Of a stretch of DNA of 49,648 bases, positions 1 through 49,648 are shown one piece after another. A program made the position numbers and the translations under genes. Every line of letters begins with the position of its first letter. Within the stretch, counting starts at the first letter, position 1. The stretch is from Candidatus Glomeribacter gigasporarum BEG34 (lineage in GTDB: Bacteria; Pseudomonadota; Gammaproteobacteria; Burkholderiales; Burkholderiaceae), in the NCBI RefSeq assembly GCF_000227585.1, contig NZ_CAFB01000039.1, positions 57,261-106,908 of the forward strand, given 5' to 3'. Below the pieces are notes generated by a model. It saw only the letters and a program-made list of their open reading frames with translations. It was not told the DNA's origin and did no database searches.

Positions 1-361
1 AGCAGCAGTTCCCGCTCCATCTCGGCCAAAGATGCCATGACGTGAAAGAAGCACCGGCCCGCTGGGGTACTGGTGTCAATGGCGTCGGTCAGGCTTCGGA
101 AGTGAATGCCCTGCTGGGATAAACCCCCGACCAGTTCAACCAGATGTTTGACACTGCGCCCTAAGCGATCCAGCTTCCAGACGACCACCCGTGTATCTTT
201 TGGGCGCAGCATCTCAAGCGTTTTAGCCCACCCGGGACGCGCTGTATGCCCTGCGCTCGCCTTGTCTTTAAAGATTTTCTGGCAGCCCGCCTGCGTAAGG
301 CATCCTTCTGAAGCGTAAGATTTTGGTCTTGCGTAGAAACGCGCGCGTACCCAATCAGCAT
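1..361 (-). pseudogene. tnpR: Tn3-family resolvase (TnpR), frameshifted and cut by the window edge
   Basis: Read leftward from the ATG at 361, the product starts MLIGYARVSTQDQNL, the N-terminal serine-recombinase motif whose serine (in YARVSTQ) attacks DNA at the res site. After about 20 residues the frame breaks. A missing base near 293 moves the rest (KIFKDKASA..., VWKLDRLGRSVKHLVEL, MASLAEMERELL) into another frame, which stays open to position 1. The resolvase would resolve cointegrates made by the transposase that reads the other way from 515. The res site would be expected in the divergent gap 362-514, but I could not identify its subsites. It is a pseudogene unless the missing base is a sequencing error. 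Confidence 0.85.
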
Positions 362-514
362 GAGACTGCCAAAAGATTCTTGAAACCCGTGGAAAGGTGA
401 CAGAATTGAGAAAAGACTTTCAAGAGTGATGTTCAAGAATACAAAAGTCAGGATTTTATGAGGCACAGCGGCAGGGTACGGTAGACTATCAGAAACAAAG
501 GTTGACAAGCAGCC

Positions 515-3510
515 ATGCCGCGTCGTTGGGTGCTGTCTGCAGCGGAACGCGAGAGTCTGTGAGCGCTGCCTGAACATCAGGATGCCCTGATTCGGCATGA
601 CACGTTCAGCGAGTCTGATCTGTCCATCATTCGCCAGCGTCGCAAGGCTGCCACTCAGCTGGGATTTGCAGTCCAGCTGTGTGACATGCGCTCCCCAGGC
701 AGGATGTTGGAGATAGAAGAGCCCCCTTTTTCTCCGGTGCTGAGCTTCGTGGCAGCCCAGCTTAAATGACCGTTAGACATTTGGGCTGAGTACGGGCAAC
801 GGGCAGAGACGCGCCGAGCACATCTGGTTGAACTGCAGTCTGTGTTTGGCTTGAGGCCCTTTACAGTGCGATGTCACAAATCTTCTGTGCAGGCGTTGGC
901 ACCACTGGCACAGCAGACCGATAAAGGCATCATGCTAGCCAAGGCGCTGATTGAGGCACTCCGCAGCCGTTGAATCCTGCTGCCATCGATCCTAATGATC
1001 GATAGGATTTGCGCAGAAGCCATGACACGCGGCAATCGACCCCTTTATTCCGCGCTCACAGCAGGTTTGACCCAGGCTCATCGGCAGAAGCTAGAGCATC
1101 TGCTCAACCTACATGAACACAGCAAAATCAGCCTATGAGCCTGGCTACGTCAGTCGCCCAATGCGCCGAATGCCCAGCACCTGTGAGCACATCTGGATGG
1201 GCTTAAAACGCTGGAAGCGCTGAGATTGCCAGAGGGTCTTGAGCACCGGATACATCAGAATCGGCTTTTAAAGCGCGCTCGTGAAGGCGCTCAAATGACT
1301 GCCCAACATTTGCGTGATCTGGAAAGTACACGTCGGCACGCCACGCGGGTTGCTGTCGTGCTGGAAGTTCAATCGACAATCATCGAGAGATCATTGACCT
1401 GCATGACCGCATCATGGGCCGTCTTTTCAATTGGGCTAAACACAGTCACGCGCAGCAGTTCCAGGAATCCGGCAAGACAATCCACGAAAAGATGCGTTGA
1501 TACGGGAAAATCGGCACGGTCCTGCTGGCCGCCAGGACAGAGGGTACAGACGCCTTTTCAGCGATTGAAGCGCTCATTTCATGGGAAACGTTTGCAAAAA
1601 TCGTGACAGCAACACAAGACCTCACCCCAAGGGAGTTTGACGACCTGCATCGCATTGGAGACGGCGATGCGCAGGTCCGTCGATATGCCCCCGCGCTTCT
1701 GGATGCCCTGCAGATGAAAGTCGCGCCTGCAGCACAGGATGTGTTGTCTGCTGTAGAGACGCTCAAAACACTCAACGCGGAGAATGCCCGAAAAGTACCA
1801 CAAGACGTGCCCACCCGCTTTGTGCGAAAACGCTGGGAAAGCCTGGTCTTCAAGGCAGAGGGTGTGGATCGGCGCTTTTACGAACTGTGCACACTGTCCG
1901 CACTGAAAAATGCACTGCGTTCAGGTGATCTTTGGGTGCAAGGCTCTCGCCAGTTCAAGGATTTCGGGGATGATCTATGACCGACGGATCCATTCTCTGC
2001 GCGCAGTCTATCTCATCATTTAGCCATTGAGACAGACTGCGATGCCTATCTTCACGAACGCCTCTCCAAACTGACGCAACAACTGAACATCGTCCGTCGC
2101 CTGGCAAAGGCAGAGGCATTGCCAGAGGCCGTCATGACCCCATCCGGTCTGAAAATCACGCCGCTGAACAACAGCGTACCTGACGCAGCTGATGTGTTGA
2201 TCCAGCAAGCCTACAGCCTGCTGCCGCCTATCAAAATCACTGAATGGCGGGTGGAAGTAGACAAATGGACAGACTTCACCCGCCCCTTCACGCCCCTAAA
2301 AACAGGCGATTTGGCCAAGCACAAATCCCTGCTGCTCACCCCCCTTCTGGCAGATGCCATCCACCTGGGTTTAAGCAAGATGGCCGAATCCTGCTCTGGA
2401 ACCCCCTATGCCAAGCGGGCCTGGCTACAAGCATGGCATGTTCGAGATGAAACCTATTCGGCAGCTTTGGCAGCACTGGTGAATGCGCAGTTTCGACATC
2501 CTTTTGCAGGAGACTGGGGCGATGGGTCGACCGCTTCCTCAGACGGCCAGCGCTTCAGAGTGGGCGGGCACGCGGAACGGGGCGGCAATATCCACCCCAA
2601 ATAGGGCAGTGAACCCGGCATCCAATTCTACACGCATGTCTCCGATCAGGATACGCCGTTTCATACCAAGGTGATCAATGTCGGCGTTCGAGATGCGACC
2701 TATGTATTGGATGGGTGGCTGTATCACGAATCAGACTTGCGAATTAAAGCGCATGACACGGATACCGCGGGCTTTACCGATCATGTGTTTGGCCTGATGC
2801 ATCTCTTAGGCTTCCGGTTTGCGCCCCGTATCCGTGATCTCGCCGATAAACGGTGGTACGTGCCGGGTAAACCGGCGGATTTCCCTGATGTGGCTGCTTT
2901 GGTGGGTGGTTCGATCAATACCAAGCATATCCGAAGCCACTGGAACGAGATTCTTCGGCTGGCGGCATCCATTCGTCAGGGGACTGGGACGGCTTCTCTG
3001 ATGCTGCGCAAGCTCAGCAGCTCTCCCAGACAAAACGGACGGGCGGTAGCCCTTAGAGAACTGGGCAGGGTCGAGCGTAGTGTGTTGACCTTCGATTGGC
3101 TGCACAACGTCGAGCTGCACCGCCGCGTCAACGCGCGGCTGAACAAAGGCGAAGCCAGAAATGCGCTCACCAGAGCCGTCTTCTTTCACCGGCCGGGCGA
3201 GATGCGAGACCGTAGCTTCGAGAACCAGCGTCATCGCGCCAGCGGCCTTACGCTGGTGACAGCAGCTATCGCGTTGTGGAACTCAGTCTATCTAGAACGG
3301 GCAATCCAGGCGCTCAGGGAGCATAGCCAGTCTATTGAGGCGTACCTTCTAGTATATCTGTCACCGTTGGGCTGGGAGCATATCAATTTGACGGGGAATG
3401 ATGTTTGCAGCAGGGAAAAACGCCCAGGAAAGGAACATTCAGGCCCTTGCGACCCTTCCCTCAGGCTTAGCGTACTCTGTCCTCCGTTGCGTGACGCGAC
3501 CCCACATTGA
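515..3510 (+). pseudogene. tnpA: Tn3-family transposase (TnpA), heavily decayed
   Basis: The ATG at 515 opens MPRRWVLSAAERESL, the usual start of a Tn3-family TnpA, followed at once by a stop. TnpA-like segments continue in shifting frames: FSESDLSIIRQRRKAATQLG near 607, the piece 2119-2604 with WGDGSTASSDGQRF (around a catalytic Asp of the DDE core), an in-frame TAG near 2602, then 2671-3510 with [19 protein letters not shown] and the C-terminal [15 protein letters not shown] full TnpA is about 980-1000 aa and the remains cover most of that length. There are many stops and frame changes, so this copy cannot make transposase. The coding end runs through the terminal inverted repeat at 3466-3503, as is normal in this family. 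Confidence 0.88.
3466..3503 (-). repeat. Tn3-type 38-bp terminal inverted repeat (right end)
   Basis: Read from the outer end on the minus strand it begins GGGGTCGCGTCACGCAACGG and ends ACGCTAAG at 3466. The GGGG outer end and the conserved TAAG inner end are hallmarks of Tn3-family 38-bp ends, and the length is exactly 38. It looks intact although the transposase is not, so it could still be mobilised in trans by a related transposase. Confidence 0.9.
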
Positions 3511-3869
3511 ATGCCTAATAAGGTGAGTGCTTTACTTAAAAGTTTAATCGGAGATACGTGATAACGGCCATTAAACTTTAGGCGCATTTGTTCTCTTGTT
3601 ATGTAGCCCTTATTCTCAAGCTCTTTGAGTCCCCTGTATAAAGTTGCTTCACTAGAAAGTAAAGCATCCGCGCAAAGACGATCCCGCCGGGGAAAAATAG
3701 CGCTGCTGGGCTTTGAAATATTGAAAAAAGAGAGTATGCCAAAAAGAGTTCGGCGAGCCGCCATGCCTAAATCAAGGCATTTTGTCCGATCAAAGACTGT
3801 AGCTCTAGCTTCTATTAGAAGAGCAGGCAATGTGCAAGGACGAGCAGAAACCTGTTGCGCAGAAGTCAT
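3504..3869 (-). pseudogene. Winged-HTH protein (possibly replication-linked), truncated by Tn3 insertion
   Basis: The ATG at 3869 (complement) is preceded by a GAGGG ribosome-binding site. About 122 residues remain before the transposon end. They include CADALLSSEATLYRGLKEL and ENKGYITREQMRLKFNGRY, which form a winged helix-turn-helix: recognition helix LSSEATLYRGLKELENKGY followed by a wing. This pattern occurs in plasmid replication-associated and regulatory proteins; I do not recognise the exact family. The reading frame runs on into transposon DNA to 3288, so the product is a chimera. Position next to parAB and to short direct repeats (3961-3986) makes a replication role plausible but unproven. 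Confidence 0.55.
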
Positions 3870-3960
3870 AATTTCCCTCTTTATGGGCGAAGCAATCCAT
3901 AGAGACTTGATTTCTGCTTAACAACAGCTATACTACTAATTCCAAAATGTGTTTTCAGTA

Positions 3961-3986
3961 GTGCGCTGTTGTGCGCTGTTGTGCGA
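3961..3986. repeat. Short tandem repeats, GTGCGCTGTT x 2.6
   Basis: GTGCGCTGTT occurs at 3961-3970 and 3971-3980, and GTGCGA follows at 3981. The array lies about 90 bp upstream of the HTH gene start in a 293-bp stretch (3870-4162) without other genes. It could be an iteron-like binding site for the truncated HTH protein, but two and a half copies is few for an origin. The rest of the stretch holds the stem-loops at 4081-4107 and 4153-4170. Confidence 0.45.
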
Positions 3987-4080
3987 AGCAAAAGTCAAGT
4001 TTCTGGTTAAGTCTTCTAGTTCAGACCTCTGGTGGGACAGAAGTCAGAACTGAGACAAAGTCAGAATCTCTCTGCATCTC

Positions 4081-4107
4081 AAAGGCCAAGGCGGTAACCT
4101 TAGCCTT
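4081..4107 (+). terminator. Possible rho-independent terminator
   Basis: AAAGGCCAAGG and CCTTAGCCTTT pair with one mismatch around a 5-nt loop and are followed by GTTTTAT on the plus strand. No clear rightward gene ends just upstream, so it may instead slow leftward transcription leaving parB. Low confidence. Confidence 0.35.
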
Positions 4108-4152
4108 TGTTTTATGCAGTTACATGTTGATTAAGTCATGACGGTTCCTTTT

Positions 4153-4170
4153 AAGGGTGTTCTTACCCTT
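4153..4170. repeat. Inverted repeat over the parB stop codon
   Basis: AAGGGT (4153-4158) and ACCCTT (4165-4170) are perfect 6-bp arms around a 6-nt loop. The parB stop is at 4163-4165. It could be a weak leftward terminator, but the minus strand has no U-run after the stem. Confidence 0.3.
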
Positions 4171-5122
4171 TTAATGTGTCTTGAATAAACTGTACGATTT
4201 TCGTTTTCCATTCGGATGCTATAGCGGGATTTTTGAACCGAACAGTCAGTATTCCGTCTCTGTTTCTAACTGAGCAAAAAAGTGATTTCCCAGAATGGAT
4301 TACGTGCTCTTCTTCTGACGAAATCTCCCCTCTTTTTCTATTAGAGGCCTTTACAAAAGCAATAGCCTGATTTTGCGTAAAGCGCTGGTCTTCAATGAGG
4401 CGTTTTACCGCTGCTATCACAAACTCCTCTTTATCCTTTGATAGTCGAACTAATTCTTCTGCTGCATTGCTACCAAGTCGATTGAGGTCATGATGTTGCT
4501 TAAGTAGTTCAATAGCTTTGGTAGGCAAACGCTCATAGGAAAATATCCGAGAGACTTGAGATTTGCTAATACCCGCTTCGGCAGCAAGTTTTTGCTGATC
4601 AAATCCGGTTTGTTTTTGGCGTTTCTTAAAACCCAAGTACTTTTCCAGGTCGGGCAAGGCAGGAGAGAGCAAATTGGAATAGAACGCTGCTAAGTCAGCC
4701 TCACCATCGCCTAATTCTTGAATAATCGCAGGAATGGACTTTCTGCCCAGTTCTCGATACACATAGACACGATTATGGCCTGCTATGAGTTCGAATCCTC
4801 CTTCAGGACGGCGTACAACACTAATAGGCGTGACGAGCGGATTCTTCGCAAGGTTGTCTTTTAATTCCTGAAATTGTTCTGACGTTAGCTTACGACGTCG
4901 ATCCACGATTTCATGTATCTCTTCTAAAGGCAGATCAAGTGCTTGGCCGAGGCGAGCTTCAAGTTCATCAGCGCGCGTCTCTGCTTCTACAATCCGGCCT
5001 TGTATATCAAGAAGACGACCCGGTGAAGTTTTGGGCGCTCTAGACTTTTCTAGAGCGTTCGGGGAACGGCTTTTTACTTGTATATTGACCGTCTTGGCAA
5101 GCAGTTTGTCACCGATTCCCAT
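4163..5122 (-). CDS. parB: ParB-family partition protein
   Basis: A 319-aa ParB/RepB-type centromere-binding protein, expected to load on parS and activate the ParA ATPase. An N-terminal arm (1-75) with a coiled-coil-like stretch leads into the ParB/sulfiredoxin fold: RKLTSEQFQELKDNL, then IAGHNRVYVYRELG, where GHNR (115-118) stands in for the common GERR box. A helix-turn-helix follows, QKLAAEAGISKSQVSRIF (about 176-193). The start overlaps the 3' end of parA by 14 nt, so the two are translated together. No frame break is seen. The downstream end carries a small stem-loop over the stop codon. A second, unrelated-looking ParB lies at 25637 without a ParA partner. Confidence 0.9.
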   Translation of the reverse strand: MGIGDKLLAKTVNIQVKSRSPNALEKSRAPKTSPGRLLDIQGRIVEAETRADELEARLGQALDLPLEEIHEIVDRRRKLTSEQFQELKDNLAKNPLVTPISVVRRPEGGFELIAGHNRVYVYRELGRKSIPAIIQELGDGEADLAAFYSNLLSPALPDLEKYLGFKKRQKQTGFDQQKLAAEAGISKSQVSRIFSYERLPTKAIELLKQHHDLNRLGSNAAEELVRLSKDKEEFVIAAVKRLIEDQRFTQNQAIAFVKASNRKRGEISSEEEHVIHSGKSLFCSVRNRDGILTVRFKNPAIASEWKTKIVQFIQDTLKG

Positions 5123-6300
5123 TTGATCCCTCTTTTTTGTTCCATATCCGCATAAACTGCAGGTCGAAGTGTTCTGCTAATCGATCCAATGGTTCCTTAT
5201 AGCGCCGGTATGCTTCAGCGCTACCCTCCGCCTTTGATAAGTCATAGACTGTTGATAATTGTGCGGATGTTCCTTTTGCTACAGAGGATTCAGGAATTTC
5301 GATAGGCAGTAAATGGCCGCCATATGCTTTTTGCAACCACCCTCGGACCACCTGTGATATGCTGCCGATTTTGACCTTGGTTAGCACAATGTTGATAGAG
5401 TCAAAGCGTTTAGACTCAAGAACGCCTGGCAATTTTTCGGCTATATCTGAAAATAGGTGCCAAAATTGTGTCGAACTGGCGAAATCAAACGCATCAGGTG
5501 GACAAGGCATTAACACGCCGTCAGATGCGATCAATGCGTTGATGGTTAGATAACTCAGCGCCGGAGGCGTATCGATGACGATAACATCGTAGCTTTCTGT
5601 CAGCGGCTTGATTCCTTTGTTCAATATGTCCCAGAATTGAAATCTGCTTGTCTTGATCACTCTAGAGGGAATAATGAACTCTGCATCGAATAGTACGGAT
5701 AAGGCTGGGATTAAATCTAAACGATGCCAATATGTACTTTGCGGTGCATATGTCAAATCTTCTTTCTCGCCTTCAATGAGTGGCAGTAAAGTTTGCTCTT
5801 CTTGAATTTCGGCATCCGGTGCCCAACCGCATAACTGCGTGGTTGTACCTTGTGGGTCACAATCAATGACTAGGACGCGTCGCCCGCGCAAAGTAAGCGC
5901 TTGCGCTAGAGAGACTGCTGTGGTGGTTTTAGCGACTCCGCCTTTGAAATTTCCGACCGTAATAATTCGCCCCCGTTTTCCTTCTGGGCGAGCAACATAT
6001 CCACTTGCAGTACGAACCCATGATCACATCTTCGAGGGAAAAAACTTTGCTTTGACCATGACCATGCGACTCGCCTGCTGGTAAATCTCCTTTTTTGGTT
6101 AAGTGATGAAACCGTGCCTTATCAAGGTTGCATAGCGCAGCGATCTGCGTTGTTTTGAAGGTAGGTGCCTTTTTTCTAGGGTAAGGCTCTAGCATGGCAT
6201 CCCGGATTTGATCCAATATATCTGTCGCTTGTTCAGCAACACCTAACAACGCTTTAATAGAAACCGACTCGTCAACGGTTGGCAAGTAAGTTTTGAGCAT
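5109..6300 (-). pseudogene. parA: ParA partition ATPase with N-terminal HTH region, split by a frame break
   Basis: The ATG at 6300 opens MLKTYLPTVDESVSIKALLG, an N-terminal region with an HTH-like segment (TTQIAALCNLDKARFHHLTK) typical of larger, autoregulating plasmid ParAs. Near 6018 the frame shifts by +1 (one base gained or two lost): the HTH part ends in EDVIMG, and the ATPase part resumes as VRTASGYVARPEGKRGR. The ATPase half is intact, with deviant Walker A NFKGGVAKTTTA (5921-5950), VLVIDCDPQGTTTQ and VIVIDTPPALS. Joined, the protein would be about 395 aa, the usual size. The 15-bp inverted repeat at 6315-6359 just upstream is the likely operator. If the break is real, the ATPase half would need an internal start and would lose autoregulation. 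Confidence 0.85.
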
Positions 6301-6314
6301 ATCAAATTTGCGCG

Positions 6315-6359
6315 CTAATTTTTCAGTTTCTTTGTAAAAGATGAAAACTGAAAAATTAG
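6315..6359. promoter_or_regulatory. Perfect 15-bp inverted repeat, likely parAB operator
   Basis: Arm CTAATTTTTCAGTTT (6315-6329) and its exact reverse complement (6345-6359) flank a 15-bp spacer, ending 15 bp upstream of the parA start codon. ParA proteins with an N-terminal HTH repress their own promoter at such sites in other plasmids, so this is the natural candidate. A parS function is an alternative. Confidence 0.65.
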
Positions 6360-6462
6360 ACAGATCAATAAAATATAAACAGACTTTAAAATACAACACA
6401 AACTGTAAATTTACAAGGGTGATATTTATTCAATTTGCGAATAGGTTGTTTTAAAGATACAA

Positions 6463-6828
6463 ATGCTAACGGACAATGTTCTTGCTCTCATGAATAGTAC
6501 GCTGACTTCTCTTGAGAAGAGGGCGATACATTCTGACGTTAGAAAATACAGTAAGAAATATCATTTGTTTGATATAATAAAATTATTTTTTATGCCAATA
6601 TATAGCGATCTCGGGCATTTTGTACATGAGGTAACGGTCAAAGCAAAGGCATATCTGGCTCATTGTGAAACATCCTGGCAGCAGCAGGCTTACGAGTCGA
6701 AGCGAAAGTTCCTTGTATCCAAAAGCATGAAAATTGTGAAAAGACTTTTGATACTCATATTTTTGATTCCTTCAGTTGTGAAATCCAAGATAATTATATT
6801 GGAAGAGGTGATGTCTACACACTCATAA
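6463..6828 (+). CDS. Hypothetical protein, AT-rich
   Basis: A 121-aa ORF, unusually AT-rich compared with the pil genes that follow. It begins MLTDNVLALMNSTLTSLEKR, is lysine-rich in the middle, and has a hydrophobic segment (LLILIFLIPSVV) near the end. No good ribosome-binding site is visible before the ATG. I do not recognise a family. It lies between the divergent parA promoter and the pil operon. It may be a remnant or a recently acquired gene, or not a gene at all. Confidence 0.35.
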   Translation: MLTDNVLALMNSTLTSLEKRAIHSDVRKYSKKYHLFDIIKLFFMPIYSDLGHFVHEVTVKAKAYLAHCETSWQQQAYESKRKFLVSKSMKIVKRLLILIFLIPSVVKSKIIILEEVMSTHS

Positions 6829-6840
6829 AAACCAGTTGCT

Positions 6841-7194
6841 TTGAAAGGACACACAAAAGAAGAGAAAGCAGTTCCTCTTGCGAACATTAAACTCATCCCT
6901 ATCCCTGCACAAACCGTTTCTGCTTCACCTTCTCAACCCGTCTGGCTGGCCAAAACGGGCAGCACGCTGCGCGAATCCGTCTTACAGTGGGCGGATAAGG
7001 CAGGTTGGCAAGTGCTCTGGATGCCGGAGGATTTGGACTATCCAATTATTGCGGATTTGCGCTATGAAGGGTCATTTGAGCGCGCCGTGACCGATCTTTT
7101 TCATGCGTATGAGAAAGCCGAGCGTCCATTTTGGGTGAACGGCAATTCAACGCAAAAAGCGTTGATGGTCACGGAAAGGCACGCCGCGCAATGA
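6841..7194 (+). CDS. pilL: PilL C-terminal (TcpQ-like) domain protein, short
   Basis: This 117-aa product carries SGSTLRES-type residues: GSTLRESVLQWADKAGWQVLW, PEDLDYPII, GSFERAVTDLFHAYEKAERP and FWVNGNSTQKALMV. This is the TcpQ-type domain found at the C-terminus of R64 PilL, which helps the secretin assemble. R64 PilL is roughly three times longer and has a signal peptide; here only the domain is left, with a TTG as the likely start and no signal sequence. Either it is a 5'-truncated pilL or the true start is lost upstream. Its stop overlaps the pilN start (ATGA), so it is the first visible cistron of the pilus operon. Confidence 0.7.
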   Translation: MKGHTKEEKAVPLANIKLIPIPAQTVSASPSQPVWLAKTGSTLRESVLQWADKAGWQVLWMPEDLDYPIIADLRYEGSFERAVTDLFHAYEKAERPFWVNGNSTQKALMVTERHAAQ

Positions 7195-8873
7195 ATCGCG
7201 TCTGTTTTCTATGGATGGCCTGGACTGTCATGTCTCTCACCGCCTGCACCAGCCTGCGCAACATCGACCACACGATGCAGTGGGGAGAGGAGAGCGCTGC
7301 TCAAGCGCATGAACTGGCACAGTCGATGCGCGAACGGCCTGCGCCTGTGCGCGATACGGTGGTGTTCAGCGATACGCCGATTGTCGTTTTAAAACCGCTG
7401 CGTAGAGCTCAATCCGCGCATCGGTCTGAACCGCTGAATTGCATGATCACGTTTGCGCCCGTGATGCCGGTGGATATTTTAGAGTTCGGGCAGATGGTCA
7501 CGAAGTTATGCGGCATTCCGGTGCGTGTGACGCCAGACGCTTTAGCAGCGGTCAACGGTTCGCTCACAGCGGGCGGTACACCTTCGAGTCAAGGCGCACC
7601 GGTGAATCCTCCGCCCTTGCCACCTCTACCGCCGCTTCCCGCGTTGCCGGGCGTGTCCAACCAGGCGGGCGCCGCATGGTCCACTGCATCGTCCGGGTTG
7701 ATTTCCAATATCAAATGGAGCCATCAACCGGTGGAAGGCTTGCTCGATGTCGTGACGGCGCGGCTGGGCCTGAGCTGGCGTGTGGTGGAAGGCGTCATCT
7801 CGATTTTCTATCTCGACACGCGCACCTTTCATTTCTATGCCATTCCCAGCGCCACGGATATGCAATCGGTGGTTCAATCCGGAACAACCACAGCGGCGGG
7901 TGTCTCCGGTGGGACGGGCGGCGGACTCTCCGGTCAGACGGGGAGCAGCCAGACGACCTCCGTTTCGCTTAAAAGCTCGATTTCGGACGATCTGGCGAAA
8001 ACCGTCCAGTCGATGCTCACGCCCCAAGTTGGCCGGATGGCGATGTCCGCCGCCACCGGCGCGCTGACGGTGACGGACACGCCGGAAGCGCTGACGCGCG
8101 TCGCACAGTATCTGCAGAGCGAAAACCGCCTGATGACGCAACAGGTGCTGCTCAATGTCAAGGTGATTTCGGTCACGTTGACGGATCAAGATCGTCTCGG
8201 CATCGACTGGAATCTGGTCTACAAGACGCTCAGCGGCAGTTTTGGTGTCCATCTTAAGAATGCGCTCCAAACGGAGTCCGGAGGACTTGCCGGATCCGTC
8301 GGAATTCTGGATACCGCAGCGGGCACGGCTGCGCCATTCTCCGGCTCCAGCCTGGTGATCCAGGCGCTTTCCAGGCAAGGCCGGGTCTCGACCATCACGT
8401 CGCCGTCCGTGACCACCCTCAATTTACAGCCGGTGCCGGTGCAAATTGCCCGGCAGACCAGTTATCTCGCGAGCGTGCAAACGACGAACACTGCTCAAGT
8501 CGGTTCCACCACTTCGCTCACGCCCGGCACAGTGACCACCGGCTTCAACATGAATCTGTTGCCCTATGTGATGCCGGATCACGACCTGCTGCTGCAGTAT
8601 TCGATCAATCTGAGCGCCCTGCAGCGTCTGCGCTCGGTCAAAAGCGGCGATAGCCTGATCGAAATTCCGGAGGTCGATAACCGGATTTTTTCCCAGAAGG
8701 TGCGGCTCAAGTCTGGCCAGACGCTGGTGCTCTCCGGTTTCGAGCAATCGATTGATCGCGGCTCAAAGTCCGGCGTCGGCAATCCCAACCATCTGCTGCT
8801 CGGCGGCGAGCGGGATACGGACAACCGGCGGGATGTGATTGTCGTGCTGATTACGCCGGTCATCATGGAGTAA
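7191..8873 (+). CDS. pilN: PilN-type outer-membrane secretin lipoprotein
   Basis: Starts at the ATGA overlap with the pilL stop. The first 20 residues form a lipoprotein signal ending LTAC, so Cys is the lipidation site. The 560-aa product has N-domains, a low-complexity Pro/Gly/Ser stretch (about 125-160 and 240-265), then the secretin core: VGRMAMSAATGALTVTDTPE, LLNVKVISVTLTDQDRLGID, ITSPSVTTLN and the C-terminal FSQKVRLKSGQTLVLSGFEQ. It would form the outer-membrane pore through which the thin pilus passes. The low-complexity insert is common in R64-like PilN. No defect is visible. Confidence 0.9.
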   Translation: MNRVCFLWMAWTVMSLTACTSLRNIDHTMQWGEESAAQAHELAQSMRERPAPVRDTVVFSDTPIVVLKPLRRAQSAHRSEPLNCMITFAPVMPVDILEFGQMVTKLCGIPVRVTPDALAAVNGSLTAGGTPSSQGAPVNPPPLPPLPPLPALPGVSNQAGAAWSTASSGLISNIKWSHQPVEGLLDVVTARLGLSWRVVEGVISIFYLDTRTFHFYAIPSATDMQSVVQSGTTTAAGVSGGTGGGLSGQTGSSQTTSVSLKSSISDDLAKTVQSMLTPQVGRMAMSAATGALTVTDTPEALTRVAQYLQSENRLMTQQVLLNVKVISVTLTDQDRLGIDWNLVYKTLSGSFGVHLKNALQTESGGLAGSVGILDTAAGTAAPFSGSSLVIQALSRQGRVSTITSPSVTTLNLQPVPVQIARQTSYLASVQTTNTAQVGSTTSLTPGTVTTGFNMNLLPYVMPDHDLLLQYSINLSALQRLRSVKSGDSLIEIPEVDNRIFSQKVRLKSGQTLVLSGFEQSIDRGSKSGVGNPNHLLLGGERDTDNRRDVIVVLITPVIME

Positions 8874-8876
8874 TCG

Positions 8877-10175
8877 ATGCCCGCGACGCCTCCACGCATG
8901 CTGCCGAAGGTCAAAGTGCTCAGGGTGAATGGCAAGCCCTTTGTGTGCGGCCTGTTCTGGCAGCCATTGACCCGCCCGCGCGCGTATATGAAGGAAGCGC
9001 GTGAAATCGGCAAGCGCGAGTCGATGGAGATCGTCGCCATCCGGCGCAGCACGATCATTCAGGCGGGCTTTGTGGCCAAGCATCAGGGCGCGCTCAAAGG
9101 CATGGTCAGCATGGCCGCCGCGCTGGCGGGCCTGCTTGGGCCTTCATGGCTGGGCGTGTTTGTGCTGGACGATGGCCATTATGTGCTCGCGGCCGTGAAT
9201 GACCGCGCCATCGTGCCCGGATGCGATCTGACGGGCGATCATGCGGCGGTGCGCGCCAAGCTAAACGAAGTGTACGGGCTGTTTGCATGGGAAAAAATCT
9301 ATATCCCTGCCGGGTTTGACCATGCGGGCGAAACGCTGGATCTGAACACACTGCTCACCCCCGCGCGGCTGAAGAAAGAATATCGGCTTAAATCGCTGAC
9401 CTTCGGGCTGAGCGCCAAAGAGTGGGGCGTTGGCATCGCCGTGGCGGCATTACTGGCCGCCATTGTGAGCGTCTACTTCATACGGGCTGTGCAGCACAGA
9501 AAAGCGCGCGAGCGGGCCGAGCATCTGCGCAGACAGCAACTGGCTCAGCTCAACGCACAGAATCAACAAAAACAGATGGCTCCACTCGAACACCCGTGGG
9601 CCAGGCAGCCGTCCGTCGAAAATTTTCTGACGGGATGCCTCAATGCCGTTTACACCCTGCCGCTCGTCATTCGCGGCTGGACATTCGAGACGGCGCGGTG
9701 CACTGCGCCGCGCATCGAAGCCGTCTATGCCCGCAGCGGGCGGGCGACGGTCCATGATTTTATGGACGGGGCCTGCGCGCACTTTGAATCCGAGCCGGTG
9801 ATTCATGGCGGAGGCGAGCGGGCGTCCTGCGTTTATCCACTGACCCCTATCCCCAGCGGGGACGATGCGCTTGAGCCGATAGCCGCTGCTGCGGCGCGCC
9901 TCTCATCGTATTTTCAGTCCCTCGGTATTCCGCTCAGGCTGGCGGAAAAGGCCGACCCGACGCAGGCGTCACAGGCATTGCCTGGGCAATTGCCCTCTCC
10001 ATCGTCTTCCGCGCCGGACTGGAAAACATGGGCTTTTCAATTCACGATGGCACAGGCGCCGCAAACGCTCCTGAGTGGCCTGAGCGGCGCAGGCATCCGC
10101 TTAACTGAACTCAGCGTTAAAAGCAGCGCTGCAAAACTGACCTGGAACGTTACAGGAGAACTCTATGCGAGATAA
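8877..10175 (+). CDS. pilO2: PilO2-type pilus accessory protein
   Basis: 432 aa, ATG three bases after the pilN stop. The N-terminal 170 residues form a cytoplasmic domain (GMVSMAAALAGLLGPSWLGV, WEKIYIPAGFD). A single membrane span lies at about 182-203 (EWGVGIAVAALLAAIVSVYF), then a charged coiled-coil-like stretch (about 205-235), then a periplasmic domain. This layout is that of type IVb PilO2 from R64-like thin pili, an inner-membrane assembly protein thought to link the ATPase to the secretin. It looks intact. Confidence 0.85.
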   Translation: MPATPPRMLPKVKVLRVNGKPFVCGLFWQPLTRPRAYMKEAREIGKRESMEIVAIRRSTIIQAGFVAKHQGALKGMVSMAAALAGLLGPSWLGVFVLDDGHYVLAAVNDRAIVPGCDLTGDHAAVRAKLNEVYGLFAWEKIYIPAGFDHAGETLDLNTLLTPARLKKEYRLKSLTFGLSAKEWGVGIAVAALLAAIVSVYFIRAVQHRKARERAEHLRRQQLAQLNAQNQQKQMAPLEHPWARQPSVENFLTGCLNAVYTLPLVIRGWTFETARCTAPRIEAVYARSGRATVHDFMDGACAHFESEPVIHGGGERASCVYPLTPIPSGDDALEPIAAAAARLSSYFQSLGIPLRLAEKADPTQASQALPGQLPSPSSSAPDWKTWAFQFTMAQAPQTLLSGLSGAGIRLTELSVKSSAAKLTWNVTGELYAR

Positions 10176-10202
10176 AACCACAGCACTGATTGGGAACGCG
10201 CG

Positions 10203-10661
10203 ATGCGAACCAGAACAGCGCTGATTGCACTGCTCTGTGCGGCGGGACTGACTCATGCTGAAGGCACGGTCGGCGATCTGTCGAACATCCAGAGCGATAC
10301 CTTGCTCCTGAAAGCAAAGGCGGAACGGGCGGCGGCGCAATCAGAACTGGATGCCAGAAGCAGCGTGGAAGGCGAGGGCGCTGCGCCCGTGGTGAAGGCC
10401 GTCTATGGCGCGGGCGATCAACTCTACGCCACTTTCCTCTATCGCTCCGGCGTGGTGATGGATGCCAAACCGGGCGACACGATCCTGGGCGGGTTCAAGG
10501 TCATGTCCGTCGGCGTGGACAAGGTGGAGTTGAGCAAAGGCCGACAGCGCCTGACAGTGGGTTTTGCCGCAACAGCGCCGACCCAGCCCCTTGCCGCGCC
10601 GCCGTTTTTACCGACGATGCCGGGACCGGTACAGCCGCCCCGCCCGCCTTTGCCCCGGTAG
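10203..10661 (+). CDS. pilP: PilP-type pilus protein
   Basis: 152 aa with a signal peptide (MRTRTALIALLCAAGLTHAE). The mature part has IQSDTLLLKAKAERAAAQSE, VVKAVYGAGDQLYATFLYR, GDTILGGFKVMSVGVDKVEL and a proline-rich C-terminus. This is the pattern of type IVb PilP, a small periplasmic protein that works with PilO2 and the secretin. It follows pilO2 by 27 nt in the same operon. Confidence 0.85.
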   Translation: MRTRTALIALLCAAGLTHAEGTVGDLSNIQSDTLLLKAKAERAAAQSELDARSSVEGEGAAPVVKAVYGAGDQLYATFLYRSGVVMDAKPGDTILGGFKVMSVGVDKVELSKGRQRLTVGFAATAPTQPLAAPPFLPTMPGPVQPPRPPLPR

Positions 10662-10691
10662 ACGATAGGCTGGAAAAACGTGGGGTGACGT

Positions 10692-11096
10692 ATGAGAAAA
10701 ACAGAGATTTTGCGGCAGTCCGCTGATTCATTGAACGAGACACGGCTAGAACGTTTGGCGGGCCAGATGGAGACACTCCGGCAAACCGAACATCAGAACG
10801 CGCAAGCGTTAGCCGCAACGCTGGAACCATTGGCGCAGGCAATGGCCGCGTTGACAGACGAGACGCGGCAGACGCTGACCGAAATCGACAGCAAGAGCCG
10901 AGAGCAGATCGAGACATTCAAACAGCAGATCGGAAATTCAGCGAGAGCATGGAACAACGCGGCGGCAGAAGCGAAGAGAGCAGCAGACAGCCTGAACCAA
11001 GCAGGTCAACGAATGGAGTGGAGGCATTACGCTTTGGCAGCCCTGACAGGCGCGGTGACTGCAGTGCTCATACATATATTGGGAGTGAAAAAATGA
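10692..11096 (+). CDS. Coiled-coil protein with C-terminal membrane anchor, unknown role
   Basis: 134 aa, ribosome-binding site GGGGTGAC before the ATG. Residues 1-105 are charged and helical (ETRLERLAGQMETLRQTEHQ and onward), predicted coiled coil. The last 25 residues form one membrane span (HYALAALTGAVTAVLIHILG). It overlaps pilQ by the ATGA arrangement. There is no equivalent in the R64 pil operon that I know of. The shape recalls small mobilization proteins of the MbeB type, but the location argues for a pilus-linked role. Function unknown. Confidence 0.6.
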   Translation: MRKTEILRQSADSLNETRLERLAGQMETLRQTEHQNAQALAATLEPLAQAMAALTDETRQTLTEIDSKSREQIETFKQQIGNSARAWNNAAAEAKRAADSLNQAGQRMEWRHYALAALTGAVTAVLIHILGVKK

Positions 11097-12613
11097 ACGC
11101 CGTTCAGATTCTGACCGCGCCAGGCGGGCCGTATGCGCTTTCCGCGCCGCTGCAGGACATGATCTGTCTGACGGGCGACGGTACTCTGTATGTCTCCGCG
11201 TCGCACGAGAAAGACCATCATGTGCTGAGTTTTATAGAGCGCTTAACGCGCCATGCGCATCCGTTCCGGGTCGAAAAAGTCTCGCTGACCCAGATCAAAC
11301 AACTGTATGACACGGCGCAGACGGGCGCTGCGCCGATGTTGCGGACCGCATCCAGCGAAGGCAGCACACATCGTCAGACGGAGGTGGTGCGCCTGATTCG
11401 CGAGGCGGTGGAGAAGGGCGCGAGCGATGTGCATTTCATTGTCGATCCGCGCATTTGTGCAGTGCGTTTCCGGATCCACGGGGAATTAATCACCGCGCAC
11501 GAGCTGACCGCGCAACATGGCAACGATCTGTGCACGACGATCTATCAATCGATGTGCGATGTGGCCGATTCGATTTACAACCCTGGAAAAAGCCGGGACG
11601 CGCGCCTGAAACGCAGCTTTATCCAGCAATGCGGACTGTTCGGCGCGCGCGTCGGTACGCGCCCGCTTGACACCGGTGTATTGATGGTGCTGCGCTTGCT
11701 TTATGACCGGCGCGGCGCAAAGCCGACGCTCGACGCATTGGGTTATCTGCCGGAACAGATTGCGCTGATTCGCCGTATGAGTCAACAGACGACGGGCATC
11801 AACATCTTTTCGGGGCCGACGGGCTCTGGCAAATCCACTACGCTTGAATGCGTATTGACCGATTTGATGCGCCGCTTTGACGAGCGAATTCATCTGCTGA
11901 CGATTGAAGACCCGCCGGAATATGCGATTCCCGGCGCAAACCAGACACCGATTCTGTGCGATAAAGATGACGATGAGGCGCTTTCGCACGAGTGGGCGCG
12001 CGCGATCTCCAACGCGATGCGGCTCGACCCCGATGTGATGATGATTGGCGAGATTCGCGATCTGTCTTCAGCCGTGGCCGCCTTTCGCGCGGCGATGACC
12101 GGGCACGGCGTCTGGACGACGCTGCATACGAATGATGCGGTGTCGATTCTGGAGCGGTTACGCGATCTTGGCGTTGAAGAGGGCTTATTGACGGATCCGG
12201 CATTGATGACTGGCCTGGTGAATCAATCGCTGGTGCGCAAACTTTGTTTGCAGTGTCGCAGGCCGTACCTCGGATATGGGTACCCGTTGGCAGATGGCCT
12301 GGCTCCGCGCATTGAGGACTTATGCGAACCGGAACGCGTCTGGCTTAAAGGCGAAGGGTGTGTGCAGTGCAACGGAACGGGGATTTCAGGCCGGATGGTC
12401 ATCGCCGAAGTGATTGCGCCGAATAAAGCATTCATGCGGATCTTCAAAACACAGGGCAAATCCGAGGCGGTGGAATATTGGATGCGCCATTTGCACGGCA
12501 TTACCAAAAACCAGCATTTAATCCGCTGTATCAACGAAGGTTTAGTCGATCCGCTGCACGGCGAGCGGGATGTGGGTTTGCTCGATGCGGATCAGACGAT
12601 ATTCGAGCGTTAA
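11093..12613 (+). CDS. pilQ: PilQ-type assembly ATPase (GspE/PilB superfamily)
   Basis: 506 aa from the ATG at 11093, overlapping the previous stop; an upstream in-frame ATG at 10949 is less likely because it would bury 48 residues in the preceding gene. Motifs: Walker A SGPTGSGKSTT (240-250), Walker B LDPDVMMIGEIRD (311-323), His box TTLHTND (342-348), and two CxxC pairs (385/388, 423/426) like the Zn element of assembly ATPases. It powers pilus extension from the inner membrane. Intact. Confidence 0.92.
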   Translation: MNAVQILTAPGGPYALSAPLQDMICLTGDGTLYVSASHEKDHHVLSFIERLTRHAHPFRVEKVSLTQIKQLYDTAQTGAAPMLRTASSEGSTHRQTEVVRLIREAVEKGASDVHFIVDPRICAVRFRIHGELITAHELTAQHGNDLCTTIYQSMCDVADSIYNPGKSRDARLKRSFIQQCGLFGARVGTRPLDTGVLMVLRLLYDRRGAKPTLDALGYLPEQIALIRRMSQQTTGINIFSGPTGSGKSTTLECVLTDLMRRFDERIHLLTIEDPPEYAIPGANQTPILCDKDDDEALSHEWARAISNAMRLDPDVMMIGEIRDLSSAVAAFRAAMTGHGVWTTLHTNDAVSILERLRDLGVEEGLLTDPALMTGLVNQSLVRKLCLQCRRPYLGYGYPLADGLAPRIEDLCEPERVWLKGEGCVQCNGTGISGRMVIAEVIAPNKAFMRIFKTQGKSEAVEYWMRHLHGITKNQHLIRCINEGLVDPLHGERDVGLLDADQTIFER

Positions 12614-12632
12614 CTGTTCTAAAGGGAGTGAA

Positions 12633-12962
12633 ATGTCTTTATATCGAGAACTCATTGTTCAGAGAGAAGCGCTGGACAAACAGATTGAATCCGCCAGAGC
12701 GGCGGAATTCGACGCTGTCGTCAGCGGGATCAGACAAAAAATGCAGACGTATGGGATTTGCCTGGCCGATCTTGGTCTGGCCCCAGAGCGTGGCCATCCG
12801 CCGCGTTCCAGTATGCGGGTGGCGCCGAAGTATGTGAATCCGGAGAATCCGGATCAAACATGGTCGGGCCGGGGCAAAGCCCCGAAATGGATGGCGGGTA
12901 AGGATCGCGCAGATTTTCTCATTCAAAAAGCGCGTGTGCGGGCCAATGGCGTACTGAACTGA
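12633..12962 (+). CDS. H-NS-like nucleoid-associated protein
   Basis: 109 aa from ATG 12633 with ribosome-binding site AAAGGGAG. An N-terminal helical oligomerisation region (1-55) is followed by the H-NS C-terminal DNA-binding motif: KYVNPENPDQTWSGRGKAPK, WMA. H-NS proteins silence AT-rich foreign DNA, and plasmid copies often act as stealth factors. This one lies between pilQ and pilR, an unusual place, suggesting co-expression with the pilus genes or an insertion. It has a normal length for betaproteobacterial H-NS. Confidence 0.85.
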   Translation: MSLYRELIVQREALDKQIESARAAEFDAVVSGIRQKMQTYGICLADLGLAPERGHPPRSSMRVAPKYVNPENPDQTWSGRGKAPKWMAGKDRADFLIQKARVRANGVLN

Positions 12963-12987
12963 ACGCCTGTATTGAGGAAATGCCGAG

Positions 12988-14064
12988 ATGTTTGAGTCTT
13001 TGATCGAAGGCGCGAATGAGGCGGTGGTGCGCCTGCAGTTCGGCGCGCGGGCGCGGATTGAATTTTATGAAACCCTGTCGCTGCTGCTGGAGAATCATGT
13101 GTTGCTGCACGACGCGCTGAAAGAAATGGTCGTCATCGCCAGCGAAGAAAACAAAAAGCCAAATAACCCGCGCGCGATAGTGATTCATGACTGCCTGATG
13201 CTTATCAGCGAAGGTCAGCCGCTTTCAAAGGCGCTGGCCAAATGGACGAATGACCAGGAAGCATCGCTGATTGCCGCGGGAGAGAAGTCTGGCCGGATGA
13301 AAAAGGCGTTTGAAGACGCCATCAAGGTGATCACCGCCAAACGGAGCATATTGAGCGCAGCGCTCGGTGCGACGGTCTACCCCGCTGTGCTGTTTGCGCT
13401 GGCGTGTGGTCTGCTCCATATGGTGGCGAACCAGTTGGTGCCGAAACTGGCCAAAGTCACCGATCCAAAAAGTTGGGAAGGCGCGGCGAAACTGCTCTAT
13501 CGGATGGCGCAATTTGTCACGGGTTATGGCGTTGTGGCGCTCATCTGCCTCCTCGTGCTCGCGCTGCTGGTATTCGCGACCTTGCCCTATTTGCGCGGCC
13601 GGGTGCGCGTTGTGCTCGATCAGTCACCGCCCTGGTCGGTCTACCGGACCTTACAGGGTTCAACGTTCTTACTGAATGTTGCGGTGATGCTGCAATCGGG
13701 CGTTCGGTTGGAGGAAGCGCTGCAGCTCCTGGCGGTGAATGCAAAGCCCTGGCTCAAAGAACGCATCGATGCGGCGCTATATGGCATTCGGATTGGCGGC
13801 AATCTGGGCGTGGCGTTGCACCGCGCGGGCCATCACTTCCCGGACAAAAAGGCGGTTCAGTATTTAAGCGTGCTCGCGAATCACGATGGCTTTGAAGCCG
13901 CGATGAGCGGGTTTGGAGACCGGTGGCTGGCGCACAGCATCAAAAAGATTCAAACCTTCTCAAAGGTCACGCTGGCCTGCGGCGTGCTCGCGATTGGTGC
14001 GCTGATGGTCGTCGTCATCGCGGGCGCGGGCGGGATTCAGAACGCCGTTGAAGCGGGGATGTAG
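12988..14064 (+). CDS. pilR: PilR-type inner-membrane platform protein (GspF family)
   Basis: 358 aa. Two T2SSF domains: residues 20-145 (IEFYETLSLLLENHVLLHDA, GEKSGRMKKAFEDA) and 205-330 (FLLNVAVMLQSGVRLEEALQ). Three membrane spans lie near 125-145, 170-195 and 330-350 (VTLACGVLAIGALMVVVIAG). It is the polytopic platform on which the PilQ ATPase works. It follows the H-NS gene by 25 nt and appears intact. Confidence 0.9.
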   Translation: MFESLIEGANEAVVRLQFGARARIEFYETLSLLLENHVLLHDALKEMVVIASEENKKPNNPRAIVIHDCLMLISEGQPLSKALAKWTNDQEASLIAAGEKSGRMKKAFEDAIKVITAKRSILSAALGATVYPAVLFALACGLLHMVANQLVPKLAKVTDPKSWEGAAKLLYRMAQFVTGYGVVALICLLVLALLVFATLPYLRGRVRVVLDQSPPWSVYRTLQGSTFLLNVAVMLQSGVRLEEALQLLAVNAKPWLKERIDAALYGIRIGGNLGVALHRAGHHFPDKKAVQYLSVLANHDGFEAAMSGFGDRWLAHSIKKIQTFSKVTLACGVLAIGALMVVVIAGAGGIQNAVEAGM

Positions 14065-14113
14065 GGGTCGCCATCCTGAAATCCTGAGTCTGTACAACAC
14101 GGGAGAAGCCAGA

Positions 14114-14299
14114 ATGAACCAGAGAAGATCGAGCGCCATAGAAGCGCTGCGGGCGGAGCTTTTAAAGCGCATCAAAGCGGGCGTGGAATACATACGCTTG
14201 CTTCAAAAAGAGTGCGCTGTCGCTGATCGCCCATTGAAGTTCGGCTTTGTTTTCATCGTTTTTGTATTGCTGGTCATCATCATTCTTTCTTTATTTTGA
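14114..14299 (+). CDS. Small C-terminally anchored membrane protein
   Basis: 61 aa from ATG 14114 with GGGAGAAG upstream. A basic helical N-terminus (IEALRAELLKRIKAGVEYIR) leads to a very hydrophobic tail (FGFVFIVFVLLVIIILSLF). It stands between pilR and pilS in the same orientation. No family recognised. The topology would place the N-terminus in the cytoplasm. Confidence 0.55.
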   Translation: MNQRRSSAIEALRAELLKRIKAGVEYIRLLQKECAVADRPLKFGFVFIVFVLLVIIILSLF

Positions 14300-14310
14300 C
14301 GGGGGACCCT

Positions 14311-14873
14311 ATGGCGTTTCAATTCCGGAGTAATACCGCACAACACCGAATAAATAAAAAATATCAGGATCAAGCGGGCTTTACCGCGCTCGAATTACTC
14401 GTTGTACTCATTATTGGTTTGACCATCATTGCCTGGGGGCGAGCCGGATTGACCGGCTTTTTGGAAAGTCCAAGCTCTCGGAAGGATTAAGCGATGTCAA
14501 CCTGCTGCTGGTGAACACGAAGGATTTGAAGACCAACTCCGGCTACGGTGCATCGGGCACGGATCTGGTACCGCTGCTGATCAGCACAAACGGCATTCCG
14601 AAAAATATGACGCTCACCGATGGCATCCCGTACAACGTCTGGGAAGGCGTCGTCGCGGTGACTTCCGCAAGAAGGACGTTTTCGATCCGTTATGCGGCTG
14701 TGCCCGAAGACGCCTGCATTGCGCTGGCGACCCGAACCAGCCGGGGGAGCGCCTTTGAAAAGATTCAGGTCAATGGCGCGGCGGAAGTCATAGGGGAGTA
14801 CACCGCCGCGCAGGCGAAAAATGATTGCAGTTCAGACAAGGACAATACGATTGTCTGGACAACGGGGTCATAA
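14311..14873 (+). pseudogene. pilS: PilS major prepilin, frameshifted
   Basis: The ATG at 14311 opens a prepilin: the leader ends QAG and the mature part begins FTALELLVVLIIGLTIIAWG, the class-B type IV pilin helix with Glu at position 5. Near 14462 one base (a G) seems missing. The first frame ends LESPSSRKD at 14490, while the rest of PilS (KLSEGLSDVN, TKDLKTNSGYGASGTDLVPL, two Cys) continues in the next frame to 14873. Joined, the protein is about 187 aa, normal for R64-like PilS. If real, the break removes the major pilin and disables the pilus. A sequencing error is an equal possibility. Confidence 0.82.
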
Positions 14874-14874
14874 G

Positions 14875-14928
14875 CAAGGCGCACGTTTCAACTCACGCCT
14901 TGAGGAAGGCTTGACGCTCTGAAGCGTC
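14875..14928. repeat. Two hairpins between pilS and the toxin-antitoxin pair
   Basis: CAAGGCG (14875-14881) pairs with CGCCTTG (14896-14902), and GACGCT (14913-14918) pairs with AGCGTC (14923-14928) around a CTGA loop. Neither has a U-run. They may attenuate pil transcription or mark the edge of the inserted toxin-antitoxin cassette. Confidence 0.4.
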
Positions 14929-14974
14929 GGCCATACAGTGCAATCCTGTTCAACAATGCTAAACGGATGTCGTG

Positions 14975-15226
14975 ATGGAAATAGTGCTTCGTAGATACGG
15001 GAACAGCACTGTTGCTGTGTTCCCGCCCACAGTGCTGAAAGACCTTGGCTTGTCGGCCGGTCAATCTATGATTATGAATACAACCGAGGATGGAAAAATC
15101 GTGTTGGCGCGCAAGCGCAAGTACATCTTGGCCGATCTGCTCGCGCAGTGCGATCCAAAGGTGCCTCCACCTGCAGACATGGGCTTGTGGGATGCCGCGA
15201 AGCCGGCCGGTCAAGAGGTGTGGTGA
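14975..15226 (+). CDS. MazE/ChpBI-like antitoxin
   Basis: 83 aa (GTG at 14972 is an alternative start). AbrB/SpoVT fold: MEIVLRRYGNSTVAVFPPTV, LKDLGLSAGQSMIM, KIVLARKRKY; the acidic C-terminal tail (PPPADMGLWDAA, GQEVW) would bind the toxin. It neutralises the ribonuclease encoded next and probably represses the pair's promoter. Its stop overlaps the toxin start by one base (TGATG). Inserted between pilS and the PilT-like gene. Confidence 0.88.
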   Translation: MEIVLRRYGNSTVAVFPPTVLKDLGLSAGQSMIMNTTEDGKIVLARKRKYILADLLAQCDPKVPPPADMGLWDAAKPAGQEVW

Positions 15227-15567
15227 TGCCAGTTTTCGACCGTGGTGATGTGGTGAATGTGCCGCTTGATCCTGCTGTTGGCCATGAGCAGAAGGGAACA
15301 AGACCCGCCTTGGTTTTGACCACCAAGGAGTTCAATCAACTGGGTGACGTACTGGTCGCGCCGGTCACTCAAGGCGGTGACTTCTCGCGCTACGCGGGCT
15401 TCGCCGTCAGCTTGACAGGAACTGGATGCAAGACGCAGGGTGTCGCACTCATCAATAAGATCAGGATGCTCGACCTTACGGAGAGGCAAGCGCGCAAAAT
15501 CGAGCGAGTACCACAGGAAGTGTTAGATGACGCCCTTGGACGGTTGGTAGCATTACTTGATTGCTGA
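15226..15567 (+). CDS. MazF/PemK-family mRNA interferase toxin
   Basis: 113 aa: MPVFDRGDVVNVPLDPAVGH, QKGTRPALVLTTKEFNQLGD, VLVAPVTQGGDFSRYAGFAV, LINKIRMLDLTERQARKIER. These are the MazF/PemK/ChpB motifs: the GDVV start, the RPALVL strand with its catalytic Arg, and the terminal dimer helix. It would cleave mRNA when unopposed by the antitoxin and so stabilise the plasmid. No defect visible. Confidence 0.9.
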   Translation: MPVFDRGDVVNVPLDPAVGHEQKGTRPALVLTTKEFNQLGDVLVAPVTQGGDFSRYAGFAVSLTGTGCKTQGVALINKIRMLDLTERQARKIERVPQEVLDDALGRLVALLDC

Positions 15568-15595
15568 GATTCGGATTGCATGTTTTGAAGTACTG

Positions 15596-16576
15596 ATGAA
15601 CACTCAAAAAATCAGCGCGCTCGAGTTCGTCGATTTATACATCGGGGAAGAGTATTGCGACATCAAGGGCTTGGCCGGTGCGTCTGCCTCCAGAGTGGGC
15701 GCGCCCGATGAACTGAAAGACCAGATCAATGCGTTGCGGCAACAATGTCAGGTCATTTACCGTGCGCAGCAGGAACCGGAATTTGCGCTCATTCTGGATG
15801 GCGTGCTGTTCCGCGTTACGCAAATCAGCGATGTGGCAAATGAGGATGTGTTCATTCTTCGACGCTCGTGTGCGCAAATCCGGCCGCTCGCCACGCTTGG
15901 ACTGGCGCCGCACGTGATGCGGGCACTGCTGGAGCCACAGACGCGCGGATTGATTCTGATCGCCGGAGAAATGGGGACGGGCAAGACTTCGACGGCCGCA
16001 TCGATTGTGGTGCAGCGTTTGAAAGATCATGGCGGGATTGCGATTGCGGTTGAAGACCCGCCAGAGACCCGGCTGAACGGTTTGCATGGGCATGGCCGCT
16101 GCATTCAGGTGCGCGCATCGCGCAAGAGTGGCGGTTATCAGGAACATATGATCCGCGCGATGCGTTCGGGCGCGGACCTGATTCTGATCGGCGAAATCCG
16201 CGATGAAGACACCGCGTTTCAGGCATTACAAGCCAGCATCAATGGTCATTTAATTATTGCAACGATTCACGCGGGCGATATTGTGCAGGCGATTGAGCGC
16301 ATGCAGACCTTCTGCAATGGCCGCGCATCGAATACGAACGATATTCTGGCGGACGGGTTGACCATCGTGATCTGGCAAACGCTGGAGAGAATATCCCGCG
16401 CTGGGGACGGGCAAGGGGCGCGGTTCATCTCAAAATCGCTGGTGTTCAGCGGTCCAGAATCCGCAGGCATCCGCGCCAGGATCCGCAAGGGCCTGATTGG
16501 ACAGGTGATGCAGAACGTCGAAACGCAAAGCCGTCAAGCTGCCTGGAATCTGCAGAACACTTTCGGGGGCGAGTGA
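15596..16576 (+). CDS. PilT-like pilus ATPase (GspE/PilT superfamily)
   Basis: 326 aa from ATG 15596; an upstream start at 15557 would overlap the toxin gene. Motifs: Walker A AGEMGTGKTSTA (123-134), Asp box EDPPETRL, Walker B SGADLILIGEIRDED (191-205), His box ATIHAGD. It lacks the N-terminal domain and CxxC pairs of PilQ, so it resembles a retraction-type ATPase. The R64 gene named pilT encodes a transglycosylase, so this second ATPase is a difference from the R64 system. It is followed by pilV with a 1-nt overlap. Confidence 0.85.
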   Translation: MNTQKISALEFVDLYIGEEYCDIKGLAGASASRVGAPDELKDQINALRQQCQVIYRAQQEPEFALILDGVLFRVTQISDVANEDVFILRRSCAQIRPLATLGLAPHVMRALLEPQTRGLILIAGEMGTGKTSTAASIVVQRLKDHGGIAIAVEDPPETRLNGLHGHGRCIQVRASRKSGGYQEHMIRAMRSGADLILIGEIRDEDTAFQALQASINGHLIIATIHAGDIVQAIERMQTFCNGRASNTNDILADGLTIVIWQTLERISRAGDGQGARFISKSLVFSGPESAGIRARIRKGLIGQVMQNVETQSRQAAWNLQNTFGGE

Positions 16577-17871
16577 TGAGCGCACGCATAAGGGATAGCA
16601 AAAGCCAAAACGCTCAACAAGGCTTTACCGCCCTTGAAATGCTGGTGGTGCTAATCGTCACCATTGCCGCGTTGGGCCTGGGCGCTCAATATTTATCGGG
16701 CTATGCGGACAATCTGACGAATCAATCCGCCGCCGAGCATCAGAAGACCGTTTCGGACGCTGCTGTGCAATATATCAAAGACCACTATGCGGCGCTTCTG
16801 GGCGCTGCAAGTCCCACTCGGCCGGCCGTGGTCACGGTGCCGATGCTCAAGCGCACCGGTTATTTGCCCGCTGCATTCTCTGACCAGAATCCGTTCGGAC
16901 AGGAATACAGAGTCCTCGCGCTCAAACCGGCGGAGAAAAAACTGGAAACGCTGATCGTCAGCACGGGCGGAGAAACGATCCCTGAACTGGGTATCCGCCG
17001 CATTGCACAGTTAGTTGGGGCGCGGGGCGGGTTTATTTCATCGAAGGATGTGACATACGCGCAGGGGAGCTATGGCGGCTGGCGGATGCCTCTGTCGAAT
17101 TACCACATCTCGCCGGGGGCGGGGCATCTGGCGACGGCGTTATTCTTCGACGATGCCGCGCTCACCAGCGACTATCTGTACCGCAATCCAGTGGCGGGAC
17201 ATCCAGAGTTGAACCGGATGAATACCGCGCTCGATATGGGCGGCCATGATGTCAAAAACGGAGGATGGGTCAGTGTCAAAAATGTCGATGCGGAAATAGA
17301 TGTGCGTGCGATGCGCAATGTTTATGCACAAGGGGACATTATTTCTGAGGCCCGCACGATCTCTTATGGGTACATGCAGGCAAAAGGAGGTCTCTATTCC
17401 CACAAAGACGTACATGCAATCGGAAATATTTCCTCCGAAAAACATATACAGGCTAATGGATGGATACAGGCAAACGGCCGTCTGGTCGCTGGAGAATATT
17501 TACAGATTAATGGTGTGGCGCGTGAAGGTTACTATTGCTGGCCAACGGGTTTAATTGGTCGGTCATCAACCGATGGGAATTTGCTCGCCTGTCAGAATGA
17601 CAACATCTGGCGATCCCCACATGGCTTGGCGTTCACCGGCTGGCAACAGGTCGGTCTATCGGGCTATACAGAGCACTCAGGACTTCTGGTTGCAACTTCA
17701 TGCCATAACTGCCCTTTGGTGGGTTATACCTCTGGTGTGCCACGTTTTGCCATTTCGCAGCGCGATAAATACGGACAAGGTAAAGTCTCCGGCACGATGC
17801 CAATTATGCGAGGGGAGACTTGGGGGTTTTACGGGGCAGAACAGGTGTGGCTGATGAGTTTTAGGGACTAA
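16576..17871 (+). CDS. pilV: PilV-type tip prepilin/adhesin
   Basis: 431 aa from ATG 16576 (overlaps the preceding stop). Class-B prepilin leader ending QQG, then FTALEMLVVLIVTIAALGLG. A long mid-region with repeated short motifs (VKNVDAEIDVRAMRNVYAQ, GDIISEARTISYGYMQAKGG, HIQANGWIQANGRL) forms a probable beta-structured stalk, followed by a C-terminal domain starting near TGLIGRSSTDGNLLACQNDN. This is the layout of IncI1 PilV, whose C-terminus binds recipient LPS and is switched by a shufflon. I see no sfx-type repeats, inverted spare C-termini or rci recombinase after it, so the adhesin appears fixed. Confidence 0.85.
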   Translation: MSARIRDSKSQNAQQGFTALEMLVVLIVTIAALGLGAQYLSGYADNLTNQSAAEHQKTVSDAAVQYIKDHYAALLGAASPTRPAVVTVPMLKRTGYLPAAFSDQNPFGQEYRVLALKPAEKKLETLIVSTGGETIPELGIRRIAQLVGARGGFISSKDVTYAQGSYGGWRMPLSNYHISPGAGHLATALFFDDAALTSDYLYRNPVAGHPELNRMNTALDMGGHDVKNGGWVSVKNVDAEIDVRAMRNVYAQGDIISEARTISYGYMQAKGGLYSHKDVHAIGNISSEKHIQANGWIQANGRLVAGEYLQINGVAREGYYCWPTGLIGRSSTDGNLLACQNDNIWRSPHGLAFTGWQQVGLSGYTEHSGLLVATSCHNCPLVGYTSGVPRFAISQRDKYGQGKVSGTMPIMRGETWGFYGAEQVWLMSFRD

Positions 17872-18027
17872 CCGGTTGAATCGCCTTCTGCCTGTTTTTG
17901 TGTGCGCTCGGAGGATGGCTGGATAGGAAAGGGAAAAGCACACAAAATCCCCACTCTTATCCCCAGAAAGTGTGGATAACCTTGATGCTAAATCCATCAG
18001 ACGCACAACATAACGGGAGCATGAGGC

Positions 18028-18471
18028 ATGCCAATCTTATCTGTGTTTTTTGCGGTTTTGCTCTCTCTTGGCCTGTTCTTTATGCAGAACCAGCATAGGC
18101 TGCAGGCCAATGCTCTCACAGGAGAAGCCGCAGCGATTACTGGAAATATGCGCGTTTATCGCAATGCCGTGGGAAATTATGCGCGCACCCATACTTTTGT
18201 CACCGGCGCAGTCGCTGATACGGCGCTGGAATTGCCCGTCTGGTTCCGTCACAGGCCAGATGTCCAGAATTATGTGGTAGACGGCCAAGGGTATGTGTAT
18301 TTCTCGCCCGCTCAGCCGGAGTTGGTGACGATGCTTTTAAAAGCAAGCGAGTATGCTGTACTAGCCGGGATTAATCAGGGCGGATGGCTCTACAATCCAA
18401 TCAGCGGCATCACCTCAGTACGCTTGCCTATACAGGTTCCAGAGGGAAGTGTCGTATATGCGGATGGGTGA
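18028..18471 (+). CDS. pilM: PilM-type pilus protein
   Basis: 147 aa. Begins MPILSVFFAVLLSLGLFFMQ, an N-terminal membrane anchor, then NQHRLQANALTGEAAAITGN, MRVYRNAVGNYARTH and GGWLYNPISG. Length and pattern match R64 PilM (about 145 aa), normally located between pilL and pilN; here it is last in the cluster. Ribosome-binding site GGGAGCATGAGG. The gap before it (17872-18027) contains an isolated DnaA-box-like 9-mer at 17971-17979. Confidence 0.8.
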   Translation: MPILSVFFAVLLSLGLFFMQNQHRLQANALTGEAAAITGNMRVYRNAVGNYARTHTFVTGAVADTALELPVWFRHRPDVQNYVVDGQGYVYFSPAQPELVTMLLKASEYAVLAGINQGGWLYNPISGITSVRLPIQVPEGSVVYADG

Positions 18472-18476
18472 AGCGC

Positions 18477-18726
18477 GATAGTCCATCTTTTGGCCATTGC
18501 TGCGCGCTGTGAAGGAAGCGCAGTCGCTTGCTTTGCTTTATGCGTGAGTGCAATCGGTGAGCCTGTCGAAATTTTGCGTGACGAGATAGTGAAATCTTTG
18601 CACTTTGGCATACGAAGCAGAATAAAAACGTATCTATTTTTGAGGCGTTTCTGGAAGAACATCTCTCTGTGCTTGCCCGCATTGACACCAGACATTTTCC
18701 GTAATCTGTGCGATGCTGCGGAATGA
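18477..18726. other. Gene-poor segment without recognised content
   Basis: Between pilM and the MFS fragment I see no convincing ORF, RNA or repeat. A short open frame (18490-18726) has no ribosome-binding site and no familiar sequence. The segment probably belongs to the foreign block that ends at about 19735. Confidence 0.4.
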
Positions 18727-18891
18727 ATCTGGCGGTATACACTTCCCGCCGCTTTTCTCGGCGGCATCACTCCGTTGGTTCTGACCTGGATGACCGACCA
18801 AATGGGCCTTCTTATGTTCCCTGCCTTCTACATCCTGTTTTTCGGAATTTTAGCGCTGCCGGCTGCTCTGCGCTTACATCCGACCTGCTGA
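18727..18891 (+). pseudogene. C-terminal fragment of an MFS transporter (MHS/ProP-like)
   Basis: In one frame the segment reads YTLPAAFLGGITPLVLTWMT then DQMGLLMFPAFYILFFGILA and ends at a TGA at 18889. This is the last two membrane helices of an MFS permease of the metabolite:H+ symporter type, where an FGG-P motif and a late PA-Y helix are usual. A stop precedes it, so only about 50 residues remain. It marks imported chromosomal DNA next to the pil operon. Confidence 0.5.
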
Positions 18892-18930
18892 GCAAACCGT
18901 GTCATCACAGACGCCTGCGCGTCATGTCCC

Positions 18931-19730
18931 TTACTCGGACAGTCCAACCCCAGAAAAAATGGTTGGGCCAAGCGGATTGATTTTGAAGCCGGTGACGTGT
19001 TTATTGATGATCTGGTAATTGGTCGCGTAGGCGATAGGCGTAAACGGCTGCTCGCGTTTAAATATTTTTTGCGCTTTTAGATAGAGCTGAGTACGCTTCT
19101 CGGTATCAATCGTTTGTTGTGCTTTCTGACGTAAGTTGTCAAACGCTTTGTTGCGCCAGTGCGAGAAAATCTCTGTTGTTAGCCATTCGTCAGGATCGTT
19201 TTTCTGGTTGATCCAATCAATCAGTAGTGCATCATGCTCGCCTTTATTTGCGCGGTGTAGGTATTCTCCCAATTCATACGTGACAATCTTGGCTTTCACG
19301 CCAATCTTTTCCCAGTCCGCCTGGATCACTTGGGCCATTAAACGGGGATTTGGGTTATAGACCTGTGGTACTGGCAGCGCCCACAGTGAAAGGGTGAATC
19401 CGTTTGGATAACCCGCTTGCGCTAATAATCGCCTTGCCTGTTTTAAATCACGTGGTGTGTCTTTTAAACTTTTGTCATACCCCCATTGCAACGGGGGCAT
19501 CGGCGCAACGGCCACTTGCGCGTGGCTGTCGTAAACGGCATCAATAATCGCCTTCTTATCAATCGCCATATCCAGTGCACGGCGTACTCGCATATCGTCA
19601 AGTGGCTGATGTGTCACGTTGTACACCAGAAGCCCCATACTAAAACCTGACTGGCTTAATACTCGGAGGTGCGGCGCTTTCCGCAGCGCCGCAATATCAG
19701 AAGGACGTAGACCTGCACTGACTGCGCCCC
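18931..19730 (-). pseudogene. Peptide-type ABC transporter substrate-binding protein, 5'-truncated
   Basis: The C-terminal ~265 residues of a DppA/SapA-family periplasmic binding protein (SBP family 5). The open frame extends upstream of the internal Met at 19638 through GLRPSDIAALRKAPHLRVLS; then MGLLVYNVTHQPLDDMRVRR, ALDMAIDKKAIIDAVY, ARRLLAQAGYPNGF, LLIDWINQKNDPDEW and the natural end GVGLSE. It would bind peptides for import. The N-terminal half with the signal peptide is missing: similarity stops near 19730-19740, where trbI sequence begins on the other strand. This is a recombination or deletion junction. Confidence 0.8.
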
Positions 19731-20040
19731 TCGGCGAATCCGGCGCGCCTCAGTATCGAACGCCAGAAGAACAAGCGGCCACGCAAGAACGTCAGGAGAA
19801 GGCGGATCGAGAGCGCAACGCAATACGATCTGGTTTAGATTTTGGAATGAGCGATAGTGGTGGAATGTTGTCCAGGGCCGAGCGCGTCGAAACACAAGCG
19901 AACGCCGCTCGAGATCCAGCAGGGGCGCTTGCGGTCACGCAACAGGGTAGGGCAACTCCATTGATCCCTGCTCTGGCTCAATCGCAAGAAGATCAAAATA
20001 AGCAAATACGGAAGGAACAGTTCCTGCGCATGAGCGATAC
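19731..20040 (+). pseudogene. trbI: TrbI (VirB10-like) fragment, middle part
   Basis: Reads LGESGAPQYRTPEEQAATQE, RQEKADRERNAIRSGLDFG, then QSQEDQNKQIRKEQFLRMSD up to the IS66 insertion. These are the proline/glutamine-rich linker residues of IncP TrbI, the inner-membrane to outer-membrane bridge of the conjugation channel. The N-terminal cytoplasmic and membrane part is gone, replaced by the antisense binding-protein fragment. The 8-bp sequence at 20033-20040 is duplicated after the IS; joining the two parts restores the frame exactly (MSDTAPKTYLKELKQPPLSP). Confidence 0.85.
20033..20040. repeat. IS66 target-site duplication, left copy (AGCGATAC)
   Basis: AGCGATAC is repeated at 22875-22882 directly outside the two IS66 ends. 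An 8-bp duplication is the known IS66-family signature. Confidence 0.92.
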
Positions 20041-20122
20041 GTAAGCGCTCAATTTTCTGCACCTGGCGCATTGCAGGGTAGAAGCGGAGTATGGGTGTCC
20101 ACCCAATTGACAGTGGACACCC
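20041..20122. repeat. IS66 left end: terminal repeat plus subterminal hairpin
   Basis: The long terminal repeat (20041-20102) ends in the first arm of a hairpin: GGGTGTCCAC (20093-20102) pairs with GTGGACACCC (20113-20122) around a 10-nt loop, seven bases before the tnpA start. It could bind transposase and shape tnpA expression. Confidence 0.8.
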
Positions 20123-20128
20123 TAAGAC

Positions 20129-20602
20129 ATGGATGAATCGGTATGTGATGGACTGCCAATAATCAGAGTGAAGCGAGATGGCAGTCGGATATTTGATCCG
20201 CAAGCGAAGAGCCGGCTGGTTGAAGCGTGCTTGCAGCCGGGCGTGTCGATAGCTAGCCTAGCGCTTTCGCATGGAGTGAACGCAAACCTGTTGCATAAAT
20301 GGATTAGGCGAGACCGGCGAGCGAGAGAGAAGGGCGTCATGAAGGACGGGGCAGAGAAACTCTCGGCGTTTGTACCGGTCATTCAGAACAAAAGCGCTCC
20401 CGCAATAAGAGAGCGGCCTGCTTGTATGCCTGCCCTGAGCCAGTCCACTCGCAAATGGCCTGATCCTGCGAAGCCCTCCCGGCTCAATGCCTATCTGCCC
20501 AATGGCGTGAGACTGACCCTTGAGTGCCTGGGTCAGGACGCGGAGTTGGTCTGTGCGATGATTGAAACGTTGGGGCGCGGCGATGTTTCATCTGGCCGTT
20601 GA
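20129..20602 (+). CDS. tnpA: IS66 TnpA (helix-turn-helix accessory protein)
   Basis: 157 aa. N-terminal HTH of the transposase-8 type: RIFDPQAKSRLVEACLQPGV, SIASLALSHGVNANLLHKWI. The C-terminus has LNAYLPNGVRLTLEC. IS66 TnpA is needed with TnpB and TnpC for transposition and probably binds the ends. Its stop lies inside the start of tnpB (20583), suggesting coupled translation. Confidence 0.92.
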   Translation: MDESVCDGLPIIRVKRDGSRIFDPQAKSRLVEACLQPGVSIASLALSHGVNANLLHKWIRRDRRAREKGVMKDGAEKLSAFVPVIQNKSAPAIRERPACMPALSQSTRKWPDPAKPSRLNAYLPNGVRLTLECLGQDAELVCAMIETLGRGDVSSGR

Positions 20603-20933
20603 TCTGCAAGTGTATTTGCACCGTGAGGCTGTGGATTTTCGCAAAGGCATTAATGGGCTCGCTGCGCTGGTTGAGCAAAGTTTGCAACGGGATCCATTTG
20701 CGCGCGCGGTTTACGCATTCAGCAATCGCCGGCGGGATCGCGTGAAGTTATTGCTTTGGGATCGCAATGGTTTTTGGTTGCTGACGAAACGGCTCGAAGC
20801 AGATCGCTTCATGTGGCCGCGCCAGCAAGCTGTCCTGGTGCTGACGATTGAGCAACTGCACTGGCTGCTGGAGGGAATCGACATTGAAGCGATGCGACGA
20901 CATCCCTGGCGCGCCTATCGGCGTGTGAGCTAA
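20583..20933 (+). CDS. tnpB: IS66 TnpB (Orf2-like accessory protein)
   Basis: 116 aa from ATG 20583, overlapping tnpA. Contains VYLHREAVDFRKGINGLAAL, RDRVKLLLWDRNGFWLLTKR and LTIEQLHWLLEGID, the conserved blocks of the IS66 Orf2 family. Normal length. Required for transposition in characterised IS66 elements, with unclear biochemistry. Confidence 0.93.
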   Translation: MFHLAVDLQVYLHREAVDFRKGINGLAALVEQSLQRDPFARAVYAFSNRRRDRVKLLLWDRNGFWLLTKRLEADRFMWPRQQAVLVLTIEQLHWLLEGIDIEAMRRHPWRAYRRVS

Positions 20934-21007
20934 ACAGGTCAAGCGGTTCGCGGTGCGACCTGTCTCCTCTGCTGGATAAGCGGCGCAGATGAGTTATCGT
21001 AAGCGGT

Positions 21008-22654
21008 ATGAATGCTTACGCTTGTTTTCCTGATTTACCGTCACCGGTTCAGCGTTATATCCGCACACTTGAAGCGGACAAAGAAGCGCTCGAAGCGGAC
21101 AGGGCAGCGCTCGAAGCGCGCGCGGCGGTGGCGGCGCGGCGCATTGCCGAGTTAAGCGAGCGGGTGCGTTATCTCGAAGAGCAATTCCGGCTTGCGCAAC
21201 TGAAGCGCTATGCGCCGCGGAGCGAGAAGTCCCGCGAGCGCGTGTTCAACGAAGCCGAGCACGAAGCCAAAGCGGATCCGGGCACAGACGAGAGGACGGT
21301 TCCCCTGCTGGACACGGGTCTGCCGCAAGAGGCGCCGCGCTCACCCGAACCCCCGCGGGGCCGGCGCGCGCTGCCCGCAGAACTGCCGCGCCAGCGGATT
21401 GAATACGATCTTCCCGACGCACAGAAATGCTGCCCGCACTGTCAGCGCATGATGCACCGCATCGGCGAAGACATCAGCGAGCAGTTGCATATACCGCCCC
21501 GCCAGGTGTGGGTATGGCAACACGTGCGCTTCAAATACGGCTGCCGACACTGCGAACGTCATGAGATCCGCGCACCCGTGGTGCGTGCCGAGATGCCTGC
21601 GCAGCCGCTGCCTGGCAGCGTGGCCAGTGCGGCGACGATTGCCACGGTGATGACGAGTAAATATGCCGATGGCTTGCCATTATATCGAATGGAACAGGTA
21701 TTCCATCGCGCAGGCATTCAGATCGGGCGCGGCACGATGGGACACTGGCTCATTGGCGCGAGTCAACGCCATCTGCAGCGTTTGTATGACGCGATGCATC
21801 ACGTGCTCCTCACACAGCCTCTAATCCACGGCGACGAAACCACCCTGCAGGTCTTGCACGAAGCCGGTCGGCACGCCCAGAGCAAAAGCTACATGTGGGC
21901 TTATCGGAGCGCCGAACCCAGCGCTGAACCGGTTGTCCTGTTTGACTATCAACTCTCACGCGCACAACATCATCCGCAGGCGTTTCTGAACGGGTATACG
22001 GGCAAACTGATCAGTGACGGCTACCTCGCGTGGCGATCTCTTCAAGGCGTGACCCACTTCGGTTGCTGGGCCCATGCCAGACGCCGCTTTGACGAAGCGC
22101 TCAAGGCTTCTCCCCAAAAAGACGGGCGCGCCGAGCAAGCGCTCACGTTCATTCGCCGGCTATACAAAGTCGAAGCCCTGGCGCGGGATAGGCAGGGTCA
22201 CCCTGAGCTCTTGTACCGGTGGCGACAGCAGCACAGTGCGCCGGTGCTCACCGCTTTCAAGGCTTGGCTCGACGAACAGGCCCAGCACGTCTTACCCAAA
22301 AGCTTGCTTGGCAAAGCCATTGGCTACACCCGCGAGCAGTGGATTTACCTGAGCCGCTATGCGGAAGATGGCCATGCCCCCATCGATAATAACCTCATTG
22401 AGCGGGATATTCGTCCTTTTTGCACCGGCCGGAAAAACTGGCTGTTTAGCGATACGGCCGCGGGCGCGCGCGCCAGCGCGGTGATCTATAGCCTCATGCT
22501 CACCTGCCGTGCTTGTCAGGTCAAACCTTGGGACTACCTCAACGAAGTGCTCACCGAGCTCCCCAAACGCCCGGACGACGCTGAGGTGAATGACCTGCTC
22601 CCCTGGCATTTCGCCCAACGGCAGCCCGTTACAAAAAAGCCCCCTTCCGGATAG
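21008..22654 (+). CDS. tnpC: IS66 TnpC transposase
   Basis: 548 aa DDE transposase. An N-terminal coiled coil (about 15-65) with internal repeats EADKEALEADRAALEARAA, an HTH and Zn-type region (CCPHCQRMM, GCRHCERHE), then the catalytic core: LIHGDETTLQVL with the first Asp, SDGYLAWRSLQGVTHFGCWA with the second, and DNNLIERDIRPFCTGRKNWL with the Glu. It is complete, so this IS66 copy may be active. Confidence 0.95.
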   Translation: MNAYACFPDLPSPVQRYIRTLEADKEALEADRAALEARAAVAARRIAELSERVRYLEEQFRLAQLKRYAPRSEKSRERVFNEAEHEAKADPGTDERTVPLLDTGLPQEAPRSPEPPRGRRALPAELPRQRIEYDLPDAQKCCPHCQRMMHRIGEDISEQLHIPPRQVWVWQHVRFKYGCRHCERHEIRAPVVRAEMPAQPLPGSVASAATIATVMTSKYADGLPLYRMEQVFHRAGIQIGRGTMGHWLIGASQRHLQRLYDAMHHVLLTQPLIHGDETTLQVLHEAGRHAQSKSYMWAYRSAEPSAEPVVLFDYQLSRAQHHPQAFLNGYTGKLISDGYLAWRSLQGVTHFGCWAHARRRFDEALKASPQKDGRAEQALTFIRRLYKVEALARDRQGHPELLYRWRQQHSAPVLTAFKAWLDEQAQHVLPKSLLGKAIGYTREQWIYLSRYAEDGHAPIDNNLIERDIRPFCTGRKNWLFSDTAAGARASAVIYSLMLTCRACQVKPWDYLNEVLTELPKRPDDAEVNDLLPWHFAQRQPVTKKPPSG

Positions 22655-22792
22655 TTCGACACCTCAACCAGCGTTGGGTTTCCTTACGATCTCTCTCCAC
22701 ACCATCGATCATCAGCCTCGCGGGGCGATCACTTTCGCCCACAACGGGTGCAGAAAATTGAGGGCTTACGCTTACGATTCTTCCTGTCTCAC

Positions 22793-22874
22793 GGTGTCCA
22801 CCTTCAATTTGGGTGGACACCCATACTCCGCCTCCAACCTGCAATAAGCGAGGTGCAGAAAATTGAGCGCTTAC
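22793..22874. repeat. IS66 right end: subterminal hairpin plus terminal repeat
   Basis: GGTGTCCACC (22793-22802) pairs with GGTGGACACC (22812-22821), then the terminal repeat continues to GAGCGCTTAC at 22874. The left end has a matching hairpin. The 138 bp between tnpC and this hairpin hold no ORF. Confidence 0.8.
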
Positions 22875-22882
22875 AGCGATAC
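22875..22882. repeat. IS66 target-site duplication, right copy (AGCGATAC)
   Basis: Second copy of the 8-bp duplication; see the left copy at 20033-20040. Confidence 0.92.
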
Positions 22883-23522
22883 GGCTCCCAAAACCTATCT
22901 CAAGGAACTGAAGCAACCGCCTCTTTCCCCTTTTGAATTGAAAGCCGGCTGGTCCATTCCGGCCGCACTGGAATGTGGATTGAATTCTGATTTACCCGGC
23001 CAAACCTGCGCGCGCGTCACCGAGAATGTTTATGACACCGCCACTGGCCGTTATTTACTGATACCACAGGGGACAAAAGTGATTGGGACCTACGATAGTC
23101 AGATCGCTTATGGACAACAGCGCATTCTGGTGGTCTGGAACCGGCTGATTTTTCCGGATGCCAGCAGTCTCAATTTGAATGGCATGCCGGGCGAAGACAA
23201 AGCGGGAAATGCCGGTTTTGATGCCCACGTCAACAATCACTATCTGAAAGTGTTTGGAAGCGCACTGCTGATGGCCGCCTTTTCCGCCGGCATTGAATTG
23301 ACACAGAAACAGAATGCAACTCTCAACGGGATGCCGACCAACTCGCAAATGATTTCCCAATCGGTCGGGCAACAACTCGGCCAAACGGGCGCGGCCTATA
23401 TTCAACGCGGAATGAACGTTCAACCGACGTTGACGCGCGCGCCAGGCTACAAATTCAATATCATCGTCACGCGCGATATGGTATTTCCCGGCGCGTATCA
23501 ACCACACGCCGCGATCCGTTGA
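22883..23522 (+). pseudogene. trbI: TrbI (VirB10-like) fragment, C-terminal part
   Basis: Resumes in frame after the IS: APKTYLKELKQPPLSPFELK, AGWSIPAALECGLNSDLPGQ, TCARVTENVYDTATGRYLLI, PQGTKVIGTYDSQIAYGQQR, VVWNRLIFPDASSLNL and the end MVFPGAYQP. This is the complete C-terminal VirB10/TrbI beta-barrel domain that forms the outer-membrane channel collar. It has no start of its own beyond a chance ATG within the IS end, so the gene is dead. No other trb genes appear in the window. Confidence 0.9.
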
Positions 23523-23584
23523 CCAAGATCAGAAGATTGCCCTGCCTCTCTAAAAAAGCGAGCGCTTTTGCTTCTGTGATTTTT

Positions 23585-23842
23585 GGAAAGCATAAGGTTT
23601 GTGTGGCATTCACGCGGCGGCCTTGAGATTATTGGAATTATAGATACCGTTGGGCATTTCGGGCTACCAGCCCTGAAAGGTTGATTGAAGGGTTCCGTCG
23701 AGGGTTCTAATCCTGCAAAAGCAGATGAGTACCGCGCTTGCTCCATTGCATCTGCTGCTTTTTGGCGGAACGCTTGCTGATAACGGCATTCACAGTGCCT
23801 CAAGGCCGCCGCGTGAATGCCACACAAATCCTTATGCTCTCC
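23585..23842 (-). mobile_element. ~260-bp palindrome-ended element, copy 1 (MITE-like)
   Basis: Two near-perfect inverted arms (23585-23627 and 23799-23842, about 43 bp, beginning GGAAAGC/GGAGAGC and containing TTTGTGTGGCATTCACGCGG) enclose a ~170-bp core. A second copy lies at 27047-27305 in the opposite orientation, with only scattered differences. Read leftward, a TTG at 23827 opens an ORF (CGIHAAALRHCECRYQQAFR, GSPKCPTVSIIPIISRPPRE) that spans the element. It has no transposase. From memory the C-terminal pattern resembles Ash/Icd-like small phage-satellite ORFs, but this is uncertain. Confidence 0.75.
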
Positions 23843-23940
23843 TTTTTCTACTTTTTATCCTTATTAAGAAAAAAACTATACTCCTAGTAACACGGATGCG
23901 ATAATATACGATCTATTTAGATTACTTGTTTTCTTTTTCA

Positions 23941-24519
23941 ATGTGTTCCAACAAAGGTACACTGGACAAATCGGCTCCGAAGGAGCGCAAGCCGTCTCTC
24001 TTGCCCTCTACCCCCTCTGCTCAAGGGCAACCGTCCGAAGCAGCGTCTCCAACACTGCGGGAGACACGCCCGCGGCTGCGCTCCGGCCAGCGGAGTGGTC
24101 GGCCCAGAACACGGCTTGAAGCATTACAGATCGTGCCGACGCGCTGCCCCATGCAGATTTACACGTATCTCAAGAGTATTGCGCCCTATCTTTATCCTTC
24201 GTTGACACAGATGTTTGAGGATATGTTGCGGCGCTTCTTCACTGAGCGTCCGTGGGAGCACGGATTACATTGGCGCCAACCCAAGTCAGCGCTGACTGTT
24301 GCAGGCAAGAACTTAGGGCAAACAGGCTGGATGCAGGTCAATATGCGCCTTCCTGAAGAACGGGTCGCACAGATACATCAAACCGCTCAAGTATGCGGCA
24401 TCAGTCACGCAGGCGTGTGTTACACCGCGCTTTTCTGGTGGGCACAATATGTGTACCCTCCGATGAAGATGATCGGAAACCCGGCATCCGCGACAAAGGC
24501 TAAAAGTCAGCCAGATTGA
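23941..24519 (+). CDS. Hypothetical protein
   Basis: 192 aa from ATG 23941 (a TTG at 23926 is possible). The N-terminal 60 residues are Ser/Pro/Arg-rich and probably disordered; the rest is globular (MQIYTYLKSIAPYLYPSLTQ, FEDMLRRFFTERPWEHGLHW, WMQVNMRLPEERVAQIHQTA, CGISHAGVCYTALFWWAQYV). The last part could be a ribbon-helix-helix-like segment (MRLPEERVAQI). No family recognised. First gene of the block between the two palindromic elements. Confidence 0.6.
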   Translation: MCSNKGTLDKSAPKERKPSLLPSTPSAQGQPSEAASPTLRETRPRLRSGQRSGRPRTRLEALQIVPTRCPMQIYTYLKSIAPYLYPSLTQMFEDMLRRFFTERPWEHGLHWRQPKSALTVAGKNLGQTGWMQVNMRLPEERVAQIHQTAQVCGISHAGVCYTALFWWAQYVYPPMKMIGNPASATKAKSQPD

Positions 24520-24548
24520 ACGTTTGACTCAAGCATCACAACCAAATT

Positions 24549-25613
24549 TTGAGTTCGCCGATGGAGCACTTTGCAGTCGATACTGACTACCAAGCCTTCT
24601 TATCCGATATCAAACAGCACTACCGCAGCGCACAGCTCAAAGCGGTTCATGCGGTGAATCAACAGATGATCCAGTTTTACTGGCATTTGGGAAAACGGAT
24701 ACTGGAGAAACAGGCGCAGGCGGCGTGGGGCGGCAAGTTTTTGGAGCAACTGTCCCAAGATTTGCGCGCTGATTTCCCCGGCACTCAAGGCTTTTCCGTC
24801 AGAAATTTGCACTACATGAGGAAGTTTGCAGCACTGTACCCTGAAATTGTGCAACAGCCTGTTGCACAATTGCCGTGGGGCCATCTTGTCGTGCTGATTG
24901 AACAAGGCAAAGACTCCGCAGCCCGCGACTGGTACGCCGCCAACGTTGTCCAGAATGGCATCTCCCGTAATGTTCTGGCGACGCAGATCGAGCAAGACCT
25001 CTATGCGCGGCAAGGAAAACAGGCGCACAAACTGACGAACTTTGCAGAACGGCTGCCTGCCCCGCAATCCGACCTTGCCTTGCAGTTGTTTAAAGACCCC
25101 TATGACTTCAGATTTTTGCCAGTGACCGAAAGCGCTGCGGAACAGGAAATCGAACAGTCTATGGTCAATCATCTCAGAAAGCTGTTGTTGGAACTCGGCA
25201 CCGGCTTTGCGTATATGGGAAACCAGTACAAGTTGACCGTGGACGGCCAGGATTTCTTCCTGGATATGCTCTTCTATCATGTCCGCTTGCGCTGTTATTT
25301 TGTGATCGAACTCAAGGCGACTGAACTGAAGCCAGAGCATGTGGGCAAACTCAATTTCTATCTGGCGGTTGTGAATGATGTGTTGCGAGCGCCTGAAGAT
25401 CATCCCAGTATCGGCCTGTTATTGTGCAGAAAGAAAAGTAAACTCGTGGCTGAATATGCATTAAAGCGTACTGATGGACCAATTGGCGTTGCGGATTACC
25501 GGCTGCTGCGTGAACTGCCTCAAGAGCTTCAGGCAATACTTCCGCCCACGGAAATATTGGAATCTAGATTGAGCCCGCCCTCTAATGACGCAGCCTTTTC
25601 AATCACAGAGTAG
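24549..25613 (+). CDS. PDDEXK nuclease family protein, YhcG/DUF1016 type
   Basis: 354 aa (TTG at 24549; ATG at 24561 is the alternative). The N-terminal domain (DUF1016_N) has VNQQMIQFYWHLGKRILEKQ and FSVRNLHYMRKFAALYPEIV, QLPWGHLVVLI. The C-terminal nuclease domain carries GNQYKLTVDGQDFFLDMLFY with Asp 239 and FVIELKATELKPEHVGKLNF with the ExK pair Glu 254/Lys 256, the PDDEXK signature. The role of the family is not settled; it is often found with restriction or mobile loci. Catalytic residues are present, so it is likely active. Confidence 0.88.
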   Translation: MSSPMEHFAVDTDYQAFLSDIKQHYRSAQLKAVHAVNQQMIQFYWHLGKRILEKQAQAAWGGKFLEQLSQDLRADFPGTQGFSVRNLHYMRKFAALYPEIVQQPVAQLPWGHLVVLIEQGKDSAARDWYAANVVQNGISRNVLATQIEQDLYARQGKQAHKLTNFAERLPAPQSDLALQLFKDPYDFRFLPVTESAAEQEIEQSMVNHLRKLLLELGTGFAYMGNQYKLTVDGQDFFLDMLFYHVRLRCYFVIELKATELKPEHVGKLNFYLAVVNDVLRAPEDHPSIGLLLCRKKSKLVAEYALKRTDGPIGVADYRLLRELPQELQAILPPTEILESRLSPPSNDAAFSITE

Positions 25614-25636
25614 CCTTTTGCCGCCCTTATTCTCGT

Positions 25637-26728
25637 ATGAACTCCTCAAAATTCTTTAATCGTCTCGAAGCGCCCGCTGAGCAGATTGTCCATTTGGACA
25701 TCCACCGCATTGAGCCGGATCCGAATCAACCTCGCACCCAGTTTTATCCCGTCGATGGCGTGATTGACCCGACGGTGATGCAAGCACTTGAAGAACTGGC
25801 CGATGATATCGATGCAAACTCACTGTTGCAGCCGATCATCGTACAAGAAGCGGGCGACAAATACCGTATCGTGGTGGGTGAGCGGCGCTGGCGCGCGTTT
25901 AAACTGAATCATGAACGCGGGCGCCCCAATTCGAGCGCCATTCCCGCGATTGTTCGACCCGACTTATCCGCAGCCCGATTACGGCTCGCGCAATTGTCCG
26001 AGAACTTGCAACGCAGCGATTTGACCGACCTTGAAGTCGCACAATTTATTCAAAGCGTACTCAAACAATATCCCGAACTGCAAAAGCAAGAACTGGCGCG
26101 GGTATTGAAAAAAAGCAACCAGTACATATCGCGTCTTCTTGCGCTGCTCAATCCGGCATGGTCAGACGTCGTCAACACGGGAATGATTGCGCACGCCTCG
26201 CTGCTTGAGAGCTTTCGGGCGCTGCCGGAACACAAACGGGAAGAATTAAAAGCGCGAGCGCGCCAGGAAGACCGGCCATTGACGATCAGTGATCTGCGCA
26301 GCGCCAAAGAAGCATGGATGCAGGACCCGAACAACGCTATCCATACGCGCCTGACCCCAGAGTTGGCCCATCAGACACAGGCGTTTATTGCCTCTGAAGC
26401 GCCGCGCGACGAATCCTACACACCCAGCGCCGCCCTTCAATCCGTTGCGCCCGTCATCCAGGATACCGGCGGTGAGGCCATCATCCCGTATAGCCCAAAA
26501 GCGATCAATCCGGCCGTTTTCGAAAAGCGCGAGACACGGTTAACCTTACAGCAACTTGAAGCGCTTTTAACGCGCAACGCGCTCCCGAACAAAAAACATC
26601 CCGTGTCACTGATGCTTCCAGCAGAAGAAATAAAACACGCCATTACCCAACTCGGAGGCACGCCTTCAGAAGATGAACGTCAGCTGCCGATGGTTCTGGC
26701 TGAGACGATCAATCGTTTATCTCGTTAA
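25637..26728 (+). CDS. Second ParB/KorB-type DNA-binding protein (orphan)
   Basis: 363 aa. ParB N-terminal nuclease-like fold: IHRIEPDPNQPRTQFYP, LEELADDIDANSLLQPIIVQ, then the CTP-binding box GERRWRAFK (81-89). Central HTH: KQELARVLKKSNQYISRLLA. C-terminal dimerisation or linker region to 363. It follows the nuclease gene by 23 nt. No ParA is adjacent; the parAB at 4163-6300 has its own ParB. It may be a KorB-like regulator or a leftover from a second plasmid. Confidence 0.9.
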   Translation: MNSSKFFNRLEAPAEQIVHLDIHRIEPDPNQPRTQFYPVDGVIDPTVMQALEELADDIDANSLLQPIIVQEAGDKYRIVVGERRWRAFKLNHERGRPNSSAIPAIVRPDLSAARLRLAQLSENLQRSDLTDLEVAQFIQSVLKQYPELQKQELARVLKKSNQYISRLLALLNPAWSDVVNTGMIAHASLLESFRALPEHKREELKARARQEDRPLTISDLRSAKEAWMQDPNNAIHTRLTPELAHQTQAFIASEAPRDESYTPSAALQSVAPVIQDTGGEAIIPYSPKAINPAVFEKRETRLTLQQLEALLTRNALPNKKHPVSLMLPAEEIKHAITQLGGTPSEDERQLPMVLAETINRLSR

Positions 26729-26747
26729 TCGAGAGCGGTTTTCACAT

Positions 26748-27046
26748 CTAACGCGTGTTCACTCTGTAAGCGTCCCCACATTCTCCGCAGCCCAGTTTCA
26801 AGCCTGGCTTTCCCCATACGTTTGTTTTACAGGTTATGCACGTGTATTTCATTCGAGTCGGTTTGCTTGTCAACGCTTCGTCTGGCGCAACAATTCCCGC
26901 CACGGGCATGTCGCGGGCTTGAGCGGCCTCTAAAACGCGCGCGGCGACATGACGCGCAGGAAATCGATCTGCCCAGGAGATTCGAAAATCCTTCGTGAGC
27001 AACTGCTCACATGCGGCCCAAAAAGCGCCGCCTTCGATTGGATAAT
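26748..27046 (-). pseudogene. SprT-like protein, C-terminal zinc-ribbon part, truncated
   Basis: Read leftward: GAFWAACEQLLTKDFRISWA, RHVAARVLEAAQARDMPVAG, then TRMKYTCITCKTNVWGKPGL and LGCGECGDAYRV, a four-Cys zinc ribbon with the WGKPGL motif common at the end of SprT-like metalloprotease-family proteins on plasmids. The N-terminal HExxH part is absent because palindromic element copy 2 (27047) replaces it. An apparent start inside the element at 27164 only makes a chimera. It converges with the ParB gene. Confidence 0.65.
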
Positions 27047-27305
27047 GGAAAGCGTAAGGATTTGTGTGGCATTCACGCGGCGGCCTTGAGGCACTGTGAA
27101 TGCCGTTATCAGCAAGCGTTTCGCCAAAAAGCAGCAGATGCAATGGAGCAAGCGCGGTACTCATTTGCTTTTGCAGGACTAGAACCCTTGATGGAACCCT
27201 TCGATCAACCTTTCAGGGCTGGTAGCCCGAAATGCCCCACGGTATCTATAAATCCAATAACCTCAAGGCCGCCGCGCGAACGCCACACAAATCCTTACGC
27301 TTTCC
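27047..27305 (+). mobile_element. ~260-bp palindrome-ended element, copy 2
   Basis: Same element as 23585-23842, inverted. Arms 27047-27090 and 27262-27305 pair over about 43 bp. A TTG at 27062 opens the same internal ORF (MEQARYSFAFAGLEPLMEPF and onward), here reading rightward to 27343. It interrupts the SprT-like gene, which shows that it can insert. Clear target duplications were not found at either copy. Confidence 0.75.
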
Positions 27306-27420
27306 TATGTGGTAAATGTGCGACATGTTCTGATCATATTTAACTAAAGGTATTTCTATATCAGAAAAAATATTTAAAATGCAATTCATATATTAGAATA
27401 ATGGGCGCAGGAGAAACAAA

Positions 27421-27660
27421 ATGCCAACCTATTCTTGGAAAAATGGGCGGGACGAGGAAGTAAAATCGTCTGTCAATGAACACAAAATCATACTTCCTGC
27501 GCGGATCGCGCCGAGTATTTTGAAGAAAGTATTTGGGAAGCAATCTTTACCCTTTGCGACAAACCCGGATGGTTCTGTGGATAGTGCGGTCTATCTGGAA
27601 TGGCTTCATAAAATATGGGCGGATGGAATAAAAGCATGCGAAGAACCGTCAGTTCTTTAG
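27421..27660 (+). CDS. Small hypothetical protein
   Basis: 79 aa with a strong ribosome-binding site (GCAGGAG, 8 nt before ATG). Begins MPTYSWKNGRDEEVKSSVNE and contains KIILPARIAPSILKKVFGKQ. No family recognised. It may head the rightward operon that includes the LPD7 protein, primase and coupling protein. The upstream 115 bp is AT-rich and may carry the promoter. Confidence 0.6.
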   Translation: MPTYSWKNGRDEEVKSSVNEHKIILPARIAPSILKKVFGKQSLPFATNPDGSVDSAVYLEWLHKIWADGIKACEEPSVL

Positions 27661-27709
27661 TTTCTCTGTTTAGAATAAAAAATTCAATTCTATAGGATGA
27701 TTGCGGGGA

Positions 27710-28957
27710 ATGACTATGACAATCGAAAGAGGAGCGACACAAACGATTTCAACCTCTACCTACAGTCACCCTGCGGCCAATACCGATGAAACCCATCTAT
27801 TCGCCGCCCTTGCAGAATACGAGTACCGCATCGGCCAAACGTTGAAGATGCTGTATGGCGAATATACCTACTTAGGCGATCACGGCAAGGAGGGCGTCCG
27901 TCTTGCATTTCTGCCGAACAGTGGACCGCTTGACCAAATCAGGCGATATTTGAACGCGGGCCACTTACGCGCCCACCTGGAGCGCGACGTCCCTGCTCAG
28001 AAAGACCGCGAAGCCGTGATTGCATTTTTCATGCTCAGCGAAATGGATTCTGCTCAATTTAAAGAAAAAACGCAGAATGAGGCGCTGCCAGAGATAAGTG
28101 AAGAACCACTGAAAGAAGCAGAGGCTAAAAGGCTCAATGCGCGCGAAAACGAAGACAATACGGTTCAGCCAACCCCTGACCAAGAAACGAAGCGCACAAA
28201 CGCACTTACAGGGCCGCAAGAAAACGCATTTGTGCGATTCTCCAATACGGATGACGCTCCTGCCGCGCAGCCAACCATTGCAGCAGCGGCGCAGCACAAT
28301 GCTTCGCAACGCACGAAGTACAGCCCGAAAACGCTCCTAAATGGCCGATTCATTCGGGGAGAAAAAGGCGAATATCACAGGTTAACAGAGGCGCGCGTTG
28401 CACTGGTCGATGAAACGGACAAGATACGTTTCATCGACAAACAGATCGACACCTTTCAAGCTGCAACTGAACTGGCGCACTCGAAGGGCTGGCACGCCAT
28501 CCTTGTCACCGGCACGGAGCAGTTTCGCCGCGAGGCGTGGTATCGGGCCAGCTTGACCGGCTTGAAAGTCGTCGGCTACGAGGCAACAGCAACAGACCTG
28601 GAAAACCTTGCGGCAGCGCAAGAACGACGCGCCATTGACCAAGCAGAAAATACTTCAGCGTATTTAAAAAGCGAATCGCGGGCAGACGCTGAACAACACG
28701 CGCTCAAGTCAGGCGGAGGCATACAACCGCCGAACACCCGGAATGGACACTACGCGGGCAAGATCATCTATGAGACGGATCATCATATCGTGCAGGATAT
28801 TGGCAGGCGAACCTCCGTCGTGCATGACAAGTCGCGCTTTGATGCAGACAAGCTGAAAAAATGGATGACGTGCGGCGCGCATCTGCACGTGCAGTACGAG
28901 AAAGGCAGCGCAACATTCAGCACTCACCAGGAGCGTTCACGCGCGAGAACACACTGA
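27710..28957 (+). CDS. LPD7-domain protein with C-terminal KfrB-like module
   Basis: 415 aa from ATG 27710. The N-terminal ~110 residues are globular (YEYRIGQTLKMLYGEYTYLG), followed by an acidic linker (120-200). An LPD7-like domain follows (about 205-310): RFIRGEKGEYHRLTEARVAL, ATELAHSKGWHAILVTGTEQ, FRREAWYRASLTGLKVVGYE. It ends with a KfrB-like module (28745-28925): GHYAGKIIYETDHHIVQDIG. LPD7 domains usually accompany relaxases and plasmid polyvalent proteins. This is the first of five proteins here with such a tail, next to the primase and coupling protein, which suggests a transfer-linked role. Confidence 0.75.
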   Translation: MTMTIERGATQTISTSTYSHPAANTDETHLFAALAEYEYRIGQTLKMLYGEYTYLGDHGKEGVRLAFLPNSGPLDQIRRYLNAGHLRAHLERDVPAQKDREAVIAFFMLSEMDSAQFKEKTQNEALPEISEEPLKEAEAKRLNARENEDNTVQPTPDQETKRTNALTGPQENAFVRFSNTDDAPAAQPTIAAAAQHNASQRTKYSPKTLLNGRFIRGEKGEYHRLTEARVALVDETDKIRFIDKQIDTFQAATELAHSKGWHAILVTGTEQFRREAWYRASLTGLKVVGYEATATDLENLAAAQERRAIDQAENTSAYLKSESRADAEQHALKSGGGIQPPNTRNGHYAGKIIYETDHHIVQDIGRRTSVVHDKSRFDADKLKKWMTCGAHLHVQYEKGSATFSTHQERSRARTH

Positions 28958-29033
28958 TGCTAATCCATTAGATTATTTAAAATCACTTTCTAAAAGCTAA
29001 AAGAGCAGGGCGCTGTTGATTGGCGTTCGGAAA

Positions 29034-29050
29034 TTTCCAACATTAGAAAT
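29034..29050. promoter_or_regulatory. Operator-like palindrome TTTCCAACATTAGAAAT
   Basis: Near-perfect palindrome 20 bp upstream of the primase ATG (29070). A cleaner copy (TTTCCAACATTGGAAAT) lies upstream of the traB-like gene at 49381. A shared transfer-operon repressor is a reasonable guess. Confidence 0.4.
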
Positions 29051-29069
29051 AGCACCTCAAATTTCTCTT

Positions 29070-30668
29070 ATGGAACGCACCTATCTGTTTGTTCCTTTCA
29101 ATGAAAAAGAGGAAGCAAAAGCGCTTGGGGCGCGATTCGACGCTCAGAGGAAAGCGTGGTACGTTCCCGATCACCTTGACTTATCCTCTTTCAAGCGCTG
29201 GGTCGAGCCGCCTCGCGCACTCACTGAACAAGAAATTCACGACCAGTTTACTCAAGCGTTGGAAGCGGCTGGCCTAGTTGTATCTGGGATCGTTCAAATG
29301 GACGGCCAATGGCACAAAACCACCGTCTCAACCAGCAGAAACACGAAAGCGCTCAAAGGCGCGTACCGTTGCGAAATTGTGGACGGCGCCGCCCGTGGTT
29401 TTATCGCGAACCATGATACCGGCGAGCGTCGTCCGTGGTTTCCAGAAGGGACGATGCTATCCAGCAAGGTCCTTGAGCATCATCGCCAACTGCTCAATGA
29501 AAATCGCCGCCAACGTGAACAGAACGAGCACACGACCCATGAGGACGTGGCAGTGCACATCGGAAAAAAATGGGAAACTTTAGCGCCTGACGACCATCCT
29601 TACCTCAAGCGCAAACAAGTAGAGGCATTTGGACTGCGACGTGAAGGTCATTTACTGGTGACGCCTCTGCGTGATGCAGATGGGAAAATATGGAGTCTAC
29701 AATACATCTCGGACGCAGAAAAAGACAACAAGCGATATGAGAAAAACGGCCGAAAGACTGGACACTTTCACGTGCTTGGCAATTTGAATGCCAGCCAAAC
29801 CATACTCTTTGGTGAAGGCTATGCAACCTGTGCAAGTCTGCATATGGCAACTTCATTGCCCGTGGTGGAAGTCTTTGATGGTGGAAATATCAGTCCAGTG
29901 TTACGTAATCTGGTACCGCGTCTGAATGGGAAGACACTGATCATTTGCGGCGACGATGATGTCATCACCGATAAACGGATATTGAAAACGCTCAATGCAA
30001 CCATTGCCTCTGATGATGCAAAAACCAAGCTTTTATTATCAGAAGTCAGCGCCGATGAAGTGATCATTGATGGAGAAATGCACGCTCTACGCGCAAATCC
30101 TGACTGTTTCCTCCGATTGACCTGCGAGGCGGGCACTGAAGGCGTGCAGCGCATCGTCGGAGAGTTCTCAAATCGTGCAAGCCTTGCAAAAGTACCGGTT
30201 AAGATCCTCAATCTCGGCCGGGAAAAAGCGCTGGCCGCAGCGGCAGAACACCACATCAAAGCGCTCTTTCCAACATTCCAATCACTTGTAGGTTCGCCCA
30301 CGGATTTTAACGACCTCCATGTGCGTGAGGGACTGCCGGTTGTGCGTCGACAGATCAGTTTGGCTCTGTTGATGGAATTATCAGCCCCTAGCACAATGCG
30401 CACGCCTACCGATATCGCACGTGAGGTGATCGGGGAAACCACAGTGGTTAAATACGCCAAAGAGAATGGCCAATACGTCGGCCCTATCATTGGGCAGGCG
30501 GCTTCACAGATCGTGCAGAATGTAGGACGCCAAACGGCAATTATCCACGATTCAAAGCAATTGGACACCGCACCAAAAACAGGACAAACGGTTCGCATCC
30601 AATATATCCATGGTAAAGGTCAAATCTTTGTACAAGAAAAAGCAAGAGATCGATCTATCGAACGTTAA
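29070..30668 (+). CDS. TOPRIM primase-like protein (TraC/DnaG type) with KfrB-like C-terminus
   Basis: 532 aa from ATG 29070; a TTG at 29016 is possible. The N-terminal DUF5710-like segment is RTYLFVPFNEKEEAKALGAR, FDAQRKAWYVP. The primase section has HPYLKRKQVEAFGLRREGHL, VTPLRDADGKIWSLQYI, then the TOPRIM motifs GEGYATCAS (catalytic Glu) and LIICGDDDV. Plasmid primases of this sort prime the transferred strand in the recipient, and IncP TraC is itself exported. A KfrB-like module closes the protein (30468-30645: GQYVGPIIGQAASQIVQNVG). Intact. Confidence 0.85.
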   Translation: MERTYLFVPFNEKEEAKALGARFDAQRKAWYVPDHLDLSSFKRWVEPPRALTEQEIHDQFTQALEAAGLVVSGIVQMDGQWHKTTVSTSRNTKALKGAYRCEIVDGAARGFIANHDTGERRPWFPEGTMLSSKVLEHHRQLLNENRRQREQNEHTTHEDVAVHIGKKWETLAPDDHPYLKRKQVEAFGLRREGHLLVTPLRDADGKIWSLQYISDAEKDNKRYEKNGRKTGHFHVLGNLNASQTILFGEGYATCASLHMATSLPVVEVFDGGNISPVLRNLVPRLNGKTLIICGDDDVITDKRILKTLNATIASDDAKTKLLLSEVSADEVIIDGEMHALRANPDCFLRLTCEAGTEGVQRIVGEFSNRASLAKVPVKILNLGREKALAAAAEHHIKALFPTFQSLVGSPTDFNDLHVREGLPVVRRQISLALLMELSAPSTMRTPTDIAREVIGETTVVKYAKENGQYVGPIIGQAASQIVQNVGRQTAIIHDSKQLDTAPKTGQTVRIQYIHGKGQIFVQEKARDRSIER

Positions 30669-30700
30669 ATTGTTTATTTAATTGAGTTAAGAGAAAAATC

Positions 30701-33235
30701 TTGATACGCGCAGGGCAACGCAATCGTTCGATGCACTTTAGTGCATCCATTCTCATATGCTTCATGCTCTGCCTTGTGGCGTCTTCCTGGACCGCAACAC
30801 AGTATTTTGCGCATGCACTTGGATATCAGGACGGATTAGGCGCGCCGCTCTGGCATATGGGCCCGCGCATCCGAATTTACCATCCGTTTGCCTGGAGCGG
30901 CTGGGCAGTGCAATGGCTCAACGCAAACGGGCTGCTTTCGACCTATGTGACAAGAATGCTGCTGGTTTTATGCACAGGCAGCTTAGCCAGTGTGTTGCTT
31001 GGGTTCTTTCTCTATTACCGGCGCAGCCTGAAAGCTGAAATCCCCGATGACCTTCACGGCTCCGCACAGTGGGCCACGGAACGTGATGTTGAAAGGATGG
31101 GACTGATTTCATATAAGCGCCGAGAAGGCCCTTTCTGGAAACGTCAACACATACACCATAAAGCAAGCGGGCCGTGCATTGGCGCACTGGATACATCGGC
31201 CGGACGCAAAATCATGCGTTCCAGCGATCCCGTGCACTTACTCTGCTTTGCGCCTTCACGCAGCGGTAAAGGTGTCGGTCCCGTCATCACTACTTTATTG
31301 TCTTATCCACATAGCACCGCAACAAATGATATTAAAGGCGAGAACTTTGAGCTGAGCAGCGGATTTCGGCATTCGGCAGGCTCACTCGTGATCCGTTTCG
31401 ACCCGACTTCAGTGGATCAAAAAAGCATGGACGGGACGACTCCGTACAACATTGCCGCACGTTGGAATGTGCTGGACGAACTGCGCATATTCACCGAATA
31501 CGATGTGATGGATGCGCAGAATATTGCGCAGGCCATCGCGGATCCAGACGGCGAAGGCATAGATGACCACTGGGTCAGCACCTCTTACGAACTGCTGGTC
31601 GGCGTTATATTGCATGTCAAATATGATGAGCAAGACAAATCGCTCGCCGGTTGCTCGACGTATCTAGCCGATCCCAGTTTCACCGATCCAGAGCAAATGT
31701 TTAACCGGATGCTGGATGCAGAGCATGACCCTGAAGGCGTGATGGGGTGGAAAGATTCTATGGGCAATCCTACGAAAACACACCCACAGGTCGCGCTCGC
31801 AGCGCGCGCCATGCTGAATAAAGAAGAGAAAGAACGCAATAGCGTTCTATCCACTGCAAAAACAAAGCTCAGTCTGTATACGGAACCGATTGTGGCACGC
31901 AATACCGCTCATTCTGATTTCTGTGTCAACGATCTGATGAATCACGAAAAGCCGGTCAGCCTCTATCTCGTCATTCCGCCTTCGGATAAAGCGCGATTGC
32001 GCCCGCTGATCCGGCTCTTCATCACTTTCCTATTGTTGCGTCTCACCGCCCGCATGTCATTTGAAGAGGGCAAAAGTATTAAAGATTACCGTCATCGCCT
32101 GCTACTGCTGATTGACGAGTTAGCCTCATTAAAAAAGCTTGAACAGTTGCAAGACGGACTGAGTTATATTGCTGGATACGGAATCACGGCCTTTCTATTT
32201 GTACAAGACCGGATTCAGTTACGCGAAGCCTATGGCGATCACGAAACGATGACCGCAGGCTGCCAACTGCGGATTGCCTACGCGCCGAACTCCATCGATA
32301 CTGCCGAAGATATATCCAAAATGACCGGTGTGATGACCGTCAAGCGGCAGAACGTGTCATACAATGGGAATCGCCTGGGTGCCATGCTCGGCCAGATGAG
32401 CATTGCGGAGGAACGGGTCGAGCGGCCGCTGCTCACCGCCGATGAAGCCAGTCGCTTATCGCGGGATGAAATGCTGGTATTTAATACGGGCCATCCTCCG
32501 GTCCGTGCGCGCAAACTCAAATATTTCGAAATTCCTGAATTTTCAAAGCGCGCCAAGAGGCCGAGTCCTAGCCGCATCTCGATCCGCTACATCGACAAAA
32601 AGGGCCGAAGTGCGGGCCCATGGTTCATGGTGGCCTGTGAACGCAATGCGGGCAGCAAGCATTTATCTTTGACGATCAATACCTATTCGGATTTTCCCGC
32701 GGTGCGCCTGGTCGTTAAACAGGCACATATTGAGCATGACACTTTGCTTGAGTTTGAATACATGCTCTGTGATACCACAGGCGCGCCCGTTCATCGAGCG
32801 CTCACGCTTGATGATCTGCACATGACTGCAAGACCTGTTGGAGAGGTGGCGGACTTCAATCCAGAAGAAGCTTTCGAAGTGCACTTCATTGTGAAAGAAA
32901 CGGAACCCTACACACATTTCTCGCAGAAAGGATTTTACCGTGATCGCTCGGTGTTCGAGCAGCAAGCGCGCAAGGCCATACGGGACTTATTCCACACATT
33001 CGAGACTCAAGAAGGCAGACCCACCGAACCGACGATAGAGTGTGCAATGCCCGACCATCGCTATACGGGCAAAGTGCTCCTTCAAACCGATCATTATCTG
33101 GCGCTCCATCGTCTGAACGATAGGGAACAAGTGTCATTGCACCGGAAATTGAAACTGGACAAAAGTGCGCAAGCGGGTCAAGCGATCATCATTCAATATG
33201 CCGGCACGAAAGGAACCGTATTAGGGAGAAAATGA
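30701..33235 (+). CDS. VirD4/TraG-type coupling protein with KfrB-like C-terminal extension
   Basis: 844 aa from TTG 30701; ATG at 30731 is an alternative. Two N-terminal membrane spans (about 14-34, 84-105), then Walker A CFAPSRSGKGVGPVIT (182-197), DIKGENFELSSGFR and Walker B LLLLIDELASLKKLEQLQ. This is the type IV coupling ATPase that brings the relaxase-DNA complex to the mating channel. Typical family members are about 630-700 aa; this one has some 180 extra residues, ending with HRYTGKVLLQTDHYLALHRL, a KfrB-like module. The fused tail is unusual. Confidence 0.9.
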   Translation: MIRAGQRNRSMHFSASILICFMLCLVASSWTATQYFAHALGYQDGLGAPLWHMGPRIRIYHPFAWSGWAVQWLNANGLLSTYVTRMLLVLCTGSLASVLLGFFLYYRRSLKAEIPDDLHGSAQWATERDVERMGLISYKRREGPFWKRQHIHHKASGPCIGALDTSAGRKIMRSSDPVHLLCFAPSRSGKGVGPVITTLLSYPHSTATNDIKGENFELSSGFRHSAGSLVIRFDPTSVDQKSMDGTTPYNIAARWNVLDELRIFTEYDVMDAQNIAQAIADPDGEGIDDHWVSTSYELLVGVILHVKYDEQDKSLAGCSTYLADPSFTDPEQMFNRMLDAEHDPEGVMGWKDSMGNPTKTHPQVALAARAMLNKEEKERNSVLSTAKTKLSLYTEPIVARNTAHSDFCVNDLMNHEKPVSLYLVIPPSDKARLRPLIRLFITFLLLRLTARMSFEEGKSIKDYRHRLLLLIDELASLKKLEQLQDGLSYIAGYGITAFLFVQDRIQLREAYGDHETMTAGCQLRIAYAPNSIDTAEDISKMTGVMTVKRQNVSYNGNRLGAMLGQMSIAEERVERPLLTADEASRLSRDEMLVFNTGHPPVRARKLKYFEIPEFSKRAKRPSPSRISIRYIDKKGRSAGPWFMVACERNAGSKHLSLTINTYSDFPAVRLVVKQAHIEHDTLLEFEYMLCDTTGAPVHRALTLDDLHMTARPVGEVADFNPEEAFEVHFIVKETEPYTHFSQKGFYRDRSVFEQQARKAIRDLFHTFETQEGRPTEPTIECAMPDHRYTGKVLLQTDHYLALHRLNDREQVSLHRKLKLDKSAQAGQAIIIQYAGTKGTVLGRK

Positions 33236-33242
33236 GTCTGTC

Positions 33243-34305
33243 ATGAATTTTGCATATCGAGGTCATGAGATGATGATTCAAAAAAGGAGTGCTCATGATC
33301 GAAATGAAGAAGCACACAACGGACAAAAATATCCAGACAAAATATTTTCAGATGAACGGATAGACCCATTGCTCGCTCAAGTACAGAGCAAAGATGCAGA
33401 GTCGCTGTTAGGCGAATCCGGGCTTTCGGGTTAACTGAAGAAACGGTTGGCGGAGCGGATGCTGGAGGCTGAACTGAATCATCATCTTGCTCAACAGAAT
33501 GCGCAAGGACAGACGGGTAATCACCGCAACGGCAGCAGCGCGAAGACCGTGATCCCGCCTGCGGGTGATGTGCCCCTGGAGATTCCACGCGCCCGGCTTT
33601 CCACTTTTGAGCCTGTGCGTATTGCGAAATATCACAGCGGCGCTTGCCTGGTTCTGATGCGCATGTGATCCGTCTGTACGCTCGCGGGATGAGTGTGCGC
33701 GAGATTCGCGGGCATGGATTGGAACTGTATAAATGGGAAGGCTAGCCCGATCTGATTTCGACGATCACCGATGAAGTGCGGGCGGAAGTGGCGCAAGGCA
33801 GATGCGCCCGCTTGAGGCGATGTATCCCATTGTGTCTCGATGCGCTGCGGCTTCAGATTCGGGATGAAGGGCGCGTGAAAAATAAGGCCGTGTATTCTTG
33901 CGTTGGGGATTCGAGCCGATGGATGCAAGGAAGTGTTGGGGCTTTGGATTGAGCAAACAGCAGGGGCCAAATGCTGGCTGAAAGTCTTCAATGACGCGCA
34001 ATCGGGGCTGAGCCGATATTTTGATGGCCGTCGTGGATGGATTGCATGGCTTCCGGATGCTACCCAACCGTCTATCCAAACACCCAAATTCAAACCTGCA
34101 GTGTCCATTTGTTCCGGAACTCACTGGCCTTTGCCAACTGGAAAGAGCGCAAATCTTTAGCCTCCGCGCTTAAGCCGATTTACCAGGCGGCCAATCCATT
34201 CGCCCTCTTATTCGAGGAACGTTTTACAAACGCAATGAAATAATTTGCTAACCCGGCCTCCCACACAAAATTCCGGACACTACCAAATAAATATCATTAA
34301 TCCAA
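33243..34305 (+). pseudogene. IS256-family transposase remnant with internal deletion
   Basis: IS256-type pieces in several frames: LAERMLEAELNHHLAQQNAQ and GQTGNHRNGSSAKTV (33440-33550), IRLYARGMSVREIRGHG near 33667, ISTITDEVRAEVAQ, LDALRLQIRDEGRVKNKAVY, GIRADGCKEVLGLWIEQTAG, VDGLHGFR-like text with FRNSLAFANWKERKSLASAL, KPIYQAANPF. At PFALLFEERFTNAMK the sequence jumps to the extreme C-terminus, so the last quarter of the catalytic region is deleted. Stops and shifts rule out function. The 3' edge (34243-34305) resembles an IS256 right end. Confidence 0.8.
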
Positions 34306-34306
34306 T

Positions 34307-34981
34307 ATGTTTAAGCGATTTTTACTGCGCTTTGCCATGCTATTTCTGACATTGGAAATCGCACGTGCAGAGAACCTTTCACACCTAATGTTGCAATGCG
34401 CTCCATCTGTACATCCAATCACGCTTGGCGCACTCATCCGCACTGAATCAGGCGGGTATCCGTATGCGTTATCGGATGATGGCCCTCAACATCTGCCTTG
34501 GCAAGCTCGGAAAAACCTGCTTCGCAGCTTCTATCCGAAGACTTTAAAGGAGGCCACCGATATTGCAAAAATGCTGATTCACAACGGCCATTTTGTCGGA
34601 ATCGGTTTAACGCAAGTCAACAGTCAACATCTGTCCCGCCTAGGGCTGACCGTGGAACAATTGCTAGACCCCTGCACCAATCTTCGCGCGGGCGTATGGA
34701 TACTCACACACTTCTATATCAAAGCGCTGAGGCAATATAAGAACCCGCAATCGGCGTTGCTCGCGGCGATTTCCGCTTTCAATACCGGAGACTTCAAATC
34801 TGGATTCGCCAATGGATATGTACAAAAAGTGATGATCAACGCAGGCATCACCGTACCCTTGCTCAACATCACCAAACCGCGCAGGCGATTGACTACACCT
34901 GCTTCCCCCGCACCGTCAGGTCACGTCAATCCGCGTAGACAGTTTCTACAGGCGAAATTTTCAAAACTGGAATTCGAATGA
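34307..34981 (+). CDS. VirB1-like lytic transglycosylase
   Basis: 224 aa. Signal peptide ending ARA (residues 1-21), then an SLT domain: TLGALIRTESGGYPYAL with the catalytic Glu, GIGLTQVNSQHLSRLGL, LLDPCTNLRAGVWIL, LLAAISAFNTGDFKSGFANG. It would open peptidoglycan for the conjugation channel. The C-terminal ~35 residues are basic and proline-rich. Its stop overlaps the start of the methylase-helicase (ATGA). A partial match to the TTTCCAACATTGGAAAT palindrome lies inside it at 34343-34359. Confidence 0.9.
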   Translation: MFKRFLLRFAMLFLTLEIARAENLSHLMLQCAPSVHPITLGALIRTESGGYPYALSDDGPQHLPWQARKNLLRSFYPKTLKEATDIAKMLIHNGHFVGIGLTQVNSQHLSRLGLTVEQLLDPCTNLRAGVWILTHFYIKALRQYKNPQSALLAAISAFNTGDFKSGFANGYVQKVMINAGITVPLLNITKPRRRLTTPASPAPSGHVNPRRQFLQAKFSKLEFE

Positions 34982-37900
34982 AGGCAAGCGCAACACCTGC
35001 TCAACTCAGCTTTGATTTCGATCAAACGGTTGCAACTATCCAGCGGATCAACGAAGATGCATCACAAGATTTCATTGAACAGCCAACAGGAGCGCACCAT
35101 GATCATCGGAGACATAAAACCGTTAGACATCGCCAAGCGCGTTCTGAGCCCCAACACGATCTCTTCAGTTCAGAGGGAGCCGTTCCACCTGCGCAGCTGG
35201 AAAATACTCGAACGGTGGGCGTTCAACTCGCCGGAGAAGCTGAAACAATTGGAGAGGGGAGGGAAAATCATCCTGCTGGGACACCTGTTAGAGCAGCAGA
35301 ATCTCGAACACGGGATATTGCTGGAAGCAACCGAAATGTTGAACACGGGCGTATCGGAACACGAGATTTTGACCTTGCACGAGGTCCAGACAGAATTGAT
35401 CTAAGTCCTGGGAACTATGTGATTACCGATGCCGACCGGTTGGGGGAAGGCAGCGCAAAAACGAAATATCGTCACAACGTCGCAGCATTAAAGCTGCTGC
35501 AGACCCTGAGCACCGAAAATCGGGCGGCATTGCGCAAAGAGCAGGCGGTGCTCGTTCAATACGTCGGCTGGGGCGGCATTCCGCAAGCGTTTGACCACCG
35601 AAATGTGGAATGGCGCACAGAATATCAAGAACTGACCCATCTCCTTCAGAAGGAAGAATTTGAAGCCGCGCGGCGCTCAACGCAAGATGCGCACTATACC
35701 TCTCAACCTGTTGTAGAAGCGATCTATGCAGCGCTTACTCGGCTCGGATTCAAGGGTGGACGTATCCTGGAGCCCGCTATCGGCACCGGTCACTTTGTTG
35801 GACTGATGCCGTCCTCGCTTCGAGGACAGGTCGATGTGACAGGCATTGAACTGGATCCCATCACCGCTCAAATTGCGAAACATCTTTACCCATCCGCAAC
35901 GATCATCCACAAAGGCTTTCAGGAAGTCGCTATTCCTGAAAGCCATTTTGATTTGGTCATCAGCAATCCCCCCTTTGGCAGCCGATCTGTTTACGATCCC
36001 AATCATCGGGATCTCTCAAAATTTTCTATTCATAATTATTTTATTGCGAAGTCGCTTAACACAGTACGCGAAGGCGGCATTGTCGCGCTCGTGATCACGA
36101 ATTATTTTCTCGACGCGCATGATCGTGCAGCGCGCGCGCATATCGCCGATCATGCGCATTTTCTCGGTGCCATTCGTCTCCCCAATACCGCATTCAAGAA
36201 AAACGCCCTCACGGAAGTCACGACGGATATCGTCTTCCTTCAAAGAACGCATGAGCATGAAACGCCAGAACGTTCATGGGTTGAGGTCGATGCCATTCCA
36301 GACTCCGACAGCGGCTTAGACATACCATTAAACCCATACTTTATCCATCGGCCAGAGATGATGCTGGGGTCAATGAAGCGAGTCGATAAAATGTATGAAA
36401 GCAGCCTTCCGGCGCTGATTGCACATCCAGATCAAGACCTCCCGGAAGCACTCGCCGCAGCCATCGCCAACCTCCCGTCCAATGTCTATGTCCGCCGCGA
36501 TATTACGCAAGAGATTGAAACGGCTACATGCACTGCAATTGAAGTACCGGAAGAGGTAAAACTTGGCGCTTATTTTGTAACGAAGGAGGGCCGGATTGCA
36601 CAGCGCCTGGCGGATATATTGGACAAACCGCAAGCGCAACGGGTCACCACAAAAAAAGAGAAAGCGTTAGCGCGCATCAAAGATATGATCCATATTCGCA
36701 CGGCGTTGCGTGAACTGATGCGCGCTGAACAGACAGAGCACATGGATCCTGCAACGCTCGCCATGCGGCGCGCGCGATTGAACACCGTTTACGATGGATT
36801 TGTAAGACGTCACGGGTACATCAGCGCATGGGGGAATAAACAAGCGATGGGTGAAGACCCGGATTACCCGCTGCTACAGTCACTTGAGCATCACTACGAT
36901 AAGGGCATATCCAAAGAGACCGCTCAAAAACATGGCGTTGCGCCGCGTGAACCCGGCGCACAAAAAGCGGCGATTTTCTCAAAACAGGTGATGTCGCCGC
37001 GCAGAGAAATCAGAACGGTGGACTCTGCCAAGGACGCGCTGGTCGTCTCCATGAACGAAACGGGCGGCGTCGATCTAGAATGGATGGCAAGACTCTCTGG
37101 AAAACAGGAAGATACACTGACCCGTGAGCTGCAAGGGCTCATTTTCCAAAACCCGCAAACGCAGCGCTGGGAAACCGCAGATCGCTATCTGACCGGAGAC
37201 GTTAAAGCAAAACTGCGCATTGCAACTGAAGCCGCACATCACGACAGCCAATATCAAGACAACGTGGAAGCGCTCAGGCGTGTTCAACCCGAAGACATCG
37301 CACCCATTGACATTTCGATTCAGCTGGGTTCAACGTGGGTGCCGGCGAGCGTTGTAGATGCGTTTGTCGAACATTTACTCGGTGATGTCCCACGTAACAT
37401 CTCCTATCAAACCAGCATTGGAAAGTGGATCGTCAAGATCGGCCAGGGCGACCCAACAACGATGCACGTCACCTGGGGAACAGAAGAAGCGCCCGCCAAT
37501 GAACTGATCGGAGCCATTCTGACGAATCGCTCGATTCAGGTTAAAGATGTGGTTGGCTGTGACGCCTCTGGCAATCTAATCCGTAAAACCAATGCAGAAA
37601 AGACAGCCGCCGCCAACCAGAAAGCCGATGAAATTCGACAAGCCTTTTTAGATTGGGTTTGGGAAGATCCGCCGCGTCGTGAATGCCTTGCAAAGCACTA
37701 TAACGAGCGCTTCAATACCCATGTCGCGCCTCGTTATGATGGCGCGCATCTGACTCTGCCCGGCGCATCCACTGCGATTGAACTTCGCCCGCATCAGAAA
37801 GACGCCATTTGGCGGGGCATTCAAGAAGGCTCTGTGCTTTACGACCATGTGGTTGGCGCGGGCAAAACCTTTGTATGTATTGCAACCGCACAAGAAAGCA

Positions 37901-40875
37901 AGCGCATGGGCCTAATCAAGAAACCCATGTTTGTCGTCCCCAACCATTTATTACTTCAATGGAAAGAAGATATTTACAAACTGTATCCAAACGCGAATAC
38001 ATTGATTGCAGAAAAGACCGATTTTGCCAAAGAGAACCGGCAAAAACTGTTTGGATGCATTGCGACCGGGGATTGGGATGCGGTTGTCATCGGACATTCC
38101 AGTTTCAAAAAAATTGGTATGCCGTCAGAAACGCTTGAAATGCTGCTCTTCGAGCAAATCGATGACACTACAGATGCTATTTTTAATCTTGGAGCGGAGC
38201 GTGGCAACTACAGCATAATCAAAGAGATGGAAAAAGCGCGGGAACGGATGAGGGCCAAGTTGGAGCGGATGTTCGCCGCTGAAAAAAAGGACAAAGTCGT
38301 TACATTCGATGAGCTCGGCGTGGACGCACTCTTCATTGATGAAGCGGATGAATTTAAAAATCTGTTCATTGCCACATCACTATCTCGCATTTCAGGGCTA
38401 GGTAATTTGCAAGGCGCTGACAAAGCGTTTGATTTATTTGTGAAGGCTCGCTATCTCCAACAACAGCATCATGGCCGTGGCGTCTATTTTGCTACAGGTA
38501 CGCCTGTTGCAAACACCATCGCCGAGATTTATACGATGCAGCGCTACCTGCAATACGATGAAATGAAAGCGCGCGGCATTCATCATTTTGATGCGTGGGC
38601 GAGCATTTTCGGACAAGTCACCACAGGTTGGGAACTGGATGCGACGGGCGTGAATTACCGGCTGAATTCACGCTTTTCAAAATTTCAGAATGTGCCTGAA
38701 CTGACTGCGCCTTATCGATCTTTTGCAGATGTCGTCACAAAAGAAGACTTACAGCGGCAAGCAGCCGAACGGGGCCTGCGTTTTCCACTCCCGAAAATCA
38801 AAGGCGGCAAACCGGCCAATATCGTGGTGGATCGTTCTGAACAGCAAGCGAAATTCATGGGCGTGCAAGCGCCTGTTTTAGACGACGATGGGATACCAAT
38901 GAGACGAGAGGACGGATCGGTGATCCTGGACTGGGCACCTGGCTCCATCATTGATCGTATGGAGCGCTTGCCGTCTGATCCACATATCGACAATCCATTA
39001 AAAATTACCAACGACGCCCGTAAAGCGGGACTGGATTTCCGATTAATCGATCCGACCGCCCCCGATTTTAAAGGCAGCAAGATCAACGTTGCGGTCAACG
39101 AAATGGTCCGTATCTGGCAACACTGGCGGGATAAACGCGGCGCGCAATTGGTGTTTTGTGACCTATCCACCCCCAAATCGAGCAACAGCGCACCCGTCCC
39201 CAACATTCAAGAAAATAGGGACACAGCCTATGATGAGGGAGAAGAAACCGCATTATCGATGGATGAAATTAGCCCACCGTCATTCCGGTCAATTCAGCGT
39301 CTATGACGACATCAAGGCTAAATTAATCGCGCGTGGCGTGCCCAGTGCAGAAATTCGGTTTATCATGAAGCCAAGACGGACGTACAGAGAGCGCAGTTAT
39401 TCGAGCAAGTGCGGTGCGGCGAAGTCTGTTTCCTGATTGGGTCAACGGTCAAAATGGGGGCTGGGATGAATGTACAGACGCGCTTGGTCGCCGAACATCA
39501 TCTTGACGCCCCGTGGCGACCGCGTGATCTGGAACAGCGCGAAGGACGCATCCTTCGTCAAGGCAATTTCTTCTACGAGGAAGACCCGGACGGCTTCGAG
39601 GTCGAAATCAATCGTTATGCAACCAAACAAACTTACGATTCGCGTATGTGGCAAACGATTGAATATAAAGCGGGCGCAATTGAACAGTTCCGTAAAGGAG
39701 AAGGCCTCTCCCGCATCATTGAGGACGTGGCTGGCGAAGCGGCTCATGCGGCTGAAATGAAAGCAGCCGCAACGGGTAATCCACTGATTCTCTTACAGGT
39801 GCAACTCACCGCCGAATTAAAAAAGCTGGAAGCACTGTATGCCAACTACAAGCGTAATCGGCATACGCTCGAATCCACGGCCGCCTGGCTCAAGCAAGCG
39901 GATGAGCGTGCGAACCATGTGATCGCCCTGTATCAACAGGATATTCAGCGTCGAGACATGAACACGACGCAAGAGTGGCGCATGCAAGTAGAGCAACGCA
40001 CTTTTAACGTACAGAACAAAGAATTATTAATAGAATGGATCTCAAAGAGCATGCAATGCGCCGTTGAAGGAGGCGCTCAGCTGCTCACCGATCAGCCACG
40101 CACGGTTCACGTCGGCCAATATCGTGGTTTCGATATCGCTGTCCTCAGTGTTCAAGAGCGAATCCGGTTCAGAGTAAAAAGTGACAATACTTATGAGCCA
40201 ACAAACCTTCAATATCGGAAAGAAGATCAATTCAGCGTGACGGGTTTTGTACAACGGATGGATCATTTTCTTGACACTTTCGAGGAGAGTATCGAGAGTG
40301 TACGCAATCGCTGCGTCAATGAAAAGGCAGAACTGGATAAAGTCAAGCGTGAACTTGACAAACCCTTTGTGCAGCTACGTGAATTGGAATTAGTCCGCAA
40401 GAATGCAAGCGATGTCATGGTCGAGATGAAGAAGATGCAGGATGATCCTGATTACGTTTCAACTTGGAAACCAAAAATACTTGAATCTTCACCATCATAT
40501 AAAAATTACTTTTCAAGTGCCATCGACTCTCCCACGTCAGAAGTGCAGAAAACAACCGCTCATGTAATTTCTAATCAACAAGATGCCGAAAAATTGGCCA
40601 TGCGCTTTGAAGAGATCGCAACATCAAAAGCGAAAGAATTCAAACTATGCGCCGCTCTTGCGCAGCGTGACAAAAGTGTCTATACAGGTCGAATTGTTGC
40701 AGCGACAGACCATTACCTGATTCAGGACATAGGACTTGGGAGAGGTATTTTGCATCGTCTTGATGAGGTTGTATTTGCTGAAAACGTCAAAGTAGGGGAA
40801 TGCATGCGTCTAAGCTATAAAGGGGGTCGTGCGTTTGTCATACATTTGCCGCTCTCGTGTGCACTCACGCGGTGA
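34978..40875 (+). pseudogene. Giant methylase-helicase polyvalent protein, two frame breaks, KfrB-like C-terminus
   Basis: Joined, about 1965 aa. A low-complexity N-terminus (1-145) is followed by KTKYRHNVAALKLL and VLVQYVGWGGIPQAF; a SAM-methylase domain with EPAIGTGHFVG (about 264) and DLVISNPPFGS (about 326); and an SF2 helicase with Walker A VVGAGKTFVC (about 957), LFIDEADEFKN (about 1117) and FATGTPVANT. The first frame ends at 39306. A break near 39275 and another near 39364 (one base missing) must be bridged to reach MGAGMNVQTRLVAEHHLDAP and LEQREGRILRQGN, helicase motifs V-VI. A coiled coil and KfrB-like module (SVYTGRIVAATDHYLIQDIG) follow. Such proteins are thought to protect or remodel plasmid DNA after entry. 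The breaks separate helicase motifs, so as written it would be inactive. Confidence 0.82.
35099..35404 (+). CDS. Nested 101-aa ORF overlapping the methylase-helicase 5' end
   Basis: A second frame inside the low-complexity N-terminus of the methylase-helicase gene. The ATG at 35099 has a textbook ribosome-binding site (AGGAG, 6 nt upstream). The product has a balanced, folded-protein composition (MIIGDIKPLDIAKRVLSPNT, EPFHLRSWKILERWAFNSPE, LLGHLLEQQNLEHGILLEAT, GVSEHEILTLHEVQTELI), whereas the overlapping frame here is rich in His, Arg, Gly and Thr. I do not recognise it. It may be a genuine overlapping gene, or the methylase-helicase may start later than annotated. Confidence 0.55.
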   Translation: MIIGDIKPLDIAKRVLSPNTISSVQREPFHLRSWKILERWAFNSPEKLKQLERGGKIILLGHLLEQQNLEHGILLEATEMLNTGVSEHEILTLHEVQTELI

Positions 40876-40891
40876 ACTCCGTGCCATAAGC

Positions 40892-41473
40892 TTACCGTTC
40901 CATCTCACGAGCGCGCATCAATCGCTTTGGCAGGGCCTGTACAATCCAGTAAGGTAGCTTTTTAGAGACGTGACGCGATTGGTTCAATTCGCGTGACAGC
41001 AGCAGCCGGTGACGTTTTTCACTGTTATCAAAGACGAAGGTCCGGTCAGCGATCTCTAGCGCTTTAGGCAAGTTGCGTAAACTGCGCTCGAAGCGACGTT
41101 CCACATCCGCTGGCGGAACGTTGTGACCACCCGCCGCTACGCGCTCGGCGACCCGCAGCATCGATGCACGCGCATTGCGGATGCCAACAAAGACCAGATT
41201 GACTTTGTAACCCGCTTCTTTGGCCTCGCGCATCAGCGCCGGTTCTCGATTACCGGATAGCGTAGTTTCCCAAGCAAAGCTCTCGCGGGCGGATAAGTGC
41301 TGCCGCTGACGTTGGATGGCAATCCTGCCCGCCTGGACCGGGCCAATGCCGGGTTGCTCTTGAGCGATAGTGTCAGGGTTCACGACAGGCAGACGTCCAG
41401 TCAAATAGCGTTCGGTTAAAGTGCTTTTGCCTGCACCGTTTGGGCCAGCGATTACCCAAAGCTGCGGCTTCAC
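40892..41473 (-). CDS. Zeta-toxin family kinase
   Basis: 193 aa from a GTG at 41473 that overlaps the antitoxin stop. Walker A WVIAGPNGAGKSTLTERY (6-23), then NPDTIAQ, RESFAWETTLSGN, KVNLVFVGIRNARASMLRVA, ERVAAGGHNVPPADVERRFE, RSLRNLP and FVFDNSEKRHRLL. These are the zeta/UNAG-kinase motifs; the family phosphorylates UDP-N-acetylglucosamine and poisons wall synthesis. It is transcribed leftward with its antitoxin, converging on the methylase-helicase gene. Intact. Confidence 0.9.
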   Translation of the reverse strand: MKPQLWVIAGPNGAGKSTLTERYLTGRLPVVNPDTIAQEQPGIGPVQAGRIAIQRQRQHLSARESFAWETTLSGNREPALMREAKEAGYKVNLVFVGIRNARASMLRVAERVAAGGHNVPPADVERRFERSLRNLPKALEIADRTFVFDNSEKRHRLLLSRELNQSRHVSKKLPYWIVQALPKRLMRAREMER

Positions 41474-41745
41474 AATGAACGGATCACGGATATCTTGCCA
41501 GTGTCATCAACGGAAATTAACTCGCGGCGGCCATCCGGCCATTCGCGGATGAAATCGTCCGGGTAGCGGTCGTCACAATAATAGATGGGCCGGCCAGCCG
41601 ACAAATGCGACTGGGCCGCTTGACCATCGTCGTTGGATAGAACACGCTCGAACACCTTCCAGAACTGCCGCTCTTCAGCGGGCGTCATGTGTTCTAGCTG
41701 TTCAATTGGGAGGGCCGTCATGGTGCAGATTTCCATTGGATCCAT
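41470..41745 (-). CDS. Antitoxin partner of the zeta toxin
   Basis: 91 aa; ATG at 41745 with later Met options. Reads LPIEQLEHMTPAEERQFWKV, FERVLSNDDGQAAQSHLSAG, RPIYYCDDRYPDDFIREWPD. Position and 4-nt overlap with the zeta gene identify it as the antitoxin; the sequence family is not one I can name. The TACCCT repeats at 41760-41804 are the likely operator. Confidence 0.7.
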   Translation of the reverse strand: MDPMEICTMTALPIEQLEHMTPAEERQFWKVFERVLSNDDGQAAQSHLSAGRPIYYCDDRYPDDFIREWPDGRRELISVDDTGKISVIRSL

Positions 41746-41759
41746 GATTCAGCATAATG

Positions 41760-41804
41760 TACCCTGAAAGGGTAAATCTCATAGACACTTTAGCTGTCTA
41801 CCCT
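41760..41804. promoter_or_regulatory. Triple TACCCT operator upstream of the leftward zeta module
   Basis: TACCCT at 41760-41765, its inverted copy AGGGTA at 41769-41774 (3-bp spacer) and TACCCT again at 41799-41804. A smaller inverted pair AGACA/TGTCT lies between. The array sits 15-59 bp from the antitoxin start, as expected for toxin-antitoxin autoregulation. Confidence 0.5.
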
Positions 41805-41868
41805 TATGATTAGAAAAGATTAGTTTAAAAGCAACTCTAATTTAATCCTACGCAGAGATGAGGGTAAT

Positions 41869-42072
41869 ATGCAAGTCTGGCCGCCGAAGGAACTGCCAAT
41901 CATTAAGATGACGGATGACATGCTTATTAGTGGTGTCAGCATACGCGAATTTGAAGCCATCCTAAAAACTGGATTTTCAAAGATGTACGCAGAAACTCGC
42001 TCGCGTATCACTCCTCCGATAGAAACGAGGGCAATTTCAAAATCGCACGCCATTGCAGGTAGGGGCCGGTGA
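41869..42072 (+). CDS. Putative antitoxin of the second zeta module
   Basis: 67 aa, GAGGGT ribosome-binding site. MQVWPPKELPIIKMTDDMLI, SGVSIREFEAILKTGFSKMY. It overlaps the zeta gene by 4 nt (ATGA-like). Small proteins in this position neutralise zeta kinases. It is unlike the antitoxin of the leftward module. Function inferred from position. Confidence 0.6.
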   Translation: MQVWPPKELPIIKMTDDMLISGVSIREFEAILKTGFSKMYAETRSRITPPIETRAISKSHAIAGRGR

Positions 42073-43024
42073 TTGGAAAGAATCACGTCGACGCACCGCC
42101 TCTGCGGTGTGTCATTTGCGCGGGGCCAAACGGTAGCGGTAAAACTTCTATGATAACCGCTATAGCAGGCAGTGAAGTTTTTTCTCCAGATTTCCAATTA
42201 ATTAAAACTAAAAAATTCGTAAACCCTGACGAAATTGCAAACTCGCTCAAAACCGAGTTCGAATTACCTGAGCAGAAGCACGCTCGTGAGCGTTTAGCAC
42301 AGCAGCAGGCCATCATGGAAAGACGGTGCCTGATTGACGCGAGAGAGTCATTTGCCTTCGAAACCGTCATGTCACACCCCTCACGCATCAGCGAAATGCT
42401 GCTGCTCAAGCAGAACAACTACTATTTAAGAATATATTTCGTTTCAACCAGCGATCCCAACATTAACGTGGCGCGCGTCGCGCACCGTGTCGAGAGTCAG
42501 ACAACTACGGGCCATGATGTTGAGCCAAAAAAAGTTGTTCAGCGTTATTGGCGTTCGCTGCAGCTTTTACCCAAAGCAATCGAGACAGCAGATGAAATTT
42601 TTATCTTTGATAACTCAATATGGGGAGCTGACCATCCAATTCCACAAGCATCAATAACGGATAGGGGATCGCACTGCATGAACCCGTGCAAACGTGGGTG
42701 ACACAACACGTTGTCACGCCGTTAATAGAGCGCAACAATGAACGTCTACAGCTCGCACCAGTATTCTCAGACAAAGGCTACCCTCCTATTAAATTGCCGA
42801 ACGAATTAAACGGCCAATACATAGGCCACATCACGCATAGCACAAAACATTTCTTTGTGCTGAACATTGGACGGTCCAGTGTTATTACCGATAAAGCCAT
42901 GTGGATAGGTGAAAAGCAACATCTGAATCTCTCTGTCGGCACAAAAGTGAAAATTCGGTACAACGAGTGGAACGCCCCTACGGTAGAAGTTTTCGAGCGA
43001 AACAGGCTTATGCGCGGAAGGTAG
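42069..43024 (+). pseudogene. Zeta toxin fused to a KfrB-like module, one frame break
   Basis: The first 200 residues are a zeta kinase: CVICAGPNGSGKTSMITAIA, NPDEIANSLK, DARESFAFETVMSHPSRISE, LRIYFVSTSDPNINVARVAH, RYWRSLQLLPKAIETADEIF, IFDNS. Near the G-run at 42664-42667 the frame shifts by +1; the natural continuation is GIALHEPVQTWVTQHVVTPL, then GQYIGHITHSTKHFFVLNIG, a KfrB-like module ending at 43024. As written, the first frame stops at 42701. Bridged, the protein is about 317 aa. Zeta with a KfrB tail is a rare architecture. Confidence 0.75.
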
Positions 43025-43073
43025 ATCGTTCAAGGAAATGAGCATTTCTAGTGCCGAGTCAGTACTATAAGTA

Positions 43074-43818
43074 ATGGACAATATGACTCGATTTAAAATC
43101 TCCAACACCATTTACTCTGCAGACGACCCGCGCTTAAACGATGCGCTAGCTGCCATGTACGGTTCCCTAAATCGGCCACTGTGCCTTTGCTATAGCAAAG
43201 GTATTGAAATGGTTATTGCGAAGCTGGGACGAAAATACATTATGAGGCGCATGCCTTATTCGGGTAGCGCACATGCCCCTTCATGCGACTCTTACGAGCC
43301 GCCAGCGGAACTAATTGAACGATGCTCGGTTCGGCAAAAAAATAGTCATGAAGCATTTGGCTGATACACCTCTCATGGTGAGCGAAGATTTACATCAGCG
43401 TCTGCTCAAAAGATTCAAGTATGAACTCACACTCTGGAGCAGCATGGACTCTTCACACCTCATCGCCATTGCAACATTCAATGTGAGCAGGGTAAACGTC
43501 CCGTCCATTGAAGAAATTTCTTTGATGCTCGTCGATGAAAACTGGATTCCATTCGAAAGCATCGATGAGAAAATGCTGATTAACACGCTCACAACGCAAA
43601 AACGCCGCTTCATAAAAGGGATGCGTTACAACTTACCGCCCACTCATCCCCTTGCAAGCATTGTAATCACAGACAGACCAGAACCCATTGCTCTTTATAT
43701 CACACTGCCTGATGTGAGTGACCTGTACCGGAAGAAATTAAAAGAACTTATAGTAGCCAGTCACTTGCAAACGTGGGAATGGGATACCCGGCACAATATG
43801 CCCAACCTTCCCTTATGA
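43074..43818 (+). pseudogene. DUF1173 protein with internal deletion
   Basis: N-terminal part: RFKISNTIYSADDPRLNDAL, NRPLCLCYSKGIEMVIAKLG, RKYIMRRMPYSGSAHAPSCD, SYEPPAEL. C-terminal part in another frame: FGKKIVMKHLADTPLMVSED, LHQRLLKRFKYELTLW, VPSIEEISLMLVDENWIPFE, RRFIKGMRYNLPPTHPLASI. Both halves fit DUF1173, about 400 aa in other plasmids, but some 150-180 middle residues are missing and the frame changes near 43310-43325. Function unknown, often plasmid-borne. Confidence 0.75.
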
Positions 43819-43828
43819 AAGATTGGCT

Positions 43829-45754
43829 TTAACGCGAGCAGGATTCTCTCTCCCTTCCTTTGCTTACCGGCTTAGGCCGCGTATTCTTACGCTGCGTCCC
43901 GCGCATCGCCGCTAATTCACCACGGATTTGTTTTTCCACTTCGCGTAGTTCAATGTTTTGCACAACAATATTTTGTTCAATAGCCATACGGACCACGCGC
44001 TTCTTAAATGCGAAATCACCGCCGCCAATGCGGATGCCCTCTTTCCACTTATCTGCGCCATAGCGGACCGTCAATGCCAGTGCATCATCGGATACCTCCT
44101 TGCGGCCGAATGTGAGACGCTCCCCTTCATCACAAAATGCCATTTCTCCATTATTGAAGCGATAAGTCACACAACCATTCTTGCCGACGTTCCAGAGTAG
44201 ATTTTCGAAGCCCCGTACCTGAGGATCCGCGCATTGATGCACCGCTGGCAGAATCGCGTTTTCTTCAATTTGCGCGTTTCCTCTGGCCAATTTCTTTTTC
44301 TTGTTCCGACTCTCTTGATAAATCATTCCGCGCAGAGCGCTAATGGCCGCTTCATCCCCCCGCTGGGCCTGTTGTTCCACCCACTCGCGCCATCTGGGTA
44401 TCTTCGGCAGTAAGCTGCGTCGTATTGCACGCTCCTGCTGAATCTGTTGCACCAATTGTTCACGCGCTTTGAGCATCGTCACCTTAGCCAGCATATACGC
44501 TTGTTGTTTCTGAACAGGCGTGAGCTTCGCATCTTGCCGAATTCCAATTCGACGCGCCCTATAAGCCGCTTGCAGCTTTTGATATCGATTTTTGTCCTCT
44601 TGGGCAAAAGGAACGAGCGCTTTTTTTGCTAAAGTCTGACGCTCACGTGCCTCACGCTCTTCAGCTTTGAAGCGATGGTATAAATCTTCGCGTAATGCCT
44701 TGCGTGCAAGACGTGCCTCAAGCCGCTTATGCGGATCCCGTTTATAGGTGCGTTTGGGTTCGTCCAGTTGCAGATCAGGAGATCGCGCCTCGAAAGCGCC
44801 AAAGCGCTTCTCCAGTTCAGCGCGCTTCATAAATCTAAAAGCGGCCGCCGCGCTTACTGTAAGCGGTTTATTCATTTTCTCTGGCGTTCCAGCGCTGATA
44901 TCGACGACTTTGAATCCGCCGCCTCCCGCATCTCGCAGTTCTAAACCATACTGAGCCAGTGCGCGATGTATATTTTGCCAGCTACTTGTCTTTTTATCTT
45001 CTAAGACCCGTTTCAAATCACGCGCTGGTTCAGCTTTGCACCATGTTTCGAGAGACTGTTCACCGGACCACACTTCAGCGCGTTTTGCGCCTGGGCGCGT
45101 AGGTACAAGGTCAGGGTCAACGTATTCATTGTTCCGAACAATACATTTTTTACCATTGACCTCAATAACCTGAAAAAATCCATTGTCATGCTGCCAGCCA
45201 TATTTAATTTCAGCTTCGCGCGCCGCATAGTGCAAAGTGAGATAGTCTCGATATGTGTCAAATACTTGGAATGTTTGAGGGTGTACCCGATTCACTTCGA
45301 CGTGCGCATGAAGGTTATCTGTATCTGCATGGATGGCGATCACATACTGGTGGTCTGCTATACCTAATGCGGTGAGCGTATCACGCACTGCACTAAAAAC
45401 GTCTTCAACCTTTGGCCGTTCGTGTTCTGGCCATGACAATACATAATGGTAGACAGGGTCTTTCGCCCGTGGCGCCTGCCGAGCGACCGCATACATCTCA
45501 GCAGGCGCATTAGCCAAAGAAGACAGTTGACCGATCTCGACGGCAATCGCCTTTTCTATGCTCCCGCCTAAACCATCCAAGATGTTTTCCTGGGTGATAT
45601 AGCGCGTGAGCGCACCCCAGCCATATTGTTCTGAAAACGCTTCCGACTGCGTAATCCCTTTCGTGATGTAGTTCGTCAGTTTCTTGAACGACGACTTATC
45701 CGTGTGATGGTTGCGAATGACTTTGGGAATCACCCCCTTTCCCCTTTTCGCCAT
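43829..45754 (-). CDS. Conjugative relaxase, MOBP/VirD2-like with LPD7-like C-terminus
   Basis: 641 aa. Motif I region KLTNYITKG (candidate catalytic Tyr 29), motif II HYVLSWPEHERPKVEDVF, and the metal-binding motif IHADTDNLHAHVEVNRVHP with His 142, 149 and 151. After a basic helical middle (350-480) there is an LPD7-like domain: YRFNNGEMAFCDEGERLTFG, DALALTVRYGADKWKEGIRI, DFAFKKRVVRMAIEQNI. It nicks oriT and carries the strand to the recipient. Its start overlaps the MobC-like gene by 25 nt. Unlike five other proteins here, it has no KfrB-like tail. Intact. Confidence 0.92.
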   Translation of the reverse strand: MAKRGKGVIPKVIRNHHTDKSSFKKLTNYITKGITQSEAFSEQYGWGALTRYITQENILDGLGGSIEKAIAVEIGQLSSLANAPAEMYAVARQAPRAKDPVYHYVLSWPEHERPKVEDVFSAVRDTLTALGIADHQYVIAIHADTDNLHAHVEVNRVHPQTFQVFDTYRDYLTLHYAAREAEIKYGWQHDNGFFQVIEVNGKKCIVRNNEYVDPDLVPTRPGAKRAEVWSGEQSLETWCKAEPARDLKRVLEDKKTSSWQNIHRALAQYGLELRDAGGGGFKVVDISAGTPEKMNKPLTVSAAAAFRFMKRAELEKRFGAFEARSPDLQLDEPKRTYKRDPHKRLEARLARKALREDLYHRFKAEEREARERQTLAKKALVPFAQEDKNRYQKLQAAYRARRIGIRQDAKLTPVQKQQAYMLAKVTMLKAREQLVQQIQQERAIRRSLLPKIPRWREWVEQQAQRGDEAAISALRGMIYQESRNKKKKLARGNAQIEENAILPAVHQCADPQVRGFENLLWNVGKNGCVTYRFNNGEMAFCDEGERLTFGRKEVSDDALALTVRYGADKWKEGIRIGGGDFAFKKRVVRMAIEQNIVVQNIELREVEKQIRGELAAMRGTQRKNTRPKPVSKGRERESCSR

Positions 45755-46065
45755 ATTCGCTGAATAGCGGCACAGATTTCCTGCATCGTCTGCTCCAGTG
45801 TTGCCGGATCAATCATCGGCGCCTCAGTAGGAAGCAATTGCAACGCACGATGTATTCCTTTCAGTTCTTCCACACATAAGCGCAGCTGATGGATCGCATC
45901 GACATCAGCACGTTGGCGCGTTAATCGCGCTAAGCCTGTTCGCGTGAGGTATTCAGTTACTGTCATCTTCCGCTCTTTAGCTCTCTCTTCAATGGCAGCT
46001 TTATCTTTTGCTGTCATGCGTAGGTAGATCGCAACACTTTTAATTGCCGCTCTATTTTTTAACAT
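45730..46065 (-). CDS. MobC/TraJ-like relaxosome accessory protein
   Basis: 111 aa. N-terminal ribbon-helix-helix-like segment: VAIYLRMTAKDKAAIEERAK, ERKMTVTEYLTRTGLARLTR, then a helical part (DAIHQLRLCVEELKGIHRAL). Proteins of this type bind oriT repeats and help the relaxase. It lies between oriT and the relaxase gene, transcribed leftward with it, as in IncP traJ-traI. Confidence 0.85.
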   Translation of the reverse strand: MLKNRAAIKSVAIYLRMTAKDKAAIEERAKERKMTVTEYLTRTGLARLTRQRADVDAIHQLRLCVEELKGIHRALQLLPTEAPMIDPATLEQTMQEICAAIQRIWRKGERG

Positions 46066-46079
46066 TTCTTTATCACTCT

Positions 46080-46215
46080 AAACAGGGGTCTCGGGGCGTA
46101 GCCCTGAGTTCAACGGAAAGGCAAAAAGTGCGAAGGGGGCCGAAGGCAACCGAGCGCTTTTTGCCGGTGTATATGCACGACTTGTCGTGTATATACATTC
46201 CCTATCCTGTCCGCC
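46080..46215 (+). other. oriT: Origin of transfer (oriT) with IncP-type nic motif
   Basis: Between the divergent relaxase and TraK-like operons. Stem 1: CAGGG/CCCTG around GGGGCGTAG (46084-46107). Stem 2: GGCAAAAAG at 46120-46128 with CTTTTTGCC at 46157-46165. Stem 3: GTATATGCACGAC (46169-46181) with GTCGTGTATATAC (46184-46196), one mismatch, 2-nt loop. Thirteen bases on is CCTATCCTG (46201-46209), matching the RP4 nic core YATCCTG; the predicted cut is after 46209. The placement of an inverted repeat just before nic matches RP4, where TraJ binds there. Confidence 0.85.
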
Positions 46216-46242
46216 TTAAAGGGCTGAAATCAGTGGATGGTT

Positions 46243-46278
46243 GAGTAGATCATTGAGTAGATAGCCGAATAGATCATC
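46243..46278. repeat. Three 12-bp tandem repeats next to oriT
   Basis: GAGTAGATCATT, GAGTAGATAGCC and GAATAGATCATC follow each other without gaps, 34 bp beyond nic. They are on the side where RP4 TraK binds, so the TraK-like protein encoded at 46367 is the obvious candidate ligand. Confidence 0.6.
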
Positions 46279-46323
46279 AAATGGATTTCGCTCATGGTCA
46301 ACTCATACATAAAGTGGTTTAAT

Positions 46324-46329
46324 TATAAT
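46324..46329 (+). promoter_or_regulatory. Possible -10 box (TATAAT) of the TraK-like operon
   Basis: A perfect TATAAT lies 38 bp before the TraK-like ATG. The hexamer at the usual -35 distance is poor, so an activator or weak promoter is likely. Two TGATCA palindromes follow at 46339-46344 and 46358-46363. Confidence 0.35.
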
Positions 46330-46366
46330 AAAATAGACTGATCAAGAATTTGGAGATGATCATACG

Positions 46367-47107
46367 ATGCAAAAACAGCTCCAGAAAGAAGAAATTGAAC
46401 GAGCGCGCCAAGAGCTTCTTACAGCCATCTATAGCGAATCGCCAGAGGATCGTTTCCTCAAAAAACAAGCGGTTAAACAGTTATTGGGTGAATTGATCGC
46501 CGCGCGTAAATGCGGGCTGTCGTTTGAAAAGATTGTAGAGATACTGAAGTCAGCCGGTGTCGAACTGACAACTCGAACATTGCAGTCATACTTCTTTGAT
46601 CTGAAAACAGAAGAAGAACTCGCCACAGAGGCTCAACGCCATGCGATGAAGATCATCCAGATCAAAGCTGCGCTCGAAAAGAAAGTGTTAGATCAACATG
46701 CAAGACATGCGGCTTATTTAGCCGCCGACCACGCGCGGCGCATTCAGGCTTCTCAGCCTATAGAGCAACAGCTTAAGAAGTCCATAGCGCGCAATAAAAA
46801 GCAAGAAGCAGAACGAAGTGAAATTCCGACGTCGGAGGCCCAAACTGCACCATCAGTCTCAACAGTTGATGTGGTCCCATTAACGCTCGATGCGATTGAA
46901 AAAACCAGCTTAGATTTGAAAAATCGGACAGAGCTTGAAGAAGATATTGAAATGCGAAACGAGTACGTCTTTTATGTGTCTGGGAAACCATTCTGCGGTC
47001 AATTAACCAAAAAACAGATCCATTTACTTAGGGCATTCGGTAAAATCGTTGTCCCAACCAGAGGAAGATCCAGCAGGGATTTTGTCGAAATGTCTTCAAA
47101 ACTTTAA
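46367..47107 (+). CDS. TraK-like oriT-binding protein (tentative)
   Basis: 246 aa. N-terminal DNA-binding-like segment VKQLLGELIAARKCGLSFEK, IVEILKSAGVELTTRTLQSY with the layout seen in IncP TraK and other small oriT-binding proteins; then a long charged helix (85-150), a linker, and a C-terminal part (EYVFYVSGKPFCGQLTKKQI). RP4 TraK is about 134 aa, so this one is much longer. The order TraK-like, TraL-like, TraM-like, TraB-like mirrors the RP4 leader operon. Assigned by position and partial pattern. Confidence 0.6.
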   Translation: MQKQLQKEEIERARQELLTAIYSESPEDRFLKKQAVKQLLGELIAARKCGLSFEKIVEILKSAGVELTTRTLQSYFFDLKTEEELATEAQRHAMKIIQIKAALEKKVLDQHARHAAYLAADHARRIQASQPIEQQLKKSIARNKKQEAERSEIPTSEAQTAPSVSTVDVVPLTLDAIEKTSLDLKNRTELEEDIEMRNEYVFYVSGKPFCGQLTKKQIHLLRAFGKIVVPTRGRSSRDFVEMSSKL

Positions 47108-47137
47108 TTAGTCATCGAAACTAAGGGATAAACTAAT

Positions 47138-47902
47138 ATGACGGGTTCAAGGAAATCCACAGTGACTTCAAAATCAGTCATTCTTTTCCATGGAGATAAA
47201 GGAGGCGTTGGAAAAAGCTGGACATGTTCCATATTTCTTGATTGGCTTGTGAAATGCAAATTGCCAGTCACCTTAGTAGACGGTGACACACGAAATCCAG
47301 ATGTATCGCGCATGTTCTCGGACCTGATGCCTACACTCAATGCGAATCTCCGAATACACGACGGATGGATGGACCTCACTGACTTCATGATGAAGTATCC
47401 AGATAAAACGATTGTCGTCTCCATGCCAGCGGGTATTGGTACTGAACTGCGTAAAGAATTTAGCCAGTTCATCCAAATTATTCACTGGCTGGAACGCACG
47501 TTGTCTATGTTTTGGATTATTAACCGCCTCCCCGATAGCGTGAACCTACTCAACGAAGCCATGCAAGTGATGGGAACAAATTTGAGGGGTAAAGTTGTTG
47601 TCAAGAACCTATTCTTCGGCGAGGCGAGCAAATTCAGCCGCTGGGACAATAGTGAAACAAAGAAACATTTTGAAGAGGCGAGTGGCATTACGGTCGTGTT
47701 AACTGAATTACATGAGCGTACCGTCGATAAGCTATTTGCGGACAATGAAAACATCATGCCTTTTACAATGGCCGCAATGCCGCTCCATGAGGCGGAGAAG
47801 TCGCCACATGGGCTAACGCCCAGTGAGAATATGGAATTAATAGTATGGCTGCAAGAGAACCATAAAACATTCGATCAGCTACGTGAATTGCTTGTAATTT
47901 AA
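47138..47902 (+). CDS. TraL-like ParA-family ATPase, first copy
   Basis: 254 aa. Deviant Walker A ILFHGDKGGVGKSWTCSIFL, then VTLVDGDTRNPDVSRMF and TIVVSMPAGIG. IncP TraL belongs to this MinD/ParA-like class and sits in the same place; its job is unclear. Followed after 33 nt, including an 18-bp AT palindrome (47914-47931), by a second protein of the same class. Confidence 0.75.
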   Translation: MTGSRKSTVTSKSVILFHGDKGGVGKSWTCSIFLDWLVKCKLPVTLVDGDTRNPDVSRMFSDLMPTLNANLRIHDGWMDLTDFMMKYPDKTIVVSMPAGIGTELRKEFSQFIQIIHWLERTLSMFWIINRLPDSVNLLNEAMQVMGTNLRGKVVVKNLFFGEASKFSRWDNSETKKHFEEASGITVVLTELHERTVDKLFADNENIMPFTMAAMPLHEAEKSPHGLTPSENMELIVWLQENHKTFDQLRELLVI

Positions 47903-47913
47903 TCTAATTAATA

Positions 47914-47931
47914 TAAATAATTAATTATTTA
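47914..47931. repeat. 18-bp AT-only perfect palindrome
   Basis: TAAATAATTAATTATTTA in the gap between the two TraL-like genes. Possibly a regulatory site or a weak hairpin; its base composition makes chance occurrence plausible. Confidence 0.35.
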
Positions 47932-47935
47932 AAGC

Positions 47936-48646
47936 ATGTATAAGATCATATGGTTAATTACCGGGAATAAAGGAGGATGTGGTAAATCTGTGATGGCCAA
48001 ATGCATGGTGGAATGGCTGCACAATTTATCTACATTCATCACAGTGGTAGATGGCGACACGCATACGTCTGACGTTGCAACAGTCTTTTCAGACTATTTG
48101 TCAACGGCTCAGTTTGATCTCCATGATGTGACCGGTTGGTTATCCTTTTCAGATTATCTATGTGCTCCAAATAGAGATGAAAAACTGATCAGCCATCACA
48201 TCGTAACGAATTTGCCTGATCGCATGAGTTATCAGGTTATGTCGTTCTTTGAGCGTTTTATTCAGCTTACTCAAGCATATGATTTTCAAGTCAAAGTGTT
48301 GTTTGTGATGAATGCCCTTCCTGATGGACTCTATCTATTCGGCAAACTCACCACAGTCATTCCCGAAGTCATTCCCGTAAAAAATCTTGCGTTCGCTAAG
48401 GCCAGGGAATTTATTCACTTTGACGCAACCTATGGTCTCCAACAGAAGAGGCGCATTTTGCTTCTACCCGGTATGAATCCTCGAATCATGCAAGTCGTCC
48501 GCGCATCGAATTTGTCCTTTGCTGATTTTCTCTCTCAAACGGGAAACCAAGAAAGCAACTTTGTGTATGCCAAGGTGGTTGTCGCAGAGTGGCGCGAGCG
48601 TATGCTTGAAGCGCTCAATGATACTCTTTATACGGATGCGTCATGA
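47936..48646 (+). CDS. TraL-like ParA-family ATPase, second copy
   Basis: 236 aa. Walker A WLITGNKGGCGKSVMAKCMV, then ITVVDGDTHTSDVATVFSDY; later FVMNALPDGLYLFGKL parallels FWIINRLPDSVNLLNE of the first copy. The two look like diverged tandem duplicates (similar GDT-DV motif), with Cys replacing Val inside the Walker A. It overlaps the next gene by 4 nt. Confidence 0.7.
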   Translation: MYKIIWLITGNKGGCGKSVMAKCMVEWLHNLSTFITVVDGDTHTSDVATVFSDYLSTAQFDLHDVTGWLSFSDYLCAPNRDEKLISHHIVTNLPDRMSYQVMSFFERFIQLTQAYDFQVKVLFVMNALPDGLYLFGKLTTVIPEVIPVKNLAFAKAREFIHFDATYGLQQKRRILLLPGMNPRIMQVVRASNLSFADFLSQTGNQESNFVYAKVVVAEWRERMLEALNDTLYTDAS

Positions 48647-49293
48647 AACCGATAGACCAAGCATTGAAAGTACTATTGCAGCGGGATGCTTCGCCTGAAG
48701 AGGTCGCAAAGTTCTACCAAATCAAGGAAATTTGCGGGTTTTCTGAGCACGATTCCGTTTGGTCAATTCTCTTAGCGTTCGGTCACTACGAGATTCTTTA
48801 TAAAGAGATTTCAAAGCATATTACAGATCAAACCCGTGAACTCCTAGCGGACCATAAATTAGCACTCGAATCCTCTGCGCGTGCAAGTGAACGGGCAGTG
48901 CAAGCGAGCCTTGTTGAGTCTGTTGCAAAGACATCGCGTGAAATGGCAAATCGAGCCGTCGAAGCCGGTAAAGTATTGGCCAGCCAAGAACTTCGCCGCA
49001 AAATGATGTTTGCCATCATCGGGTCGTTAGCAATCGCGATTCCCGCGACGGGCTCCCTCGTATGGGGCGCATATGCAATAGGCCAGCGTTCAGGATTCGT
49101 TAAAGCAAAAGCAGATTCAGAATGGATACAATCGCCTGAAGGACAAGCAGCGAGAGCGTTTGCCCGGCTCAATAACATCCAGAGCATGCTTGAATGTCCG
49201 CCAAATTATCTTATCCACAAAGTTGGGAATTCCACTTATTGTGTTCCCTACGACAGGAAGAACAAGCGCAGTTTTGGGTGGCGTATTAAGTAG
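48643..49293 (+). CDS. TraM-like membrane protein
   Basis: 216 aa. An N-terminal helical domain (1-60), a coiled-coil-like Ala/Ser/Glu stretch (65-115), one membrane span (about 120-145, MMFAIIGSLAIAIPATGSLV) and a short periplasmic tail with two Cys (LECPPNYLIHKVGNSTYCVP). Matches IncP TraM by position and topology only. Confidence 0.6.
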   Translation: MKPIDQALKVLLQRDASPEEVAKFYQIKEICGFSEHDSVWSILLAFGHYEILYKEISKHITDQTRELLADHKLALESSARASERAVQASLVESVAKTSREMANRAVEAGKVLASQELRRKMMFAIIGSLAIAIPATGSLVWGAYAIGQRSGFVKAKADSEWIQSPEGQAARAFARLNNIQSMLECPPNYLIHKVGNSTYCVPYDRKNKRSFGWRIK

Positions 49294-49380
49294 TTTGACT
49301 AAATGAGCAAAAATACCTGAATAAACTCAAAGAAAAACAATCGTCTCTTAATGCGGCTCACGCGCAAAGTTCATCTGTAT

Positions 49381-49397
49381 TTTCCAACATTGGAAAT
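49381..49397. promoter_or_regulatory. Operator-like palindrome TTTCCAACATTGGAAAT
   Basis: Lies 34 bp upstream of the traB-like ATG in a 137-bp gap without genes. Near-identical to the site at 29034-29050 before the primase gene. Confidence 0.45.
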
Positions 49398-49430
49398 ACC
49401 CGTGTCTCCTCTCTTTAAAGTCACGAGGAC

Positions 49431-49648
49431 ATGAAAAATAAAAATGATAAATCTGCATTGTCTAATATTCCTTTTTCTTTAAGTCTATCGTTAATCGTTG
49501 CTGCTATTGCGATAGGTATAGGCGCATGGAACGGTATCGTCGAAGGACTTTTCTGTGCTCCGTTCATCGTCCTTCTTTGGCGCTTCACGCAATCGCGTTC
49601 TATGGCGTTCGTACTGATGTTCGCCTATTACCTTGCTGCAGGTCGTAG
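49431..49648 (+). CDS. TraB-like membrane protein, N-terminus only (cut by window end)
   Basis: ATG 49431, ribosome-binding site CGAGGAC. 72 codons are visible: a hydrophobic start (FSLSLSLIVAAIAIGIGAWN, FCAPFIVLLWRFTQSRSMAF, VLMFAYYLAAGR), as in the multi-span N-terminus of IncP/Ti TraB, whose later part carries a nitrilase-like domain outside this window. Assignment rests on this pattern and on following the TraM-like gene. Confidence 0.6.
   Translation, partial: MKNKNDKSALSNIPFSLSLSLIVAAIAIGIGAWNGIVEGLFCAPFIVLLWRFTQSRSMAFVLMFAYYLAAGR

Follow-up and report, generated by a model that had tools for sequence, protein, structure and literature searches.

Two copies of a short, palindrome-ended element lie in opposite orientation within the window (the whole stretch of 49,648 nucleotides analysed here) and enclose four features (Table 1). 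They form an inverted repeat of 251 nt that is 94% complementary, far beyond chance, with 3192 nt between its arms. This confirms the sequence-only reading, made earlier from the letters of the window, that paired inverted copies with inverted arms and a common core are located 3.2 kb apart, and its statement that neither copy encodes a transposase was also correct, as no intact transposase frame is present. The ends of the element were set by reading. The arms of both copies reach 43-45 bp; those of copy 1 pair over 30 nt at 100%, a match shortened by a one-base gap, and those of copy 2 pair over 45 nt at 96%. The 3'-end arm of copy 1 is one base short compared with the other arms. Copies 1 and 2 show 15 differences in 259 aligned columns, comprising 12 transitions and 1 indel among them.

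Table 1 Features of the two copies and of the segment between them (positions in the window).
Feature	Position	Strand	Remarks
Copy 1, MITE-like element	23585..23842	-	258 bp; transposase relic encoded by the - strand
Copy 1, transposase 3'-end arm	23585..23627	-	Terminal repeat and relic codons LKAAA plus stop
Copy 1, core	23628..23798	-	Relic of transposase C-terminal codons; frameshift and stop
Copy 1, opposite arm	23799..23842	+	Apparently likewise of 3'-end type
Segment between copies	23843..27046	.	Hypothetical gene, YhcG/DUF1016 gene, ParB gene, SprT fragment
SprT-like gene, C-terminal fragment	26748..27046	-	Ends at copy 2
Copy 2, MITE-like element	27047..27305	+	259 bp; opposite in orientation to copy 1
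Copy 2, arm 5' of transposase relic	27047..27091	+	Apparently of 3'-end type
Copy 2, core	27092..27260	+	Transposase C-terminal relic; frameshift and stop as in copy 1
Copy 2, true 3'-end arm	27261..27305	-	Stop codon of the relic altered here

The SprT-like fragment comprises the last 98 codons and aligns, at 68% identity and over 98% of the query, with a 237-aa protein of a Xanthomonas plasmid, the gene of which is convergent with parB as in the window. The missing N-terminal part had no convincing match elsewhere in the window (next best E 0.11) and a genome search, run with no positive control, did not find it either; the best SprT match within the 12 kb examined of the same-genus genome G001 had an E of 0.97. 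The earlier claim that one copy has cut this gene holds in part, in that the fragment ends at copy 2, and the other part of the gene was not found in the window or genome. The insertion may have cut the gene, or it may equally have landed at an existing break.

Other features of the neighbourhood were also observed. The YhcG/DUF1016 nuclease-like gene (24549-25613) adjoins parB; at the same place in the same-genus relative (L052, 3312-4835), reading of the frames indicates a VapC-like gene followed up by a parA-like region, the latter seemingly broken by an in-frame stop. An IS66-family element (20033-22883, transposase 21008-22654) interrupts trbI and has a 9-base direct repeat at its edges, and the trbI-like frame in the same-genus relative is uninterrupted with 474 aa.

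The two copies could be regarded as bounding a composite or fold-back unit by which the enclosed 3.2 kb are moved or inverted, because the copies are inverted and have matching ends, homologous recombination could in principle invert the segment, and the YhcG gene and the SprT fragment are unmatched in the same-genus relative. In this relative (G001), however, no match to the element was found, and its contig C458 is collinear with the window in the same orientation (trbI, hypothetical gene, ParB, small gene, KfrB-type genes). Of the four enclosed features, the hypothetical and ParB genes thus keep their order and orientation where the element is absent, as do the genes outside; accordingly, the pair bounds neither a composite unit nor an inversion. 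The 15 changes between the copies also speak against recent exchange. A composite unit, which the sequence-only reading had proposed, is therefore very improbable. The same contig gave a partial answer to the proposed check for empty sites: a collinear region free of the element exists, and the exact pre-insertion sites could not be fixed to the base, as the intergenic DNA did not align to that of the relative.

Transposase relic in the core

The core matched DNA at the 3' ends of plasmid-borne ISKra4-family transposase genes from rhizobia, Microvirga, Azospirillum, and others, and many of these plasmid matches fall where nothing is annotated. It corresponds to the last ~63 of 466 transposase codons, ~86% of the gene being missing from the element, and a frameshift and a stop are common to copies 1 and 2. 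The translation of the copies reads TVNAVISKR(F/S)AKKQQMQWSKRGTHLLLQ and, after the frameshift, RTLDGTL(R/Q)STFQGW-stop-PEM; in the transposase frames of both copies, TVNAVISKRFAKKQQMQWSKRGTHLLLQ (S for F in copy 1) is followed by the frame shift and by W-stop-PEM on to LKAAA. The distance of the relic stop codon from the end is the same as that in the reference locus L010.

At E 0.001, the only matches of the NF033572 profile in the genome were to the two full copies, in both cases at positions 385-412 of 422; a truncated third copy described below was not reported by it. The relic scores were 23.3 and 19.5 bits over 28 positions, against a whole-protein cut-off of 205, and the transposase proteins of two relatives scored 344.7 and 339.3 bits. 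As these relatives pass the cut-off and the relic itself is below it, the element was assigned to the ISKra4 family through the relatives. According to an excerpt of Guerillot et al. (PMC3942029), one branch of the ISAzba1 group carries a pRiA4 ORF3-like gene. A pRiA4b ORF-3 passenger is annotated beside the transposase in most of the relatives, Phyllobacterium L031 excepted, and is absent from the element. The element therefore appears to be the remnant of an ISKra4-family transposon and most closely resembles those members of the ISAzba1 group that carry pRiA4b ORF3; the group was taken from the passenger, not from a tree. In 298 other family genomes, among the matches listed and with at most two candidates per genome scored, the element matched in 1, over 67 bp of the core, at a locus that encodes a relative, with 45% identity, of the L010 transposase. 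An intact parent with the same ends was not found among the matches listed from these genomes.

The sequence-only reading had considered the internal ORF retained in both copies to be odd. A frame is indeed open across both copies, but it differs from the transposase frame; it is an out-of-frame reading of the transposase 3' end with no sign of selection. This open frame and the long complementary arms could be taken to mean that the element encodes a small protein or a structured RNA that is being kept. However, when the element was shuffled 5000 times by mononucleotides, an all-open frame arose in 563 cases, and the differences between the copies in the open frame were 5 silent and 9 replacing, with an expected silent fraction of 0.22; these results gave no support for a coding ORF. 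As for RNA, the one Rfam match, over copy 1, scored 26.4 bits against a threshold of 245 and was put down to the palindrome. Furthermore, no promoter-like site was detected in 23400-24200, where the scan covered the region of copy 1. Such a product is thus hardly credible, and the analysis strikes a possible small gene, as well as a possible composite transposon, off the list.

Arms and terminal repeats

The outer 24 bp of the element correspond to the terminal repeat of the ISAzba1-type group. Those of the 5' arm of copy 1 are identical to a terminus in Rhizobium freirei (L025), and the outer 24 bp are close to the ends of complete elements such as L063 and L033, both transposases of which pass the family cut-off. 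The ends thus match those of autonomous elements (the termini of L010, L012, L033, and L063, with the lone L025 terminus), the exact parent not being among them. The exact terminal-repeat pattern was found in five genome contigs, and only that of Rhizobium freirei looks like a real terminus; from the flanks, the matches in two Marinobacter, Dyadobacter, and Pirellula were taken as chance or coding. None of the five contigs had a transposase match to L010. The Rhizobium freirei terminus (L025, 5435-5458) is a lone one beside a frame that, named by eye, resembles pRiA4b ORF-3, and a transposase match was not found in the 8 kb of this locus that were examined. In viral contigs, nothing was matched by the ORF protein patterns or the terminal-repeat pattern.

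For comparison, 19 plasmid loci were chosen, not at random, from two match lists (27 and 47 records), and their ends were sought with up to 5 mismatches. Paired ends were obtained at 10 of the 19 loci, one end-like match at 6, and none at 3; one of the single-end matches lies about 1 kb from the transposase tail. As the query was the 3' end, a bias towards keeping this end is not claimed. The ten elements compared were L009, L010, L012, L032, L033, L054, L055, L058, L059, and L063, among which L009 and L058 are deletion derivatives themselves.

In all ten reference elements, 21-24 of the first 24 positions are the same at both ends; among the following 21 positions, this number falls to 2-10. 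In contrast, positions 25-45 of the arms of our element agree at 20/21 and 19/21 in the two copies, and the transposase C-terminus and its stop are encoded in this inner stretch of the arm. Because the arms agree to ~45 bp including these codons, compared with 24 bp in the references, both ends of the element seem to derive from the 3' (right) end of the parent. The inner arms agreed with the reference 3' ends at a mean of 9.3-10.1 of 21 positions and with the 5' ends at 5.8-6.7, a modest difference by ungapped count. Judging from these comparisons, the left arm would most simply be an inverted copy of the 3' end. The motif GAGGC stands at the same codons in three of the four relatives shown, and the fourth, L063, has GAAGC.

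MITEs usually arise by internal deletion, and the element might accordingly be an ordinary product of it, its parent having had inverted repeats of ~45 bp and its left arm being the true 5' end. A deletion derivative from the same transposon group, 436 bp long and similar at its 5' end to L010 and L055, is present on Mesorhizobium pMLa. Inverted repeats of up to 39 bp are given for the wider class in an excerpt of PMC3942029. This origin is opposed by the loss of agreement beyond position 24 in every reference element and by the coding of the transposase C-terminus in the inner arm, and we regard it as unlikely, though less so than any other alternative considered here.

If the reading of two right ends is right, the element offers a natural test case for whether unlike ends on the left and right are required by these transposases, and it shows another way in which MITEs are born. 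The chances seem about even that an element with two right ends was still mobile. This would imply that a substrate with right ends on both sides is acceptable to an ISAzba1-group transposase and that, besides internal deletion, the duplication of a single end in inverted orientation can give rise to MITEs. In a search of the literature on ISKra4/ISAzba1 elements and MITEs at the level of search records, no account of this element, or of any MITE with two right ends, was recognised.

Copy distribution and mobility

The proposed search of the host genome (1.73 Mb, 124 contigs) for more copies yielded one, a partial copy at C81:1555-1692. When up to 3 mismatches were allowed, a 19-base pattern of the ends occurred at four places in the genome, all inside the three copies. 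The third copy has flanks unrelated to those of copies 1 and 2 and the same end base, and although truncated, it has the same bases as these at the position of the relic stop. Hence, the element is present in two full copies and one truncated copy at unrelated sites. It is also short, with terminal inverted repeats and without a transposase, as MITEs are. The proposed search for a transposase with matching ends was unsuccessful: an intact ISKra4-family transposase was not found in the assembly (95% complete) with the NF033572 profile.

Target-site duplication is usual, not universal, in MITEs, and in this respect copies 1 and 2 fall short, as none was found at either beyond a T-run at copy 1. 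To our knowledge, the ISAzba1 group is listed in ISfinder without target duplication. Likewise, none of the ten reference elements with paired ends had a target duplication of at least 7 bp, which contrasts with the 8 or 9 bp stated for this transposase class in an excerpt of PMC3942029.

The lack of target duplication and the nearness of copies 1 and 2 would be compatible with a single duplication by recombination instead of transposition, an origin that the sequence-only reading would have favoured had copies been found only here. However, the third copy sits on another contig, and all three copies cease to be similar at one and the same terminal base, with differing flanks and no DNA in common beyond the terminal GGA/TCC; we thus consider this origin improbable. 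These common ends of IS-family type, together with the element-free relative, support the earlier view that the element is a non-autonomous, palindrome-ended mobile element.

Taken together, these findings make it highly probable that the copies represent a non-autonomous MITE-like element from an ISAzba1-type transposon of the ISKra4 family, which carries a copy of the 3' end in place of the 5' end, was moved in trans, and is now stranded. The parent would have lost its passenger gene and most of the transposase gene, and its 5' end would have given way to a second, inverted 3' end, with the short GAGGC match as the probable junction. As the frameshift and stop are present in both full copies, copying came after the decay. 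A transposase acting in trans, of which none was found in today's assembly, would then have moved the shortened element at least once; we infer this movement after decay, and with it the mobility of a structure with two right ends, from the lesions common to the copies, their sharp ends, and their differing flanks. Copy 2 would have landed in or beside the SprT-like gene of a plasmid. The elements now appear to be stranded and diverging, with no host function indicated. For the most part, the copies are ordinary debris of mobile DNA, and what is less usual about them is that both ends appear to be of 3' type.

Comparison with known systems

The closest complete relatives are the pRiA4b ORF-3 transposons of the ISAzba1 group, for example, L063 of Rhizobium rhizogenes K84 pAtK84c (2537 bp), the membership of which in the group is presumed from the passenger, not from a tree. 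Like our element, they have a terminal repeat of ~24 bp and a stop codon near the terminus, and target duplication was not seen; the transposase 3' end of L063 is 94.8% identical to the element over 58 bp. The element differs from them in lacking the passenger and ~86% of the transposase and in arms that agree to ~45 bp.

The derivative in Mesorhizobium japonicum pMLa (L009, 2937-3372) is unannotated and has two ends. It resembles our element in being short, in having two terminal repeats without a transposase between them, and in keeping the transposase 3' end. Unlike our element, it has a 5' end similar to those of complete elements and its deletion point at codon ~375, and it therefore probably arose by an independent event. 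L058 of Rhizobium sp. 007 (1232 bp) also has a 5' end like that of complete elements, and L009 and L058 look like ordinary internal deletions. Finally, the element shares with the bacterial MITEs described in an excerpt of PMC10969869 its small size, inverted ends, non-autonomous nature, and presence in more than one copy; it differs from them in that no target duplication was seen, in its three copies only, and in its two ends, both apparently of 3' type.
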